64,000 nt of DNA, taken from NCBI RefSeq assembly GCF_007747215.1, contig NZ_CP036273.1, positions 2,836,322 through 2,900,321 on the forward strand. The letters run 5' to 3'. This DNA comes from Urbifossiella limnaea. Lineage in GTDB: Bacteria; Planctomycetota; Planctomycetia; Gemmatales; Gemmataceae. A program made the translations under genes and the position numbers. The notes beneath the pieces were generated by a model. That model saw only the letters and a list, made by a program, of their open reading frames with translations. It made no database searches and had not been told where the DNA came from. Below are positions 1-64,000 of the stretch, piece after piece. How positions within the stretch are numbered: position 1 is the stretch's first letter; each line of letters starts with the position of its first letter.

Positions 1-274
1 CCACCTGGAGCGTGTCGCGGTCGGTGATGCCGGTGCCGTCGGTGTCTGAAGGCGGCACGTGCATCCGTTCGGCGTAGCGCTTGATCTGGTGGGCCGCGCC
101 GTGGACCATCACGACGCGGATGCTCAGGCTGCGGAGCAGGGCGATGTCCAGCAGCAGGTTGGGGAAGTTCTCGTCCTCCACGACCGCGCCGTCGAGCGCG
201 ATGACGAACACCCGGTCGCGGAACCGGGGGACGTAGCGGAGAATTTCGCGGAACTGCGTCAGCCGCTCACGCAT
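1..274 (-). CDS. ArgA-like amino-acid kinase (N-acetylglutamate synthase/kinase), partial
   Basis: Reading leftward from the ATG at 274-272, 91 codons are present before the window edge, so only the N-terminus is seen. The translation begins MRERLTQFREILRYVPRFRD and continues with an ArgA-type core: VIALDGAVVEDENF, then LLLDIALLRSLSIRVVMVHGA. This matches the start of the amino-acid kinase domain of ArgA (helix, 'R-x-FVI-x-LxG-x-x-x-E', 'DIxLLxSLGIRxVxVHGA'). The family makes or binds N-acetylglutamate in arginine synthesis. Whether the C-terminal GNAT acetyltransferase domain follows cannot be seen, so it could be a synthase, a kinase (ArgB) or a fusion. It is divergent from the thioredoxin reductase gene. 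Confidence 0.72.
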   Translation of the reverse strand, partial: MRERLTQFREILRYVPRFRDRVFVIALDGAVVEDENFPNLLLDIALLRSLSIRVVMVHGAAHQIKRYAERMHVPPSDTDGTGITDRDTLQV

Positions 275-311
275 CAACGTGGACCCCAAACCCCGTGCCG
301 TGATGGCTTTC

Positions 312-317
312 TACAAT
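312..317 (+). promoter_or_regulatory. candidate -10 element TACAAT in the argA-like/trxB divergent region
   Basis: TACAAT lies in the 167-base divergent gap, 124 bases upstream of the thioredoxin reductase start. There is no convincing -35 hexamer at 16-18 bases. The same hexamer occurs upstream of hflX and of the gene at 32152. Confidence 0.25.
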
Positions 318-441
318 ACACCCGTTGCCCGCCGCGGCGATAGGCCGGGCCGCTGGCCGGCCAAGGCCCGGCCGTGCGAACCCGCCGCCGCGACCCGGTA
401 CATTACGACACAGATACCCGCCCCCGCCGGAGCTCTCCGCG

Positions 442-1506
442 ATGCCTGAGAACGTCGTCATCATCGGGTCCGGCCCCGCGGCCTGGACGGCCGCCATCTA
501 CGCCGCGCGGGCGAACCTCAACCCGCTGGTCATCCAGGGGAACCCGTTCGACAAGAAGAATCAGGAGAACGGCACCCTGCCGCTCGGGCAGCTCGCCCTC
601 ACCACCGAGGTCGAGAACTTCCCCAGCTGGCCGGCCGGCGACACCCGCCAGTACCTCAAGACCGCCCTCGACGAGGAAGACCAGCCGTACTGGGTGACGG
701 CCAACAAGCCGCAGCCGACGCACGGGATCAACGGCCCCGAGCTCGTCGCCCTGAGCCGCAAGCAGGCCGTGAACTTCGGCACCCGCGTCGAGTCGAAGGA
801 CGTGGTGAAGGTGGACTTCTCGAAGCGCCCGTTCACGCTCACCACGCACGACGGCGAGACGGTGCAGGCCCACACCGTGATTGTGGCGACGGGGGCGCGG
901 GCGAACTACCTGGGGCTGCCGAGCGAGGACAAGTTCAAGAACAACGGCGTGAGTGCCTGCGCCGTCTGCGACGGGGCGCTGCCGCGCTTCCGCAACAAGC
1001 CGATCGTCGTGGTTGGCGGCGGCGACTCGGCCGTGGAAGAAGCCGGCTACCTGACGAAGTTCGCCAGCACGGTCCACCTGTTCGTCCGCCGCGACGCCCT
1101 GCGGGCGAGCAAGATCATGGCCGAGCGGGCGCTGAAAAACCCGAAGATCGACATCCGCTGGCACACGGCCGTGGACGAGGTACTCGGCGAGGACAAGGCC
1201 GGCGTCACCGGCATCCGGGCGAAGAACCTCAAGACCGGCGAGACGACCGACATGCCGGCGAGCGGCCTGTTCCTGGCGATCGGCCACACGCCGAACGTGA
1301 ACTTCCTCGACGGTCAGCTCAAGTTGAACGAGGGCGGGTACGTGGAGTGGACGACCCTCGGCCGCACCTACACGAGCGTCGAGGGCGTGTTCGCGGCCGG
1401 CGACGTGGCCGACGACTACTACCGGCAGGCGATCAGCGCCGCGGGGACGGGGTGCATGGCGGCGCTGGACGCGGAGCGCTACCTGGGGCACCACGGGCTG
1501 GTGTGA
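442..1506 (+). CDS. trxB: Thioredoxin reductase (NADPH, FAD)
   Basis: A 354-residue flavoprotein that reduces thioredoxin with NADPH in the cytoplasm. The FAD-binding GSGPAA is at residues 9-14, the redox-active CAVC at 173-176, the NADPH site [10 protein letters not shown] at 191-200 and the C-terminal FAD motif GDVAD near 320. The start ATG at 442 is chosen because homology begins at once ([15 protein letters not shown]); the upstream in-frame extension is low-complexity and unlike the family. At 354 residues it is about 30 longer than common TrxB proteins. The extra length lies mainly around residues 68-98, between the FAD-domain strands. The gene is monocistronic and ends 7 bases before a long inverted repeat that it shares with the convergent Rieske gene. 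Confidence 0.93.
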
Positions 1507-1513
1507 TGAGCTT

Positions 1514-1591
1514 GCGAGCGGCCCGCGTGAGCGGGCTGTTCCTGTGCGAACCAATGCGCACAGGAACAGCCCGCTCACGCGGGCCGCTCGC
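1514..1591. repeat. Long inverted repeat, family A copy 1 (REP-doublet-like hairpin)
   Basis: Two 35-base arms (1514-1548 and 1557-1591) are perfect inverted copies around an 8-base loop. Each arm holds a smaller palindrome, GCCCGC-GTGA-GCGGGC, on one strand or the other. A second copy sharing a 30-base arm core lies at 27239-27316. It sits between convergent trxB and the Rieske gene, and the right arm encodes the last residues and the TGA stop of the latter. It could act as a bidirectional terminator or mRNA 3' stabiliser; there is no T-run. Confidence 0.85.
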
Positions 1592-2654
1592 CGATCGTTC
1601 GACCCAGCATCTGGTGGAAGTGGTAGCCGCCGTTCTCGCGCTTCACGCTGAACCGCCCCGTCGTGTAGCTGCGGCTGTTCAGCCCGCGCTGCACCTCCTC
1701 GCACACGCCGACATCTTCCGCCTGCACCTGGTCTGCGACGCGCACACTCTCTTCGACAAACTCCGGGTCGGTGCCCGCGGCGAAGTAGAAGTCGAAGACG
1801 ACGCGGCAGCGGTCGGGGCCGAGCGGCAGCACCAGGTTGGTGTCCATTACGCCGCTGTACAGGTTCAGCATCAGGTTCGGCCACACCCACCAGTACGCGG
1901 CCAGGTCGCCGGTGCGGGTGCGGCCGGCGGCCCCGTCACCGGGCGTCAGCGGGCTGCTTTGTAGCACCGTGTTCCCGTCGCAGACGGTGCGGTACTCGCG
2001 GTAGTCGAGTACGCCGGCGAGCGCGGGGTGAACGGTGTTCACGTGGTAGCCGCCGTCCAGATAGTTATCAACGTACACCTTCCAGTTGCAGGCCAGGTCG
2101 TAGCTCTTCTGGGCCTTCCACTCCAGTCCCGCGAACGCGTTCCGGGTTTCCGCCGACGCCGGCAGCGGGCCGAGGAAATCGACCAGTGACGCGGCGGGTT
2201 CCGTGAGGTGGACGAACACGAACGGCCCCCACTCGGCGACGGCCACCGGCGGCAGGCCGTTGGCGTCCTTGTCGAACTCCTCGACGCCCTCGAACTCGGG
2301 GGTGCCGCGGAGCTTGCCGGCGAGGTCGTAGGTCCAGCCGTGGTAGCGGCAGCGGAGCTTGGTGGCGTGGCCGCACGGCTCGGTGCGGATCGGCGCCGCG
2401 CGGTGCCGGCACACGTTGAAAAACGCCCGTAGCACGGCGTCGTCGCCGCGCACGACCAGCACGGGTTCGCCGGAGATATTCGCGGTGAGGAAGTCTCCGG
2501 GGGCTTTCACCTGTTCGACGCGACCGACGAGCTGCCAGCCGCGCGCGAAGACGTGCTCGCGCTCGGCGGCGAGCACGGCCGCGTCGGTGTACCACGTGTT
2601 GGGGAGGGTGCGGGCGCGGGAGAGGGGCAGCGCCGGGTCGAAGCCGTGGGCCAT
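1575..2654 (-). CDS. Rieske [2Fe-2S] ring-hydroxylating oxygenase alpha subunit
   Basis: A 359-residue oxygenase component of the aromatic-ring-hydroxylating / choline-carnitine monooxygenase type. The Rieske cluster ligands are C82-x-H84 and C102-x2-H105, spaced exactly CxH-x17-CxxH. The mononuclear iron site follows as DNYLDGGYHVNTVH with H204 and H209. Such proteins hydroxylate or demethylate small organics and need a separate reductase; none is adjacent. It is the last gene of a minus-strand operon, 9 bases after the SDR gene. The final residues ERPA and the TGA stop are encoded by the right arm of the inverted repeat, so the natural C-terminus may have been reset by repeat insertion. The substrate cannot be predicted. 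Confidence 0.85.
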   Translation of the reverse strand: MAHGFDPALPLSRARTLPNTWYTDAAVLAAEREHVFARGWQLVGRVEQVKAPGDFLTANISGEPVLVVRGDDAVLRAFFNVCRHRAAPIRTEPCGHATKLRCRYHGWTYDLAGKLRGTPEFEGVEEFDKDANGLPPVAVAEWGPFVFVHLTEPAASLVDFLGPLPASAETRNAFAGLEWKAQKSYDLACNWKVYVDNYLDGGYHVNTVHPALAGVLDYREYRTVCDGNTVLQSSPLTPGDGAAGRTRTGDLAAYWWVWPNLMLNLYSGVMDTNLVLPLGPDRCRVVFDFYFAAGTDPEFVEESVRVADQVQAEDVGVCEEVQRGLNSRSYTTGRFSVKRENGGYHFHQMLGRTIGERPA

Positions 2655-2663
2655 TGTTGCCCC

Positions 2664-3470
2664 TTAAATCGTGACCGACGAGAAGCCGCCGTCCACGACG
2701 ATGTTCTGCCCGGTGACGAACCCGGACGCCTTCGGTGACGCCAGCCAGACGATCGCGCCGCCGAGTTCCGGCGCCTCGCCGAACCGGCCCATCGGCGTGT
2801 GCCCGACGATCGACTGGCCGCGCTCGGTGTACGTGCCGTCGTCGCGGAGCAGCATCCGCCGGTTCTGCTCGGCCGGGAAGAAGCCGGGGCTGATGGCGTT
2901 CACCCGCACGCCCTTCGTGGCCCACTCGCGGGCCAGCCACTGCGTCAGGTTCAGCACCGCGGCCTTGCTCGCCGAGTACGCCACCACCCGCGACAGCGGC
3001 AGGATCGCCGACATCGACGCGACGTTGATGATGCTTCCCCGGCCGGCGGCGACCATCGTCTCGCCGAACACCTGGCACGGCAGCAGGGTGCCGCCGACGA
3101 GGTTCAGGTCGAACACGGCCGACCAGCCCTCCAGCGGCAGCTTCGTGAAGTCGCCGCCGGGCATCACCGTCGCCTCGGGCTTGTTGCCGCCGGCGCCGTT
3201 GACCAGCACCGTGACCGCGCCCCACTTGTTCAGGATGGTGTCGCGGGCGGCGCGGATCGAGTCCTTGCTCATGGCGTCGGCGGGGACGAAGACCGCCGTA
3301 CCGCCGGCCGCTTCGATCCGCTCGACGGCGTAACGGCCGCGGTCCTCGCTGCGGCCGATGACGGCGATCTTGGCGCCGTGCGCCGCGAGCGCGTCGGCCA
3401 TCGCGCCGCCGAGCACGCCGGTGCCGCCGAACACGGCCGCGACTTCGCCGGACAGGTCGAACAGGTTCAT
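2664..3470 (-). CDS. SDR oxidoreductase, D-mannonate oxidoreductase (fructuronate reductase)-like
   Basis: A 268-residue short-chain dehydrogenase. The cofactor loop GGTGVLGG is at residues 15-22, NGAGG at 91-95, catalytic Ser near 152-154, and YSASK with Y165 and K169. The substrate loop and C-terminus (GFFPAEQNRRML and later) resemble SDR-type D-mannonate oxidoreductases, which reduce fructuronate to D-mannonate. Context supports this: the gene starts 3 bases after a UxaE-type tagaturonate epimerase, whose product is fructuronate. Other SDR substrates cannot be excluded by sequence alone. Confidence 0.82.
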   Translation of the reverse strand: MNLFDLSGEVAAVFGGTGVLGGAMADALAAHGAKIAVIGRSEDRGRYAVERIEAAGGTAVFVPADAMSKDSIRAARDTILNKWGAVTVLVNGAGGNKPEATVMPGGDFTKLPLEGWSAVFDLNLVGGTLLPCQVFGETMVAAGRGSIINVASMSAILPLSRVVAYSASKAAVLNLTQWLAREWATKGVRVNAISPGFFPAEQNRRMLLRDDGTYTERGQSIVGHTPMGRFGEAPELGGAIVWLASPKASGFVTGQNIVVDGGFSSVTI

Positions 3471-3473
3471 CGC

Positions 3474-4724
3474 CTACTCCACGAACAGCGGCTTCAGGTG
3501 GCGGTCGTACAGGTTGCCGGTCACGTTCCGGCTCACACTCGCCTCGCACTCGCGCAGCAGCCCGAGGTACTTGTCCCCCAGTTTCGCCGCGACCTTGAAG
3601 CCGACGTGTACCAGCTGCCGCAGGTGCGGGTTGAACGCCGGGTTCGTCGGCTCGTGCCGCAGCGCCGCGACGAACTCCGCTCCCGACCACCCGGCCACGA
3701 CCGCGGTCGAGGGCAGCTTCGCCGAGTCGATGTCGATCACGGTGGCGTAGGGGGCACAGAGTTCGTCCTTCTTGGCGAGCGCCTGGGCGTAGATCTCCTT
3801 CGCCAGAGCCAGGCCCGGCCCGCCGGCTTCCGCGAGGCCGATGACCTCTTCGAGCCACGTCGTGCCGGCCGTCTTCAGGTGGAGGCCGGCACCGAAGTCC
3901 CGGACGGCTTGCCGCATCACGGGGTAGAGCGAGAACTTGTCGCTGCCGGAATGCACGCTCAGCTTCAGGTTCGCCGGCAGGCCGAACGCCCGCACCGCGA
4001 ACGCGATGACGGCGAGGTCCTGGCGGAACTCCTTCTCGAACTGCCGCAGGTCGCCGACGTAATCGACGCCCTTGTTGAACCGGCCGGTGAACTTCGGGGC
4101 GATCGTCTGCGCCGGCACGCCCTCGGCGGCGAGCGCGGCCAGGATCACGAGGAGTTCCGGCGGCGTCTGCGGGGCGTCGGTCTCGTCCATCGACACTTCG
4201 GTGATGAAGTTCCCGGCCCCCTTCGTGGCGGCGATCTTGCGGTAGATGGCGCCGGCGTCCTGGACCGCCTTCAGGTACTTCGTGCCGACGCGGAGCAGGT
4301 CCGCCCGTGTGACCGTGAACGGCTCGTCGATGCCGGGGATGCTGAGCCGGCCCGCCAGGTCGGACAGCCGGTTGGCCAGCGCCTCGACCGCGGCCGGGTC
4401 CGCGGGAAGTCCGATGGAGTCGGCCACGTCGATGGTGTAGAAGTCGCACGCCGGCAGGAAGCGATCGACGGTGTCGAGCCGGATGTGGTCGGCGTCCACG
4501 TGGTACGGCTTCGCCCAACTCAACTCGCGGACGGCGGCGTCGGCCGCAGCGCGAGTCGTGCCGGGCTCGCTGCCGATGATCGTGTGCTCACGGTTCGACT
4601 TGTTCCAGACGGGGATCACCTCGACGCCGTGGTCCGCGGCCAGCAGGCACGCCCGCAACTGGGCCTTCGCCTGGTGGGCGAAGCGGTCTCCGACGCCGAT
4701 CGAGAACTTCGCCAGGGAGAGCAT
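3474..4724 (-). CDS. uxaE: Tagaturonate/fructuronate epimerase (UxaE family)
   Basis: A 416-residue cytoplasmic protein starting MLSLAKFSIGVGDRFAHQAK. The body, with PVWNKSNREH, KPYHVDADHI and KFTGRFNKGVDYVGD segments, matches the UxaE family that interconverts D-tagaturonate and D-fructuronate by 4-epimerisation in hexuronate breakdown. It is the first gene of the operon uxaE-SDR-Rieske and is followed after 3 bases by the mannonate oxidoreductase-like gene, the logical next step. No isomerase, kinase or aldolase of the pathway lies in the window. Confidence 0.8.
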   Translation of the reverse strand: MLSLAKFSIGVGDRFAHQAKAQLRACLLAADHGVEVIPVWNKSNREHTIIGSEPGTTRAAADAAVRELSWAKPYHVDADHIRLDTVDRFLPACDFYTIDVADSIGLPADPAAVEALANRLSDLAGRLSIPGIDEPFTVTRADLLRVGTKYLKAVQDAGAIYRKIAATKGAGNFITEVSMDETDAPQTPPELLVILAALAAEGVPAQTIAPKFTGRFNKGVDYVGDLRQFEKEFRQDLAVIAFAVRAFGLPANLKLSVHSGSDKFSLYPVMRQAVRDFGAGLHLKTAGTTWLEEVIGLAEAGGPGLALAKEIYAQALAKKDELCAPYATVIDIDSAKLPSTAVVAGWSGAEFVAALRHEPTNPAFNPHLRQLVHVGFKVAAKLGDKYLGLLRECEASVSRNVTGNLYDRHLKPLFVE

Positions 4725-5106
4725 GGGCGCCTCGCGGGGGGTGCGGCTGTTCTACGCCGCCGGGCGCGTCCGGGCGACCGGTGCGAACCTCGGCCGCGGC
4801 GCGGTTCTCCGTGACGCGCCGATCGGCGGGGTCGGCGCGGTTGTCGGAACTGTCTCAGGAATTCCGATTCGATGCGCCACAAGCCCTGATTTCGTGAGGG
4901 TTTGTGGGTGTGGCGAAAACTCCGGAAGTTTGCTTGCCTCACCGGCGGCGGGTGATAAGAAGCGTCTACCTTTGACCGCCCCTGGCCCGTGGGGCGGACA
5001 CGCGAGCGACCCCGCGGGTAGCGGGTTATCGGATTGGAGTTCCCCCCGGCGGGCGCCGATAGCACCCACCGGACACACTGTACACCCCGTACACAGAGGA
5101 TCCCGC
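4725..5106. other. Gene-free divergent region upstream of uxaE and the acidic protein gene
   Basis: About 380 bases. One fair sigma70-like promoter for the rightward gene is annotated separately (4930-4958). No convincing small gene, RNA or repeat is seen otherwise. If that promoter is used, the acidic-protein mRNA has a leader of about 140 bases. Confidence 0.5.
4930..4958 (+). promoter_or_regulatory. Candidate sigma70 promoter for the acidic protein
   Basis: TTGCTT (4930-4935), 17-base spacer, TGATAA (4953-4958). Confidence 0.35.
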
Positions 5107-5403
5107 ATGCCCGGACGCCTGCTGACCCTCCCGGGAATGGCCCCGGCCGACGACGAACTCCGGTCGTGGTCGCTGGTCCCGGCCCCGCTCGCCGCCGCCG
5201 ACGAGGACGACGACGAGGAACTGGAAGACGACGACGACGACGATGACGACGACGACCTCGACGACGACCTCGACGACGATGAGTTCGACGACGACGATGA
5301 CCTCGACGACCTGGACGACGACTTCGACGACGACGATTTCGACGACGACGACGACGACGACCTGGACGACGACGAGGAAGAAGAGGACGACGACGAGGAG
5401 TAA
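5107..5403 (+). CDS. Highly acidic Asp-rich small protein, unknown function
   Basis: A 98-residue protein starting at ATG 5107. The first 32 residues look ordinary (MPGRLLTLPGMAPADDELRS). From about residue 33 to the end the chain is almost only Asp and Glu, broken by single Leu or Phe residues. There is no signal peptide or recognisable domain. The coding DNA is a near-continuous GAC/GAT/GAG run, prone to slippage, and produces artefactual Ser-rich frames on the other strand. Reality is supported by an upstream promoter and by a textbook terminator just after the stop. Acidic tails of this kind bind cations or basic proteins, but no function can be assigned. Confidence 0.6.
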   Translation: MPGRLLTLPGMAPADDELRSWSLVPAPLAAADEDDDEELEDDDDDDDDDDLDDDLDDDEFDDDDDLDDLDDDFDDDDFDDDDDDDLDDDEEEEDDDEE

Positions 5404-5409
5404 TCGCGT

Positions 5410-5445
5410 GCGGGGCGGGCTTCGGCCCGCCCCGTGCTCTTTCCC
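5410..5445 (+). terminator. Rho-independent-like terminator with UUCG tetraloop
   Basis: A perfect 10-bp GC stem (5411-5420 with 5425-5434) closes on the stable tetraloop TTCG, followed by TGCTCTTTCCC. It lies 7 bases after the stop of the acidic protein. Confidence 0.7.
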
Positions 5446-5516
5446 GGGGGCGTAGAATCCCCGGTGAGGCGGACCGCCTCCAACCCGCCGGCCCTGCCTC
5501 CGGAGTGCGGCCCGCG

Positions 5517-6428
5517 ATGAACCACCCGCCCCGCCCGCCTCACCTCCCCCGGCCCGTACCGCCCCGGCCGCCGACGGTAAAGGCGCGTCTCGCCCAGGCC
5601 ATCGGCCGCAACTGGGCGCGCGTCGGCTACGCCCGGCACGTCGAACCCACCTGGCTGGAACTGAACCGCTTCACGCTCTCCGTCCGCGGGCTGGCCGCCG
5701 ACTTCGACGGCCTCAAGGTCGCGCACCTCACCGACTTCCACTACGGCCCGCACCTGCCGAAGGGCTACGTCGAGGGCGCCCTGGAGCGCACGCTGGCCGA
5801 GAAGCCGGACGTGATCGCGCTCACCGGCGACTTCATCGACCGCGGTCCGAAGCACCTCCACGCCGCGGCGAAGTTGTTCCGCGAGCTGCGGGCGCCGCTC
5901 GGCGTGTACGGCGTCCTCGGCAACCACGACTTCTCGGTCCACACCGCCCGCGGCGTGCGCCGCCACGCCGACCTGCACCGGCACGTCGCCGACGCGCTCG
6001 GCGGCCACGGCGTGCGTGTGCTCCGGAACGAGTCGGTGCGGCTGACGCGGCCCGGCGGCGGGCTGGTGGTCGCCGGCGTGGACGACCTGTGGAGCCTCGA
6101 ATCGAACCCGGCGGCGGCGCTGGCGGGGTGCTGCCCGGACACGCCGCGGCTGGTGCTGGCGCACAACCCGCGGTCGGTGGAGCAGTTCGCCGGCCACCGG
6201 TTCGACCTGATGCTGAGCGGCCACACCCACGGCGGCCAGGTGGACTGGCCCGGCCTCGGCCGGCTGATGCTGAGCCGCAAGGCGAAGCGGTGGGCGGCGG
6301 GGATGTACGCGCACGGCGGCGGGCAGGTGTACGTGAACAAGGGCGTCGGCTACGGCTGGCGGTTCCGCTTCGGCGTCCGCCCGGAAGTTGCCGTGTTCAC
6401 CCTCCGGGCGGCCGGAATGACCGCGTGA
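5517..6428 (+). CDS. Calcineurin-like metallophosphoesterase (YaeI/UDP-hydrolase-like)
   Basis: A 303-residue hydrolase with all metallophosphoesterase blocks: LTDFHYG (D73, H75), TGDFIDRG near 103-110, GNHD at 135-138, LAHNP and finally GHTHGGQ. This binuclear-metal set is typical of the YaeI/YkuE group of phosphoesterases. The N-terminus is Pro- and Arg-rich, without a clear membrane segment. ATG 5517 is chosen over the GTG four codons upstream. The substrate is unknown, possibly a lipid-linked or nucleotide diphosphate. The gene stands alone between the acidic protein and the cytochrome. Confidence 0.87.
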   Translation: MNHPPRPPHLPRPVPPRPPTVKARLAQAIGRNWARVGYARHVEPTWLELNRFTLSVRGLAADFDGLKVAHLTDFHYGPHLPKGYVEGALERTLAEKPDVIALTGDFIDRGPKHLHAAAKLFRELRAPLGVYGVLGNHDFSVHTARGVRRHADLHRHVADALGGHGVRVLRNESVRLTRPGGGLVVAGVDDLWSLESNPAAALAGCCPDTPRLVLAHNPRSVEQFAGHRFDLMLSGHTHGGQVDWPGLGRLMLSRKAKRWAAGMYAHGGGQVYVNKGVGYGWRFRFGVRPEVAVFTLRAAGMTA

Positions 6429-6495
6429 TTGATGGCCGACGCCCCGCCCCGCTGCGATAATACCCGCGAGTCTTTCGCCCCCGGAGGAATCGTCC

Positions 6496-7224
6496 GTGAC
6501 CCCGCGCTCCCGCCTGTTCGCCTGCTCCACGCTCGCCGTCGCGTTCGGCTTCGTCGTCGCGCCGCGGGCCGTGTCCGCTGACCTGTCCAAGGACGCCGCC
6601 AAGGCCGCCGTCGCCGCCGACGTGGCCACCCTCGAGAAGCAACTCGCCGAGCTGTCCTCGACGCAGAAGAAGAACCTGGCCGTCGGCGCCCGCGGCATCG
6701 CGCTGCTGCTGATGAACTACGGCGACGAGCCGACGAAGGCCCAGGCGGCCAAGGTGTACGCCGGGCTGAAGCTGAAGGAGAAGGACTACAAGGGCGGCGT
6801 CGAGGCCGTGAAGGCGCTCGCGAGCCCGCCGGCCGGCGGCAAGTTCGACTCGAAAGCGATCGACGGCACGTTCGAGCTGCACGACGTGATGCACCCGTTC
6901 TCGATGAGCAAGTCGGGCGGGCTGAACATCGAGAAGGACATCCGTGACCTGTCCAAGGCCGGGGCCAAGGTGGACGCCAAGGACGCGCTCGTGCTCGGCG
7001 CCCGCGTGGCGGCCATCGCCGACTACACGCTGAAGCTCCCGAACGAGAAGGCCCTGACGAACGCGAGCATGAAGACGAAGTGGGAGCGGTGGTCGAAGGA
7101 CATGGGCACGGCCGGCGTGGGCCTGACCGAGGCGGCCGCCAAGAACGACGCCAAGGCGATGACGACGGCGCTGAAGAAGATGGGTGACAGCTGCAGCAAC
7201 TGCCACAACGACTTCCGCGACTGA
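6496..7224 (+). CDS. Secreted monohaem cytochrome c (c'-like)
   Basis: A 242-residue protein with a Sec signal peptide (cleavage probably after AVSA, near residue 28). The mature chain is helical and Lys/Ala-rich. The only haem motif, CSNCH at residues 233-237, lies at the extreme C-terminus, as in cytochrome c' four-helix proteins where the haem is often five-coordinate. GTG 6496 is the start because GGAGGA lies at 6482-6487 with good spacing. A periplasmic electron-transfer or gas-ligand role is likely, but the partner is not visible. A strong terminator follows. Confidence 0.8.
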   Translation: MTPRSRLFACSTLAVAFGFVVAPRAVSADLSKDAAKAAVAADVATLEKQLAELSSTQKKNLAVGARGIALLLMNYGDEPTKAQAAKVYAGLKLKEKDYKGGVEAVKALASPPAGGKFDSKAIDGTFELHDVMHPFSMSKSGGLNIEKDIRDLSKAGAKVDAKDALVLGARVAAIADYTLKLPNEKALTNASMKTKWERWSKDMGTAGVGLTEAAAKNDAKAMTTALKKMGDSCSNCHNDFRD

Positions 7225-7242
7225 CGCGGGGGGTTAGCCGCG

Positions 7243-7276
7243 AAGCCCGGGGACGACCGTCCCCGGGCTTTTGTTT
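7243..7276. terminator. Strong intrinsic terminator after the cytochrome gene
   Basis: A 12-bp perfect stem (7243-7254 with 7259-7270), loop GACC, then TTTTGTTTT. It lies between the cytochrome and the convergent DUF4129 gene, 5 bases from the latter's stop. Confidence 0.85.
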
Positions 7277-7280
7277 TGCC

Positions 7281-9116
7281 TCAGTCCACGGCCGCCGCGG
7301 CACTCGTGCCGTGTACCATGCGGTCCCACACCGCTTCCAGCAACTTCAGCGTCCCCGCGGGGGGCGATCCCGTCGCGTACGCCACCCGCGCGTACGCGCC
7401 CGCCAGGCGGCGGTAATCGGGGCCGTGGTCGGGGAACTCGTCCGCCAGCCGGGCCGCGAACTCCAACGGAGTCTCGTCCGCCCGGCGGCCGTGGTCGCGG
7501 TCCCAGGCCCACGAGTCGAGCGCCGCGAACGTGTACTCCACGAGCTCCGCGGGGTCGCGGCCGACGGCCGAGCCGCCCGCGAACGGGTCGGTGAACGCCG
7601 AGAACGGCGGCGGCCGCAGCGGGCCGTGCTCCTCCTCGTCCGCCGCAGCCGAACGCCCCGCCTCCGTCTTGCCGAACAGCCCGACCCACCATGCGCGGAC
7701 GGCGTCGAGCCAGCGCTGCGCCCAGCCGGTGAACGGGGCCAGGTACTTCAGCACCGCCAGGACCACGCCGGCGAGCACCAGGAAGGCCACGATCACCAGC
7801 ACGATCCACTTGGCGATTTCCGCCACCTTCTGCACCGACTCGCTGACCTGCGGCGGGCTGCCGCCGCCGCTGGTCCGCCGGCCCGACTTGCCCCGGCTCT
7901 CACCGCCGTCCCGCTCGACCTTGCCGCCGCTGCCGTCGTCCTTCCCCTTCGCGCCGTCGCTCTTGCCGCGGGCCTCGCCCTTGCTGCCGGCCTGCGACTT
8001 GCCGGCCCCTTTGCCGTCCTTCCCGCCGCCGCTGTTGCCGTCGTCACCGTTGCCGCCGGCTCCCTTCTCGCCCTTGCCGCCGCCGGGCTCGCCGCCCTTG
8101 CCGGCGGCGTTGCCGGCCCCCTTCTCGGACACGTTCCCTTCCGCCCCATCGCCCTTGCCGGCCGAGTCGCCAAGCTGGGCGTACTGGCTCGCCTCACGCT
8201 CGCTGGTTCCGGCCCGCGGCAGGCCGAACCACGGCACCTCGGCGTGCGGCCGCGGCAGGAACGCCCCGAGCGCCAGGAACACCACGATGAGCCCCGCCCC
8301 GAGCCCGAGCCAGCCCGCGGTCAGGGCTGCGGGTGGTTTCGCCTTCCGCTGCCGCAGGTATCGCCGCAACCCCAGCAGACTGGTGGTGACGAGCAGGCCG
8401 AGGGCGCTGCCGACGTACACGGCCATTTGCAGGAACGTGGCCCGGCGTCGGTCGGCGTCGTCGGGCGGGATTAGCGACTGGCCAATGGCGAACAGCGGCA
8501 GCGCCGCAAGGGCGAAATAAATGACCCAGACGCCCGGCGTGTGCGGCCGGTTCCGCCGGGCCGCGAGGGTCGCCCGCCAGCCGTTGACCCACCCCGCGAA
8601 CGCCCCGTGCCCCCTCTTTTTCTTCTTCTTCCCGGCCGGCTCCGGGGCAGGGGGTTCGTCCTCGGCCGGTTCGTCGCCGAACCCTGCGGCGCTGAGCAGC
8701 CCGCGGCCCGAGCTGTCGCGGTTCTCGTCGATGTGGGTGCAGTCCCAGGTCAGCTTGTGGGCGCTCCACCAGATCAGCAGCATGAGCCCGAGGTTGACGA
8801 GCCAGCGCACCGACTGGAACGGCGTGCCCGCGGGGTACTCGACGTAGGCCATCAGCGCCAGGAACGTGACGCCGCCGAGGCCGAGACCGTAGACGGTGGC
8901 GCGGGCGGCGTCGTACTGGATGGCGATGCGGGCGACGAGGACGGCGCCGAAGACGAAGAAGAACAGCGTGTACAGCAGGCGCTCGGAGTACAAGCCGGCG
9001 TAGAGGACTTCAACGAGGAAGAAGACGAGGCTGCCGACCATGAGCATCACCAGCGCCGGGCTGGCGGCGGTGACGGCGTAGTCGGCGGCGGTGGGCGGGT
9101 CACGGTCGGCGGCCAT
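7281..9116 (-). CDS. DUF4129 multi-pass membrane protein with a long Gly/Lys-rich insert
   Basis: A 611-residue integral membrane protein. Several hydrophobic helices occupy the first 300 residues, followed by a low-complexity stretch rich in Gly, Lys, Glu and Asp (about 315-420), another membrane helix, and a C-terminal cytosolic domain. Its residues VEYTFAALDSWAWDRD and ETPLEFAARLADEFP are typical of DUF4129. DUF4129 proteins usually accompany MoxR ATPase, DUF58 and transglutaminase genes; none is adjacent here. The gene starts 48 bases after the stop of the SDR gene on the same strand. Its function is unknown. Confidence 0.78.
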   Translation of the reverse strand: MAADRDPPTAADYAVTAASPALVMLMVGSLVFFLVEVLYAGLYSERLLYTLFFFVFGAVLVARIAIQYDAARATVYGLGLGGVTFLALMAYVEYPAGTPFQSVRWLVNLGLMLLIWWSAHKLTWDCTHIDENRDSSGRGLLSAAGFGDEPAEDEPPAPEPAGKKKKKRGHGAFAGWVNGWRATLAARRNRPHTPGVWVIYFALAALPLFAIGQSLIPPDDADRRRATFLQMAVYVGSALGLLVTTSLLGLRRYLRQRKAKPPAALTAGWLGLGAGLIVVFLALGAFLPRPHAEVPWFGLPRAGTSEREASQYAQLGDSAGKGDGAEGNVSEKGAGNAAGKGGEPGGGKGEKGAGGNGDDGNSGGGKDGKGAGKSQAGSKGEARGKSDGAKGKDDGSGGKVERDGGESRGKSGRRTSGGGSPPQVSESVQKVAEIAKWIVLVIVAFLVLAGVVLAVLKYLAPFTGWAQRWLDAVRAWWVGLFGKTEAGRSAAADEEEHGPLRPPPFSAFTDPFAGGSAVGRDPAELVEYTFAALDSWAWDRDHGRRADETPLEFAARLADEFPDHGPDYRRLAGAYARVAYATGSPPAGTLKLLEAVWDRMVHGTSAAAAVD

Positions 9117-9164
9117 CGGCGGCTCCGGGCGGCGTGATTGTACGACGCCGGCCGCGGCCGCCGG

Positions 9165-9920
9165 TTACAGCCGGATGCCGCCGGACACATCGAGCCACGA
9201 GCCGGTCACCCAGCGAGCGTCGTCGGTGGCGAGGAACACCGTGGCGTCAGCGATGTCGTCCGGGAGCCCCTGTCGGCGGAGGGCGGTCATGGCGATTTCC
9301 TGGTCGGCCTCGGCCTGCGTCTTGCCGCTCTTCTCGCTGTTCATGTCGGTGATGGTCGAGCCCGGGGCGACCACGTTGCAGCGAATCCCCTTCGGCCCCA
9401 GTTCCATCGCCAGCACGCGGGTCATCACGTCGATGGCGCCCTTCGTCGCGGTGTAGACGACCGCCCCGGGGTAGGCCATGCGGCTGATGGCGCTCGCGAC
9501 GTTGATGATGCAGCCGCCGCCGGTCATGCGGGCGGCGGCCTCCTTACACGCCAGCAGGTAGCCGCGGACGTTCACGTCGAAGTGCTGGGCGATGTTCTCG
9601 GCCGTCACCTCCTCCAGGAACGTCCGCTTCATGACGGCGGCGTTGTTGACGAGGACGTCGAGGCGGCCGAACTCCTTGAGGCAGGCGTCGAACAGCGGCG
9701 GGATGTCGGCCGGCGTTCCCATGTTGGCCCGGTAGGTGATCGCCCGTCCGCCGGCCGCCTCGATCTCCTTCACAACGTCATCCGCCGCCGCACGGCTGCT
9801 GGAGTAGTTGACCACCACGGCGGCCCCGTCGCGGGCCAGTCGCTTGGCAATGGCCGCGCCGATGCCGCGGCTGGCCCCGGTGACGATCGCAGCCTTCCCC
9901 GCCAGTCGCTTGTCCGCCAT
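9165..9920 (-). CDS. SDR family oxidoreductase (3-oxoacyl-ACP reductase/glucose dehydrogenase-like)
   Basis: A 251-residue classical SDR. The cofactor loop TGASRGIG is at residues 14-21, NNAA at 92-95, catalytic S143, and YTATK with Y156 and K160. The C-terminus has the usual WVTGSWLDVSGG. The start at 9920 is supported by GGGGGAG six bases upstream; the in-frame extension does not align with the family. These enzymes interconvert alcohols and ketones with NAD(P)H. The precise substrate cannot be told, and no fatty-acid synthesis genes are nearby. Confidence 0.87.
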   Translation of the reverse strand: MADKRLAGKAAIVTGASRGIGAAIAKRLARDGAAVVVNYSSSRAAADDVVKEIEAAGGRAITYRANMGTPADIPPLFDACLKEFGRLDVLVNNAAVMKRTFLEEVTAENIAQHFDVNVRGYLLACKEAAARMTGGGCIINVASAISRMAYPGAVVYTATKGAIDVMTRVLAMELGPKGIRCNVVAPGSTITDMNSEKSGKTQAEADQEIAMTALRRQGLPDDIADATVFLATDDARWVTGSWLDVSGGIRL

Positions 9921-10181
9921 GTGCTCCCCCTGTGCCGGTCGGTCGCCGCGGAAAGTATAGGGCGGGGCGGTCGGGGGGAAAATTCGGCCGCTGGCAAACC
10001 GACCGGACACCCGGGCCGTCTAAACTGTAAAGTCCGCGCGCCGCCACTCCCACGTCCGAACCGTCGTCGGTTTGTCGTGCAGCCCGGCCTCGGTAAAACA
10101 AACTGGCCTGGTTGTCCCGGTCCCCCCGCAACCCTGCCGTCCGGCTCTCGACCGCCCCGAGGTGCCCACACCGTGTGGTCG

Positions 10182-13100
10182 ATGGTTCGCATCTCCAGGT
10201 GGTTCCTTCGGTTACCGCGGCCCGCGGTTAGGCCCGTGCGCGTCCGCCTGCTCGCGGAAGCACTCGAAGACCGTGCCGTCCCCGCCGTCCTGGCCGACCA
10301 ATCGCTCGTCGCTCTCGCCCGCCTCGACACCGGCGGCGACCGCACCGGCCCGCTGGCGAAGGTCGGCTTCGACCTTGCACTGCTCAGCCGTGAAGCCGTA
10401 GCCGGCTCCCCCCCATCGAATTCCCTCCTTCAAGTGCTCGGTGGCTACGTCGCCGTCGAAGCCGTCACGTCCGACACCGCGGTCGGGCTCGCCGGGGTCG
10501 GGTTCGTCTCCACGACGCCCCCGGCCGCCGTCGTCGCCGGCTGGCTGCCGATCCGCAGCATCGGGGCCGCAGCCGAGCTCGCGTCCCTCGTATCTCTGCG
10601 GCCGGCGTACCGGATCGTCACGAGTGCCGGCAGCGTCACGAGCCAGGGCGACGCCGCCCAGCGCTCCGACGAGGTGCGCTCGCTTCTGGGGCTCGACGGC
10701 TCGGGCGTCAGCGTCGGCGTCATCTCGGACAGCTACAACGTGCGCGGCGGCGCGTCCGCAGACGTGCTCTCGGGCGACCTGCCGGCCAACGTCACGGTCC
10801 TGAGCGAGGGGGCCGGGGGGAGCGACGAAGGCCGGGCGATGTTGCAGGTCATCCACGACGTGGCCCCCGGGGCGCACCTGCTGTTCACCGCGGCCGGCAC
10901 CACGCAGCTGCAACTGGCCACCAGTATCCGGGCGCTCGCCAACGCCGGCGCCGACATCATCGTGGACGACGTGACCTTCCCGTCCGAACCGATGTTCCAG
11001 GATGGGCCGGTGGCGCAGGCCGTCGATCAGGTCGTCGCCGCAGGCGTGGTTTACTTCTCGGCCGCGGGAAATCTGGGGCGGCAGTCGTATCAGTCGGCGT
11101 ACCGCCAGGGCGAGAACCTCGGCAGCAGCGGCACCGGCATCATCCCCACCACGACCAACTTCCTGGCCCACGACTTCGACCCCGGCGCGGGCGTCGATTA
11201 CTTCCAGTCGGTGACGCTGCCCGCCGGCAGGACGACGTTCTCGTTCCAGTGGGCGGACCGCTACGCCTCGGCCGGCGGGCCGGGGGCGCAGATCGACATG
11301 GACCTGGCGCTGTTCGACGAGAACGGCGTCTTCTTGGCCGCGGTCGGCGGGTTCACCTCCAACGTCGGCGGCGACCCGACCGAGGTGTTCGAAGTGGACG
11401 CGGGCCTCACGGGCGGCCGCTACCAGATCGCACTCGGCAAGTTCTCCGTCAGCAGCCCGGACCCGGTGCTGGTGAAGTACGTCGCGTTCTCGGACGGCTT
11501 CGTCCAGAATGAGTACGACACGCAGAGCTCGACCGTGTTCGGCCACGCCAACGCGGCCGGGGCCGCGACCGTGGGCGCGGCCCGGTATTCCGACACGCCG
11601 CGGTTCGGCACCGACCCCGGCATCGTTCGCGCGTTCAGCGGCCGCGGCGGCACCCCGATCCTCACCTTCGACGGCTCCGGCACGCCGACCGGCGCCTCGA
11701 CCCGCCCGGAGCCGCGGTTCGTCGCCCCGGACGGCGTGAACACCACGTTCTTCGGGAGCGACGACGAGCCGGACGGGTCGCCGAATTTCACCGGCACGTC
11801 GGCCGCGGCCCCGCACGCCGCCGGCATTGCCGCCCTGATGCTCCAGGCCAACCGCGGCCTGACGCCGACGCAGGTCGTCGACGCGCTCGCGGCCACGGCG
11901 ATCGACATCGGGCCGCGCGGGTTCGACGCCGACACCGGTGCCGGCCTCGTCCAGGCGCTCCCGGCGGTGCTCGCGGTCGGCGGGCCGTTCGACGTCACCC
12001 TCGACGGCGGGGACGGCGACGACCGCTTCCTCGTCCGCCGCGACGCGACCGGCGACGCCGTCGAGTTCTTCAAGAACGACGCACTGCTGGCCGCGATCTC
12101 GGTGGCCAAGCTCGGCCGCGTCACGGTCCACGGCGGCGCCGGCTCCGACACGCTCACCGTCGATCACGGCAACGGCGCGCCGCTCGCCTCGGCCGGGCTG
12201 TCGTTCGCCGGCGGCGAGACGCCCGGCGACAACGACCGCATCGTCGTCACCGGCTACAGCGTCGACGTGGTGGTGGTTGGCCACGACGGCCCGGAGACGG
12301 GGACGGTGCAGATCGGCACCAGCGGCCTGATCAGCTTCGCCGAGGTGGAGCCGGTCGATCTCACGGGCGACGCCGCCGACCTGATCGTGAACCTGCCGAC
12401 GACGCCGAACCCTGACGTGAGCGTCGGCGACGACGGCGGGTCGGGCGACCCCGACGGCCCCGCCGGGCGGCCCGGCTTCTCCGCCGTGTCGGGCTCGACC
12501 TTCGAGTACACACGCTTTCGGAACCCCACGCGCACGCTCGTCGTCGGCCTCGGCCACGGCGGCGACACCGTCGCGCTGCGGGCGCCGGACGCCGGCTTCA
12601 CCGCGGCCGTACGTGTGGTCGGTGGCTCGGGCAGCGATTCGGTAACGATGTTCGGCGGCGGCGACGACGACGCCATCACCTACGCCCCCGACTCGGCCGA
12701 AGGCGGCGTGCTGACACTCGCCCGCGGCTCGGCCGCCACGGCGTTCACGCTCACCGACGTCGAATCGCTCGCTGCCGACGGCCTCGGGCAGGCGGGGGCC
12801 GACGCCCTGACGGTCAACGCCCCGCGGGCCGGCGTCACCTTCGGACTCGTCGGCGGCTCCGGCACGGTAAACGTGGCGTCCGCCGCGGGCTCGGCGCTGC
12901 TGGCGCTGCTGTACCGCAACATCGAACGGGCGGCGGTCGCGGCGACGGTCGTGTTCGTCGACGGCACCGCGTACGACGACTCGATCTCGATCGCCACCGA
13001 CGGCACGGTCTCGCTGGCGCACGCCGGCGGCGACGCCCACGCGGTCCGCGTCACCGCCGACCGGCTGAACCTGAACGGCAGCGACGGCGCCGACCACTTC

Positions 13101-15569
13101 ACCGTCGCAGCCGACCACGCCTTCGCCGGCGGCGTCTCGCTCGACGGCGGCGACACGGCTTCGGCCAACACCCTCCGCGTCGTCGGCTCGGGCGGTGCCG
13201 TGTCGTTCACGCCGACGATGAGCGGGCAGGTGTCCGAGGCGGGGCACGGCGTCGTCGGCTACGTCCGGTTCGGCCCGGTCGCGGTCGACGCTGGGGCCGG
13301 GCAACTCGCGCTCAACTCGTCCGCCACCAACAGCACCGTCGACGTCCGCGTCACCGGGCCGACCACGGCGACGGCCCAGTTGATGACCGCGGTCGAGGTG
13401 TCGCTCACGGCCGCGTCGCTGGTGGTGACCGCGCCGACGTTCGCGGCCGCCGACGGGCTGCGGGTGTCGGTGGCGGCGCCGGCGTCGGCCGACGCGACGG
13501 TGGCGAACGGCTCCGTCCGCTTCGCCGGCTTCTTGCCCGTGACCGCCGGCACCGGGATCGACACACTCACGGCTGTGGGCAGCGCCGACGACGACACCTT
13601 CACCGTGACACCCGGCCCGCTGCCGCTCACGGTCGTCGGCGGGCCGCACGCCGCCGGCGACACGCTCGTCCTCACCGCCACCGTCCCCGACCGGCCGGCG
13701 CCCGGGGCCGGCTCCATCGCCACCTCGCCGGGCGTGACCTACGTGGGCATCGAGCGGTTCATCCTGGGCGCGCAGCCGACCGCCGTCCCCGACACGGTCA
13801 CGACGCCGGAAGGGCTGGCGGTCACGATTCCCGTACTCGTGAACGACGGCGGCCTCCTCGACGGCCCGATCACGCTCGCCCTCCTGACCGCCCCGCTGGT
13901 CGGCTCCGCGGTCGTGGTCGGTACCTCGATCGTGTACACGCCCCCGCCGGGCACCAACGGCACGGTCACGTTCAGTTACCGTGTCAGCGACACGAACGGC
14001 GACTCGTCCGACGGCACCGTGACGGTCACCGTCGCCGCCACGAACGCGGCCCCGTCGGCGTTCTCGCAGGGGGTGTCGGTCGCGGCCAACTCGTCGGCGG
14101 GGCTACAACTCGCCGGCGACGACGGCGACCCGGAAGTGGCCCAGGCACTGACGTTCTCGATCGTCACGCCGCCGGCCCACGGCACCCTGTCGGGCTTCAA
14201 CCCGGCCACCGGCCTCGTCACCTACACGCCCGCCCCCGGGTACGACGGGCCGGACTCGTTCACCTTCACGGTGACGGACGACGCGAGCGCCGGCGGCCCG
14301 CCGCGAACCAGCGCACCGGCCACCGCGTTCCTTCAGGTGAACCGGCAGAACCGGGCGCCCGTGGCCGTGGCCGACGGCGTGACCGTGCAGCAAGGGTCGT
14401 TCACCGCCAGCCCGTCCGGCGGCGTTCGCGCCAACGACTCCGACCCGGACGGCGAGCCGATCACCATCTCACTCGTGTCCGGCCCGGCTCACGGCCGGCT
14501 GACACTGGAGCGGAACGGCAGCTACACCTACGCCCCGGACCCGAGCTTCGCCGGCACCGACTCGTTCGTCTACGCCGCCACCGACCCGCACGGGGCGAGC
14601 TCCGCCGCGACCGTCACCATCACCGTGACGCCGACCCCGCGGAAGTTCATCGCCACCGGCGCGGGGTCGGGGGGCGGCCCGCACGTGAAGGTGTTTGACG
14701 CCGAGACTGGGGCGGAGGTGTACAGCTTCTTCGCCTACGACTCGTCGTTCCGCGGCGGCGTCCGCGTCGCCGTCGGCGACGTGAACGGGGACGGCGTGCC
14801 AGACATCGTCACAACGCCCGGCCCCGGCGGCGGCCCGCACGTGAAGGTGTTCAGCGGCCTCGACCTGACCGAGCTCGCGAGCTTCTTCGCGTTCGACGCG
14901 CGCTTCCGGAGTGGGGCCAACATCGCCGTCGGCGACGTCGACGCGGACGGGGTGACGGAGGTCGTTGCGGCCGCGGCCCCCGGCGGCGGGTCGCACCTCC
15001 GCACCTTCCACGTGGCCGACGGCGAGGCCCGGCAGATCGCCGGCCCGCTCGGTAGCTTCTTCGCCTTCGGCGAGGACTTCTCCGGCGGCGTGAACGTGGC
15101 CCTCGGCGACTTTGACGGCATCGCCGGCGACGAGATCATCGTCGGCGCCGCGACGCTCTCGCCCGAGGTAAAAGTGTTCGGCCGCGACGGCGTCGTGCTG
15201 AGCGGGTTTCTGGCTTTCGACGTGGCCCGGGTCGGCATCACGGTGGCGGCCGGCGACGTGGACGGCGACGGCAAGGCGGACATCGTGGTCGGCCCCGGCG
15301 ACGGCGGCGGCCCGGTAGTCCGCGTCTTCCGCGGCGGCACCGGCGAGCTGATGACCTCGACCACGGCGTTCGACGAGGACCTGCGCGGCGGCATCTCGGT
15401 GGCGACGACGCGGGGCCGCACCCCGGACGGCCGCGCCGCGGTGATCGTGGCGCCGACGGAGCAGGCGCGGTCGGTGCTGGTGCTCGACCCGAAGGCGGAC
15501 GAGTTGCTGGAAATGATCGACGCCTACGCGGCCGACTTCCCCGGCGGTGTGTTCGTCGGCGCGGGGTGA
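10182..15569 (+). CDS. Giant secreted subtilisin-like protease with Ig-like and VCBS/FG-GAP repeats
   Basis: A 1795-residue protein. The N-terminus (MVRISRWFLR, then LLAEALEDRAVPAV) carries the basic stretch and LEDR-type motif found at the start of many large planctomycete exported proteins. The S8 domain spans about 165-590: Asp in GVISDSYN (D183), oxyanion Asn in SAAGN (N297) and nucleophile in GTSAAAPHAAG (S540). The usual HGT block is replaced by DEGRAM, with Glu216 where His is expected. Next come acidic GGxGxD-like repeats (600-1190), three cadherin/Ig-like modules (about 1200-1485) and seven-bladed-propeller-like FG-GAP repeats (about 1487-1795, GGGPHVKVF and DVNGDGVPD). The stop overlaps a perfect palindrome. 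Confidence 0.88.
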   Translation: MVRISRWFLRLPRPAVRPVRVRLLAEALEDRAVPAVLADQSLVALARLDTGGDRTGPLAKVGFDLALLSREAVAGSPPSNSLLQVLGGYVAVEAVTSDTAVGLAGVGFVSTTPPAAVVAGWLPIRSIGAAAELASLVSLRPAYRIVTSAGSVTSQGDAAQRSDEVRSLLGLDGSGVSVGVISDSYNVRGGASADVLSGDLPANVTVLSEGAGGSDEGRAMLQVIHDVAPGAHLLFTAAGTTQLQLATSIRALANAGADIIVDDVTFPSEPMFQDGPVAQAVDQVVAAGVVYFSAAGNLGRQSYQSAYRQGENLGSSGTGIIPTTTNFLAHDFDPGAGVDYFQSVTLPAGRTTFSFQWADRYASAGGPGAQIDMDLALFDENGVFLAAVGGFTSNVGGDPTEVFEVDAGLTGGRYQIALGKFSVSSPDPVLVKYVAFSDGFVQNEYDTQSSTVFGHANAAGAATVGAARYSDTPRFGTDPGIVRAFSGRGGTPILTFDGSGTPTGASTRPEPRFVAPDGVNTTFFGSDDEPDGSPNFTGTSAAAPHAAGIAALMLQANRGLTPTQVVDALAATAIDIGPRGFDADTGAGLVQALPAVLAVGGPFDVTLDGGDGDDRFLVRRDATGDAVEFFKNDALLAAISVAKLGRVTVHGGAGSDTLTVDHGNGAPLASAGLSFAGGETPGDNDRIVVTGYSVDVVVVGHDGPETGTVQIGTSGLISFAEVEPVDLTGDAADLIVNLPTTPNPDVSVGDDGGSGDPDGPAGRPGFSAVSGSTFEYTRFRNPTRTLVVGLGHGGDTVALRAPDAGFTAAVRVVGGSGSDSVTMFGGGDDDAITYAPDSAEGGVLTLARGSAATAFTLTDVESLAADGLGQAGADALTVNAPRAGVTFGLVGGSGTVNVASAAGSALLALLYRNIERAAVAATVVFVDGTAYDDSISIATDGTVSLAHAGGDAHAVRVTADRLNLNGSDGADHFTVAADHAFAGGVSLDGGDTASANTLRVVGSGGAVSFTPTMSGQVSEAGHGVVGYVRFGPVAVDAGAGQLALNSSATNSTVDVRVTGPTTATAQLMTAVEVSLTAASLVVTAPTFAAADGLRVSVAAPASADATVANGSVRFAGFLPVTAGTGIDTLTAVGSADDDTFTVTPGPLPLTVVGGPHAAGDTLVLTATVPDRPAPGAGSIATSPGVTYVGIERFILGAQPTAVPDTVTTPEGLAVTIPVLVNDGGLLDGPITLALLTAPLVGSAVVVGTSIVYTPPPGTNGTVTFSYRVSDTNGDSSDGTVTVTVAATNAAPSAFSQGVSVAANSSAGLQLAGDDGDPEVAQALTFSIVTPPAHGTLSGFNPATGLVTYTPAPGYDGPDSFTFTVTDDASAGGPPRTSAPATAFLQVNRQNRAPVAVADGVTVQQGSFTASPSGGVRANDSDPDGEPITISLVSGPAHGRLTLERNGSYTYAPDPSFAGTDSFVYAATDPHGASSAATVTITVTPTPRKFIATGAGSGGGPHVKVFDAETGAEVYSFFAYDSSFRGGVRVAVGDVNGDGVPDIVTTPGPGGGPHVKVFSGLDLTELASFFAFDARFRSGANIAVGDVDADGVTEVVAAAAPGGGSHLRTFHVADGEARQIAGPLGSFFAFGEDFSGGVNVALGDFDGIAGDEIIVGAATLSPEVKVFGRDGVVLSGFLAFDVARVGITVAAGDVDGDGKADIVVGPGDGGGPVVRVFRGGTGELMTSTTAFDEDLRGGISVATTRGRTPDGRAAVIVAPTEQARSVLVLDPKADELLEMIDAYAADFPGGVFVGAG

Positions 15570-15592
15570 GGCGAACGGCCGGCCGTTCGCCT
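15569..15592. repeat. 24-bp perfect palindrome, short form of repeat family B
   Basis: A perfect palindrome with no loop, built from the outer 11 bases of the family B arms (GGCGAACGGCC). It is wedged exactly between the TGA of the subtilase gene and the TAA of the convergent gene and shares one base with each stop codon. Confidence 0.8.
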
Positions 15593-16314
15593 TAGCGTCG
15601 CGCCGGGGCCAGCAGTTCGTCCGCCCGGTCGGGGTGGGCGTGGACGTACCGCGCGACGCCCGCGAAGAACAGCACCAGTTGCTCGGCCGCGTCCTGGGCC
15701 AGCTTGGGGGCGGTCGGGCCGAGCACCCGCAGGGCCACCGCCGCCGCCTTGCTGTCGGTCTGCACGAACGCCTGCACCGTCGGAGTGATCCTCGCCGCCC
15801 CGCCGCCGACCGCCGTCCCCGGGTGGCTCACCACCACCACCGCCTTCAGCGGCACCGTCGGCCCGACCGCGGCCGGCTTCACCTTCCCCGTCGCGTACCA
15901 CACCCGCCCCTCGGGGAAGGTGCCGACCGTCTGCCAGCTCAGGTCGCTGCCGTCGGTGTCGGTCCAGCTGAACCGGCCCTTGCCGGCGTCGGCGATCTCC
16001 ACACACGGCACCTGGAGCCGCCGCCACGCCGCGGCGGTACGGTCGGGGTGGTCGAGCAGCCACGCGAACAGGTCCGGCGAGCACACCAGGTCGGACCCCG
16101 AGCCGCGCGTGGACACGGTGGGTCGGCGCACCACTTCCAGCACCGCGGCGCGGAACGGCGGGTCCACCACCTCCGACAGCACCACGCGCGTCGGGGCGGG
16201 GGCCGGCATCGTCGTGGCGGGCGCGACCGGCCCCGGGGCCGGCGGCTGGGCCAGGGCCACGGCGGTACCCAGGGTGCCGAGAAACACGCCGAGCGAGCGG
16301 CCGACGCGGACCAT
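15592..16314 (-). CDS. Secreted protein of unknown function
   Basis: A 240-residue protein. A start at 16314 gives a clean signal peptide (MVRVGRSLGVFLGTLGTAVA, cut after ALA) followed by a Pro/Ala linker. The mature part (about 45-240) shows alternating strands and helices, a WLLDHPDR segment and a C-terminal amphipathic stretch ending PARR; I recognise no family. It resembles planctomycete-restricted exported proteins by layout only. It converges on the subtilase gene with no free spacer. A longer start 15 codons upstream would hide the signal peptide behind charged residues and is less likely. Confidence 0.65.
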   Translation of the reverse strand: MVRVGRSLGVFLGTLGTAVALAQPPAPGPVAPATTMPAPAPTRVVLSEVVDPPFRAAVLEVVRRPTVSTRGSGSDLVCSPDLFAWLLDHPDRTAAAWRRLQVPCVEIADAGKGRFSWTDTDGSDLSWQTVGTFPEGRVWYATGKVKPAAVGPTVPLKAVVVVSHPGTAVGGGAARITPTVQAFVQTDSKAAAVALRVLGPTAPKLAQDAAEQLVLFFAGVARYVHAHPDRADELLAPARR

Positions 16315-16472
16315 GAGCACCTCGACCCGGGGGCGGGCGAAAGATACGCGGGTAGGCATCGATCCGGCGGGGCGGGTGGGATGAGGAATTCCGGGGGCTT
16401 CGTACCGTTGCCCTTGCCCCCGTTACCGCCGCCGGGCTAGACTCCCGCGCTTGACTGGCCGGAGGGTCGGCG

Positions 16473-17504
16473 ATGGCGCACGGACGCGGGTGGAAGCGCG
16501 GGGCAATCGGGCTCGGCCTCGTGGTCGCGGCCGCCGGCGCGTGGGCGTGGGCGAACCGCGCCGACCTCGGCGCCCGCTACGCCGCCCGGCAACTGACCCG
16601 CGCCGCCAGCGACGACGAGCGCACCGCGTGGGCCGTCCGACTGGTCGAGTACGGCGACGCCGCGCGCGGCTCGGTCGTCGGGCTGGTCGTCGCCGGGAGC
16701 CCGGAGGTTCGCGCGGCGATCGTCCCCGTCGTCGAGAATCGGCTCGGCGATCAACCCGACGGCGACCCCGCCACCACCGCGCTGGCGGAGGCGCTGCTGG
16801 ACGGGTTCGCGGCCTGCGACGCCGGCGGGCAGGAGGCGGTGTTGTCGCTCGCCCCCGCGCTGCTGAAGCGGACCGGGCCGGCCGGCGCCGCACGGTGCCA
16901 GGCGGCGACCACGACGGGGTTAAAGCTGCCGTCGGCGGCCGCGCGGCTGGCGGCGATCCGGGCGGCGATGCACCCGCTCGTGAAGCTGAGGACGGAGGTG
17001 GTGCCGCTGCTGGCCGCGGCCGAGGCGGACGTCCGGCGTGCGGCCCTGTTCGCCGTCGGCCCCGCGACCGACGACGAGCCGGTGATCGGGGACGAGGACC
17101 TGTTCCGCTGGCTGCACGACCCGGACGCCGGCGTCCGCCGCGTGTGTCAGGACGCACTGGCCAGCCGCGGACGGACCGACACCGAAATCCGCCTCGGGCG
17201 TCGCCTCACGAACCCCGACCCGGGCGAGCGGCTGGACCTGCTCCTCGACCTGCGGTCCGACGACGACGTGCCCGACGCCGAGCCCTGGCTGGAGCGGCTG
17301 GCACGCGACGCCGACCCCGGCGTGCGGGCCGGAGCGGCCCGGGTGGCGGCGGAGATGGCGGCCGAGCGGCGGCAGGCGCTGCCGCCGTGGGTAACGCGCC
17401 TGGCCGAGGCCGACCCCGAACCGACGGTGCGTCGTATCGCGGCGTACTACCGGGCAGCCTCGGGGCGGGTGGACGGCGCGGTCCGACCCGTAAGTGGGAA
17501 CTGA
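16473..17504 (+). CDS. Membrane-anchored HEAT-repeat protein
   Basis: A 343-residue protein. Basic residues 1-9 precede one membrane helix (about 11-26, [14 protein letters not shown]). The rest is helical repeats of HEAT type, clearest at '[20 protein letters not shown]', '[18 protein letters not shown]' and '[14 protein letters not shown]'. Such proteins serve as binding scaffolds. The start is supported by GGAGGG at 16462-16467 and a possible -10 TAGACT at 16436. csrA follows 248 bases later with its own promoter, so the two are probably separate units. Confidence 0.75.
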
Positions 17505-17548
17505 TCGGACAAGTCAAGAAAAATCCGCGCCGGCACCGCGAACCGTCC

Positions 17549-17578
17549 TTGACTGCGCATCTTACCCCGTTTTACAGT
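17549..17578 (+). promoter_or_regulatory. Strong sigma70-like promoter for csrA
   Basis: TTGACT (17549-17554), 18-base spacer, TACAGT (17573-17578). It predicts a csrA leader of about 165 bases carrying several GGA motifs. Confidence 0.6.
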
Positions 17579-17752
17579 GGTATTTGGGCGCCGAAGGTCG
17601 TGCCGGTTCGGGCACGAACCTGTCCCGTACCGGACGCACAACTGGTGTCACCGGGAACGGGACCGTCGGCCGCGCCCGGGGTCGCCGGAGCCGACCCCAT
17701 CGCCACGGAGGACCGACCCCGCCGGACCACGTCCACCCAAGGCTCGGCAGCC

Positions 17753-17962
17753 ATGCTCGTGCTGTCCAGGAAGAAGAACGAATCGATCGTCATCGCCGGC
17801 GACATCGTCATCACCGTGATCGAGGTCCGCGGCGACAAGGTGCGCCTTGGCATCGTCGCCCCGAAGGACGTGCCCGTCCACCGCGAAGAGGTGTACGAGG
17901 CGATCCACGGCACCCGCGCCGGCGGGTCGGTCGTCAAGGCCGAGCCCGACGGCCGCGGTTGA
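17753..17962 (+). CDS. csrA: Carbon storage regulator CsrA
   Basis: A 69-residue RNA-binding dimeric regulator. The sequence [18 protein letters not shown] and the block [20 protein letters not shown] are diagnostic; the RNA-contacting N-terminal strand and the PxxVxVHREE loop are intact. CsrA binds A/GGA motifs in mRNA leaders to control translation and stability. No flagellar genes or fliW lie nearby, unlike in many bacteria. The leader contains ACCGGAC, GCCGGAG, CGGAGGA and GCCGGAC, so translational self-control is plausible. Confidence 0.95.
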
Positions 17963-18362
17963 CACCGAGAGCACTCCGCGGCCGGCGTCCAGCCTTTTTC
18001 CCGATTTTCGGGAATTTCGGCTTTATTCTTCCGGCCCGGAGCGTATAGTTCCGTGACGGCGGGTAAGTTGCCCGCCGTGCAGGAGCCGACGAACCGTAGT
18101 GCAGCCCTTTTGCTTCGACCCGTCTTGGTCCCACAGCTCTGAGTTCTTCCTCACGGCCCCCAAGATTGTGAAGCCAGTGCCGCCCCAGGGGTTCGGCGTT
18201 TGAGTCCGCACGTCCGTCGTTGTGGCCCTCCCGTCGGGATGAGCGCTACTGCCGGAAGTGGACCCGCCCGTCGGGCCGTCGTCAGACCTGACCGTGAACC
18301 GCGGCCGTAGGGGCCGCGGGCGTGTTCGAGTATCGGGCCGTGAGGCCCTCGGAAGCAGGACC
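17963..18362 (+). other. Long untranslated region upstream of the RRM protein gene
   Basis: About 400 bases without a credible gene. A -10-like TATAGT sits at 18044-18049 without a good -35. Downstream, three small hairpins can form: GGCGGG-n7-CCCGCC at 18058-18076, CGCGGCC-n5-GGCCGCG around 18300, and GGGCC-n5-GGCCC around 18336. A leader of about 300 bases is reminiscent of cold-inducible RNA-binding protein genes, but nothing matches a named riboswitch. Confidence 0.4.
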
Positions 18363-18800
18363 ATGAGCAAGAAACTGTACGTAGGCAACATCGCCTTCCA
18401 GACCACGAACGAGGAACTGGCCCAGGTGTTCGGCCAGTTCGGGACCGTCACCAGCGCCCAGGTCATCACCGACCGCGAGACGGGCCGCAGCCGCGGCTTC
18501 GCCTTCGTCGAGATGGCCGACGGCGGCGAGGAGGCGGTCAACGCGATGAACGGCGCCCTGCTGGGCGGCCGCACCCTGACCGTGAACGAGGCCAAGCCCC
18601 GTGAGGACCGCGGCGGCGGTGGCGGCGGCGGCTACGGCGGCGGCGGTGGCCGCAGCGGTGGCGGCGGCTACGGCGGCGGCGGTGGCCGCAGCGGTGGCGG
18701 CGGTGGTTACGGTGGCGGCGGTGGTGGCTACGGCGGCGGCGGCGGCGGCCGCAGCAGCGGCGGTGGTGGCTACGGCGGCGGCAGCCGCGGCGGATACTGA
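18363..18800 (+). CDS. RRM RNA-binding protein with Gly-rich tail
   Basis: A 145-residue protein. One RNA-recognition motif (1-80) carries RNP2 KLYVGNI at residues 4-10 and RNP1 RGFAFVEM. Residues 82-145 are a Gly-rich tail built from GGGGYGG and GGGRSGG units, as in cyanobacterial Rbp and plant glycine-rich RNA-binding proteins. These proteins act as RNA chaperones and are often cold-induced. The repetitive GGC DNA of the tail is prone to length change and makes Ala-rich spurious frames. The gene is monocistronic with a long leader and its own terminator. Confidence 0.92.
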   Translation: MSKKLYVGNIAFQTTNEELAQVFGQFGTVTSAQVITDRETGRSRGFAFVEMADGGEEAVNAMNGALLGGRTLTVNEAKPREDRGGGGGGGYGGGGGRSGGGGYGGGGGRSGGGGGYGGGGGGYGGGGGGRSSGGGGYGGGSRGGY

Positions 18801-18915
18801 TCCGGCGTGAAGCCGGGGAGTGGGTGAGGAGCGCCCCTTCCTTGTGAAACGGGAAGTGTCGTCAAACCCAACTCCGACTCCCCCGCCGGCCCGACCCGGC
18901 ACGGGGTCAACGGTG

Positions 18916-18946
18916 AAAGCCCGGGGGACACCCCCCGGGCTTTTTT
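18916..18946 (+). terminator. Intrinsic terminator of the RRM gene
   Basis: A 12-bp stem (18916-18927 with 18932-18943), loop ACAC, then TTTTTT. Confidence 0.85.
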
Positions 18947-18948
18947 GC

Positions 18949-19034
18949 TAGGCGAACGGCCGGCGTCAGCCGGCTGGTCGTTGGTACTGGCACCTTCACC
19001 AACGACCAGCCGGCTGACGCCGGCCGTTCGCCTA
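18949..19034. repeat. Long inverted repeat, family B copy 1 (REP-doublet-like hairpin)
   Basis: Arms of 37 bases (18949-18985 and 18998-19034), perfect, with a 12-base loop. Each arm contains the palindrome GCCGGC-GTCA-GCCGGC. It starts 2 bases after the T-run of the RRM terminator and ends inside the TAG stop of the convergent BBP7 gene; both outer ends read TAG outward-in. A second copy is at 36019-36100 and a short form at 15569-15592. Confidence 0.88.
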
Positions 19035-20366
19035 AAAGCGTCCCTCGAAGCCGATCAGCAGCCCCTGGACCCAGAAGTCCGACGTGGTGATGCCAAGCCG
19101 CGGCCGGTCCGGGCCGACCAGCCCGCCACCTGGGTTCAGGGTCGGGATCTGCGACAGGTTCACCGTCCCGTCGATCTGGTCGCCGGGGCGGACGGCGTTG
19201 CTCAGGTACAAGAAGTTGTAACCGACGAACCACCGGCCGTTTTCGCCGCTCTTCAGCCCCACCTTGAACATCCCCTCGGGCACGACCGCGAACACCGTCT
19301 GCGTCACCCGGCCGATGTTCGTCGGCTGCGCGTACACGCCGCCGTTGAACGAGGCGCCCACCGGCACCGGGTTCGCCGCCGTGAGCAGGTGCGTCTGACC
19401 GTCCGCGTTCACGACCTGGAAGTTGGTGCCGACCGCCACCTTGCCCGTCACCTCGACGTAGAACGGCCCGCGGTGGAAGTCGCCGACGAGGCCGACCTGC
19501 CCCCCGTGGAACTCGTTGCGGCCGTCGAACTGGTCCGCCGTGATGCCGAGGACCGTCGAGTTTCCGTACCGCGACGGCGCGAACTGCATCCACGTCGTTT
19601 CGAGCCGCAGCCCCTCGTTCACCTGCAAGAAGCGGTAGCCGGCGACGGCGTGTATCTTCGCCCCGGGTCGGGCGACGAGGTTGCCGACGAGCGTGGCCTC
19701 GGCCCCCTGCAGGCGCGTGGACGTGTACAGGTTGGCGAGCACGTACGAGTCGCCGGGGCGGGCCAGCGTCAGCACGTCGGGCTGGCCGGTCTGTGCGTTC
19801 ACGAACGGCAGGCCGACGAACGGGTGCCGCGGGTTCGTCACGTTCGTGGCGAAGTCGGAAATCGTGCGCGTGCCGAGGAAGAAGTACGTGCCCTCGAAGC
19901 CGACGCGATCGCCGGCGTCGAGCGAGTAGCCGTAGGCAAGGCGGTAACCGGCTATGTCCGGCGTGTTGATCGGACTTCCACCGAGGAGCACGTCGGTGCC
20001 GGGGGCTCCGAGTACGGGCGGGCCGGCGCGGCCGCCGGTCACCAGTGCCGGGACCGGGGCGTTCTTCGCCCACCAAATCAGGATTTCGTCGCTCCCCCAG
20101 TGGCCGCCGAGAATCTTCTTCGGCCCGGGGTCGCGGCACGGTTCGGTGATCTCGGGCGGCAACTCCGGCGGCGGCGGGTCGGCGGGCTTGGGCGCTTCGA
20201 CTTTCAATTCGACCGGTTGCAACGGCCGCGACACGGCCGCGCCGCCCGGCAGTGCCGGCTCGACCGGCTCGGCCGGCGGCGGGACGGGGATGACGACGGG
20301 CGGCTGGGCCGCCGCCCCACTCGTGACCAGGAGCCAACCCGCGACGGCAAGGGCGACCGTCCGCAT
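19032..20366 (-). CDS. BBP7 family outer-membrane beta-barrel protein
   Basis: A 444-residue exported protein. The signal peptide (1-20, [20 protein letters not shown]) is followed by a Pro/Glu-rich linker (22-80) that starts the mature chain. The barrel domain (about 88-444) begins [13 protein letters not shown], has [23 protein letters not shown]-type amphipathic strands throughout and ends in aromatic Phe (GFEGRF), the usual outer-membrane sorting signal. BBP7 is a barrel family expanded in planctomycetes; its transport role is not established. The stop TAG shares its first bases with a long inverted repeat. Confidence 0.85.
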
Positions 20367-20481
20367 GACTCGGTTCTCCGCACCTATTGTGGGTGGAACC
20401 TATGCCGCAACGGCCGGCGGTCGTCCAGCCGAACCGACGGCCGCCGTAGAATATCCGCCTTCCCTAACCCCCGGTGCCGCC

Positions 20482-21480
20482 GTGTCCGAGTTCCCCGGCT
20501 TCCCCACCTCCCGGCCGCGCCGGCTCCGCTCGCACCCGCTCCTCCGTGAGCTCGTCCGCGAGACGGAACTCTCCCCGCGTGACCTGATCCTGCCGCTGTT
20601 CGTGCGGCCGGGGAAGGGCGTGCGGCAGGAGATCGGCTCGATGCCGGGGAACTTCCAACTCAGCGTCGACACGCTCGTGGACGAAGTCGGCGCGGCCCGC
20701 GAGATGGGTATCGCGTCGTTCATGTTCTTCGGCATCCCCGCCACGAAGGACGCCACCGGCAGCAGCGCCCTGCACGACGAAGGGATCGTGCAGCAGGCGT
20801 TGCGGGCGACCCGGAAGGCGTTCGGCCGAGACGTGCTGCTGATCCCGGACGAGTGTTTCTGCGAGTACACCGACCACGGCCACTGCGGCGTTCTCCACAC
20901 CCGCGACGGCGTGACGGACGTGGACAACGACGCCACGCTGGCGAACCTCGCCGAGCAGTGCGTCAGCCACGTGAAGGCCGGCGCCGACATCGTGGCGCCG
21001 AGCGGGATGCTCGACGGCATGGTCGGGGCGATCCGCCGCGGGCTGGACGCGGCAGGGTTCGTTCACGTGCCGATCCTCAGCTACGCGGCGAAGTACGCGA
21101 GCGGCTTCTACGGCCCGTTCCGCGACGCGGCCGAGTCGCCGCCGCAGTTCGGCGACCGCAGCACGTACCAGATGGACCCGGCCAACGGCGACGAGGCGAT
21201 GAAGGAGGTGGCGCTCGACCTCGCGGAGGGCGCCGACATGGTGATGGTGAAGCCGGCGCTGAGCTACCTGGACATCATCCGCCGGGTGAAGGAGCGGTTC
21301 CGCGTGCCGGTGGCGGCGTACAACGTGAGCGGCGAGTTCGCCATGGTGAAGGCCGCGGCCGCGAAGGGGTGGATCGACGAGCGGCGGGTGACGCTCGAAA
21401 TCCTCACGAGCATCCGCCGCGCCGGAGCGGACATGGTGCTGACGTACCACGCGAAGGACGTGGCGAAGTGGCTGCGGTAG
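20482..21480 (+). CDS. hemB: Delta-aminolevulinic acid dehydratase (porphobilinogen synthase)
   Basis: A 332-residue enzyme that condenses two 5-aminolevulinate molecules into porphobilinogen in tetrapyrrole synthesis. The Schiff-base lysines are K204 ([17 protein letters not shown]) and K257 ([12 protein letters not shown]). The metal loop [14 protein letters not shown] keeps C125, C127 and C135, the three-Cys zinc type rather than the Asp-rich magnesium type. Translation begins at GTG 20482; a possible -10 TAGAAT lies at 20447. The gene stands alone, about 3.7 kb from hemP, so haem synthesis and haem-uptake genes are neighbours. Confidence 0.95.
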
Positions 21481-21490
21481 TCGGTCGGGT

Positions 21491-21536
21491 CGCCGCTTGC
21501 GGCGTAGCGGTGTTAGCCGCTACGCCGCAAGCGGCG
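21491..21536. repeat. Inverted repeat, family C (hemB/PepSY intergenic hairpin)
   Basis: 20-base perfect arms (21491-21510 and 21517-21536), 6-base loop. The arm starts CGCCGCTTGCGGC and includes GTAG. Related but not identical hairpins are at 40039-40085 and 59057-59106. It lies between convergent stops. Confidence 0.75.
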
Positions 21537-21543
21537 GATCGGA

Positions 21544-22590
21544 TTACCCCGTTAGCGCCGCGTGTATCCCGAGCGTGAGCACGGTCGCCGCCGCGGCGCT
21601 GAACACGAGCACCACCGCGCCGAGCTTGCGCGTGCCCTTCAACTGCCACCACATCACCAGCCCCGACACGCCCCAGAAGCACATCGTGCCGGCCATCACG
21701 TCCACCACCACCGCCCAGAACCACCGCGCGGTCTGCTCGCCCGGATACCCGTGAGTCGTGTGCAGCCGCAGCAGGAAGCGCCGCCAGCCGAGCTCGGTCG
21801 CGGGCGCGGCCCCTTCGGGCGAGCCGCTCACGGCCCCGGTCTGCGGGTTGTAGCTGGCCGTCCACGTGCGGCCGTCGGCCTCGACCGGGAAGGAGATGTC
21901 CGGCACCGACGTGACGGTCACCTCGCCGGTCGGGAAGCCGGTCCGCTCCAGGATCGTCGGCACAGCCGCCTTGAAACGGTCGTGCAGCTGGTCCGGCAGT
22001 TTCACGCCCTCGCCGGGGGCGTTGGTCGCGCCGCCCTTCATCCCCCCCCTCGTGCCGCCCTTGCCGCCCTTGTCGCGGCCGCCGGCCTTCGCCGCGCCGG
22101 TGGCGAACGGCGCCTTCTCCGGCTCCGCCTTCTCGACGGCCGGCGGCGTGACGCGGACGGTGCCGCCGCCGTTCTTAACGTCCAGCAGCACGCTGACGGT
22201 CTGGCTGTCGGCCTTCACGGTGGCGAACGCGAAGTCGCGGGCGAACTTTGCCGCGCCGGCCAGCTTGTACGGCGTCGCCGGCGTTTGCTGCTCGTTCAGC
22301 TTCGCCACGACCGCCTCGGCGACCGCGGTCGGGGCGGGCGCCTCGGCCAGTGCGGTGCCGGCGGTCGCGGCCGGGCCGAACGTCGTCGTCGGCTGGTCGC
22401 TGAACGCCGCGGGGTGGTTGAACAGGAACGCCGTGACGCCGTACAGCACCGCCCACGGGAACAGGAACAGCCCCAGGTACAGGTGCAGCCGGCGGACGAC
22501 GTGCATCAGCCGCTTGTGGAGCGGCCGCGGGCGCGGGGCGGCCGTGGGGGCGGGTTCGACTTCGGTCGGGTCGAGCCAGACGGTACTCAT
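21544..22590 (-). CDS. PepSY-associated membrane protein (PiuB-type iron-regulated)
   Basis: A 348-residue inner-membrane protein. A basic segment (PLHKRLMHVVRRLHLYLGLF) leads into the first membrane helix (about 35-58). A large periplasmic part holds PepSY-like features and a Gly/Lys-rich linker (about 175-200). Two further helices come near the C-terminus (WFWAVVVDVMAGTMCFWGVSGLVMWW and the last 25 residues). This 'Hx..HLYLG ... HTTHGY ... W..W' layout is that of PepSY_TM/PiuB proteins, often Fur-controlled and linked to iron or haem uptake. It is downstream of a lipoprotein and a pseudopilin gene. The start at 22590 is preferred; an in-frame ATG 20 codons upstream is possible. Confidence 0.8.
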   Translation of the reverse strand: MSTVWLDPTEVEPAPTAAPRPRPLHKRLMHVVRRLHLYLGLFLFPWAVLYGVTAFLFNHPAAFSDQPTTTFGPAATAGTALAEAPAPTAVAEAVVAKLNEQQTPATPYKLAGAAKFARDFAFATVKADSQTVSVLLDVKNGGGTVRVTPPAVEKAEPEKAPFATGAAKAGGRDKGGKGGTRGGMKGGATNAPGEGVKLPDQLHDRFKAAVPTILERTGFPTGEVTVTSVPDISFPVEADGRTWTASYNPQTGAVSGSPEGAAPATELGWRRFLLRLHTTHGYPGEQTARWFWAVVVDVMAGTMCFWGVSGLVMWWQLKGTRKLGAVVLVFSAAAATVLTLGIHAALTG

Positions 22591-22661
22591 GGGGATAATT
22601 CGGGTGGTGTATGCGGATGAAGTCCGGGCGGGGGGGTCGCCCGGGGTGGCCATCAGGGCAC

Positions 22662-22883
22662 CTACCGGCCTCTCTTCTTGCCCGCCTCGGCCAGCTTCCT
22701 CCGGGCGTCGTCGTCGAGGTTGTTCAAGACGTACGGGTCGGACTGCTCCTCGGCCGGCATCTTCCGGAACACCTCCCAGGTGATCTTCTTGCTCGGGTCG
22801 CCGGCCGCCGGCGCCGACGACCCGCCGCACCCGGCCGCAGTCAGCGCCAGGACCGCGGCGACTGCGCAGGACATTCGCTTCAC
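22662..22883 (-). CDS. Small lipoprotein
   Basis: A 73-residue protein with a lipoprotein signal: MKRMSCAVAAVLALTAAGC, lipobox LTAAGC with lipidated Cys19. The mature part is 55 residues, polar, with KITWEVFRKMPAEEQ and NNLDDDARRKLAEAG helices. I know no characterised family; small lipoproteins of this layout often follow DUF1559 genes in planctomycetes. It lies 13 bases after the pseudopilin gene and 71 bases before the PepSY gene, so the three are probably one operon. Confidence 0.75.
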   Translation of the reverse strand: MKRMSCAVAAVLALTAAGCGGSSAPAAGDPSKKITWEVFRKMPAEEQSDPYVLNNLDDDARRKLAEAGKKRGR

Positions 22884-22896
22884 GTCGTGAACTCCG

Positions 22897-23841
22897 TTAG
22901 TCGAGGGCGGTGAGGACTTCGCCGCCGTTGCGGCTGCCGAGGGCCTGGTAGGTGGCGTGCGGAATGGACTGGCGGATCAGCCGGGTGGACCCGTCGGCCA
23001 GGACGAAGTGTACCCCCTGCGGGTGAACGCTGCGGAACGAGTACAGACCCCGGTTCCACCAGGCGTCCCCGGTCGGGGCGACGGCCGGCTCGTCGGCCGT
23101 GTTCAACGGGGTGTTGGTCCACGTCCAGGACACGAACGGGTGGCCGTTGTGCCAGAACGTCCGCCCCGTCCGCGGCTGCCCGGCGTTCGGGCCGGACGTG
23201 TAGGTCCACCCGCGGATGGTCCAGTGCATCTCCCCGGCCAGCAGGGTGTTCGAGGTGCCGTCGGGTACCCCGGTCAGCGTCACCTTCCCGTGGATGGCCG
23301 GGACGATCATCCCGTCCGCCCGGGAGGCGTACAGGTGAACGGCCGGGTCCACCACCCGGTTGCCGGCGCAAAAGCCGTAGCTGCTCCACCCGGGGCCGGG
23401 GTCCGGGGACGGGGCCGGCATGGCCGGGGCGATGAACGTCTTCACCGGCTGCTGGGTGAGGGTCAGGTTGCTCCACCCGTCCGGCCCGGGGGTGGGGTCG
23501 GAGGAGGACAGGCCGGGCTGCCACCGCTTCGAGACGGCCTCCTGCTCGAGGTGCGGCAGGATGTCGGTGAAGGCGCTGTACAACCGGGCGTTGGTGGCGC
23601 TGCTCGACCCGCTGCCGCCCGCGGCCTCGGCGTAGTTCGCCGAGGGGAAGCGGTTGTTCGCGTCGTGGAACATGTGGGCGGCCAGCCCGATCTGCTTGAG
23701 GTTGTTCAGCGACTGGGTGCGGGCGGCGGCCTCGCGGACCTTCTGCACGGCGGGCAGGAGCAGCCCGATGAGGATCGCGATGATGGCGATCACCACCAGC
23801 AGCTCGATCAGGGTGAACCCGCGGGTACGAACACGACGCAT
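22897..23841 (-). CDS. DUF1559 prepilin-like protein
   Basis: A 314-residue type-II pseudopilin-like protein. The N-terminal methylation motif [20 protein letters not shown] (residues 7-26, prepilin cleavage after Gly8, Glu at mature +5) is followed by [20 protein letters not shown] and a DUF1559 body. The C-terminus has [11 protein letters not shown], the usual DUF1559 'H/V..A..DGS' end. DUF1559 proteins are hugely expanded in planctomycetes and their role is unknown. Here the gene heads an operon with a lipoprotein and a PiuB-type protein, behind a Fur-like box shared with hemP. Confidence 0.9.
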
Positions 23842-23985
23842 GGGGGCAGCCCTCCGGTTCCGGGGAACGGGGTCAGGCGAGCCGCGTTGCGACGGAGGGT
23901 GAGCCGCCCGGTGAGGGGCCGCGTCCCGAACGTTGGCGGAGCGTACTCGGCGGGCGGGTACTGCAGTTCAACCGCGGCACCCGGC

Positions 23986-24016
23986 CTTGTTGCAGATGAG
24001 ACACAATCTCAACAAG
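23986..24016. promoter_or_regulatory. Fur-like operator (TGAGA-n5-TCTCA within a longer dyad)
   Basis: TGAGA (23997-24001), 5 bases, TCTCA (24007-24011) equals the half-site layout of Fur boxes of the TGAGAATnATTCTCA type. A second dyad, CTTGTTG (23986-23992) with CAACAAG (24010-24016), encloses it. It sits just upstream of the hemP promoter candidate and 145 bases upstream of the divergent DUF1559 gene. Confidence 0.55.
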
Positions 24017-24021
24017 ACGCC

Positions 24022-24049
24022 TTTACCTTAGCCGGCGTCGGGATACAGT
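24022..24049 (+). promoter_or_regulatory. Candidate hemP promoter
   Basis: TTTACC (24022-24027), 16-base spacer, TACAGT (24044-24049), 5 bases downstream of the Fur-like dyad. Confidence 0.4.
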
Positions 24050-24152
24050 CAAGAACCAGTGGCGAAAAAATCGCACCGGATCGCTCCCAGATCGGGGAGC
24101 CGGTGTGGAAAAGCCGCTTCTGCTGATACCGCGTCTCACCCACGGGTGGCCC

Positions 24153-24326
24153 ATGCCCGATTCGCACGACGACGACCGCGCCGACATCCCCGCCGACGGC
24201 GAGCCCTCGCGCGTGCTCCGGGCCGCGGAATTGTTCGGCGACAGGCGCGAGGTGTGGATCGAGTTGGACGGCGTCCGCTACCGACTGCGGATCACGCGAC
24301 GGGGTAAGCTGATTCTTCAGAAGTAG
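24153..24326 (+). CDS. hemP: Hemin uptake protein HemP
   Basis: A 57-residue protein. The second half, VLRAAELFGDRREVWIELDG followed by VRYRLRITRRGKLILQK, matches the HemP family nearly end to end; family members end in YRLR-x-T-R-x-GKLILxK. HemP proteins are small factors required for or co-regulated with haem uptake and are usually Fur-controlled. The N-terminal 20 residues are acidic and variable. ATG 24153 is preferred to GTG 24105. The gene is divergent from the pseudopilin operon; no haem receptor or TonB gene is in the window. Confidence 0.85.
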   Translation: MPDSHDDDRADIPADGEPSRVLRAAELFGDRREVWIELDGVRYRLRITRRGKLILQK

Positions 24327-24570
24327 CGAGGTCGACGGCCGGGCCCGGCCGTTCTCGGGATTGCCCCGCTTCTCCCACCCCTTCACCCTTTCACCCCTTC
24401 ACCGGTTCCCGCCCTGCCCGTCGTGCCGGTCGCGCCGGGTTTGACCAAAGTTCGGGGTTTCGCGGTGCCGAAACCTGTAGCGACGCGACCGGCCGCACGA
24501 ACTCTGTTCGCAGGGATCGCCCCCGCCCGGGGTACCGGTCCCCGGGGGTGCGACGACGCTGGGGGGAACC

Positions 24571-25650
24571 ATGAAACGGACCACGACCACGCTGGCGCTG
24601 TTGGCCGGGTTCGGCGGCGGGTGTACCACCCCCGACCGGGCCGAGAACCCGTCCGGGAAGTTCGGGGCCGTCACCCGGCCCGCCACCATCCCGGGCGTCC
24701 AGGGGCCGGGCGGTGAGCCGGTCACGATGACCACCGCCCGCGGGGCGGCGCCGACCTCCGAGAAGAAGACGATGCTGTCCGCCGTGATGCCGGCCGGCGG
24801 CAAGTCCGCCGGCGGCAAGGTCGTGCAGGCCAACCTGCCCGGCGGCCTGTACACCGACGGCGGCGTGAAGCAGGTCAACGGTTTCGGTGGCGGCGGCCCG
24901 GGCGTCCCGCCGGTCGGCGGCATCCTCCCCGTGCCGGGGATGGGGCCGCCCGGAGCCGTCGCCGCGGTCGGGGCGATGGTGCCCCCGTTCCGGGCGCCGG
25001 CCACGAACGCCCGCACCTCGGTCCGGTTCACCGGCCCGCAGGGGATGCGAATCACGTGGCAGCTGCCGACCGGCGGGTTCAACGACGAGGGCAGCGGGCT
25101 GACCGCCCCGAAGGAGTACAACTTCGTCCAGGGGCAGGTGTACCGCCTGCGGCTGACGAACATCATGCCGAACTTCCCGGGCCGGGTGTTCTACCCGACG
25201 CTGGAGATCGCCCCGGCTACGCCGCGGACGCTGACGTTCCTGGCCCACGCCTCGGTGCCGCTGACGTTCAGCGACGAGGACTTCCGCCAGGCCGCCGACG
25301 GCAACCTCGTCGTGAAGGTGGTCTACCTGCCGGACCCGACGTTCCAGGACTTCGCGGCCGTCGGCGGGATCGAGGAGATCGTCTCCACCCGCCTGGAGCC
25401 GGGGGCCGACCCGGTGGCCGAGGCCCAGCGCCGCGGCACCATCCTGGCCGTGATCCGGCTCGGCAACATCGACCTGGAGAACCGCAGCTCGCCGGCGATG
25501 ACCGCGCCGCCGGGCAGCATGATCCCGCCGGTCCCGGGCGTGGGCGGCGGCCCGATGCCGGTCCCGACCGTGCCCCCGCCGACGGGCGCGCTGCCTGGCG
25601 GCCCCGGCGCTCTGCCGATGTCGGTCCAGCCGCGGCCGGCGGCGCGCTAA
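24571..25650 (+). CDS. Lipoprotein of a planctomycete surface family, paralogue of the next gene
   Basis: A 359-residue lipoprotein: signal LALLAGFGGGC with lipidated Cys18. A Gly/Pro-rich linker (40-140) leads to a conserved globular domain (about 148-305): VRFTGPQGMRITW, YRLRLTNIMPNFPGRVFYPT, LTFSDEDFRQAADGNLVVKV, ILAVIRLGNID. A Pro-rich tail ends the protein. The same domain, with the same order of motifs, is in the next gene. The function is unknown, probably an envelope component. ATG 24571 is preceded by GGGGGG. A terminator follows. Confidence 0.72.
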   Translation: MKRTTTTLALLAGFGGGCTTPDRAENPSGKFGAVTRPATIPGVQGPGGEPVTMTTARGAAPTSEKKTMLSAVMPAGGKSAGGKVVQANLPGGLYTDGGVKQVNGFGGGGPGVPPVGGILPVPGMGPPGAVAAVGAMVPPFRAPATNARTSVRFTGPQGMRITWQLPTGGFNDEGSGLTAPKEYNFVQGQVYRLRLTNIMPNFPGRVFYPTLEIAPATPRTLTFLAHASVPLTFSDEDFRQAADGNLVVKVVYLPDPTFQDFAAVGGIEEIVSTRLEPGADPVAEAQRRGTILAVIRLGNIDLENRSSPAMTAPPGSMIPPVPGVGGGPMPVPTVPPPTGALPGGPGALPMSVQPRPAAR

Positions 25651-25698
25651 GCGTTGTGGGCGAAGCCCGCCCGCGGCAGCGGGTGGGCGTTCAACCAG

Positions 25699-25730
25699 AA
25701 GCCCGCGGACCGGCGTCCGTGGGCTTTTTT
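25699..25730 (+). terminator. Intrinsic terminator between the two paralogues
   Basis: A 12-bp stem (25699-25710 with 25715-25726), loop CGGC, then TTTTTT. It ends 14 bases before the next ATG, so the downstream gene is either uncoupled or fed by read-through. Confidence 0.75.
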
Positions 25731-25744
25731 CGCAGGGGTTCGCC

Positions 25745-27226
25745 ATGAACGTCGGTCTGCTCACGCTGGTCGGGTCGCTCGCCGTCGGGCAGCAGCCGCT
25801 GCCGCAGCCTGCGCCCGCCGTGCCGGTGATGGCCGCGCCGCAGCCGGGGAGCGGCCTGCCGGTGCCGGCGCCGCTGCTGGCGGCGCGGGTCATCGCCCCG
25901 GCGGGCGTCCGCGTCACGGCCAACCCCGGCACCGGCTTCGCCCGGATGCACGACGCGCCGGCCGTGTTCGGCTTCCGCCCCGGGTACGTCTACCGGCTGG
26001 AGCTGTCGAACCTGCCGTACCAGCCGGGCCGCGTGCTGTACCCCGAGGTCGAGGTGCGCGGCGTGCTCGTGCCGCGGGCCGGGATGCGGTACATGGACTG
26101 GCCCGCGCCGCTGCTGTTTACCCAGGCCGACCTCGACCGCGCCCTCGCCGGCGGCGTCGTGGTCAAGGCCGTGTATCTGGAAGACCCCGAGAAGGCGATC
26201 CCGACCGAATTCGGGCTGATGAACCCGGTCGAAATTCCCTCCGGCTCCGAGGAGGAGGTGGTGAACGAGGCCATCGCCAACGGCCGCCTCGTCGCCATCG
26301 TCCGGCTCGGCTCCAAGTCCCCGACCGCCGCCGAGCTTCAGGCTTCGGCCGTGGACGGCACCGTACTCGCGCCGGGCGAGCGGCACCTGCGGGCGCCGGC
26401 GGCGCCGCCGCAGCTGCCGTTCGCGGTGGCCCGCTTCTTCGACCCCATCGCCGGGCCGCGCGGCCCGGTGGGCGAGTGCTTCATCGACGGCGGCGACCGC
26501 CTCGCCCCGCTCGGCATCGGCCCGGCGGGCCGGCTCGGCGGCCTGAACCCGACCGACGTGGGCGTCGAGTACACGATCGACGGCAAGCGGCGCGTCACCA
26601 CGTCGAACGTGGTGTGCCTGTGCGTGCCGCGGTTCGTGATCCAGCGCACGGAGATCGGGCCGAACGCCCTGGACGTGCCGTTCTCGCTCGCGGTCAACCA
26701 CAACCTCGTGGCCCCGCAGGCCTTCCGCGAGCGGCAGGCGGCGATGGCCGAGGTCGGCCGCGAGCGGCCGGGTGCGGTGCAGGGCCGGTCGCGGCCGATG
26801 GGCTACGTCGGCCTCACCGGCGTGGGCTTCTTCGTCGGCGGCACGCGGCCGGCGATCGTGGGTCAGGTGGACGGCGTGGCCGTGACCGGTGCGGTGGTCG
26901 AGCCCGAGGTGCTGACGTGGTATCCGGGTTGCCCGCTGACCGTGTCGAAGGTGATCGACGCCGACGGCGAGGTGCGCTCGGGCTCGGTGGTGACGATCAC
27001 GCTCCGGTACGTCAACAGCGGCAGCCGGCCGGTGTCGGACGTGGTGGTGAGCGACAGCCTCAGCGGCCGGCTGGAATTCGTGCCGGGTTCGGCGGAGTCG
27101 GACCGGGCGGCGAACTTCTCCGCGGGCGAGAACGAGGCGGGGTCGTCGGTGGTGCGCTGGGAGCTGCCCGGCGTGCTGCTGCCGGGGCAGGGCGGTACCG
27201 TTCGCTTCCGGGCGAAGGTGCGGTAG
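25745..27226 (+). CDS. Secreted protein with shared surface domain and C-terminal DUF11
   Basis: A 493-residue protein with a short export signal (MNVGLLTLVGSLAVGQQ). Residues 45-200 repeat the domain of the preceding lipoprotein: YRLELSNLPYQPGRVLYPEV, LLFTQADLDRALAGGVVVKA, LVAIVRLGSK. A middle region (210-390) includes two Cys near CLCVPRF and a GYVGLTGVGFFVGG segment. The C-terminus (about 400-493, LTVSKVIDADGEVRSGSVVT, YVNSGSRPVSDVVVSDSL) is a DUF11 'conserved repeat' module found in cell-surface proteins. Likely a cell-envelope protein, function unknown. It converges on hflX through a family A hairpin. Confidence 0.75.
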   Translation: MNVGLLTLVGSLAVGQQPLPQPAPAVPVMAAPQPGSGLPVPAPLLAARVIAPAGVRVTANPGTGFARMHDAPAVFGFRPGYVYRLELSNLPYQPGRVLYPEVEVRGVLVPRAGMRYMDWPAPLLFTQADLDRALAGGVVVKAVYLEDPEKAIPTEFGLMNPVEIPSGSEEEVVNEAIANGRLVAIVRLGSKSPTAAELQASAVDGTVLAPGERHLRAPAAPPQLPFAVARFFDPIAGPRGPVGECFIDGGDRLAPLGIGPAGRLGGLNPTDVGVEYTIDGKRRVTTSNVVCLCVPRFVIQRTEIGPNALDVPFSLAVNHNLVAPQAFRERQAAMAEVGRERPGAVQGRSRPMGYVGLTGVGFFVGGTRPAIVGQVDGVAVTGAVVEPEVLTWYPGCPLTVSKVIDADGEVRSGSVVTITLRYVNSGSRPVSDVVVSDSLSGRLEFVPGSAESDRAANFSAGENEAGSSVVRWELPGVLLPGQGGTVRFRAKVR

Positions 27227-27238
27227 TAAGTGCGGCCG

Positions 27239-27316
27239 GCGAGCGGCCCGCGTGAGCGGGCTGTTCCTGAGCACGTCAACGCGCTCAGGAACAGCCCGCT
27301 CACGCGGGCCGCTCGC
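27239..27316. repeat. Long inverted repeat, family A copy 2
   Basis: 34-base perfect arms (27239-27272 and 27283-27316), 10-base loop. The 30-base arm core is identical to the copy at 1514-1591, while the loop and inner bases differ. The right arm encodes the C-terminal SERPA and TGA stop of hflX. Confidence 0.85.
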
Positions 27317-28628
27317 TCGCGCTCCCGTTCAGGTAGCGCACCTTCACGTCCGGCCCCGCGATGTGGCGGGCCAGGTGCCGCGGCAGGTGGCAGCGGATGA
27401 CCACCTCGTTCGACTCGTCGTGGAACTCCTGCCGGTAAATCTCCGCGTGGGCGTTCAGGAACGCCAGCACCCGCCCGTTCCCGGCCGTCGTCACCACTTC
27501 CGCCTCGGCGAAGTCGGCCGCCAGCGACGCCATCACCGCGTCTTCCAGCTCGGGGATGCCGGCCCCGGTCAGGCCGCTCACCGTCACCGCCTTCGGGTGC
27601 TGGGCCGTCAGCAGGTGCAGCCGCGAGTGGTCGGCCACGGCGTCCACCTTGTTCAGCACCAGGATCGTCGGCTTGTCGCCGCACCCGAGCTCGGACAGGA
27701 CGCTGTTCACCGCCTTGATGTGGTCCTCCGCGTGCGGGTTGCTCGCGTCCACGACGTGCAGCAGCAGCTTGGCGTGCCGCGCCTCGGAGAGCGTGGCGCG
27801 GAACGACGCCACGAGGTGGTGCGGCAGGTCGCGGATGAACCCGACCGTGTCCGACAGCAGCACCCGCCCCCAGTCGCGGATGCGCCACTGGCGGGTGCGC
27901 GTGTCGAGCGTCGAGAAGAGCTTGTTCTCGACGTACACGTCCGCCTTGGTCAGCGCGTTCATCAGCCGCGACTTGCCGGCGTTCGTGTACCCGACCAGCG
28001 ACACGGTGTGCTCGGAGCTGCGGCTGGCCACCTCGCGGTCCTTGCGGGCCTGCACCTCGGCGAGGCGGTCCTTCAGGTCGCGGATGCGGCCGCCGACGAG
28101 CCGGCGGTCCACTTCGAGCTGCGTCTCGCCGGGGCCGCGCAGGCCAATGCCGCCGCCCTTCTGGCGCGACAGGTGGGTCCACATCTGCTTGAGCCGCGGC
28201 AGCGAGTACTCGAGCTGCGCGAGTTCGACCTGCAACCGCGCCTCGACCGTCTGCGCGCGGGTGGCGAAGATGTCGAGGATGACCTCGCTGCGGTCCAGCA
28301 CCTTGACCCCGAGCGCCTGCTCCAGGTTGCGGGCCTGCGCGGGCGACAGGTCGTTGTCGAACACGACCACGTCGGCGTCCGTTTGCTCGACCAGCTCCTG
28401 GAGCTCCTCCACCTTCCCCTTGCCGACGTAGGTGCCCAGCTGCACCTCCTGCCGCTTCTGCGTCAGTTCGCCGACGACGGTGGCGCCGGCGGTCGTCGCC
28501 AGCCCGCGGATCTCGTCGCAGGGGTCGTTGGTTGTCCACGGCCGGGCCGGGAGCGCCACGCTGACCAGCACCGCCTTCTCGCTGGAAACCGAGAACTCGG
28601 CGCGGTTCGTCTCGAATGCCTTGCTGAT
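27300..28628 (-). CDS. hflX: GTPase HflX
   Basis: A ribosome-associated GTPase of 442 residues if started at 28628. The HflX N-domain (GTYVGKGKVEEL, FDNDLSPAQARNLE, RSEVILDIFATRA) is followed by a linker with GGIGLRGPGETQLEVDRR and the G domain (GYTNAGKS, DTVGFI, NKVD, SGLTGAG). HflX splits or rescues stalled 70S ribosomes. No standard start fits well: the only in-frame GTG (28694) lies inside the upstream gene and before a TACAAT. ATC at 28626-28628 has a perfect GGAGGT six bases upstream, so ATC initiation is proposed. The last residues and the stop come from the inverted repeat. Confidence 0.9.
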   Translation of the reverse strand: MSKAFETNRAEFSVSSEKAVLVSVALPARPWTTNDPCDEIRGLATTAGATVVGELTQKRQEVQLGTYVGKGKVEELQELVEQTDADVVVFDNDLSPAQARNLEQALGVKVLDRSEVILDIFATRAQTVEARLQVELAQLEYSLPRLKQMWTHLSRQKGGGIGLRGPGETQLEVDRRLVGGRIRDLKDRLAEVQARKDREVASRSSEHTVSLVGYTNAGKSRLMNALTKADVYVENKLFSTLDTRTRQWRIRDWGRVLLSDTVGFIRDLPHHLVASFRATLSEARHAKLLLHVVDASNPHAEDHIKAVNSVLSELGCGDKPTILVLNKVDAVADHSRLHLLTAQHPKAVTVSGLTGAGIPELEDAVMASLAADFAEAEVVTTAGNGRVLAFLNAHAEIYRQEFHDESNEVVIRCHLPRHLARHIAGPDVKVRYLNGSASERPA

Positions 28629-28634
28629 AGTCGC

Positions 28635-28659
28635 ACCTCCGCGGGAATCACCTATTGTA
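28635..28659 (-). promoter_or_regulatory. -10 TACAAT and Shine-Dalgarno GGAGGT that set the hflX start
   Basis: On the minus strand TACAAT spans 28659-28654 and GGAGGT spans 28640-28635, six bases before ATC at 28628. Transcription from this -10 would start downstream of the alternative GTG at 28694. Confidence 0.5.
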
Positions 28660-30430
28660 GAGGGGCCGCGCCCCCCGGCGGAAGCACCGGACACGCGGTT
28701 TTTTCACCGGGTTCGGCCCGCCACAGCAGTTTCACCCCGGCCCACGCCCACAGCAGCACGATCAGGTACGTGTCCCACGGGTAGTCGAGGTTCGCCACCA
28801 GCTCGAACGTCGCCGGGCCGACCGTGCCGTCGGGCTTCGTCCGCGACCAGCCGCCGACGAAGGCCGTGGCCTTGAGGTCGTACGGGATCAGCACGTTCTC
28901 CAGGGCGTACAGCCCGAACAGCACCGTGAGCGCGAAGGAGTTCACGTAGCCGAGGGCGCGGGTGTCGTCGGCGGCGGGTGGGGGTACGTCGGGTGGCGTG
29001 ACCGGCGGCGAGACGCGCATCCGCACGACGCGCGTCCGCAGCAGCCGCCCCGGCTCGCCGGCGAGGGCGGCGAAGCCCATCAGCGCCAGGAGCACGTCGT
29101 AGTACATGAACCGGTAGCACGTCAGGAACGCGCCCCAGAACAGGAACGCCGCCCCGAGCCCGACCGCCCGGCGGCCGCCGCGCCACAGGCCGATCGCCAC
29201 CGTCGGCACGAACACCGCCCCCCACAGCCCCCAGGCCAGCAGCGCGGCGAAGCGCGTCTCGCGCTCGGCCTCTGGCTTCGAGAAGTCGTGCAGGTAGCGG
29301 CGCGGGATGCCCTGTAAATCCCGGCTCAAATGGATCCACGACTCGTTCACGTTGTACAGGGCCGCGGCCTCGCGCCCGACCGCGAGCCAGTCGAACCACG
29401 CCTGCACGCCGACGACCGGGAACGTCGCCACGCCGAGCGCCACGCCGGTGCCGACCATCGCCCCGAGGAACCGCCACCGGCGCTGGAGCAGCGGCACCAG
29501 GAAGAACGCCAACGCCCACACCGGCTTGAACGCGAACAGCCCCCACACCACGCCGCCGGCGGCGTCGCGCCCGCGGCTCGCCAGCACCCAGCCCCACACG
29601 GCGATGGACAGCGTGAGCGTCGGGTTCTGGCCGAGTTCCAGCGACGGCCCGCACCCGGGGAAGAGCAGCACCGCCGCGGTGCAACCGGACCACCACACGC
29701 GCCACCGGCTGAGCGCCGACAGCCCGAGCCCGGCCAGGAACGCGAACCCGAGCGCGACGCACTGGAAGACGTGGCACGCCACCCGCGGCGAGTCGATCAG
29801 CCCGAGCGGGGCGTAGAAGAGCCCGTGGACCGGCGGGTACAGCGGCCCGCCGATCGCGGGCTCGCTCACGGCCGCGACGACTTCGGGCGTCACCGCTTCG
29901 TGCGCGGCGACACCGTGCGCGAGGGCGGCGAGCGGGTTGCCGGTCAAGTCGGCTGCGAGGGGGAGGGCGGCGGCGCCGCCGACGGTCTTCCACTCGGCCG
30001 GGTCGGCGCCCATGAACGTCCACATCAGCCCGTCGGCGTCGTGGCCGGTGTCGTCGGCGGTGCGGGCGAACCGCCACTGGTCTGGCGACTGGAGCGAGTC
30101 CTCGCGCTGGGCGGGCGTTTCTTCCGACACCGGGTAGCCGGCGCGGACGACTTGCCACTGCACCTGCCGGTGGTAGAGCTGGCGGCCGTGGCCGAGGGCG
30201 ATCATGCGGCCCATCACCCACTGGCCGCCGAAGTCGATTTGCGTGTGCGTCAGCGGGTCGGAGAACGGGCGGCGGACGCCGTCGGGCGTGTCCGGCGTGT
30301 TGGCCAGCCACGAGCGGGCGGTGTGGTAGCGGTTGAAGGCGATGGCCAGGACGACGGCCCAGGCGACGGCGCGGGGGACCCACCCGCCCGCGGCCCAGCC
30401 CCAGACCCGCCGCGGGATCCCCTCACTCAC
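28652..30430 (-). CDS. GT87-type (DUF2029) polyprenol-linked glycosyltransferase-like membrane protein
   Basis: A 592-residue protein with about ten membrane helices. The N-terminal helix (18-33) is followed by a long loop with DPLTHTQIDFGGQWVMGRMI, as in mannosyltransferases with an Asp in the first periplasmic loop. LELGQNPTLTL (about 270-280) is a hallmark of the DUF2029/GT87 family. A further loop has NVNESWIHLSRDLQGIPRR. Such enzymes transfer mannose or another sugar from a polyprenyl-phosphate donor across the membrane. The substrate is not predictable. It lies between an acyltransferase gene and hflX on the same strand; its last codons overlap the hflX promoter region. Confidence 0.75.
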   Translation of the reverse strand: MSEGIPRRVWGWAAGGWVPRAVAWAVVLAIAFNRYHTARSWLANTPDTPDGVRRPFSDPLTHTQIDFGGQWVMGRMIALGHGRQLYHRQVQWQVVRAGYPVSEETPAQREDSLQSPDQWRFARTADDTGHDADGLMWTFMGADPAEWKTVGGAAALPLAADLTGNPLAALAHGVAAHEAVTPEVVAAVSEPAIGGPLYPPVHGLFYAPLGLIDSPRVACHVFQCVALGFAFLAGLGLSALSRWRVWWSGCTAAVLLFPGCGPSLELGQNPTLTLSIAVWGWVLASRGRDAAGGVVWGLFAFKPVWALAFFLVPLLQRRWRFLGAMVGTGVALGVATFPVVGVQAWFDWLAVGREAAALYNVNESWIHLSRDLQGIPRRYLHDFSKPEAERETRFAALLAWGLWGAVFVPTVAIGLWRGGRRAVGLGAAFLFWGAFLTCYRFMYYDVLLALMGFAALAGEPGRLLRTRVVRMRVSPPVTPPDVPPPAADDTRALGYVNSFALTVLFGLYALENVLIPYDLKATAFVGGWSRTKPDGTVGPATFELVANLDYPWDTYLIVLLWAWAGVKLLWRAEPGEKTACPVLPPGGAAPLQ

Positions 30431-30481
30431 GCCGGCCCTCCGTTCGCACCTCGAACAACGTGCGGGGCCGACCGTGCCGGG

Positions 30482-31192
30482 TCAAGAGGCGAGCCGGAGA
30501 GGCGCGGCGGCCGGCGGCAGCTCCAGGCGGCCGGACTCGGCCCACGCCTCCGCGGCGGCGTTCAGCCGGTCCATCTCGGCCTGGATGAGCAGCCGGTACG
30601 GCTCCAGCTGCCCCGCCTTCAGCCCCGGCGGCACCACGATCCCCGCGCCGATGACGCACCGCGCCGCGGTGAACGGCCGGGGTACGGCGAACCGGTCCCA
30701 GCTGCCGAGCCGCCACGGCCGGCGGTAGCCGACGCCGACGCACGACACCGTCATCCCCGTCCGCGACGCGACGTAGACGAGCCCGTGCTGCACGACGCGC
30801 CGCGGCCCGCGCGGCCCGTCCGGCGTCACGGCCACGTGGCGGAACGGGGCGTTCACGTCTACGAGTTTCCGCACCGCCTCGACTCCCCCGCGCGTGGTCG
30901 AGCCGCAGATCATCCCCATGCCGAGCGACGTGATGAGGCTGCCGAGCAACTGCCCGTCGCGGTGCTGGCTGACGAGCACGGCCATCGACGGCCGGCCGAA
31001 GTGGACGGTGGGGAAGAGCAGGTTCTCGTGCCAGATCGAGTAGATGACCCGGCCGCCGGGCGGGACGTGGTCCGGGTGGCTCGCCGGGTCGATCGCCTGG
31101 GTGCGGGCGCGGAGCGTGCGGACGAGCCCGCGGGTGGCGCGGGTGGCGGCCCAGCCGACGGCCGCGAGCAGGCGCGGGTTGCGGATCTTCAT
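30482..31192 (-). CDS. DUF374 lysophospholipid acyltransferase family protein
   Basis: A 236-residue acyltransferase-like protein. Near the N-terminus VIYSIWHENLLFP supplies the H-x4 motif of DUF374, followed by LVSQHRDGQLL, GSTTRGGVEAVR and VAVTPDGPRGP, the classical order in this family. DUF374 proteins are relatives of lipid A and phospholipid acyltransferases and probably acylate a membrane lipid at the cytoplasmic face. It lies 18 bases downstream of dapF, in the same direction, so the two may be co-transcribed. Confidence 0.83.
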   Translation of the reverse strand: MKIRNPRLLAAVGWAATRATRGLVRTLRARTQAIDPASHPDHVPPGGRVIYSIWHENLLFPTVHFGRPSMAVLVSQHRDGQLLGSLITSLGMGMICGSTTRGGVEAVRKLVDVNAPFRHVAVTPDGPRGPRRVVQHGLVYVASRTGMTVSCVGVGYRRPWRLGSWDRFAVPRPFTAARCVIGAGIVVPPGLKAGQLEPYRLLIQAEMDRLNAAAEAWAESGRLELPPAAAPLRLAS

Positions 31193-31210
31193 GGCGTCCT
31201 GCCGGCGTCG

Positions 31211-32062
31211 CTACCCCGGCCACTCGCCCGAGAACACCTCGGTCGCGGGGCCGGTCATGTACACGTGGTTGTCGGCTTCCGACCACTCCAGTTCCAGGTC
31301 GCCGCCGGGCAAGTGGGCCAGCAGCGTCCGGCCGGTGCGGCCCGTCAGCACGCCGGCGACGCACACCGCACACGCCCCGGTGCCGCACGCCAGCGTGATG
31401 CCGCTGCCGCGCTCCCACGTCCGCATCGTGATCTCGCCGGGCGAGTGCACCTTCACGAAGTGCGCGTTCACCCGCCGCGGGAACTCGGGGGCGTGCTCGA
31501 CCTTCGGCCCCAGCTCGGCCACCAAATCGCGCTCGCCGGCGCGGAAGTACTCGTCGCCGACATACACGACAGCGTGCGGGTTCCCCATCGACACGCACGT
31601 CGCCGCGAACGTCACGCCGCCGACGGTCAGCGGCGCGTCCACCGGCGGGTCGCCCGGGAGCGTCGTCGGGATGTCGGCCGACTTCAGGATCGGCTCGCCC
31701 ATGTTCACGCGGACGCGGCTCACCGTCTCACCCGTCACCTCGACGTCGAGCGTCAGCACTCCGCGGCCGGTCTCGATGAGTAGCCGCGGCTTGCGGGCGA
31801 TGCCGTGGTCGTACACGTACTTGGCGACGCAGCGAACGCCGTTGCCGCACATCTCGGACTCGGACCCGTCGGCGTTGAACATCCGCATCCGGGCGTCGGC
31901 GCGCTCGCTCGGGCAGATCAGGATGAGCCCGTCGGAGCCGATGCCGAAGTGCCGGTCGCTGACGGCACGGGCCAGCGCCGCGGGGTCGGCCGGCGGCCGC
32001 TGACGGACGCAGTCGAGGTACACGTAATCGTTGCCGATCCCGTGCATCTTGGTGAACCGCAT
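31211..32062 (-). CDS. dapF: Diaminopimelate epimerase
   Basis: A 283-residue enzyme that converts LL- to meso-diaminopimelate for lysine and peptidoglycan synthesis. The two catalytic thiols are C72 ([10 protein letters not shown]) and C226 ([10 protein letters not shown]). The N-terminal [17 protein letters not shown] and the GNPHAVVYV block are standard. Length is normal for the family. Its presence fits with planctomycetes having DAP-type peptidoglycan. It is divergent from the small gene at 32152. Confidence 0.95.
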
Positions 32063-32151
32063 GGCTGCTCCCGGGTGAGTGGCGGAATTGTACCATCCCG
32101 GCCCGGGGCGTGAAGCCCGACCTACAATGGCCGGACCCCAAGGAACCCGCC

Positions 32152-32649
32152 GTGCTCGTCTACGAATCGACCGAACAACTCCTCGCCGAGCCGCCGGCCC
32201 GGCGCTACCTCCACACCATCCTCCTCACCGCGCTGCGCGACAAGGCCGAGCGCGTCGAGGTGCGCTTCATGGAGGGCGAGGGGGCGCTCTACTACCGCGT
32301 TAAGGGGAGCGATTGGGAGCTGACGCCGCCGCCGGACGACCTGTACCCGCAGCTCAAGGACGCCGTCCGCGAGGCGGCGCGGCTCGTGCAGCCGGACCGG
32401 CCCGACACGACCATCCTGTTCGGCGTGCCGGACGCCCGGTTCGAGCCGATGGAGGTCGGCTGGCTGACGTACCAGCTCGGCGGCTACTGGGTGGACATCG
32501 TGGCGCGGATCGACCCGCGCGAGCCCTACGGCTACATCCGCCTCGACATCGACGACCCCGAGGAGTTCGCCGACGCCGCCGGCGACGCGCTCGAAGCCTA
32601 CGCCGCGACGCTGACGGGTGAGGAAGAACCGGCCGAGCCCGCCTCGTAA
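32152..32649 (+). CDS. Small cytoplasmic protein, unknown; faint likeness to secretion-ATPase N-domain
   Basis: A 165-residue soluble acidic protein. The segment [20 protein letters not shown], then [20 protein letters not shown] and [11 protein letters not shown], recalls the region ahead of the Walker A motif in GspE/PilB/PilT-type ATPases (helix, strand, 'R-x-DG', 'PP', helix). No Walker motif follows and the chain ends. It may be a stand-alone adaptor or the likeness may be chance. GTG 32152 is preferred because a TACAAT at 32123-32128 lies between it and the earlier GTG at 32110. Confidence 0.6.
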
Positions 32650-32671
32650 GCCGCGGGCCGGTCGCCGCAGG

Positions 32672-35600
32672 TCAGTGGCCGTCACGGTCCGGGTGGTTCA
32701 GGTCACCCGCTCCCGCCGGGGCGGGTTCCGCCTTCCACGGCGGGCCGTGCGTGCCGTTCGCACCGGTACCGTTCGGCGAGTTCGCGTGCAACACCTTCGC
32801 GGGCACGTCGGCCGGCTTCGGCTCACCCGGCGTCCTCGGCGGGCCGCTGATCCACTCGCTGATCGTCTGGATCACCAGGTAGAAGATCGGCACGAAGAAC
32901 ACGGCCAGCACCGTCGCCGTGACCATGCCGCCGAACACGGCCGTGCCCAGCGCCTGCCGGCTCGCCGCCCCGGCCCCGGTCGCCCGCACCAGCGGCACCA
33001 CGCCGAGGATGAACGCGATCGAGGTCATCAGGATCGGCCGGAACCGCAGCCGGCTCGCCTCCACCGCCGCCTCGCGGATCGACCGCCCGGCCAGCCGCAA
33101 CTCCCGCGCGAACTCCACGATCAGGATCGCATTCTTCGACGCCAGCGCGATGATGAGCACCACGCCGATCTGCGTGTAGATGTTGTTCTCCAGGCCGCGG
33201 TACCACACCGCCGCGACCACGCCGAGCAGCCCGAGCGGCACGACGAGGATCACCGCGAACGGCAGCAGCCAGCTCTCGTACTGCGCCGCCAGCACCAGGT
33301 ACACCAGCAGCACGGCCAGCCCGAAAATCATGACGGCTTCCGGGACTGCCAGCCCGAACACGGTGTACGCCCCGCCGCTGACGCGCCGCTCCTGGTACGC
33401 GATCGACGTCCACTCGAACCCCATGGACTTCGGCAGCACCTCCTTCGCCACCTCCTCCATCGCCTCGAGCGCCTGCCCGGAACTCGCCCCCGGCGCCGTC
33501 GCCCCCGAGATCGTCGCCGACGGGTACAGGTTGTACCGGGCGATGGCCGGCGGCCCCACCTTCGGCTCCACGGTCAACAGCGTCCCGAGTGGCACCCGCT
33601 TGCCGTCGCGGTTGCGAACCTCCAGCCGGCGGATCACCTCGGCGTCGGCGCGGAACTCGGGCTGCGCCTGCACCCGCACCTGGTACGTCCGCCCGAACTT
33701 GTTGAAGTCGTTCACGTACACCGAACCCAGGTTCGTTTGCAGCGTCGAGAACACGTCGCTGATCAGCACGCCGAGTTGCTCGGACTTGGCGCGGTCGATC
33801 TCCAGGTAGATCTGCGGCACGCCGGCCCGGAACGTCGTGCGAATGGCCGGCGGCGGGGCGATCTCGGGCCGCGTCTTCGCCGCCGTGTCGATCACCGCCT
33901 GCGTCCGCTCTTGAAGGACGTCGAGCCCCACCCCCTCCTTGTCCTCGATCTTCAACTCGAAGCCGCCGGCGAAGCCGAGCCCCTGGATCGACGGCGGCAC
34001 GATCACGAAGATGTTCGCCTCGCGGAACGCGAACAACTCGCCCTGCAGCTCCTTCACCAGCGCCGCCTGCGAGGTCTCGGGCGTCGTCCGCTTCGCCCAG
34101 TCGCTCCAGGCGACGAACGCCGTCGCGCCGTTCGGGGCGTTCACGCCGTCGAGCAGCGACAGCCCGCCGATGGTGAACCAGTTCTCGACGACGCCCCGGT
34201 CCTTGTACTTGGCGAACACCTTGTTCATCTTGTCGGTCACGGCCTTCGTGCGGTCCAGCGACGCCGAGTCGGGCAGCTGCACGGCGATGACCGCGTAGCC
34301 CTCGTCCTCCGTCGGCAGGAAGCCGGTCGGGATCGTGGTGTACCACCAGCCCGTGAACCCGACGATGCCGACGAACGCGGCCAGCACCAGCGGCCACACG
34401 GTCAGCAGCAGGCCCACCGACCAGGAGTACAGGCGCTCCACCGGCTTGTAGAAGAAGTCGAACCCGCGGGTGAACCAGTTCTTGCCGGCGTGCGGCTTGA
34501 GCCAGGCGGCGCACTGCGCCGGCTTGAGCGTCAGCGCGTTCACCGCACTGATGATGGCCGTGGCCGCGATGGTGAGCGCGAACTGGCGGTACATCTGGCC
34601 GGTGATGCCGCCCATGAACGCCGTCGGGATGAACACCGCCATCAGCACCACGGTGATGGCGATGACCGGCCCGGTCACCTCGCCCATCGCCTTGATCGTC
34701 GCCTCGCGCGGCGCCGTGCCGTGCTCGATGTGGTGGCTGGCGTTCTCGACGATGACGATTGCGTCGTCCACGACGATGCCGATGGCGAGGATCAGCCCGA
34801 ACAGCGTCAGCAGGTTCACCGAGAAGTCGAACAGCCACAGGAAGACGAACGCGCCGATGATGGTCACGGGCACCGTGGTGGCCGGCACCAGCAGCGCCCG
34901 CCAGCTCTGGAGGAACACGAGGATCACGATCAGCACCAGCACGCCGGCCTCGATCAGCGTGCGGTACACGTTGGTGATGGCCCGGTCCACGAACTTGGTC
35001 GTGTCGAACGGGATGTCGTACTCCATGCCGTCGGGGAGCGTCGGCTTGATCCGCTCCATCGCCTCGCGGACGCGGGTCGCCACGTCGAGCGCGTTCGACC
35101 CCGGCAGCTGGTAGATGAGAATGTTGCTCGCTTCGAGCGAGCTGCGTTCGGTGTACGAGTCGTACGTCTGCGCCCCGAGCTCGACCTTGGCCACGTCGCG
35201 GAGGTAGACGGTGCGGCCTTCCGCGCCGGCCTTCACGATGACTTCTTCGAACTGCTTCACGTCGGTGAGTCGGCCCATCGTGGTGACGGTGAGCTGGAAC
35301 GCCTGCCCGGACGGGTTCGGCGGCTGCCCCACCTGCCCGGCCGCGACCTGCACGTTGTGTCTGGCCAGCGCCCCGACAACCTCGTTCGTCGTGATTTGGC
35401 GCGCGGCCAGCTTGTCCGGATCGACCCACACCCGCATGGCGTAGGAGCCGACGCCCTTCGCCAGCACGTCGCCGACGCCGTCGACGCGGGACAGCTCGTC
35501 GCGGAGGCGGAGGTTGGCATAGTTCGACAGGAACAGGCCGTCGAAGGTGCCGTCTTTCGACGTGAGCGACACGACGAGCAGAATGCTCGGCGACTGCTTC

Positions 35601-35992
35601 TTGACGGTGACGCCCTGCCGCCGCACTTCCTCGGGTAGCCGCGGCTCGGCGACGCGGAGGCGGTTCTGCACGAGCACCTGGGCGTCGTCCAGGTTGGTGC
35701 CGATCTCGAACGTGATGGTCAGCTGGTACGACCCGTCGGCGCTGGACGTGGACGCCATGTACATCATCCGCTCGACGCCGTTCACCTCCTGCTCGATCGG
35801 CGCCGCGACGGTGTTGGCGACCACCTCGGCGTTCGCCCCGGGGTAGTTGGTGCTGACGGTAACCGTCGGCGGCGTGATGGACGGGTAGCGCTCGACCGGC
35901 AGCCGCCGCAGCGCGACGACGCCGAACAGCACCATGAGGATGGCGAGGACGTTGGCGAAGACGGGGCGGTCGATGAAGAAGCGCGAGATCAT
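32672..35992 (-). CDS. RND multidrug efflux permease (HAE1/AcrB type)
   Basis: A 1106-residue inner-membrane proton antiporter. It begins MISRFFIDRPVFANVLAILM and has the porter-loop PGANAEVVANTVAAPIEQEV, the TM4 aspartate pair in GIVVDDAIVIVENASHH, and the second-half counterpart near ALASKNAILIVEFAREL. The usual 12 helices and two large periplasmic loops are present. The C-terminal 60 residues form a polar Pro/Gly-rich extension. It works with a periplasmic adaptor, encoded upstream on the same strand, and an outer-membrane channel, which is not encoded in the window. Adaptor and permease genes are separated by 118 bases containing a long inverted repeat, odd inside an operon. Confidence 0.94.
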   Translation of the reverse strand: MISRFFIDRPVFANVLAILMVLFGVVALRRLPVERYPSITPPTVTVSTNYPGANAEVVANTVAAPIEQEVNGVERMMYMASTSSADGSYQLTITFEIGTNLDDAQVLVQNRLRVAEPRLPEEVRRQGVTVKKQSPSILLVVSLTSKDGTFDGLFLSNYANLRLRDELSRVDGVGDVLAKGVGSYAMRVWVDPDKLAARQITTNEVVGALARHNVQVAAGQVGQPPNPSGQAFQLTVTTMGRLTDVKQFEEVIVKAGAEGRTVYLRDVAKVELGAQTYDSYTERSSLEASNILIYQLPGSNALDVATRVREAMERIKPTLPDGMEYDIPFDTTKFVDRAITNVYRTLIEAGVLVLIVILVFLQSWRALLVPATTVPVTIIGAFVFLWLFDFSVNLLTLFGLILAIGIVVDDAIVIVENASHHIEHGTAPREATIKAMGEVTGPVIAITVVLMAVFIPTAFMGGITGQMYRQFALTIAATAIISAVNALTLKPAQCAAWLKPHAGKNWFTRGFDFFYKPVERLYSWSVGLLLTVWPLVLAAFVGIVGFTGWWYTTIPTGFLPTEDEGYAVIAVQLPDSASLDRTKAVTDKMNKVFAKYKDRGVVENWFTIGGLSLLDGVNAPNGATAFVAWSDWAKRTTPETSQAALVKELQGELFAFREANIFVIVPPSIQGLGFAGGFELKIEDKEGVGLDVLQERTQAVIDTAAKTRPEIAPPPAIRTTFRAGVPQIYLEIDRAKSEQLGVLISDVFSTLQTNLGSVYVNDFNKFGRTYQVRVQAQPEFRADAEVIRRLEVRNRDGKRVPLGTLLTVEPKVGPPAIARYNLYPSATISGATAPGASSGQALEAMEEVAKEVLPKSMGFEWTSIAYQERRVSGGAYTVFGLAVPEAVMIFGLAVLLVYLVLAAQYESWLLPFAVILVVPLGLLGVVAAVWYRGLENNIYTQIGVVLIIALASKNAILIVEFARELRLAGRSIREAAVEASRLRFRPILMTSIAFILGVVPLVRATGAGAASRQALGTAVFGGMVTATVLAVFFVPIFYLVIQTISEWISGPPRTPGEPKPADVPAKVLHANSPNGTGANGTHGPPWKAEPAPAGAGDLNHPDRDGH

Positions 35993-36018
35993 TCAGGTTC
36001 CGCGTAATGCCCACACCC

Positions 36019-36100
36019 GGCGAACGGCCGGCGTCAGCCGGCTGGTCGTTGCCCCAGGCACTTGTACCAACCACCAGCCGGCTGACGCCGGCCGTTCGCC
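36019..36100. repeat. Long inverted repeat, family B copy 2, inside the RND operon
   Basis: 32-base arms (36019-36050 and 36069-36100) with one mismatch and an 18-base loop. Arm sequence and the GCCGGC-GTCA-GCCGGC core equal copy 1 at 18949-19034. It sits between adaptor and permease genes, both on the minus strand. Confidence 0.85.
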
Positions 36101-36110
36101 GGCGCGGTCG

Positions 36111-37436
36111 TCATTTGGCCCGCGGCGGCCCGTTCAATTCGTACACCTGGGGCTCGACCGGCGCGCCCGGCCGCACCCGCTGCAAGCCGTCGATCACGAC
36201 CACGTCGTCCTTCGTCAGCCCCTTCTCGATCGCCACCACCGAGCGCACCACCGGCCCGGGCGGGGCGCCGCTCGGCGCCTTGTACGACCACGCCGCCGGC
36301 GGCGCGTCCGGGGCCGGCGGCGGGGCGCGGTACACCTGCGTCCCCACGGTGACCGTCCGCTTGGTGACCTTGTTCTCGGCGCCGACGACGTACACGTACC
36401 GCCCCTCCTGGCCGGTCATCAGCGCCTCTTCGGGGATCACGGGCTTGTCGGCCGGCGTGCCCGCCGGCACCCGCACCCGGGCGTACAGGCCCGGGTATAA
36501 CAGCCACACGTTGTTCGGCCCGGACTTCGGGTTCGGCACCCGGCCGCGGACGCGGATGGTGCCGGTGCCGGGGTCCACGCGGTTCTCGCGGAAGTCGATG
36601 GTGCCCTTGTGCGGGTAGCCGTCCTCGCCGGTGACGCCGACTAACACGGGCACGGACGTGACCACCGGGTCGGGCACCTTCTTCGCCGCCGACGCCCGCT
36701 GGAAGTCCACCAGGTCGCGCTCGGGGGCGTCGAAGAAGACGTAGAGTTCGTCCATCCGAACGATGGTGGTGAGGAGCGTCGGCTCGCTCTGCCCGACGAG
36801 GTTCTCCTCGTCCACGTGCGTGCGGCTGATGAGGCCGGACAGCGGGGCGCGGACGTCGGTGTAGCCGAGTTGGATGTTGGCGGTGTGGAGCGAGGCGTCG
36901 GCCGCCTCCCGGGTGGCCTCGGCGGCCTTGAGCTCGGCCTCGTTCACCTCGAGGGTGGCCTTGGCCTTGTCGAGCTCGGTCTTGGACGCGGCGGTGCCGG
37001 CCTGGGTGAGCCGCTCCACGTCGGCGGCGGCGAGCTTGATTTGCGCCTTCCAGTTCAGGATGTCGGCGCCCGCCTTCGCCAGCTCGGCCTCGGCCTTGCG
37101 GACGGCCGTCTTGTACTCACGCGGGTCGATGGCGTACAGCTTCTCGCCGAATTTGTGCTCGTCGTCGGACGCCTCGGGGTCGGGGCCGCGGACCTCGGTG
37201 CCCTCGACGAAGTACACCTTCTTCAGGAAGCCTTTGACGCGGGCGCGGACCTCGACGGCCTTGGTAGTCTCGAGCGTGCCGTTGTACTCGTAGTACCCCA
37301 GGACGGGGGCGACGGTGGGTTTGGCGACCCCGACCTTCGGCGGCGGCGGGGGCGGTGGCGCCTCGGCGGCCTTCTTGCACCCGGGTGCGGCGGCGAGCAG
37401 TACGAGGAAGGCCACGCGACCGAGAGCGGGGGGCAT
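36111..37436 (-). CDS. RND efflux periplasmic adaptor (membrane fusion protein), lipoprotein
   Basis: A 441-residue adaptor. The N-terminus is a lipoprotein signal (VAFLVLLAAAPGC, Cys20) and a Pro-rich spacer. It shows the usual order: first lipoyl half (YYEYNGTLETTKAVEVRARV, GFLKKVYFVEGTEV), alpha-hairpin (about 115-185), second lipoyl half (GYTDVRAPLSGLISRTHVDE) and beta-barrel/membrane-proximal domain. It links the inner-membrane RND pump to an outer-membrane channel. It is the promoter-proximal gene of the pair; the permease follows after a long hairpin. The C-terminus carries a Pro/Ala insertion near 375. Confidence 0.9.
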   Translation of the reverse strand: MPPALGRVAFLVLLAAAPGCKKAAEAPPPPPPPKVGVAKPTVAPVLGYYEYNGTLETTKAVEVRARVKGFLKKVYFVEGTEVRGPDPEASDDEHKFGEKLYAIDPREYKTAVRKAEAELAKAGADILNWKAQIKLAAADVERLTQAGTAASKTELDKAKATLEVNEAELKAAEATREAADASLHTANIQLGYTDVRAPLSGLISRTHVDEENLVGQSEPTLLTTIVRMDELYVFFDAPERDLVDFQRASAAKKVPDPVVTSVPVLVGVTGEDGYPHKGTIDFRENRVDPGTGTIRVRGRVPNPKSGPNNVWLLYPGLYARVRVPAGTPADKPVIPEEALMTGQEGRYVYVVGAENKVTKRTVTVGTQVYRAPPPAPDAPPAAWSYKAPSGAPPGPVVRSVVAIEKGLTKDDVVVIDGLQRVRPGAPVEPQVYELNGPPRAK

Positions 37437-37747
37437 ACGGAACCCTGAATGCGTGGACGGACCCGCGGACGGGGAGCGAACGCCGTGCCGACGGTGAGAA
37501 CGTGCGGCGGCCGCGTCATCCCCAAAGCTACGGATACCAGCGGCGTGCGGAGGTGCTTACAGCGCTGTCGCCGGCAGCCCCACGGTGCGGGTGAACCCAC
37601 CTGCCGTCGTCCGCGACGGCGGATGTGCGGGCGGCGTCGGCCTTTACGGCCGACGCTCGCCGACCGGCTGGTCGGATCAAACTTTTTTATGAGTCGGTGA
37701 CATGTTTCGGGAACCCGACCCCCCTTGCCCGAAACAACAATCCCGGT
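37437..37747. other. Gene-free region between the MFS and RND-adaptor genes
   Basis: About 310 bases. A small dyad, GTTTCGGG with CCCGAAAC (37704-37711 and 37728-37735), lies just after the MFS stop on the minus strand and could end its transcript, though no T-run follows. The remainder should hold the adaptor promoter; I find no clear hexamer pair. Confidence 0.4.
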
Positions 37748-39217
37748 TCAAGCGACCTCGGTTTCTTCCTGGACTTCGGGCAGGAAGAACGACAGCACGA
37801 GCGCCAGCAGGTACGCCCCGCCGCCGACGACGGCCGCAGCCATGGCCACCTGCCGGAACGCATTCTCGGACGGCATCATCGGGGCGACGACGTTCGTCGT
37901 CAGGAACGCGGCCGAGGTGCCGACCATGCGGCCGCCGACGTTCAAGGCGAAGCTGCCGCCGGTGCCGCGGAGGTGCATCGGGAACGCCTTCGGCAGGTAC
38001 TCGCCGAAGTAGCTGAACTGCGCCACCGTGCACAGCCCGCACAGGAAGATGCCGACCACGAACAGCCCCGGCTGGTCGGGGAACAGCAGGTAGTACGTCA
38101 CGGGGAACATCAGCAACCCGGGCACGACGAACAGCCGCAGCAGCAACCGACCCGCGACGAAGACGACGAGTACGGCCAGCAGCACGCGGCCGGTCAGGCC
38201 GCCGAGTTCCTGCCAGAACTGAACGGTCGCGCCGCGGTTCTGCCCGGCCTTCTTCAGCTCGGCCTTGTCCTGCTTCAACTGGGCGTAGCGGGCCTTCAGG
38301 TTGTCGCCGCCCTTCATCTTGTCGTTCTCGTCGGTCACCTTCGCCAGCAGTTCCTTGCGGGCGTCGAGCACCTTGGCTTCCTTGCCGAGCTCGGCCCGTC
38401 GCTCGGAGAACTCGGGGAGGCCCGGCACGATCCGCGGAGGCGTGAGTTGCAGCGCGCCGAACGCTGCCGCGTACCCGCACGCCGAGAGCAGCGTCGAGAC
38501 GAGCGTGACGCGGATGAGGCCGGGGGCGAACAGCTCGCCGAACGCCGGCCGCCGCAACGTACCCGCGGCCTTCTTCGCCGCCCACACCCGCGACTCGGGC
38601 ACGAACGGCAGCAGCAGCGCGATGAACACGCCGGGCACGAGGCCGGTCAGCAGCGTGTACCGCCACGCGGCGTGCTGGTCGAACCCCTCCGGCAGGGGCA
38701 GCGCGGGGAGCGACGCGCCGTAGGCGATGGCCGCCTTGTTCACCAGCGACACGAACAGGCCGCCGACGGACGCGAACGCCAGCGTCCAGCCGATGGCCAG
38801 CTGGCGGGCCTTCTTGTCCTCGAACAGCTCGGCCAGCCACGTGACGGCGGCCACCATCTCGACGCACACGCCGATGAAGGTGGTGCAGCGGAACAGGACG
38901 AGCATCCACAGCTCGGTGCTGAACGCCGCCGCGACCGGGCTGAACGAGTAGATGAGGATGCTGCCGACCATCACCCGCTTGCGGCCGAGGCGGTCGATGA
39001 GGACGCCGCCGAGGAGGCCGAAGACGCCGCCGCAGACCGCCGCGATCCACAGCATCCGGCCGACCCACAGCGTCACCTGCTCGTTGTCGAGGTCCACCTT
39101 CAACAGCTCGCCCAGCGCCGGGGCGGCGATGACGGGGAACATCAGCAGTTCGTAGGTGTCGAAGAAGAAGCCGACGGCGGCGACGGTGAGGACGAGCCAC
39201 TTGGTGACGGACGACAC
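37748..39217 (-). CDS. Major facilitator superfamily transporter with central cytoplasmic insert
   Basis: A 489-residue permease. The N-half has GVLIDRLGRKRVM, the MFS loop 2-3 signature, and RLGRK-type positive residues; the C-half has GEYLPKAFPMHLRGTGGSFA, as in sugar/metabolite-type members. Between the halves lies an unusual hydrophilic stretch of about 75 residues (roughly 260-335), rich in Lys and Glu and predicted as coiled helices (RRAELGKEAKVLDARKELLA, LKARYAQLKQDKAELKKAG). Start GTG 39217 is preceded by GGAGA; the longer TTG frame at 39286 adds a non-family Pro/Ala leader. The substrate is unknown. Confidence 0.83.
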   Translation of the reverse strand: MSSVTKWLVLTVAAVGFFFDTYELLMFPVIAAPALGELLKVDLDNEQVTLWVGRMLWIAAVCGGVFGLLGGVLIDRLGRKRVMVGSILIYSFSPVAAAFSTELWMLVLFRCTTFIGVCVEMVAAVTWLAELFEDKKARQLAIGWTLAFASVGGLFVSLVNKAAIAYGASLPALPLPEGFDQHAAWRYTLLTGLVPGVFIALLLPFVPESRVWAAKKAAGTLRRPAFGELFAPGLIRVTLVSTLLSACGYAAAFGALQLTPPRIVPGLPEFSERRAELGKEAKVLDARKELLAKVTDENDKMKGGDNLKARYAQLKQDKAELKKAGQNRGATVQFWQELGGLTGRVLLAVLVVFVAGRLLLRLFVVPGLLMFPVTYYLLFPDQPGLFVVGIFLCGLCTVAQFSYFGEYLPKAFPMHLRGTGGSFALNVGGRMVGTSAAFLTTNVVAPMMPSENAFRQVAMAAAVVGGGAYLLALVLSFFLPEVQEETEVA

Positions 39218-39363
39218 GGTGCGGCTCTCCGGGACGGGTGCACTGGCGGGTGCGGTGAAAGGTACGGACAACGCCCCCGCGGGCAACCGCCCCTTGCCTC
39301 CGGGCCGGCGGCCGCGGATGCTATCACGGCCCGGCCGCCGGCCGGTCCCTCCCGGAGCCCCGC

Positions 39364-40032
39364 ATGCGCCTCCCCCACCTGGTCGCGTTCGCCGCGACCG
39401 CCCTGGCCGCGGTCCTCGCCGCCGCCCCCGCCCCCGCCGTCCAGACCGGCGACGACACCGCCGCGTTCCTCAACCCCGACAACTGGGAGGGCCGGAAGGA
39501 CATCTGGACCGTCTCACCGGGCAAGGTCGTCGGCGAGACGAAGGAAGACCCGAAGTACAACACGTTCCTGTGCAGCAAGACCAAGTACGCCGACTTCGAG
39601 CTGACCTGCAAGGTGGTGCTGAAAGGCGGCGTGGGCAACAGCGGCGTTCAGATTCGCAGCGAGCGCACCGACCAGGACGGCGACAAGAACCCGTACCGCG
39701 TCCGCGGGCCGCAGGTGGACGTGGGCAAGGGGTATTGGGGCAGCCTGTACGGCGAGGGCGTCGGGGGGATGATGAAGGCGTCCGACCCGGCCAAGTTCAA
39801 GGCCGCCGTGAAGGAGGACGGCGTGAACGAGTACTACATCCTGGCGAAGGGCCACCGCATTACCATCAAGATCAACGGCGAGACGATGGTGGACCAGGAC
39901 TTCCCGACGCTGCCGGGCAAGGACGCGAAGGCCGCCCCGACGGAGGGGATCATCGCCTTCCAGGCGCACGCGGGGTACGCCTCCATGCGCGTCGAGTTCA
40001 GCGACATCAAGTTCAAGAAGCTGACGAAGTAA
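39364..40032 (+). CDS. Secreted DUF1080 (LamG-like) protein
   Basis: A 222-residue exported protein. The signal peptide (1-25, ending APAPAVQ) is followed by a DUF1080 beta-sandwich: DNWEGRKDIWTVSPGKVVGE, KYADFELTCKVVLKGGVGNSG, QIRSE, VRGPQVDVG and a C-terminal strand set ending GYASMRVEFSDIKFKKL. DUF1080 is called a 3-keto-disaccharide hydrolase family and is greatly expanded in planctomycetes for sugar breakdown. It is one of two DUF1080 genes in the window (the other at 42924) and converges on the protease gene through a hairpin. Confidence 0.86.
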   Translation: MRLPHLVAFAATALAAVLAAAPAPAVQTGDDTAAFLNPDNWEGRKDIWTVSPGKVVGETKEDPKYNTFLCSKTKYADFELTCKVVLKGGVGNSGVQIRSERTDQDGDKNPYRVRGPQVDVGKGYWGSLYGEGVGGMMKASDPAKFKAAVKEDGVNEYYILAKGHRITIKINGETMVDQDFPTLPGKDAKAAPTEGIIAFQAHAGYASMRVEFSDIKFKKLTK

Positions 40033-40038
40033 TCGGGT

Positions 40039-40085
40039 CGCCGCTCGGGGCGTGGCGGCTATCGCCCGCCACGCCCCGAGCGGCG
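40039..40085. repeat. Inverted repeat, family C-like hairpin (DUF1080/protease)
   Basis: 20-base perfect arms (40039-40058 and 40066-40085), 7-base loop. The arm CGCCGCTCGGGGCGTGGCGG resembles the hemB/PepSY hairpin at half its positions. It sits between convergent stops. Confidence 0.7.
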
Positions 40086-40092
40086 GAACCGC

Positions 40093-41106
40093 TCACGTCC
40101 GCACGGTATCCGGGTACGCCGCCGGTACCACCGTCCGCTCCAGCCGCCGCCCCTCGCGCAGCACCACGACCGCGGCCGGGATGCCGACCGGGTGTGCCGT
40201 CAGCAGTCGGTGCAGGTCGTCCACGTCGGCGACCGGCCGGCCGGCGAAGCCGACCACCACATCCTCGATCCACAGCCCACCCGCCTGGGCTGGGGCGTCC
40301 TCCTCCAACATCACGATTTCCACGCCCGACTTCTGCTCCAGGGCGTAGCGCTGGCGAAGGTCCGGGGCCACCGGCACCTGCCGGGCGTGTAGGCCGAGGT
40401 AGCCGCGGACCACGTGGCCGTGCTTCAGCAACTGCGGCAGAATCGTCTTCGCCGTGTTTACCGGCACGGCGAAGCAGATGCCCTGAGCCGGCTGGATGAC
40501 CGCGGTGTTGATGCCGACCACGCGGCCGCGGCTGTCCACGAGCGGGCCGCCGCTGTTGCCGGGGTTCAGCGCGGCGTCGGTCTGGATCACGTTGTCCACA
40601 AGGTGACCGCTGACACTTCGCAGTGTGCGGCCGAGCGCCGAGATCACGCCGGCCGTCACGGTCGATTCGAAGCCGAGCGGGCTGCCGATTGCCACCGCCA
40701 ACTGCCCGACCTTCAACTTCGCCGAGTCGCCGAGCGTGGCGTGCGGAAAGCGGTCTCCCTCGACGCGGACCACGGCCAGGTCGGTCCACGGGTCGTTGCC
40801 GACGACGCGGCCGGGCAGTTCGGTGCCGTCGTGGAGTCGGACGCGCACGTCGTCGTCGCGGCCGACGACGTGGTGGTTCGTGAGGAGGAAACCGTCCGGA
40901 GCGAACAACACCCCGGAGCCGCTGCCGCCGCGGCCGCGCCGACCGACGCGGAGATTCACGACCGCCGGCCGCAGTTTCTCGGCCACGCTCACGACGGCAT
41001 TCGAGAAGGCGTCGAGTGCCTCGGCATCGTCGGGCGGCGCGCCGCTATCGGCTGGGACGGGGTCGGTCCCGCCGTTGGTCACAAAATGTTGCCAGAACCG
41101 GCTCAC
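40093..41106 (-). CDS. HtrA/DegP-type serine protease with one PDZ domain
   Basis: A 337-residue trypsin-fold protease. The triad is H79 (TNHHVVG), D109 (NDPWTDLAVV) and S185 (NPGNSGGPL). A PDZ domain (about 245-325, GYLGLHARQV, DAPAQAGGLWIEDVVVGFAG) follows. Unusually, there is no signal peptide or membrane anchor, so it may act in the cytoplasm or be exported by another route. The start GTG 41106 gives MSRFWQHF; the open frame runs far upstream into the glycosyltransferase region but that part is non-coding shadow. It degrades or chaperones misfolded proteins. Confidence 0.87.
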   Translation of the reverse strand: MSRFWQHFVTNGGTDPVPADSGAPPDDAEALDAFSNAVVSVAEKLRPAVVNLRVGRRGRGGSGSGVLFAPDGFLLTNHHVVGRDDDVRVRLHDGTELPGRVVGNDPWTDLAVVRVEGDRFPHATLGDSAKLKVGQLAVAIGSPLGFESTVTAGVISALGRTLRSVSGHLVDNVIQTDAALNPGNSGGPLVDSRGRVVGINTAVIQPAQGICFAVPVNTAKTILPQLLKHGHVVRGYLGLHARQVPVAPDLRQRYALEQKSGVEIVMLEEDAPAQAGGLWIEDVVVGFAGRPVADVDDLHRLLTAHPVGIPAAVVVLREGRRLERTVVPAAYPDTVRT

Positions 41107-41317
41107 GGCCTGCTCCCGGGTTCGCGGTGACCCATCGTAGCCGTGCGGGTCAAGCGGGCGGCGTGAAGCGGGGTAAGCTGTGCGGGTCGTGCGGCGGCGC
41201 CGCTCCGGCACCGTCCGAATCGGTGGTGCGGGCGGCGGGGGTTGCGAAGGTGGTGTCCGATGAAGGGGACGTTCGGGCCGCGGTGGCGCCGACCCGTCCG
41301 TCACGGAGGATCGACCC

Positions 41318-41785
41318 ATGACCCTAGCCCGCAAGCTGCTCGGTCTCGCCACGGTGATCGGCGCCGCCGCCCCCGTTGCGGCGCAGTACCCGCCGCGGCC
41401 GGCGCCGCAGGGGCCGACGCGGCTCGTCTTCCCGGCCCCGCCGTGGATCACTAACGGCCCCCGTGCCGGGGTGCCGACCGGTCCGGGCGTGGTGACGCAA
41501 CCGGCCCCGACGGTCGCCGAGCCGCGGCCCGCGCCGCTGCCTGCGGGGGCCGTGGTGCCGGCCACGCCAGCGATCCCGCCCGCGCCGCCGGCCGTGACAC
41601 CCGCGGCGGCGACGGCCCCGCGGACCGTGCCCGGAACGGTCTCGCGGCCGGACCCGTGGCGACCCGGCACCGTGACCGTTCCGGGCACCGTGACGCCCGC
41701 GGCGACGAAGCCGCGGGAAATTCGGAGTGGGAGTGGGGCCGGCCCGGTCACGCCTGCCAGAAGCGGACCAGCTCGCGCGTCATGA
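41318..41785 (+). CDS. Proline-rich exported protein, unknown
   Basis: A 155-residue protein. The signal peptide (1-22, MTLARKLLGLATVIGAAAPVAA) precedes a mature chain made almost entirely of Pro, Ala, Thr, Val and Gly, with a PGTVSRPDPWRPGTVTVPGT near-repeat around 105-125. There is no folded domain; it could be a wall- or envelope-spanning spacer. Its last 13 codons overlap the 3' end of the convergent glycosyltransferase gene, which weakens confidence in the exact C-terminus. Confidence 0.5.
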   Translation: MTLARKLLGLATVIGAAAPVAAQYPPRPAPQGPTRLVFPAPPWITNGPRAGVPTGPGVVTQPAPTVAEPRPAPLPAGAVVPATPAIPPAPPAVTPAAATAPRTVPGTVSRPDPWRPGTVTVPGTVTPAATKPREIRSGSGAGPVTPARSGPARAS

Positions 41786-42752
41786 AGTGCCACAGCCCGC
41801 GGGCGGCGAGCCAGCTCTTGCGGGCCTTCTCCGTCCGGCCGCGGGCCATTCTCACCACCCCCTGCAGGCACTTCCCGAGGCACTGCACCGGGGCGTCGGC
41901 AGTGACGAACAGCTTGTACACCCGCAGGGCCGCCGGCGTCGCCCCGGCCTTGCGAAAGTAGTGGACGTAGCCGATCGCCACGTTCGGGGCCGCGAAGCCG
42001 ATGTTCTTGCGGCTCGACATCCGGCCGTAGTGCACCACCTCCACGTCGCCGACGTACACCAGCTCGCGCCGCCGGCCGACCTGCGTGGACAGGTCGATGT
42101 CCTCGCCGCCGAACCGGTACTGCTCGTCCCACCGGCCGCTGTCCTCGAACACCGCACGCGGCAGGAACACCGCCGCCCCCATCAGCACCTCGACCGGGCG
42201 CACGCCCTCGGGGTCGAACGAGTCGCGGCGGTAGTCGTAGTACGCCCGGCGGAACAGGCCGGTCCAGCGGAGCAGGCTGACGCGGTGGAGCAGCGCCCCG
42301 AGCGTCGGCCGGCGGCGGTAGGAGATCTGCGCGTTCCCGTCGCCGCCGCGGAGCCGCGGGCCGACCATGCCGACGGCCGGGTTCGCCTCCGCGAATTCGA
42401 GGAACTTCCGCAGCGTGTCCGGCGGGACGACGGTGTCGTTGTTCAGGAAGAAGAAGTAGCGCCCCGTGGCGAGTGCAGCCGCCTGGTTGTTCGCCTTCGA
42501 GAAGCCGCGGTTGTCCTTGTTCCGCACCAGCCGGACGCCGGGGAACTCGGCCGCGATCATGTCGGCGGCGCCGTCGGTGGAGGCGTTGTCGACGACGACG
42601 ACCTCGAAGCTGACGCCCTGCGGCTGGTCGTAGAGCGACTCCAGGCAGCGGCGGAGGAGGTCGCAGCAGTTCCAGTTGGCGATGCACACCGACACGTCGA
42701 CGACCGCCGGCGGCGGGGTCGCGGTGGGGACGGCGGGGAGGGCCTGCGGCAT
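41748..42752 (-). CDS. GT2 family glycosyltransferase (rhamnosyltransferase-like)
   Basis: A 334-residue GT-A enzyme. The nucleotide-sugar site is VSVCIANWNCCDLLRRCLES and EVVVVDNASTDGAAD. The metal-binding motif is FFFLNNDT, with LMGAAVFLPRAVF and the acceptor/base motif RFGGEDIDLSTQVGRRR. This is the WbbL/rhamnosyl-type layout. It transfers a sugar to cell-surface glycan acceptors at the cytoplasmic membrane. It stands alone; no other polysaccharide gene is adjacent, though a BY-kinase lies 12 kb away. Confidence 0.88.
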   Translation of the reverse strand: MPQALPAVPTATPPPAVVDVSVCIANWNCCDLLRRCLESLYDQPQGVSFEVVVVDNASTDGAADMIAAEFPGVRLVRNKDNRGFSKANNQAAALATGRYFFFLNNDTVVPPDTLRKFLEFAEANPAVGMVGPRLRGGDGNAQISYRRRPTLGALLHRVSLLRWTGLFRRAYYDYRRDSFDPEGVRPVEVLMGAAVFLPRAVFEDSGRWDEQYRFGGEDIDLSTQVGRRRELVYVGDVEVVHYGRMSSRKNIGFAAPNVAIGYVHYFRKAGATPAALRVYKLFVTADAPVQCLGKCLQGVVRMARGRTEKARKSWLAARGLWHFMTRELVRFWQA

Positions 42753-42923
42753 GAAGCGCGTCCTGCGGGTGCCGGGCTGCGGGCCGTGGGCGACGGCCGC
42801 CGCGGGTTTCTACCCTCCGGCGGACGTGGGTGTCAACGTGAACCGCGGGGCTGGTTTCCGGTTGCCAACCCCCGCGCGAGGGGTACGCTGACCCGGCCCC
42901 ATCCCTCCCGCCCGGAGCCGCAC

Positions 42924-43676
42924 ATGAGAGCCGCTTTGTTGGTCGTACCCCTCGCCGCCGCGTTCCTGCCAGTGAGTTTCGCTGCCGACGCCCCCAAGGC
43001 GCCGGCCGGATTCGTCGCCCTGTTCAACGGCAAGGACCTGACCGGCTGGAAGGGGCACACCACGATGGCCGAGCGGGCCAGGCTCGCCCCCGAGAAGCTC
43101 GCCGAGCTCCAGGCCACGCGGTCGAAGACGGCCGCCGAGCACTGGAAGGTTGTGGACGGCGCCATCCACTGCGACGGGAAGGGCGGCGTCAGCCTCGTCA
43201 CGGAGAAGGACTACGCCAACTTCGAACTGCTGCTCGACTGGAAGATCGAGGCCAAGGGCGACAGCGGCCTGTACCTCCGCGGCCAGCCGCAGGTGCAGAT
43301 TTGGGACTCGGACCTGTCCTCGGGCGCCAACGGCGTGGACAAGCACACCGGCTCCGGCGGCCTGTGGAACACGCCGTACCCGGCCGGCACCGACACGAAG
43401 GACGCCGCGGCGACGCTCAAGGCCGGGCAGAAGGTCGGCAAGATCCCGCTGAAGAAGGCGGACAGGCCGGTCGGCGAGTGGAACACGTTCCACATCACGA
43501 TGGTCGGCGACAAGGTGACGGTGAAGCTGAACAACGAGCTGGTGGTGGACCGCGCCGCGCTGCCGAATTACTGGGACAAGGGGAAGGCGCTGCCGGCCGC
43601 CGGGCCGGTGGAACTCCAGTTCCACGGCGACCCGCTGTGGTTCAAGAACATCTACCTCAAGCAACTGCCGAACTGA
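42924..43676 (+). CDS. Secreted DUF1080 protein (3-keto-disaccharide hydrolase-like)
   Basis: A 250-residue exported protein. The signal peptide (1-21, ending VSFAA) is followed by the canonical DUF1080 opening GFVALFNGKDLTGWKGH, then WKVVDGAIHC, FELLLDWKIEAKGDSGLYLRG, the QVQIWD strand, GEWNTFHITMVGDKVTVKLN and the terminal GPVELQFHGDPLWFKNIYL. This is the fuller, classical form, while the gene at 39364 is shorter and more divergent. Probably periplasmic sugar metabolism. It is convergent with ychF, with a 10-base gap. Confidence 0.9.
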   Translation: MRAALLVVPLAAAFLPVSFAADAPKAPAGFVALFNGKDLTGWKGHTTMAERARLAPEKLAELQATRSKTAAEHWKVVDGAIHCDGKGGVSLVTEKDYANFELLLDWKIEAKGDSGLYLRGQPQVQIWDSDLSSGANGVDKHTGSGGLWNTPYPAGTDTKDAAATLKAGQKVGKIPLKKADRPVGEWNTFHITMVGDKVTVKLNNELVVDRAALPNYWDKGKALPAAGPVELQFHGDPLWFKNIYLKQLPN

Positions 43677-43686
43677 CCGGCGGCGG

Positions 43687-44787
43687 TCACACGTTGAACC
43701 GGAAGTGCAGCACGTCCCCGTCCTGGACGGGGTACTCCTTCCCCTCCAGGCGGAAGCGGCCGGCCTTCTTCGCGCCGGCCTCGCCGCCCAGCTCCACGAA
43801 GTCCGAATAGCCGACCGTCTCGGCGCGGATGAAGCCGCGCTCGAAGTCGGTGTGGATGACGCCGGCCGCCTGCGGGGCCAGCGTGCCGGACGGGATCGTC
43901 CACGCCCGCGCCTCCTTCGGGCCGACGGTGAAGAACGTCACCAGGCCGAGCAGGCCGTACCCCGCGTTGATGACGCGCGCCAGGCCCGTCTCGCTGAGGC
44001 CGATCGCCGCCAGGAAGTCGGCCTTCTCGCCCTCGGGCAGCATCGAGATTTCGGACTCGATCTTCGCCGACACCACAACGCACGGGGCGCCGCGCTCCCT
44101 GGCCATCGCCTCGGCCTTCGCCGACAGTGCGTTCCCGGTCGCGGCCGACGCCTCGTCGACGTTGCACACGAACATCACCGGCTTGGTCGTGAGCAGCTGC
44201 ATGTTCGCCAGCTGCTTCCGCTCGACCTCGTCGCGGGTGGCCGTGGCCCGGGCCGGCTTCCCGTCGGACACGACCTTCAGGACGCGCTCCATGAGGCCGA
44301 TCACCTCCTGGGCGTCGCGGTCGCCGGCCTTCGCCTTCTTCTGCGTCGCGGGGACGCGCTTCTCCAGACTCTCCAGGTCGGCGAGGATGAGTTCGAGCTC
44401 GACCACCTCGGCGTCGCGGAGCGGGTCCACGCTCCCCTCGACGTGCGTGATCTCGTCGTCGGCGAAGCAGCGGAGGACGTAGAGGATCGTGTCCACCTCG
44501 CGGATGTGCGAGAGGAACTGGTTCCCCTTTCCTTCGCCCTTGCTGGCCCCGCGGACGAGGCCGGCGATGTCCACGAACTCCAGCTGCGTGGGGATGAGCT
44601 TCGCGGAGCCGGCGATCTTGGCGAGCGTGTCGAGCCGCGGGTCGGGCACCTCGACGCGGCCGACGTTCGGCTCGATGGTGCAGAACGGGTAGTTCGCCGC
44701 CTGGGCCTGCATGGTCGAGAGGAGGGCGTTGAACAGGGTCGATTTGCCGACGTTCGGGAGGCCGACGATGCCGCAGCGGAAGCCCAT
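43687..44787 (-). CDS. ychF: Redox-regulated ATPase YchF (Obg-like)
   Basis: A 366-residue Obg-family P-loop ATPase. GLPNVGKST at residues 9-17, DIAGLVRGASKGEGKGNQFL in switch II, NVDE in place of NKxD (which gives the ATP preference of this family), and the C-terminal TGS domain (TFFTVGPKEARAWTI ... GDVLHFRFNV). YchF binds ribosomes and proteasome-like complexes and affects stress responses. Length is typical. Confidence 0.95.
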   Translation of the reverse strand: MGFRCGIVGLPNVGKSTLFNALLSTMQAQAANYPFCTIEPNVGRVEVPDPRLDTLAKIAGSAKLIPTQLEFVDIAGLVRGASKGEGKGNQFLSHIREVDTILYVLRCFADDEITHVEGSVDPLRDAEVVELELILADLESLEKRVPATQKKAKAGDRDAQEVIGLMERVLKVVSDGKPARATATRDEVERKQLANMQLLTTKPVMFVCNVDEASAATGNALSAKAEAMARERGAPCVVVSAKIESEISMLPEGEKADFLAAIGLSETGLARVINAGYGLLGLVTFFTVGPKEARAWTIPSGTLAPQAAGVIHTDFERGFIRAETVGYSDFVELGGEAGAKKAGRFRLEGKEYPVQDGDVLHFRFNV

Positions 44788-44844
44788 GCCGAGTGTCTCC
44801 GGGGATGCCGAAACAGCCTGGATACGGCCCGGAACCGTGGGAGG

Positions 44845-45849
44845 CTAGAGCGCGACAACGACCTTGCCGACGTGCCCGCCGGCCGCGAGGTACTCGAACG
44901 CCGCCCGCGCCTCCGTGAACCGGAACACGCGGTCGATCACGGGGCGAAGCTGGCGCTGTTCGAGGGCCGCGTTCAGCGTCAGAAAGTCCGCCCGCGAGCC
45001 GACGAACTGGCCGTGAATCGTCACCCGCTTCATGACGGCTCCGATCGGGTTGAACGCCCCCGGCCCGGACAGCACGCCGATCAGGCCGATGTGCCCGCCG
45101 TAGCGCACCGCCCGGAGAGACTTCTCCATCGTCCCCGCGCCACCGACTTCGACCACCAGGTCGACGCCGCGCCCGCCGGTCTGCTCCCACGCCCACTTCT
45201 CCCAGGCCGGGGTGTCGGCGGTCACGCACACCGCGTCCGCGCCGAGCGCCGTAGCGCGCTCGGCCTTCCTCGCGCTGCGTGTCGTCACCAACACGGTGCG
45301 TCTCATCGCCTTCGCCAACTGCAGCGCGAAGACCGACACGCCACCGGTGCCCTGAATCAGCACGGTCATATCGGCCCCCGCACCGGGAGCCCGGAGCGCG
45401 TTCCACGCCGTCACCGCGGCGCACGGCAGCGTCGCCGCCTCCTCGTAACTCAGGTGTTCGGGGACCGGCACCAGCCCGTACTTGCTGAAGACCACGAGTT
45501 CCGCGAGTACGCCGTCGCGGTCCGCCCCAAGCGCCGACCGCGCCGCCAGTTCGGTGAGGTCCCCGCCGATCCACTCCTGGAAGAAGCAGCCGACCACGCG
45601 GTCGCCGACTCGCCACGCGCCGACGTTCTCCCCCACCGCCACCACCTCCCCGGCCGCGTCCGAGCCCAGCACGCGCGGCAACGGCAGCTTCGGGTTGTAC
45701 TCGCCGCGGGCCACCAGTAGGTCGCGGAAGTTCAGCGACGCCGCCCGCACCCGCACCAGCACTTCGTCCCGACCCGGCACCGGGTCCGGCCGCTCTTCGA
45801 ACGCCAGGTTGTCGAACCCGAACCCGCCGCGGACCACGAACGCTCGCAT
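44845..45849 (-). CDS. Zinc-less medium-chain alcohol dehydrogenase / quinone oxidoreductase
   Basis: A 334-residue MDR-family reductase. The N-domain has VLVRVRAASLNFRDLLVARG and LPRVLGSDAAGEVVAVGENV; the Rossmann loop is IQGTGGVSVFALQLAKAM; then VEVGGAGTMEKSLRAVRYGG. Zinc-binding catalytic residues are absent, as in NADPH:quinone reductases and related enoyl reductases. The start at 45849 gives MRAFVVRGG, the usual MDR opening. It is divergent from the kinase gene with a 105-base gap. Confidence 0.87.
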   Translation of the reverse strand: MRAFVVRGGFGFDNLAFEERPDPVPGRDEVLVRVRAASLNFRDLLVARGEYNPKLPLPRVLGSDAAGEVVAVGENVGAWRVGDRVVGCFFQEWIGGDLTELAARSALGADRDGVLAELVVFSKYGLVPVPEHLSYEEAATLPCAAVTAWNALRAPGAGADMTVLIQGTGGVSVFALQLAKAMRRTVLVTTRSARKAERATALGADAVCVTADTPAWEKWAWEQTGGRGVDLVVEVGGAGTMEKSLRAVRYGGHIGLIGVLSGPGAFNPIGAVMKRVTIHGQFVGSRADFLTLNAALEQRQLRPVIDRVFRFTEARAAFEYLAAGGHVGKVVVAL

Positions 45850-45899
45850 CGCCGTCCCCCGGTCGTGAAATCGGTTGGGGCCGCCCGTCGTCGTTATGG

Positions 45900-45905
45900 T
45901 ACACT
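45900..45905 (+). promoter_or_regulatory. Candidate -10 (TGG-TACACT) of the kinase-WD40 gene
   Basis: TACACT lies 50 bases before the kinase start. TTGGGG (45875-45880) is 19 bases upstream, a weak -35. Confidence 0.3.
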
Positions 45906-45954
45906 GAGCCCGGGACGCACTCGCCGCCCCGGCCCACGTCACCGGCTCCGCCTC

Positions 45955-48900
45955 ATGAGTTCGGCCGAACTGCTCCACCTCGACGAACACCTGGCGCGGA
46001 TGCTTGCCGCCTACGACCAGGGGATCGGCGCGGCCGACGGCAAAGCCCCCACCCTCGCCATTCAGCCGGGCAACGAGGGCTCGCTCAGCGAACTCATCCC
46101 GGACGTCCGCACCCCGTCACCGCTGCCGACCGGGCCGCACCGCATCGGCCGCTACGAGCTGCGCCGGCAACTCGGGAAGGGCGGCTGCGGACTCGTTTTC
46201 CTCGCCTACGACCCGAAGCTGAAGCGCGAGGTGGCGCTGAAGATTCCGCGGCCCGAGATGCTCCTCAACGCCGACGCCCGCCGCCGGCTGGCGCGCGAGG
46301 CGCGGGCCGCGGCCGAGTTCGACCACCCCAACCTCGTCCCCGTCTACGAGTCCGGCGAGATCGGGCCGCTGTCGTTCGTCGCCACCGCGTTCTGCCCCGG
46401 CAAGACACTCGCCGAGTGGCTCGACCGGCAGGCGTACCCGGTGCCCACGCGGCAGGCGGCCCGGCTGGTGGCCACCATCGCCGACGCCGTTCAGCACGCC
46501 CACGACCGCGGCGTCCTGCACCGGGACCTGAAGCCGAACAACATCCTGCTGATGGAGTCGAAGGGGCTACCGGCCGACCAGGGGCCGCCGCCCGGCTCGG
46601 TAAACCTCCGCGGCGAGAACTACGTGCCGCGGGTACTCGATTTCGGCCTCGCCAAACTGGCCGCCCCCGCCGCCGGCGAGACGGCCACGCGCCAGGTGCT
46701 CGGCACGCCACGCTACATGGCCCCGGAGCAGGCCCAGGCCCGGCACGAGGACGTGGACGTGCGCGCCGACGTGTACGCCCTCGGCGTCATGCTGTACGAA
46801 CTGCTCGCCGGCCGCCCGCCGTTCGACGGTGCGAGCGACGTGGAGATTCTGCGCCAGGCCATCGACGGCCGGCTTGTCCCGCCGCGGGAACTGCGGGCGG
46901 AAATCCCGCGCGACCTGGAGGCGATCTGCCTGAAGGCCATGAGCCGCGCCCCGGCGAAGCGATACCGCACGGCGATCGACCTGGCCGACGACCTGCGGCG
47001 GTTCCTCGACGGCCTGCCGACGCTGGCCCGGCCGCTGCAGTGGACCGGCCGGACCGCCCGGTGGCTCCGCCGCAACGACCAGGCGGTGGCGCTGGCCGTC
47101 GTGGTGTTGGTCGCGCTGGTGTTCAGCAGCTTCGGCGTGTGGCACGCCCGCGAGACGGTGCAGCTGCGGACGGACCGCGACAACACGCAGGCCGTGCGGG
47201 CTCGGGCCGACCGCGAGCGCGAGTACGCCCGCCACGTCCGCAACGCGTTCCTGGCCTGGCGCGCCGGCGACGGGCTGCAGATGGCCGAGTCGCTGGCCGG
47301 CGCGCGGACGGTCGCGTCGCTGAACAACGACAACCCCGGGTTCGCCCTCGGCTACCTCGGGCAACTCGGCCGCGTCGAGCGTCTCTCGGCCACCGGCCCG
47401 CCCGGTGCGCGGACGCTCGCACTGAACTCCGACGGCACCCGCGCCGCGACGGGTCACGCCGACGGTACCGTTGCCCTCTGGGACCGCGGGGCCGGTACGC
47501 TACTGGGCACGGTCGCGGCCCACACGAGCGGCGTCCGGCAGGTCGCCTTCTTGAACGGCGGGGCGAGGCTGCTGTCCGCCGGCGGCGACGGACTGCTGAG
47601 CGTCTGGAATGTGGGCGCGAACGGCGGTCTTGTGGCGGTGGCGCCACCACCGGCGATCCCCGGCCCTGTCACGTCATTCGCGGTGGCCGCGGACGGCCGC
47701 CGCGTTCTGGTCGGCACCGGACTCGGCGTCGTCGTGCTGTGGAACGCGGCCGAGCGCCGCGCCGAGCGAACCTGGGAGGCCGGCGAGCCGGTCGCCTCCG
47801 TCGCGCTGTCGCCCGACGCCCGGTCCGCGTTTACCTTCGGCGCCTCGGTACGGATCTGGGACGCCGACACCGGCCGTGCCGTCGGGGAGGTTCGTGGCGT
47901 GGACGGGGCCGGGTGGTGCGGCGTGCTGCCGGACGGGGCCGGCTGGGTACTGGCAACCGCCGGTCGTGGCGACGGAAACGTTCACCTGTTCGACCGCGAC
48001 GGGCGTGAAGTCCGTACGCTCCTGGGGCCGGCCGGGGGCGCAACCGCCGTCTGCGTCAGTCCCGACGGCTCACTCGTCGCCTGCGGGGGAGCCGACGGCG
48101 GCGTGCGGGTGCTCGACGTCGCGAGCGGTGCGACTCGTTTCTTGCTCCGCGGGCACGACGCGGCCGTCCGAGGGGGTGGCTTCGGGGCCGACGGCCGATC
48201 ACTCGTCACCGTAGCCGAGGACGGCGTCCTCAAGCTGTGGGACTTGACCGCCGACCCGGAAGGGACGACGGCCCGCGACCTGCCCGGTACGGTGTCCGCC
48301 GTCGCGGCCCACCCGGACGGCCGCGGGTATGCCGTAGCCTATGCCGACGGCTCGGTCGAGGTCGGCCTCCAGCGCGGGGCGACGCCGCGGCGCGTGCCTC
48401 CCGGCGGGCGTGGGCCGATCGTAGCCATCCGCTGCCCGGGGGACGGCCCGCCGGTCGGCGTCGAACTGGCCGGCCGCGCCGCGGTCGTGTGGACGTTCGG
48501 GGCGACGCCGACGGCGGTCCTGCGCGTCGAGATGCCCACCGGCGGCGTGTCCGCTGCGACGCTCTCGGCCACCGGCGCGCGATTGGCGGTCGGCGGCGAG
48601 CGCGGCCGGATCGTGGTGCGGGGTGTGGCCGACGGCTCTCCGGTGATGTCAGTGGACACCGCGACCGGCGCGCCTGTGCGTCACCTGACGCTGTCCGACG
48701 ACGGCGAGCGGGTGGCGGCGCCGACGACGGGGAACAACGTCGGGGTGTGGGCGTCGGGGTCCGAGAAGGCGATCGCGGAGGTTGCCGGCCACGGCGACGG
48801 GCTGTGGCTCCTCCGCTTCTTCCCGGCCGGCGACCGGCTCGTGACCGCCGGCCGCGGCAGCTCGCTCCGCGTGTGGTCGGTCAGCCAGGCCCGCGAGGAA

Positions 48901-49155
48901 GTGACGCTGCTGGGGCACGTCGGCCGGGTAACGGCCGTGGCGGCGTCGCCGGACGGGCGGACGCTCGTCAGCGGCGGCGCTACCGGCGAGGTGAAGCTGT
49001 GGGACGTGCGGACCGGGGTTGAACTGGTCAGCCTCCGCCGCCACAACGGTCCGGTGACGGAGGCCGAGTTCGACGCCGGCGGCGGGCTACTCCTCACGGC
49101 CGCAGCCTCCGCCGGGGGCCGCGGCGAAATCGCTTTCTGGGACGGCCCCCAGTAA
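45955..49155 (+). CDS. Transmembrane Ser/Thr protein kinase with WD40 repeats
   Basis: A 1066-residue protein. The kinase domain (67-352) is complete: GKGGCG loop (74-79), K96, HRDLKPNN with D191, DFGLAK (229-234) and GTPRYMAPEQ activation segment. One membrane helix (about 377-396, AVALAVVVLVALVFSSFGVW) puts the C-terminal half outside the cytoplasm or within the periplasm. That half (about 465-1066) is WD40-like repeats with the 'SPDG ... VxxWD' rhythm (WDRGAGTLLGTVAAHTSGV, LWDLTADPEG, VKLWDVRTGVELVSL), likely two propellers. Kinase-WD40 fusions are common in planctomycetes; ligands are unknown. Confidence 0.92.
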   Translation: MSSAELLHLDEHLARMLAAYDQGIGAADGKAPTLAIQPGNEGSLSELIPDVRTPSPLPTGPHRIGRYELRRQLGKGGCGLVFLAYDPKLKREVALKIPRPEMLLNADARRRLAREARAAAEFDHPNLVPVYESGEIGPLSFVATAFCPGKTLAEWLDRQAYPVPTRQAARLVATIADAVQHAHDRGVLHRDLKPNNILLMESKGLPADQGPPPGSVNLRGENYVPRVLDFGLAKLAAPAAGETATRQVLGTPRYMAPEQAQARHEDVDVRADVYALGVMLYELLAGRPPFDGASDVEILRQAIDGRLVPPRELRAEIPRDLEAICLKAMSRAPAKRYRTAIDLADDLRRFLDGLPTLARPLQWTGRTARWLRRNDQAVALAVVVLVALVFSSFGVWHARETVQLRTDRDNTQAVRARADREREYARHVRNAFLAWRAGDGLQMAESLAGARTVASLNNDNPGFALGYLGQLGRVERLSATGPPGARTLALNSDGTRAATGHADGTVALWDRGAGTLLGTVAAHTSGVRQVAFLNGGARLLSAGGDGLLSVWNVGANGGLVAVAPPPAIPGPVTSFAVAADGRRVLVGTGLGVVVLWNAAERRAERTWEAGEPVASVALSPDARSAFTFGASVRIWDADTGRAVGEVRGVDGAGWCGVLPDGAGWVLATAGRGDGNVHLFDRDGREVRTLLGPAGGATAVCVSPDGSLVACGGADGGVRVLDVASGATRFLLRGHDAAVRGGGFGADGRSLVTVAEDGVLKLWDLTADPEGTTARDLPGTVSAVAAHPDGRGYAVAYADGSVEVGLQRGATPRRVPPGGRGPIVAIRCPGDGPPVGVELAGRAAVVWTFGATPTAVLRVEMPTGGVSAATLSATGARLAVGGERGRIVVRGVADGSPVMSVDTATGAPVRHLTLSDDGERVAAPTTGNNVGVWASGSEKAIAEVAGHGDGLWLLRFFPAGDRLVTAGRGSSLRVWSVSQAREEVTLLGHVGRVTAVAASPDGRTLVSGGATGEVKLWDVRTGVELVSLRRHNGPVTEAEFDAGGGLLLTAAASAGGRGEIAFWDGPQ

Positions 49156-49164
49156 GGGCGCCGA

Positions 49165-51213
49165 TTACGCCGTTCCCGCGATGATGATGAGCGGCCGCTT
49201 CGCCTCCTCCGGCTCGGCCCGGCGGATCAGGTCGCGGACCATCCACGGCACGTTCCCCTCGCCGAACAGCAGGAACCCGAGGGTGCCGCTCACCGGCGTC
49301 TCGTCCGTCCACCCGAAGTGGATTTCGGGCGGACGGCCGACCTTCCCCATCTCCAGGGCCAGCGCCGCGAGCGTGTGCGAGATCGACGCCACCTCCGTGA
49401 TCCGCATGATGTACCGCCCCTCCTCCTGCACCACCTGGAGCACCGGCTCGTGCTCGAAGTCGCTCACGTCGGCGAGCTCGACCTGCACGAACACCACCAT
49501 CAGCTCGGACGGGATGCGGTGTTCCAGGCGGATCTGCGCCTCCTTGTCCGCGAGCGTGCGGCGGCCGGGGCGGTGCGGCACCAGGATCGTCAGTTCCAGG
49601 TGGCGGATCGTGTCCCAGAGGAAGTGCGAATCCGGGTCGGCGAACTTGAACCCGCCGAAGCGCAGCTCGCGACTGCGGGCGAACCTCGACGCGATCGACG
49701 TGACCAGGATCGTGGCGATGAAGAACAGCGAGATCTTGAGCCCCTGGAAGCTCTTCTCCACCTCGTTGGCGACGGTCGTGTACACGAACACCGCGGTGAT
49801 CGCCGCGAACGGCCACGACAGTCGGCGGAGCCACGACCCGGTGCGGCCCTGCCACACGTCGATGACGGCGGCGAAGCACGCGCTGGTAATGAGCACCAGC
49901 ACCCCGGTGGCGTAGGCGCCGCCCTGGGCGTCCACGCTGGCGTTGAACACCCACGTCACAAACAGGTTGATGGCGGTGAACAGGAACACGAGCGGCCGCA
50001 CGGCCGCGGCCCACTCGGGGGCCATGCCGTACTTCGGCAGGTACTTGGGCACCAGGTTCAGCAGCCCCACCATGGCGCTGGCCCCGGCGAACCACAGGAT
50101 CACGATGGTGCTGGCGTCGTAAACGAATCCGAACACCGGGCCGAACAGCGGGCACACCGCCTTCGTCGTCCCCTCGCCGTGGGCGATGTACGCCAGCGCC
50201 CGGCCGGCGGCCGGCTTCTTCGGCCAGTCTTCGGGGTGGGGCAACTCGCGGCCGGCGGCGTCGCACGGGTAGCCGCCGGCCGCGGCGACGGGCGTGATCT
50301 CCGACGGCGGGATGATCGTGCTGACCACGACCGACGAGCCGAGAAGGTAAACGCTCATCACGAGCGCCGCGACCGCCAGCAGCTTGCGGGTGTTGGCGAT
50401 CCGCCCGGCCGGCTTCGCCGGGTCGTCGTCCGCGTTACCGCGGACGTTCGCCGCCACCGCGACGCCGGTCTCGAAGCCGCTCAGGCCGAGGGCGAGTTTG
50501 GGGAACAGCAGTAAGCTCACGGCGATCATCCCGCCCCAGCCGGCGAACTGCCACGAGCCCAGCGGGTTGTGCGGCAGGTACCACTCGCCAGCCGCCAGCC
50601 GCGCGACCCAGGCGTTCCACAACTCGGGGTGGTTTGTCAGGTACACGAGCCCGGCGCCGACGACGACGAGGTTCAGCGCCAGGTACACGCCGACGATCCC
50701 GGCCGCGATGCCGATCACCTCGCGGAACCCGCGCATGAACATCGCCCCGAGCGAGACGAGTAGCAGCATCGTGATGAGAATCAGCTGCCGGGTGTCGGTC
50801 TCGCCGTCGCCCGGCTTCAACGGCCAGCTCGGGTTCTCGACGACGTGGACTGCCGCGTCCGCCGCGGACAGCGTCTTGGTGATGACGAAGCCGGTGGCGG
50901 CGAAGCCGAGCAGCACCAGCACCATGAGCTTGCCCGGCCAGCCGGACACCAGCCGGGCCAACATGCCGATCGAGCCCTGGCCGGTGAACGACTTCCCGGC
51001 GACGTAGGCGTAGACCGGGAGCGCCCCGAACAGGGTGAGGAGCACGAGCACGACCGTCGCCAGCGGGGCGAGCAGGCCGGCGTTCTGAACGGCGATCGAC
51101 GGCTGGTAGCCGAGGGTGGAAAAGTAATCGACGCCGGTCAGGCACATGACCCACAGCCAGAATGACTGGTGGTGCCCGGCCGGCTCCGCGTGCGGACCCG
51201 GGGAGTTGCTCAT
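49165..51213 (-). CDS. APC-family amino-acid/cation permease with C-terminal cytosolic domain
   Basis: A 682-residue transporter. About 12 helices occupy residues 15-515, starting with SFWLWVMCLTGVDYFSTLGY and KSFTGQGSIGMLARL. LLLFPKLALGLSGFETGVAV is the unwound TM6-like segment of APC transporters. A soluble C-terminal domain of about 160 residues (520-682, LELTILVPHRPGRRTLADKE, VFVQVELADVSDFEHEP) is typical of a COG0531 subgroup with an appended regulatory domain. Substrate undetermined. ATG 51213 is used; the frame remains open far upstream without coding signal. It is divergent from the STAS gene. Confidence 0.82.
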   Translation of the reverse strand: MSNSPGPHAEPAGHHQSFWLWVMCLTGVDYFSTLGYQPSIAVQNAGLLAPLATVVLVLLTLFGALPVYAYVAGKSFTGQGSIGMLARLVSGWPGKLMVLVLLGFAATGFVITKTLSAADAAVHVVENPSWPLKPGDGETDTRQLILITMLLLVSLGAMFMRGFREVIGIAAGIVGVYLALNLVVVGAGLVYLTNHPELWNAWVARLAAGEWYLPHNPLGSWQFAGWGGMIAVSLLLFPKLALGLSGFETGVAVAANVRGNADDDPAKPAGRIANTRKLLAVAALVMSVYLLGSSVVVSTIIPPSEITPVAAAGGYPCDAAGRELPHPEDWPKKPAAGRALAYIAHGEGTTKAVCPLFGPVFGFVYDASTIVILWFAGASAMVGLLNLVPKYLPKYGMAPEWAAAVRPLVFLFTAINLFVTWVFNASVDAQGGAYATGVLVLITSACFAAVIDVWQGRTGSWLRRLSWPFAAITAVFVYTTVANEVEKSFQGLKISLFFIATILVTSIASRFARSRELRFGGFKFADPDSHFLWDTIRHLELTILVPHRPGRRTLADKEAQIRLEHRIPSELMVVFVQVELADVSDFEHEPVLQVVQEEGRYIMRITEVASISHTLAALALEMGKVGRPPEIHFGWTDETPVSGTLGFLLFGEGNVPWMVRDLIRRAEPEEAKRPLIIIAGTA

Positions 51214-51426
51214 GGGGGTGGGGAGACGCCGGGCGGTTTCCGGTGAGTCGCCACCGCCCCAAAACCGTCCGTCATGATAGAGAAAACCCCGGCCGCCGGA
51301 CGAGTTCCTTCGAACCCAGGCAGCCGTCGGTGCGTACCGTCCTAGGCGGCCGGCGACGGCTGCTTGCGTCCCCGCACCGGCGGGGTTACGCTTGGGGGTT
51401 AGTTCCCCCGACCGAAGGACACTCGC

Positions 51427-51810
51427 ATGGCCTCCGACGCGGACCTGGCCAACGAATTTTTCCAGGTGCGCCGGCACGGCGACGTGGCCGTGATCGTGCC
51501 GTCGCCGCAGGTCGAGCACCTGCCCGAGACGCTGCTGGAACCAGCCGCGCAGCTCGTGCTGGCCCCGCTGAAGGCCGACCCGCCCGGCCAGATCATCGTC
51601 GACCTGGCCGCCGTCCGCTACTTCGGCTCGGCGTTCATCACGTTCCTGCTCCGCTGCCACAGCGTGTGCGCCGAGCGCGGCAGCGAGCTGGTGCTGGCCG
51701 GGGTGAATCCGAACATCCGCGAACTGCTGCGGATCACCAACCTGGACAACCACTGGGCCCTGTACGACACGGTGGTCGAGGCCCTGAACACCCTCGGCGG
51801 CTCCGATTGA
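51427..51810 (+). CDS. STAS-domain protein (anti-sigma factor antagonist-like)
   Basis: A 127-residue single-domain protein. VRRHGDVAVIVPSPQVEHLP and IIVDLAAVRYFGSAFITFLL, with S68 at the usual phosphorylation position, and the end helices RELLRITNLDNHWALYDTVV match the STAS fold of SpoIIAA/RsbV. The DSSG motif is altered to FGSAF; Ser is kept, the preceding Asp is not. Such proteins switch partners when a kinase phosphorylates the Ser. It starts 7 bases before the next gene and is probably co-translated with it. Confidence 0.8.
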   Translation: MASDADLANEFFQVRRHGDVAVIVPSPQVEHLPETLLEPAAQLVLAPLKADPPGQIIVDLAAVRYFGSAFITFLLRCHSVCAERGSELVLAGVNPNIRELLRITNLDNHWALYDTVVEALNTLGGSD

Positions 51811-51817
51811 CTCATCC

Positions 51818-52636
51818 GTGGACCACGCCCTTCTGCGGTCCTGGCTCGAACTCCCCGCTGGCGAGTGGCCGCCCGAGCCGCACGTCCTGCTTGGCAACCC
51901 GGCCGACCCGGCCGACGCCGAGACCCGCGCGCTCGACCGGATGGACCGCCTCCGCCCGTACCAGCTCCTCCACCCCGAACTCGTCACCGAGGGGATGACG
52001 CGGCTGGCCCAGGCGCTCATCGCCTTCTCTGAGGCACCACCGCGGTACGAGTTCGTCGAGCCACTACAGCCGGCACGACCCCCGGCGACGTTCGAGGTGG
52101 TGGAGGAGCTTCCGCCGCCGGCCGAGGTGCTGCCACTCGCCGAGGACCTGCCGGCGGGCCGCCGCTGGGTGTACGCCCGGCTCGCAGTCGTGCGGCGGTT
52201 GATTCGTGCGTGGGACCGGGTCGGGGTCGTGTTCGGCGACCCGGACGACCCGGCCGACACGCCGGTCCGCGTCATGGTCCTGCTCGAAGCCGTTCGGACC
52301 GTCCGGCCGTTGCTGCCGGGTGTGAAAGGTGTGATGGGCGGCGTCGGCGAACCGGGTGGCGTCTGCGCCGCGCTCGTGCGGCAGCCGCTGATCCTCGACA
52401 CCTTTCGGCGTTTCCTCCCGGACCAACGGGTGGCGCTGGCGGCCGACTGGCGCCGCGGCCGCGACGCCGTCCGGCGCGAGTACGCGTGGCTCCGTCGCGT
52501 GTCGGCGCAGGGCCGCGCCCACCGGGCCGGTCGGCGCGGCGTCCGCGCCGCGTGGCGTTGGGCGCTGCACACGCCTGAGCTGCTGCTGGTGCCACTACTG
52601 CTGATCCTGCTGGTCGTGCGGCTGCGCGGCAACTAG
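51818..52636 (+). CDS. Tail-anchored protein of unknown function, partner of the STAS gene
   Basis: A 272-residue protein. The N-terminal 70 residues (WLELPAGEWPPEPHVLLGNP, LRPYQLLHPELVTEGMTRLA) form a compact helical unit of a type I associate with planctomycete kinase-linked proteins, an impression only. A Pro/Glu-rich linker (80-110) and a helical, very Arg-rich region (120-250) follow. The last 22 residues (ELLLVPLLLILLVVRLRGN) are a membrane anchor, leaving nearly all of the chain cytoplasmic. GTG 51818 lies 7 bases after the STAS stop. No enzymatic motif is seen. Confidence 0.6.
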   Translation: MDHALLRSWLELPAGEWPPEPHVLLGNPADPADAETRALDRMDRLRPYQLLHPELVTEGMTRLAQALIAFSEAPPRYEFVEPLQPARPPATFEVVEELPPPAEVLPLAEDLPAGRRWVYARLAVVRRLIRAWDRVGVVFGDPDDPADTPVRVMVLLEAVRTVRPLLPGVKGVMGGVGEPGGVCAALVRQPLILDTFRRFLPDQRVALAADWRRGRDAVRREYAWLRRVSAQGRAHRAGRRGVRAAWRWALHTPELLLVPLLLILLVVRLRGN

Positions 52637-52651
52637 GGCGACGCCAACGGG

Positions 52652-52681
52652 TTGCATCGGGCGGCCGCCCCACCCTATAAC
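52652..52681 (+). promoter_or_regulatory. Candidate sigma70 promoter of glnA
   Basis: TTGCAT (52652-52657), 18-base spacer, TATAAC (52676-52681), about 70 bases before the GTG start. No sigma54 GG-n10-GC site is evident here. Confidence 0.5.
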
Positions 52682-52749
52682 GACACTCACGCACGGCCCC
52701 TCCCCCCGTCCGCGCACCGCTTTTCCCGTTGATCCAGGGAACCGAACCC

Positions 52750-54183
52750 GTGCCGACCCGCGAACCCGTCCGGACGCCGCGCGAAGTGCTGGCCTTTCTC
52801 CGCGAGCGCGAGGTAAAGGCCGTGGACCTCCGGTTCATGGACTTCCCCGGCCTGTGGAAGCACTTCACCGTTCCCGCCGGGGCCGTCACCGAGGACGTGT
52901 TCGAGGACGGCATCGGGTTCGACGGCTCCAGCCTCCGCGGCTGGATGCCCATCAACGAGTCGGACATGCTGCTCGTGCCGCAGCCGGAGACGCTGTTCAT
53001 CGACCCGTTCGCCAAGGACGTGACGCTGGCGATGCTGTGCAACATCCAGGACCCGCTGACGAAGGAGGACTACAGCAAGGACCCGCGGAACGTCGCCCGC
53101 AAGGCCGTGAACTACATGAAGAGCACGGGCACCGCCGACGCCGCGATGGTCGGCCCGTCGCTCGAGTTCTTCGTGTTCGACGACGTGCGCTTCGACCAGA
53201 CTACGCACTCGGCCTTCTACTCCGTGGACAGCGCCGAGGCGGCGTGGAACACGGGTCGGCGCGAGAAGCCGAACCTGGGCTACAAGGTGCCGTACCGACA
53301 GGGCTACTTCCCGTGCCCGCCCACCGACGCGACGCACGACCTGCGCAGTGAGATGATGCTGGCGATGGAGGAGTGCGGCCTGACGGTCGAAAGCCACCAC
53401 CACCAGAAGGCCACGGCCGGGCAGTCGGCCATCAACGTGCGGTACGACGACCTGGTGAGCGCGGCCGACGCGGTGCTGAAGTACAAGTACGTGGTAAAAA
53501 ACGTGGCCCGGAAGCACGGCAAGACGGCGACGTTCATGCCCAAGCCGCTGTTCGACGACTACGGCAGCGGCATGCACGTCCACGTCAGCCTGTGGAAGAA
53601 CGGCACCAACCTGTTCGCCGGCAGCGACTACTCGAACCTGTCCGACGCCGCGATGTACGCCCTTGGCGGGCTGTTGAAGCATGCCCCGGCCCTCGCCGCG
53701 ATCACCAACCCGACGACGAACAGCTACAAGCGGCTCGTGCCGGGCTTCGAGGCGCCGGTGAATTTGGCGTACAGCCAGCGGAACCGCTCAGCTGCCGTGC
53801 GCATCCCGGTGTACTCGGCGCGGGCGAAGTCGAAGCGGTTGGAGTACCGGGTGCCGGACGGGGCGGCGAACCCGTACCTGGCGTTCTCCGGGATGCTGAT
53901 GGCGATGCTGGACGGCATCCGCAACAAGACGCACCCCGGGCCGCCGCTCGACAAGGACATTTACGACATGCCGCCGGAGGAGTTGAAGGACTTGCCGCGG
54001 ATGCCGGCGACGCTCGACGAGGCGCTGACGGCGCTGGAGCGCGACCACGAGTTCCTGCTGCAAGGCGGCGTGTTCACCGAGGACGTGGTCGAGACGTGGG
54101 TGCGCTACAAGCGCGAGGAGGAGGTCGCCGCGGTACGGGTGCGGCCCCACCCCTACGAGTTCAGCCTTTACTACGACATCTGA
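52750..54183 (+). CDS. glnA: Glutamine synthetase type I
   Basis: A 477-residue ATP-dependent ligase of ammonia and glutamate. Start GTG 52750 gives MPTREPVRTPREVLAFL; a TTG seven codons upstream is less likely. Signatures are GIGFDGSSLRGW, SLEFFVFDD, the YFPCPPTD loop, HHHQKATAGQSAI, KPLFDDYGSGMHVHVS, NPTTNSYKRLVPGFEAPV and the C-terminal PHPYEFSLYYDI. The long GSI-beta insert and IYDMPPEE, where E. coli has the adenylylated Tyr in NLYDLP, suggest the adenylylation-regulated subclass. No glnB, glnE or ntrB is adjacent. Confidence 0.95.
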   Translation: MPTREPVRTPREVLAFLREREVKAVDLRFMDFPGLWKHFTVPAGAVTEDVFEDGIGFDGSSLRGWMPINESDMLLVPQPETLFIDPFAKDVTLAMLCNIQDPLTKEDYSKDPRNVARKAVNYMKSTGTADAAMVGPSLEFFVFDDVRFDQTTHSAFYSVDSAEAAWNTGRREKPNLGYKVPYRQGYFPCPPTDATHDLRSEMMLAMEECGLTVESHHHQKATAGQSAINVRYDDLVSAADAVLKYKYVVKNVARKHGKTATFMPKPLFDDYGSGMHVHVSLWKNGTNLFAGSDYSNLSDAAMYALGGLLKHAPALAAITNPTTNSYKRLVPGFEAPVNLAYSQRNRSAAVRIPVYSARAKSKRLEYRVPDGAANPYLAFSGMLMAMLDGIRNKTHPGPPLDKDIYDMPPEELKDLPRMPATLDEALTALERDHEFLLQGGVFTEDVVETWVRYKREEEVAAVRVRPHPYEFSLYYDI

Positions 54184-54209
54184 GCGGGGACGCCGCTGAA
54201 GGAGGAACC

Positions 54210-54434
54210 GTGTTCGCGTTCATACCCGGCCTGGGCGGGCAGGAAATCTTGCTCCTCGGATTTCTGTGCTTCGTGCCGGTGGTCGTCGCCGTCGTCGTAC
54301 TGGTCGTCGTGCAGTCCGGGAGGAATTCTGGTCGCCGCTCCGTCGCGGAGTTGGAGGACGAGAACCGGCGACTCCGAGACGAACTCCGGCGGGCGAAGGG
54401 GGACGACTCGACACCGCCCGAACCATCCCGTTAA
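54210..54434 (+). CDS. Small membrane protein with coiled-coil tail
   Basis: A 74-residue protein. The start GTG 54210 has GGAGGA at 54201-54206. Residues 10-35 (QEILLLGFLCFVPVVVAVVV and following) are one membrane helix. A basic stop-transfer segment (GRNSGRRS) leads into a short coiled coil (ELEDENRRLRDELRRAK), and the end is polar. It resembles PspB- or TatA-sized proteins in plan but in no diagnostic residue. It follows glnA by 26 bases and may be read with it. Its stop overlaps the convergent BY-kinase stop by 4 bases. Confidence 0.62.
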   Translation: MFAFIPGLGGQEILLLGFLCFVPVVVAVVVLVVVQSGRNSGRRSVAELEDENRRLRDELRRAKGDDSTPPEPSR

Positions 54435-56692
54435 ACCGCCGTCGCGCCCGCCGGGTCGGCCTGCGGCACCGCCGGCCGTGGTGGTGCCGCCGTCACCACT
54501 GCCCCCAGCACGCGGCTTCCCGCCCGCGCGATCTCGCTCGTCGCCGTCGCCACGCGGCTTGCCGCGTCGGCGCCACCGCGAACGACCAGCACCATCCCGT
54601 CGGCCTGCTCGGCAAGCGCCTTCAACTCCTTCTCCGCGGTCGTCGGCGGGGCGTCGAGCACGACGTACTCGTACTGCGCCTTCAGTTCGGACACCAGGTC
54701 CTTGAACTTGGCCCGCGTCAGCAGGTCGGCGCCGTCCACGGGGCCGCGGCCGGCGGGGAGGATGTAGAAGTTCGGCACGTCGCACGTCCGCACCGCGACG
54801 CGCAGGTCCACGTCGTTCATCAGCACCGACTTCAAGGAGTCGCCGAGCCGGCCGAGGCGGAACAGCTCCTGCTGCTTCGTGCCGCGGTAGTCGCAGTCGA
54901 TCAACAAAACGCGTTTCCCGGACTGGGCCAGCGAGAGCGCCAGGTTCGCGGCCGTCGTCGTCTTGCCGTCGCCGCCGTCGCCGGGACCGGTCACGACGAC
55001 GGCCTTGTGCCCGGCCGAGTCGAGGGCGTCTGTCAATGCCCGGCGGGCGGCGCGAAAGGCTTCCGCTTCCGGGCTGTTCGGCCGGGCGTAGCTCACCAGA
55101 GCCGGCGACCACCCCTCGACCGATTTCTTCTCGACCGGCTGGTCGAGCCGCAGCGGTGGGATCAGCCCGAGAACGGGGACGCCGAGCGGCGGGCCGTCGT
55201 ACTTCACGACGCGGGTCAGGCCGGTGCGGCGGACCGTGCCGGACTGCACGACCGGCTTCGGCGGCGCGGCCTTCGGGGATTCTCGCTTCGGGCGGTTGGC
55301 CACTGCGGCTGACACAAGCGATGCCAGGAAGCCGAGCACGAGGCCGCCGACGAGGCCGATGGCCCCGCCGGGCACGAGCGACGCCGCCAGCAACGGCGAC
55401 ACACGCTCTCCTTCCGACGGCGAACTGATGACCTCCGGCCCCGTCGCGACGGCCTCCGGTGCGGGAGTCGGAGTCGCGGCTGGTGCCGGCTGCTGTTGCA
55501 CCGGGAAGGGTTGCGGCGCCGGCGGGCGCAGGGCGAGTTCGTCGAGTTTGGCCCGAATCGGGGCTGCGGCGGCCAGCGTGGCTTCGTCGCGCTGCACGCT
55601 TTCCGCCAGCGCGGAGGCGTCGGTGTTCAGCTTCGCCCACCGCTCCGTCAGCGCGTCGCGGTGGCGGTCGAGCGCGTCGGCGGCCGGCTTCGGGGGTGCG
55701 GCCTTCGCCAGCAGATCTCGCACGAAGCGGATTTGCTCGTCGAGCGCCACGATGTCGCGGTGTTCCGGCCCGAGCCGCCGGCCGAGTTCGGCCTTCTTCC
55801 GCTGGAACGACACCAGCTGGGTTGACAACTCCTTTTCCTCCGGGCTCGACACCAACGGTGGCGCGGCGTCGGGCGTCACGCCGAACTGCTTCATCAGGGC
55901 GGCGCGGCGGGTCTTGTCGCTGCCGGCTGCGTCGATCGCCTTCAGGTCGCGGTCGGCGTCGCGGAGTTTCCCCTGCGTCGTCATCAGGGCGGTTTTGTTT
56001 TGCGCCAGCCGGGTCTCTATCGCGGGCAGCTTTTCGGCCGTAACCGCGGCCAGGTCGCGTTCGAGCTTTTGCCGCTCGGCGGCAATCTTGCTATCAGAAT
56101 CGACCGGCGTCGGGCTCGGGGGCACTGTCGCACCCGGGGCCGGCGGCAGCGGCGGTGTCGGCTGCGGCCGCGGCGCGCCCTCGGCGACGTAAGCTTCGAG
56201 CACGGCCCGCAGGTACTTCGGCGTGTCGGCCGGGTTCGGGCCGCGAAACACGACGTGGAACGTGCCGTCCCGCGATTCCACCGCCAGGTGCTCGTGCAGG
56301 TACGCGGCGCGCTCCGATGTGGTCGCAGGAAGCGCCGGGGCGAACGGCACCATCGCGTCGAGCTTGCGGGCGGCGCGATCCAGGACGGCGGGCGCGACCA
56401 CGGCCCCGGGATCGCGGCCGGACACGACGCCGGTCGAGGCGTACTCGGCCGGTTGCTTCCGGAAGTGGTCGTACCCCGCAGCCAACCCGGCGATGAGGCC
56501 GACGAAGCCGGCGGTGAGCACCATCGCCGACCGCGACCGGGCGGCCGGTGTCGGAAGCGCCGCCGGCGCCGACACCGCGGCGGGGGCAGGGGCCGTGGTG
56601 GCGGCTTCGGCGGGGGCGGGAGTATCGGGTTGCGGCGAGAGGGCCACGGGGTTGCCTCGGGGCGGTCGAACGGGGTCTGCGGCCAACCCCAT
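54431..56692 (-). CDS. Wzc-like polysaccharide co-polymerase / BY-kinase
   Basis: A 753-residue protein. N-terminal membrane helix (about 58-75, AMVLTAGFVGLIAGLAAGYD) and a Wzz-like periplasmic part with long coiled coils (about 205-395) including LGRRLGPEHRDIVALDEQI. The second membrane segment is near 455-480. The cytoplasmic P-loop kinase domain has Walker A GPGDGGDGKTT (near 568), A' LLIDCDYRG (near 597) and Walker B YVVLDAPP (near 675). The usual Tyr cluster at the C-terminus is absent. Such proteins set polysaccharide chain length and export. The start is ATG 56692, alternatively GTG 56647. No polymerase or flippase genes are adjacent. Confidence 0.85.
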   Translation of the reverse strand: MGLAADPVRPPRGNPVALSPQPDTPAPAEAATTAPAPAAVSAPAALPTPAARSRSAMVLTAGFVGLIAGLAAGYDHFRKQPAEYASTGVVSGRDPGAVVAPAVLDRAARKLDAMVPFAPALPATTSERAAYLHEHLAVESRDGTFHVVFRGPNPADTPKYLRAVLEAYVAEGAPRPQPTPPLPPAPGATVPPSPTPVDSDSKIAAERQKLERDLAAVTAEKLPAIETRLAQNKTALMTTQGKLRDADRDLKAIDAAGSDKTRRAALMKQFGVTPDAAPPLVSSPEEKELSTQLVSFQRKKAELGRRLGPEHRDIVALDEQIRFVRDLLAKAAPPKPAADALDRHRDALTERWAKLNTDASALAESVQRDEATLAAAAPIRAKLDELALRPPAPQPFPVQQQPAPAATPTPAPEAVATGPEVISSPSEGERVSPLLAASLVPGGAIGLVGGLVLGFLASLVSAAVANRPKRESPKAAPPKPVVQSGTVRRTGLTRVVKYDGPPLGVPVLGLIPPLRLDQPVEKKSVEGWSPALVSYARPNSPEAEAFRAARRALTDALDSAGHKAVVVTGPGDGGDGKTTTAANLALSLAQSGKRVLLIDCDYRGTKQQELFRLGRLGDSLKSVLMNDVDLRVAVRTCDVPNFYILPAGRGPVDGADLLTRAKFKDLVSELKAQYEYVVLDAPPTTAEKELKALAEQADGMVLVVRGGADAASRVATATSEIARAGSRVLGAVVTAAPPRPAVPQADPAGATAV

Positions 56693-57055
56693 TCTTGGGG
56701 GTCGTCCGGCCGAGTCCAAGAGGAGTTGGCCGGTCGGGGTGCGGGAGCGTTTCCGGCTGTTAGGGTTCGGCAACCTGGGGAGGTGCCGCCCGACGCCGGG
56801 GATGAGCTGCCGCCCCCGTACGACGCAGCAACCGGCGGACCGGATTGTGTGAAGTACCGGCGATTCCGCGGCCGGGCGGTAAGCTGTGCGGGCGAGGCGG
56901 TGTCGGGGCTTCCGGCGCGACCGGAATTTCGTGACAGTTGCCCCGGCGGTGGCCGTTTGCCCCGGCGCCGGGTGAGGTTATAATCCTATGGGGTGGTGGG
57001 TTCGCCTCTCGCCTACGTGCCCGCTCCCGGTCCGGCCTCCTGACAGGGGACCGCC
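56693..57055. other. Divergent gene-free region between BY-kinase and TPR genes
   Basis: About 360 bases. It contains a good promoter for the rightward gene (56956-56984). No small gene, RNA or repeat is recognised. Confidence 0.5.
56956..56984 (+). promoter_or_regulatory. Sigma70-like promoter for the TPR gene
   Basis: TTTGCC (56956-56961), 17-base spacer, consensus TATAAT (56979-56984); the leader is about 65 bases. Confidence 0.6.
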
Positions 57056-57496
57056 ATGCCGTCGCCGAGTAAGCGCCCGTCCCCGCCGGCCGGGGAGGGC
57101 TTTCCGCCCGGGTCCGTGCTCTCGTTCCTCGCGGACCGCAATCAGGTCGACTTCGAGCTCGACTTCTTCGGCCGCATCCTCAGCGGCAACCCGGACTTCC
57201 ACGAGGTGCTGCGGGCGCAGGCCAGCAACCTGACGACGAAGGGCCGCCTCCACGACGGCCTGACGATCGACAAGAAGCTGGTCTCCACGCGGCCCGAAGA
57301 CCCGACCGCCCACTACAACCTGGCGTGCCGCTACGCCCTGTTGAAGCAGCCGGACCTGGCACTGGTGACGCTGCGACGGGCGGTCGAACTGGGCTACCGC
57401 GACTTCCGCTACATGGAAGAAGACCGCGACCTGGAGTCGATCCGAAAGGACCCGCGCTTCCGGCAACTGGTGAAGGAGTTCCGGCGGAAGAAATAG
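57056..57496 (+). CDS. TPR-repeat small protein
   Basis: A 146-residue cytoplasmic protein. After a Pro/Ser-rich leader (1-20), helices from about 30 to 140 fit two to three tetratricopeptide repeats: DFHEVLRAQASNLTTKGRLH, DPTAHYNLACRYALLKQPDL, ALVTLRRAVELGYRDFRYM. The end (DLESIRKDPRFRQLVKEFR) is the 'DPRF' closing motif of many TPR proteins. It is a probable protein-binding adaptor. It has its own promoter. Confidence 0.8.
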   Translation: MPSPSKRPSPPAGEGFPPGSVLSFLADRNQVDFELDFFGRILSGNPDFHEVLRAQASNLTTKGRLHDGLTIDKKLVSTRPEDPTAHYNLACRYALLKQPDLALVTLRRAVELGYRDFRYMEEDRDLESIRKDPRFRQLVKEFRRKK

Positions 57497-57590
57497 TCGC
57501 AACTCACCTCGACCCATCAGTCGATACCCCGGTATACACGAGAACACCTGCGGCACCCCGCCGCGGGTTCGTTTCACCCCGAGGGGTTCA

Positions 57591-58070
57591 ATGCAACCGC
57601 CCGCCCCGAAGCCGGAGCACGACTGGCTGACCCGCATGGTCGGCGACTGGACGTTTACAACCGAGTGCGTGATGGGGCCGGACCAACCGCCGATGACGGC
57701 CGCCGGCACGGACAAGACCATTTCGCTCGGCGGACTGTGGACGATCTCGGAGTGGGTGCAGCCCGGCATGGACGGCACGCCAATGACCAGCCGGATGACC
57801 CTCGGCTTCGACCCGGCCCGCGGCAAGTTCGTCGGATCGTTCGTCGCGTCGTGCATGACGCACCACTGGGTCTACGAGGGCGTCCTCGAAGGCGACGTGC
57901 TGACACTCGACGCCGAGGGGCCGAGTTTCACCGACCCGCACGCTACGGCACTCTACCAGGACATCTGGGAACAGACGGCCGACGGCCGCAAGCTGCTGCG
58001 GTCGCGGTTCCGCGACGCCGAGGGGAACTGGCACGAGTTCATGAAGGCCGAATACCACCGGGCCGCGTAG
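57591..58070 (+). CDS. DUF1579 family protein
   Basis: A 159-residue cytoplasmic protein. The motifs EHDWLTRMVGDWTFTTEC near the N-terminus and MTSRMTLGFDPARGKFVGSF in the middle, with a lipocalin-like strand rhythm, match DUF1579. It has no assigned biochemical role and may bind a small hydrophobic ligand. It lies 12 bases before the CoA-transferase-like gene and is probably co-transcribed with it. Confidence 0.82.
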   Translation: MQPPAPKPEHDWLTRMVGDWTFTTECVMGPDQPPMTAAGTDKTISLGGLWTISEWVQPGMDGTPMTSRMTLGFDPARGKFVGSFVASCMTHHWVYEGVLEGDVLTLDAEGPSFTDPHATALYQDIWEQTADGRKLLRSRFRDAEGNWHEFMKAEYHRAA

Positions 58071-58082
58071 GACGACGGTACG

Positions 58083-59051
58083 ATGACCGCATCCGACGCC
58101 GCCCGCGCCGCCTTCCGCGACAAGCCGCGCGGGCTGACCGACAAAGTGATGCCCGTCGCCGAAGCCGTCCGGCGGTTCGTCCGCGACGGCGACTACTTCG
58201 CGGCCGGCGGCTTCGGCACGAACCGCATCCCGACGGCCGTCCTGCACGAGATCCTCCGCCAGGGCCGGCAGCGCCTCGGCTTCGCCGGCCACACGTCCAC
58301 CCACGACTTCGAGATTCTGTGCGCCGGCAACCTGACCGGCCGCGGGCAAACGCTGGCGCTCGTGGACGTGGCCTACATCCTCGGCCTGGAAGCCCGCGGG
58401 TTATCGCCGCACGCCCGCCGCGTGGTCGAAGGTGGTGGCGTGGCGTGCGTCGAGTGGACGAACTACACGCTGGCCCTTCGCTTCGCCGCCGCCGCGATGG
58501 GGGTGCCGTTCCTGCCGGCGCGAAGCATGTTGGGAACGGACACGTTCGCCCGCAGCGGCGCGAAGACTCTCACCTGCCCGTTCACCGGCGAGACGGTCGC
58601 GGCGGTCCCGGCCCTGTACCCCGACGTGGCGGCGATTCACGTCCACGAAGCCGACCGCTACGGCAACGCCCGGTTCATCGGCCCGTCGGTCGCCGACAAC
58701 GACCTGGCGCGGGCGGCGAAGCGCGTCATCATCACGTGCGAGCGACTGGTGCCGCACGAGGAAATGCGCCGCAACCCGCACCTGACGACGATCCCGTTCC
58801 TGTGCGTGGACGCCGTCTGCGAGGTGCCGTTCGGCAGCTACCCGGGCAACATGCCCGGCGAGTACTTCTCCGACGAGGACCACCTGCGCCTGTGGCTGGA
58901 CGTGGAGCGCGACCCGGCTGCGTTCCGGCAGTTCCTCGACGACCACGTCTTCGGCGTGAGGACGTTCCCCGAGTACCTGGACCTGTGCGGCGGGCTGACG
59001 CGGCTGCAACAGCTCCGGCACCGCGAACACCTGCTGCACATGGGTCGATAG
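58083..59051 (+). CDS. CoA-transferase subunit A-type protein (GctA-like)
   Basis: A 322-residue protein of the family-I CoA-transferase alpha fold. The opening KVMPVAEAVRRFVRDGDYFA ('ALAL/IxDGxx' class), GGFGTNRIPTAVLHEILRQG, the DVAYILGLEARGLSPHARR segment and PDVAAIHVHEADRYGNARF agree with the alpha subunit. The catalytic Glu in this family sits on the beta subunit, for which there is no gene beside it; the next gene is caspase-like. It could use a distant partner or have another role. Confidence 0.72.
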   Translation: MTASDAARAAFRDKPRGLTDKVMPVAEAVRRFVRDGDYFAAGGFGTNRIPTAVLHEILRQGRQRLGFAGHTSTHDFEILCAGNLTGRGQTLALVDVAYILGLEARGLSPHARRVVEGGGVACVEWTNYTLALRFAAAAMGVPFLPARSMLGTDTFARSGAKTLTCPFTGETVAAVPALYPDVAAIHVHEADRYGNARFIGPSVADNDLARAAKRVIITCERLVPHEEMRRNPHLTTIPFLCVDAVCEVPFGSYPGNMPGEYFSDEDHLRLWLDVERDPAAFRQFLDDHVFGVRTFPEYLDLCGGLTRLQQLRHREHLLHMGR

Positions 59052-59056
59052 CGATG

Positions 59057-59106
59057 GTTGCCGCTCGCGGCTGCGCGCTGCCCAGCGCGCAGCCGCAAGC
59101 GGCAAC
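59057..59106. repeat. Inverted repeat, family C-like hairpin downstream of the CoA-transferase gene
   Basis: 24-base arms (59057-59080 and 59083-59106), one mismatch, 2-base loop. The arm starts GTTGCCGCT and is GC-rich, a good candidate transcript end. It lies between codirectional genes, 5 bases after a stop. Confidence 0.7.
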
Positions 59107-59126
59107 GCAACAGAACCCTTCGCACT

Positions 59127-59156
59127 TTGATTCGCCCGTCGCACCTCCGGTAGAAT
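59127..59156 (+). promoter_or_regulatory. Sigma70-like promoter of the caspase-like gene
   Basis: TTGATT (59127-59132), 18-base spacer, TAGAAT (59151-59156), 28 bases before GTG 59185. Confidence 0.55.
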
Positions 59157-59184
59157 CTCCCCCCAACACACCGAGGTGCCCTCA

Positions 59185-60645
59185 GTGCCGAACCGCGCCG
59201 CGCTGTTGATCGCCGTCGAGACGTTTTTCGAGGCCGCGCCGCCGGTCCCCTACGCCGCCGCCGACGCGGCCGAGCTTCTGCGAGCCCTCCCGGCTGCCGG
59301 GTACTCCGCCGACCGCTGCGTCCTCGTCGCCGGCCACCGCACCACGAAGGCCGGCGTCGAGTCGCACCTGGCGCGCCTCGCGAAGCTGATCGGGAAACCG
59401 GATTCGCTCCTCGTGCTGGTCGTCGGCCGTGCCTTCAGCCACAAGGGCCGCGGCTACGTTGCCTGCGCCGACACGCTACCCGCCGACCTGCCGGGAACGG
59501 CCGTCCCGGTCACCGACCTGTTCGCGGCGCTGCACCAGACACGCTGCCCGGAAGTGACCGTGCTTCTCGACCTCGACCCGCTCGTCGTCACCGGCGATCT
59601 TGCCCCCGGCGGTCTCGACGAGGGCGAACTCCGGAAGCTGCTCGACGACTCGCCGGCGTGCGTCACCTTGCTCGCGGCGGCGCCCGGGGAACGCTCCCAC
59701 GAGTCGGCGACCCTCCGGCACGGCATCTGGCGCTCGCACCTGATCGAAGCCGTTACCGGCAAGACGCGCAGCGGCGTCGGCAAGGACGGCATCCTGACCG
59801 CCGCCGGGCTACACGCCTACCTCGCGGACGCGGTGCCGCGCACCCTTCGCCGGGCCTACGAGGCACCCCAGGAACAGACGCCTCTGCTGTTCGGCGACGC
59901 CCACGGCGGTAACGCCGTCGCCGACCTGGCGGCGCTCCTCGGCCCCGGCGGCGACCTGCTCGACCCGGCCCGCATGAAGCGAGTGGTTTTCCGCTCCGAG
60001 ACGCCGGGAAAGGTGAAGGAGCTGGCCGGGTTCCGCAAGTCGCACAGCCTGCCGGACCGGGCCAACGACTGGGCGCGGAAGTACGTCAACCGCGTCGCCC
60101 AGCCGGACATCAAGGCCGACCTCGACCAGACGTTCGACGCCGTCCGCGAGACGTTCGGCTACAAGCGCAAAGACCTGGACGCCTCCGCCGAGCGCGACGG
60201 CCTCGGCTTCCTTCGCACGCCGGACTTCGAGTACACGGTGACGGTGGAAGTGAACCCGGACGACCCGACGGAAGTGATCTGGCGCCGCGACCTGAGCCGC
60301 CTCGCGGACCCCGGGTTCGTGCGGTCCGAGGGGTTCACGAGCGTGTTCGGCAGCCGCTTCGACCGACTCGTGTTCGAGTTCGCGGCGCCGGTCGATGTCG
60401 CAGAGTTCGTGGACCGCATCGAGGACGCCCCGCCGGAGGGCGTGAAGGTTCACATCGCCAGCGGTGCGGACGCGGCCGAGGTGCGGCTCGCGGGCTTCGC
60501 CGGCCGCGTGACCGTGAGCCGCACGGCTGTGACGATCGAGGGTCGGCCCGGTGCCGGGGCGTCGCTGCTCGATCAGTTCCTGGCGTTCCTCCGCACGTTC
60601 CGCGGCGTCGGCGAGCCGAAGGCGCTGCCGGGGCCGGTACACTAA
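59185..60645 (+). CDS. Caspase-like (peptidase C14) protein without catalytic His/Cys, plus unknown C-terminal domain
   Basis: A 486-residue protein. Residues 1-225 follow the caspase-hemoglobinase plan: RAALLIAVETFFEAAPPVPY (strand 1 and 'DA-x-xL' helix), LLRALPAAGY, KPDSLLVLVVGRA, then VTVLLDLDPL, and HGIWRSHLIEAV at about 177-188. The catalytic GHG is GRA (81-83) and the 'DAC' Cys position is Asp (DLDPL, 129-133). The dyad is therefore lost in both positions. Residues 240-486 (KRVVFRSETPGKVKELAGFR, YTVTVEVNPDDPTEVIW, LVFEFAAPVDVAEFVDRI) form a domain I do not recognise. GTG 59185 is preferred over GTG 59176. Confidence 0.68.
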   Translation: MPNRAALLIAVETFFEAAPPVPYAAADAAELLRALPAAGYSADRCVLVAGHRTTKAGVESHLARLAKLIGKPDSLLVLVVGRAFSHKGRGYVACADTLPADLPGTAVPVTDLFAALHQTRCPEVTVLLDLDPLVVTGDLAPGGLDEGELRKLLDDSPACVTLLAAAPGERSHESATLRHGIWRSHLIEAVTGKTRSGVGKDGILTAAGLHAYLADAVPRTLRRAYEAPQEQTPLLFGDAHGGNAVADLAALLGPGGDLLDPARMKRVVFRSETPGKVKELAGFRKSHSLPDRANDWARKYVNRVAQPDIKADLDQTFDAVRETFGYKRKDLDASAERDGLGFLRTPDFEYTVTVEVNPDDPTEVIWRRDLSRLADPGFVRSEGFTSVFGSRFDRLVFEFAAPVDVAEFVDRIEDAPPEGVKVHIASGADAAEVRLAGFAGRVTVSRTAVTIEGRPGAGASLLDQFLAFLRTFRGVGEPKALPGPVH

Positions 60646-60675
60646 CCCGGTTCACGCGCCACCGCCGGGGTAGAC

Positions 60676-62067
60676 ATGTCCGCCGCGCCCGAGCCGCTGC
60701 AAGTTCTCGTCATCGACGACGACAAGCTGCTAGCCGAGACGATCGCCGAGAGCCTGGAGCGCCGCGGCCACGCCGTCACCGTCGCCACCAGCGGCCGGGC
60801 CGGCTCCGCGAAGCTCGACAGCGACCCGTTCGACGTGGTGCTGACGGACCTGCGCATGGCCGACGTGGACGGCCTGGCCATCGTCGAGAAGGCCCGCAAG
60901 GTGCTGCCGGACGCGGAGGTGTTCGTCGTCACCGGGTACGCCGAGGTGAAGACGGCCGTGGAGGCGATGAAGCGCGGGGCGTCGCACTACCTCACGAAGC
61001 CGCTCGACCTGGCCGAGCTGCGGGCGGTCGTGGACAAGTCGGCCGAGCGGGTTCGTACCGTCCGTGACCTGCGCCGGCAACTGGACGAGAAGTTCGGCTA
61101 CGAGGGCGTCGTCGGCAACAGCCCGCGGATGCAGCGGGTGCTGCAACTCCTCAAGGCGTACGCCCCGACCACGGCCTCCGTGCTGATTCTCGGCGAGAAC
61201 GGCACGGGAAAGGAACTGGCCGCGCGGGCGCTGCACACCAACAGCCCGCGGAAGGGGCGGCCGTTCGTGGCGATGAACTGCGCCGCGCTCAACGAGAACC
61301 TGCTCGACGACGACATGTTCGGCCACGAGGACGGTGCGTTCACCGGGGCGCGGGGGCGGCGGGCCGGGCGGTTCGAACACGCCAACGGCGGCACCCTGTT
61401 CCTCGACGAGGTGGGCGACATGCCGCTCGCCCTCCAGGCCAAGCTGTTGCGGGTGCTGGAGAACGGCGAGGTGACGCGGATCGGTGCCAACGACTCGATC
61501 CGGGTGGACGTGCGCATCCTCGCCGCGACGAACCGCGACCTGGAGGCCGCGATCAAGGACGGCAAGTTCCGCCTCGACCTGTACCACCGGCTGAAGGTCG
61601 GCGTGGTGAAACTCCCCGCCCTGCGCGAGCGGCGCGAGGACGTGCCGCAGTTGGCGGCGCACTTCCTGAAGGATTTGGCGAAGCGCCACGGCAAGGTGGT
61701 GCCGAAGGTGGCGCCGGCGGTGTGGAAGGCGCTCGAAGCGCACGACTGGCCGGGCAACGTCCGCGAGCTGCGGAACCTTCTCGACTCGATGCTCGTCCTC
61801 GACCTCGACGGCGAGCTGACGCTCGACGACCTGCCCGAGGATTCGGGCCTGAAGCCGGCGGCGGAGGGTGGCGGGCTGGCGTCGGGCAGCGATCAGCTGA
61901 TCGGCCGGCCGCTGGCGGAGGTGGAGCGGTACTACATGGAGAAGGCGCTGGAGCTGACGACCGGGAACCGCGAGGAGGCGGCCCGGCTGCTCGGCATCGG
62001 CGAGCGGACGCTGTACCGCAACCTCCAGAAGTGGAAGAATGAGGGGAGCGGGGACGAGGCCGACTGA
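60676..62067 (+). CDS. NtrC-family sigma54-dependent response regulator
   Basis: A 463-residue transcription activator. The receiver domain (8-120) has D14-D16, phospho-acceptor D58 (VVLTDLRM), T86 and K108. The AAA+ domain has Walker A GENGTGKE (173-180), the sigma54-contacting GAFTGA (220-225), and LFLDEVGDM. A Fis-type DNA-binding end is present (REEAARLLGIGERTLYRNLQ). It should activate sigma54 promoters on phosphorylation; no histidine kinase is in the window. It starts 30 bases after the caspase-like gene and may be expressed with it. Confidence 0.92.
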   Translation: MSAAPEPLQVLVIDDDKLLAETIAESLERRGHAVTVATSGRAGSAKLDSDPFDVVLTDLRMADVDGLAIVEKARKVLPDAEVFVVTGYAEVKTAVEAMKRGASHYLTKPLDLAELRAVVDKSAERVRTVRDLRRQLDEKFGYEGVVGNSPRMQRVLQLLKAYAPTTASVLILGENGTGKELAARALHTNSPRKGRPFVAMNCAALNENLLDDDMFGHEDGAFTGARGRRAGRFEHANGGTLFLDEVGDMPLALQAKLLRVLENGEVTRIGANDSIRVDVRILAATNRDLEAAIKDGKFRLDLYHRLKVGVVKLPALRERREDVPQLAAHFLKDLAKRHGKVVPKVAPAVWKALEAHDWPGNVRELRNLLDSMLVLDLDGELTLDDLPEDSGLKPAAEGGGLASGSDQLIGRPLAEVERYYMEKALELTTGNREEAARLLGIGERTLYRNLQKWKNEGSGDEAD

Positions 62068-62148
62068 CCGTCGGCGATACGGGTCAGTCGCACTGCCAGC
62101 CGGCAACTGAGCTTCCGCCGCCCCCGGCCGCCGGCCGATAGTAGACGC

Positions 62149-64000
62149 ATGGCCCGCATCCAGCAACTTCCGCCGCACGTCGTCGCCAAGATCGCCGCCG
62201 GCGAGGTCATCGAGCGGCCGTCGTCGGTCGTCAAGGAACTCGTCGAGAACTCCATCGACGCCGGCAGCACCCGCATCGACATCGACCTGGAGGTCGGCGG
62301 CACGGAGCTCATCCGCGTCGCCGACGACGGCCACGGAATCGAGCCGGACGACCTGGCCCTCGCCTTCGCCCAGCACGCCACCAGCAAGCTAACGTCCGCC
62401 GACGACCTGTTCGCCATCAGCTCCATGGGCTTCCGCGGTGAGGCGCTCGCGTCGATCGCCGGCGTCGGCAAGGTGACGCTCCAGTCGCGGCCGCCGGCGC
62501 TCGCCAGCGGGTGTGAGGTGCGGTGCGACGGCGGCGACCTGTCGGCGGTGCGGCCGTGGAACGGGTCGCCGGGCACGCGGGTCGAGGTGCGGCACCTCTT
62601 TTACAACGTGCCGGTGCGGAAGAAGTTTCTCAAGAGCGTCGCCACCGAGCTGGGCCACGTCTGCGAGACGGTGACGCGGCTGGCGCTCGGGAACCCCGGC
62701 CTCCACCTCGTGCTGCGGCACAACGGCAAGCTCGTGTATGAGGTCCCCGCGACGGCCGGACTCGCGGACCGCATCGGCCTGTTCTTCGGCGCCGAGGTCC
62801 GCGACACGCTGTACGAGATCGACAGCGGCCCGGGCCGGCAGCGGGTCGTCGGCTACGTCGCCGACCCGAAGTGCGACCGCGGCAACGCGAAACTGCAATA
62901 CCTGTTCGTGAACGGCCGATGGTTCCGCGACCGTAGCCTGGCCCACGCGCTGCAAGAGAGCTATCGCGGGCTGCTGATGACGGGCCGGTACGCCGTCGGC
63001 TTCCTGTTCCTGACGGTGCCGCCGGACAGTGTGGACGTGAACGTCCATCCCACGAAGGCGGAGGTCCGCTTCCAGGAAAACTCGCTGGTCTACTCCCTGG
63101 TCCGCGCCACGGTGAAGGCCCGCTTGCTCCGCGAGAACCTCGTACCGTACCTGGCTGCTCCCGCCGGCGAAGCCGTGGGCGCCGGCCCGCGCTCCGAGGC
63201 GCCCGACACGCCGGCGCTGTTCTCGCCGCGGCAGGCGGTGTCGGACCGGACCGTCGCACCGTGGGAGATGCCGCCCGCGGCGTGGCGGGCAGAGCTCGTC
63301 GCGCCGCCCGAAGGGCGCGCGGCCGATCCGTTCGCGGGGCTCGTGCGCACGGCGGCAGCTGCGCCGCGGCTGCCCCTCGACGCGCCGGCCGGTGCCGAAA
63401 CCGTCCCGACGGCCGAACCCGCTCCGCCTCCCGCGGCCGGCGCCCCGGAACTCACGCCGTTCCCGCTGCCGCCGCCGGGCACCGCGCTGCAGGTTCACGA
63501 CTCGTACCTCGTGCTCGAAACGACCGACGGGATGCTCGTGATCGACCAGCACGCGCTGCACGAGCGGATCCTCTTCGAGCAGTTCCGCCGCCGCATCCGC
63601 GACGGCAAGCTCGAAGTGCAACGGCTCCTCATCCCGGAGCCGATCGACCTGCCGGCCGAGCAGGCGGCGCTCGTCCTCGAGGCGGCCGACACCCTCCGCG
63701 AACTCGGCCTCGACGTGTCCGACTTCGGCGGCAACACGGTGCTGCTGGCGAGCTACCCGACGCTCCTCGGCCGCCGGCCGCCGCACGAGATTTTCCAGGG
63801 CGTGGTCGATTACCTGCTCACGAGGGAGCGCCCGCCGACGCGAGACGCTCTGCTCCACGACCTGACGGCGACGATGGCCTGTAAGGCGGCGGTGAAGGCC
63901 GGCGACCGGCTGTCGCCGGAGGAGATTTCGTACCTGCTCCACCTCCGCGAGATGGCCGAGGACAGCCACCACTGCCCGCACGGCCGGCCGACGTCGCTCC
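62149..64000 (+). CDS. mutL: DNA mismatch repair protein MutL, 3' end beyond the window
   Basis: 617 codons are visible and the frame is open at the window edge. The N-terminal GHKL ATPase has AAGEVIERPSSVVKELVENS, DAG and DDGHGI, and GFRGEALASI. The linker (about 330-440) is Pro/Ala-rich. The C-terminal endonuclease motif is DQHALHERILFE near 464-475, fitting DQHA-x2-E-x4-E, so this is an endonuclease-type MutL, not the E. coli inactive type. SxxCP HGRP-like zinc/dimer residues (DSHHCPHGRP) are the last seen. MutL couples MutS mismatch recognition to strand removal. Confidence 0.94.
   Translation, partial: MARIQQLPPHVVAKIAAGEVIERPSSVVKELVENSIDAGSTRIDIDLEVGGTELIRVADDGHGIEPDDLALAFAQHATSKLTSADDLFAISSMGFRGEALASIAGVGKVTLQSRPPALASGCEVRCDGGDLSAVRPWNGSPGTRVEVRHLFYNVPVRKKFLKSVATELGHVCETVTRLALGNPGLHLVLRHNGKLVYEVPATAGLADRIGLFFGAEVRDTLYEIDSGPGRQRVVGYVADPKCDRGNAKLQYLFVNGRWFRDRSLAHALQESYRGLLMTGRYAVGFLFLTVPPDSVDVNVHPTKAEVRFQENSLVYSLVRATVKARLLRENLVPYLAAPAGEAVGAGPRSEAPDTPALFSPRQAVSDRTVAPWEMPPAAWRAELVAPPEGRAADPFAGLVRTAAAAPRLPLDAPAGAETVPTAEPAPPPAAGAPELTPFPLPPPGTALQVHDSYLVLETTDGMLVIDQHALHERILFEQFRRRIRDGKLEVQRLLIPEPIDLPAEQAALVLEAADTLRELGLDVSDFGGNTVLLASYPTLLGRRPPHEIFQGVVDYLLTRERPPTRDALLHDLTATMACKAAVKAGDRLSPEEISYLLHLREMAEDSHHCPHGRPTSL

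Follow-up and report, generated by a model that had tools for sequence, protein, structure and literature searches.

A putative Fur-controlled iron-starvation divergon pairing hemP with a DUF1559 pseudopilin operon in planctomycetes

The Fur-regulated PepSY/DUF4198 operons are represented by Caulobacter CC3059-3063, by flavinylation-linked PepSY-like clusters and by FoxB and HiuB. PepSY and DUF4198 widely share operons or gene clusters (PMC8238504), both kinds of gene are strongly Fur-regulated in Caulobacter, DUF4198 being the most Fur-derepressed of their clusters (PMC3751524), and the PepSY protein HiuB is required for ferri-siderophore use (PMC12424826). The planctomycete operons described here have in common with them a PepSY_TM protein, a secreted DUF4198 protein and (as predicted) control by Fur. 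With the HemP/HmuP/ChuP haem-uptake loci of Proteobacteria they share a hemP, predicted to be Fur-controlled, beside envelope genes for presumptive iron acquisition; HemP/ChuP is a haem-binding regulator needed for iron-receptor expression (PMC9131926). The leading gene of the operon belongs to the planctomycete DUF1559 (PF07596, SBP_bac_10) pseudopilins, with which it shares the N-methylation motif, the pilin helix and the H-X9-DG C-terminus. In the literature, DUF1559 figures as a large planctomycete family without a known function, for which osmolyte binding has been guessed (PMC2754498); it is also the largest paralogue family of Planctopirus limnophila, with 68 genes, two of them essential (PMC10632474). 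A literature search on DUF1559 with iron, on planctomycete Fur regulons and on the consensus box reported below found no prior description.

The divergent locus and its boxes

We analysed a window of 64 kb, i.e. positions 2,836,322-2,900,321 of a planctomycete genome of the Gemmata kind that consists of one contig of 7.8 Mb. A sequence-only reading of this DNA had placed hemP divergently from an operon of a DUF1559 pseudopilin, a lipoprotein and a PepSY protein; this order was borne out, all four genes being located and their domains matched (the lipoprotein by sequence features). The features, in window coordinates, are:

20479-21480, convergent with the PepSY gene: hemB (ALAD, haem biosynthesis), next beyond PepSY
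21544-22590, minus strand: PepSY_TM (PiuB/FoxB-like) membrane protein (PF03929, E 2e-13)
22662-22883, minus strand: small putative lipoprotein of 73 aa, signal peptide with Cys box read in the sequence
22897-23841, minus strand: DUF1559 pseudopilin (PF07596 122 bits, PF07963, TIGR02532, TIGR04294), clade A by tree
23986-24016: outer dyad CTTGTTG / CAACAAG, flanking the inner dyad asymmetrically
23997-24011: Fur-type box 1, TGAGACACAATCTCA, on the DUF1559 side, position and sequence kept in relatives
24124-24138: Fur-type box 2, TGATACCGCGTCTCA, directly before hemP, with an equivalent second box in most relatives
24153-24326, plus strand: hemP, 57 aa from ATG 24153 (PF10636)

HemP matched PF10636 with 60 bits (curated cut-off 25), and the DUF1559 protein carries the prepilin N-methylation motif, the PF07596 domain and the H-X9-DG C-terminus, while the small lipoprotein ORF has no match in Pfam or NCBIfam. 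The earlier identification of hemP stands; its start is probably ATG 24153 and not GTG 24105, because the GTG would place box 2, which had been overlooked, within the gene. Box 2 ends 15 nt 5' of this ATG.

The inner dyad TGAGA-CACAA-TCTCA was present as read before and is the sole TGAGAN5TCTCA in the window, a pattern expected about 4e-5 times per 300-nt intergenic region of matching composition and about once per whole genome. As for the outer dyad, both arms exist (CTTGTTG at 23986-23992, CAACAAG at 24010-24016), but they are out of register with the inner one. The consensus on the DUF1559 side in relatives is TTGT-TGAGACwnArTCTCA-ACAA, so in the window the right outer arm (ACAA after TCTCA) alone is in register. 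The outer dyad was dropped as an element of its own, since its register is not kept among relatives. Boxes 1 and 2 both match the 7-1-7 Fur-type pattern, an inverted repeat akin to TGATAATNATTATCA, often with overlapping copies at a 6-nt offset; in other families, box copies shifted by 6 nt overlap in this way, e.g., TGACACTGAGTCTCAGTGTCA. Overlapping copies with a 6-nt offset are the arrangement typical of Fur boxes. A reading of the dyad as a terminator or RNA hairpin was also dropped: the dyad is located between divergent genes, no T run accompanies it, and the 15-bp palindrome recurs before unrelated iron genes. Elsewhere in the window, between two convergent genes, there is a long near-perfect inverted repeat at 27239-27318 (arms of about 29 nt, CGGCCCGCGTGAGCGGGCTGTTCCTGAGC), which reads as a strong hairpin or a small repeat element.

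Conservation of the pairing and distribution of the box

Our sample of hemP loci comprised 70 from the same family (69 genomes) and 40 from elsewhere in the class, spread over eleven other families. The palindrome TGAGAC-n3-rTCTCA occurs in nearly all loci of the family, mostly in two copies, one about 210-250 nt and the other about 85-130 nt ahead of the HemP domain. At 56 of the 70 family loci and 13 of the 40 loci of other families, hemP has a divergent DUF1559 gene no more than 900 nt away; the pair is found in 34 genera and six families, and pair plus box in 31 genera and six families. In loci with a divergent DUF1559, TGANAYNNNRTNTCA has 83 sites in the 31 kb made up by the 450-nt stretches ahead of hemP (2.67/kb) and 4 sites in the other 596 kb (0.0067/kb), an enrichment of about 400-fold over the remainder of those loci, and the reversed pattern gave zero sites there. 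The dyad, whose conservation the sequence-only reading had put forward as its test, is present in 60 of the 69 divergent hemP/DUF1559 loci, and the pairing that it feared might be fortuitous is not chance, given these frequencies and a share of DUF1559 of about 1% of genes. Several genomes found in the class-level search (e.g., G273, G279, G308, G324) hold two or three hemP genes; as a regulator, hemP is normally single per genome, and two or three are unusual.

The regulon was read by pattern searches of the genome. In the 7.8 Mb, TGANAYNNNRTNTCA occurs in only five places (reversed control: one), namely both hemP/DUF1559 boxes, feoA-feoA-feoB, bfd (Fer2_BFD) and one polysaccharide export locus; the same box therefore precedes the established iron genes feoAAB and bfd. 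The site at the last of these (L103, G000:C1:2483488-2483502, TGAGACTCGGTCTCA) lies between polysaccharide export/chain-length genes and is possibly a sign of iron-regulated exopolysaccharide, or possibly chance. The exact palindrome TGAGAYTNARTCTCA, searched without reference to hemP in 12 other genomes, gave 29 sites against 0 in the reversed control. Eleven of these are at DUF1559: ten lie ahead of the gene at a distance of 100-320 nt, and the eleventh is at a hemP/DUF1559 pair. The rest include bfd (5), feoA (4), flavodoxin (1) and an ExbB-like gene (1); boxes also occur at a hydrolase, at a pseudopilin outside DUF1559, at a SufR-like regulator and at Kelch or DUF3386 genes. If DUF1559 makes up 1-2% of genes, the chance that at least 11 of 29 sites fall at DUF1559 is about 1e-8 to 1e-11. 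Where hemP was not detected, in seven genomes of the family, there are 11 box sites: five at feoA, one at bfd and two at DUF1559, one of the latter followed by PepSY; on sequence inspection, the box also precedes a VIT1-like gene and a ferredoxin in these genomes, and one site has no clear assignment.

Some individual box-linked loci deserve mention. In L260 (G277), an exact box lies upstream of a pseudopilin gene other than a typical DUF1559, in the sole sampled genome with several TonB-receptor plug domains. Box-linked genes at L263, L254, L255 and L264 encode DUF3386, an S9-like hydrolase (in L255 divergent from bfd) and a SufR-like regulator, the latter divergent from a DUF971-like gene. 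In L164, L259 and L262, a Kelch beta-propeller is joined to DUF4198 or stands in its place; box-linked proteins of this type recur in planctomycetes.

DUF1559 clades and operon partners

DUF1559 is among the largest families, with 62 domain matches in the window's genome and 99 in the distant genome G146, and the box is specific within it. Of the 69 hemP-linked DUF1559 genes, 61 have it in the 450 nt before them, against none of 51 other paralogues of the window's genome, none of 29 paralogues of G146 outside clades A/B and none of 11 unrelated DUF1559 neighbours. In a FastTree phylogeny of 188 DUF1559 proteins, the hemP-linked members fall into clade A (41 proteins including that of the window, support 98) and clade B (21 proteins, support 100), with seven elsewhere; neither clade contains any of the 51 own paralogues, and the tree shows 21 label changes compared with 55.6 in shuffles. 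Of the ten DUF1559s that the motif search alone turned up, seven lie closest to clade A or B, as do both from the genomes lacking a detected hemP; most boxed DUF1559s belong to two clades. Genes of clades A/B that are unlinked to hemP retain the box (L240/L275, L174, L186, L256, L265, L309, L316), and the box thus tracks clades A/B and not merely the vicinity of hemP. The AlphaFold model of the window's DUF1559 protein is of medium confidence (pLDDT 73), and only the pilin helix, also seen by sequence search, is visible; nothing in the fold points to an iron or haem site, and Foldseek against the PDB matched the pilin helix only, with no E-value below 0.5.

In relatives, the genes that follow DUF1559 vary and are drawn from a second DUF1559, PepSY_TM, a lipoprotein and DUF4198, the last with or without a Kelch propeller. 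Of the 53 family loci with enough sequence, 37 hold a lipoprotein, DUF4198/Kelch or PepSY, or more than one of these, and lipoprotein homologues occur in the same position at about 13 divergent loci. The fixed four-gene set proposed earlier does not hold throughout, since 21 of the 53 testable family loci have PepSY and 28 have DUF4198/Kelch, and an invariant set was given up as gene content behind DUF1559 varies; PepSY is found at none of the 13 divergent loci outside the family and is absent from most divergent loci overall. The PepSY_TM protein combines the PF03929 match with three conserved histidines of the haem-ligand type, invariant among the aligned hemP-linked relatives (in RLH, FNHP and RLH..HGYP); it has no convincing PDB match by sequence, the solved FoxB included. 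The TonB-receptor plug domain PF07715 was not found in the window's genome nor in nine of the 12 other genomes tested, and the TonB-dependent haem receptor expected of HemP/HmuP haem-uptake loci is absent from both genome and locus.

Proposed role and comparison with known systems

We interpret the locus as a Fur-controlled iron-starvation divergon of hemP and a DUF1559 operon, most likely serving iron acquisition without TonB receptors, a reading to which we assign a probability of roughly 0.7. Boxes, regulon, conserved linkage and separate DUF1559 clades are established at the level of sequence, and regulation of hemP and the boxed DUF1559 operon by iron starvation is, on these comparisons, well supported; the earlier reading of an iron-regulated divergent locus gains from dyad conservation, from the non-chance pairing and from boxed DUF1559 genes far from, or without, hemP. 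We infer that Fur is the protein that binds the box and also the direction of regulation. The genome has a single Fur-family gene (PF01475, 89 bits), which has no box of its own, and one DtxR-type regulator gene (PF02742). When iron is sufficient, Fe-Fur would occupy both 15-bp boxes, on the DUF1559 side and before hemP, and silence both directions. When iron is scarce, HemP would be made one way and the DUF1559 pseudopilin, the lipoprotein and PepSY_TM (in relatives also DUF4198/Kelch) the other way. Pseudopilin and lipoprotein might then bind ferric iron, its chelates or haem, or present them, within the envelope or across it, PepSY_TM might reduce iron in the periplasm, and Fe(II) might enter via FeoAB, whose genes bear the same box; HemP could act as a (haem-responsive) regulator of these genes, the part that it plays for receptors in Proteobacteria. 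Capture and reduction of ferric or haem iron for FeoAB are suggested by the partner genes and the missing TonB receptors. The more far-reaching idea that planctomycetes without TonB-dependent receptors import ferric iron or haem by a Fur-controlled pseudopilus, a TonB-independent route through the envelope built of DUF1559, lipoprotein, DUF4198/Kelch and a PepSY reductase, with HemP as haem-responsive regulator, is tentative, and we would sooner bet against it.

Membership of the DUF1559 operon in the Fur regulon might also have nothing to do with iron uptake, the operon instead remodelling the envelope or surface (adhesion, secretion, biofilm) and PepSY serving respiration or redox homeostasis. 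The pilin-like nature of DUF1559 proteins, which have no known ligand, the many loci without PepSY and the boxed polysaccharide locus, one of five genome boxes, are consistent with this, as is the response of Rhodopirellula DUF1559 genes to salt, cold and heat (PMC2754498); however, the recurrent partners DUF4198, PepSY and HemP are iron/haem acquisition proteins elsewhere, and we regard remodelling as the less likely role, though one to be taken seriously. That a DtxR/MntR-type regulator reads the box instead of Fur, the regulon still being one of metal, is suggested by the PF02742 gene beside the single Fur-family gene, but is improbable, as the 7-1-7 TGAnAyTnArTnTCA with 6-nt-offset overlaps is the Fur pattern and the box stands before iron genes (feo, bfd, flavodoxin) rather than manganese transporters. 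With 60-100 DUF1559 genes per genome, one might adjoin hemP by chance and the dyad serve hemP alone; yet pairing across genera and families, two boxes per locus (one on each side), boxed DUF1559 genes without hemP and at least 11 of 29 motif matches at DUF1559 (chance about 1e-9) speak against it. This explanation, contradicted by these counts, has a negligible probability and was dropped.

If the proposed iron-starvation divergon is correct, it would give a subset of DUF1559 proteins a first concrete job, as products made under iron shortage, and the link of clades to iron, together with a ready box consensus, would make DUF1559 function testable in a planctomycete that is amenable to genetics. 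The iron supply of planctomycetes that lack TonB receptors is a further question on which it bears. Each part of the system is of a known kind; what is new is how the parts are combined, and that clades of DUF1559 are assigned to an iron-starvation regulon. Compared with the PepSY/DUF4198 operons, the operon of the window is without a TonB receptor, and no DUF2271 or ApbE was noticed; the planctomycete operon is led by a DUF1559 pseudopilin and a lipoprotein, faces hemP, and its DUF4198 may bear a Kelch propeller. The neighbours of hemP are here a pseudopilin operon, whereas in Proteobacteria they are a TonB receptor and hmuSTUV. Set against the DUF1559 pseudopilins at large, the iron box is restricted to certain clades (A, B and a few others).
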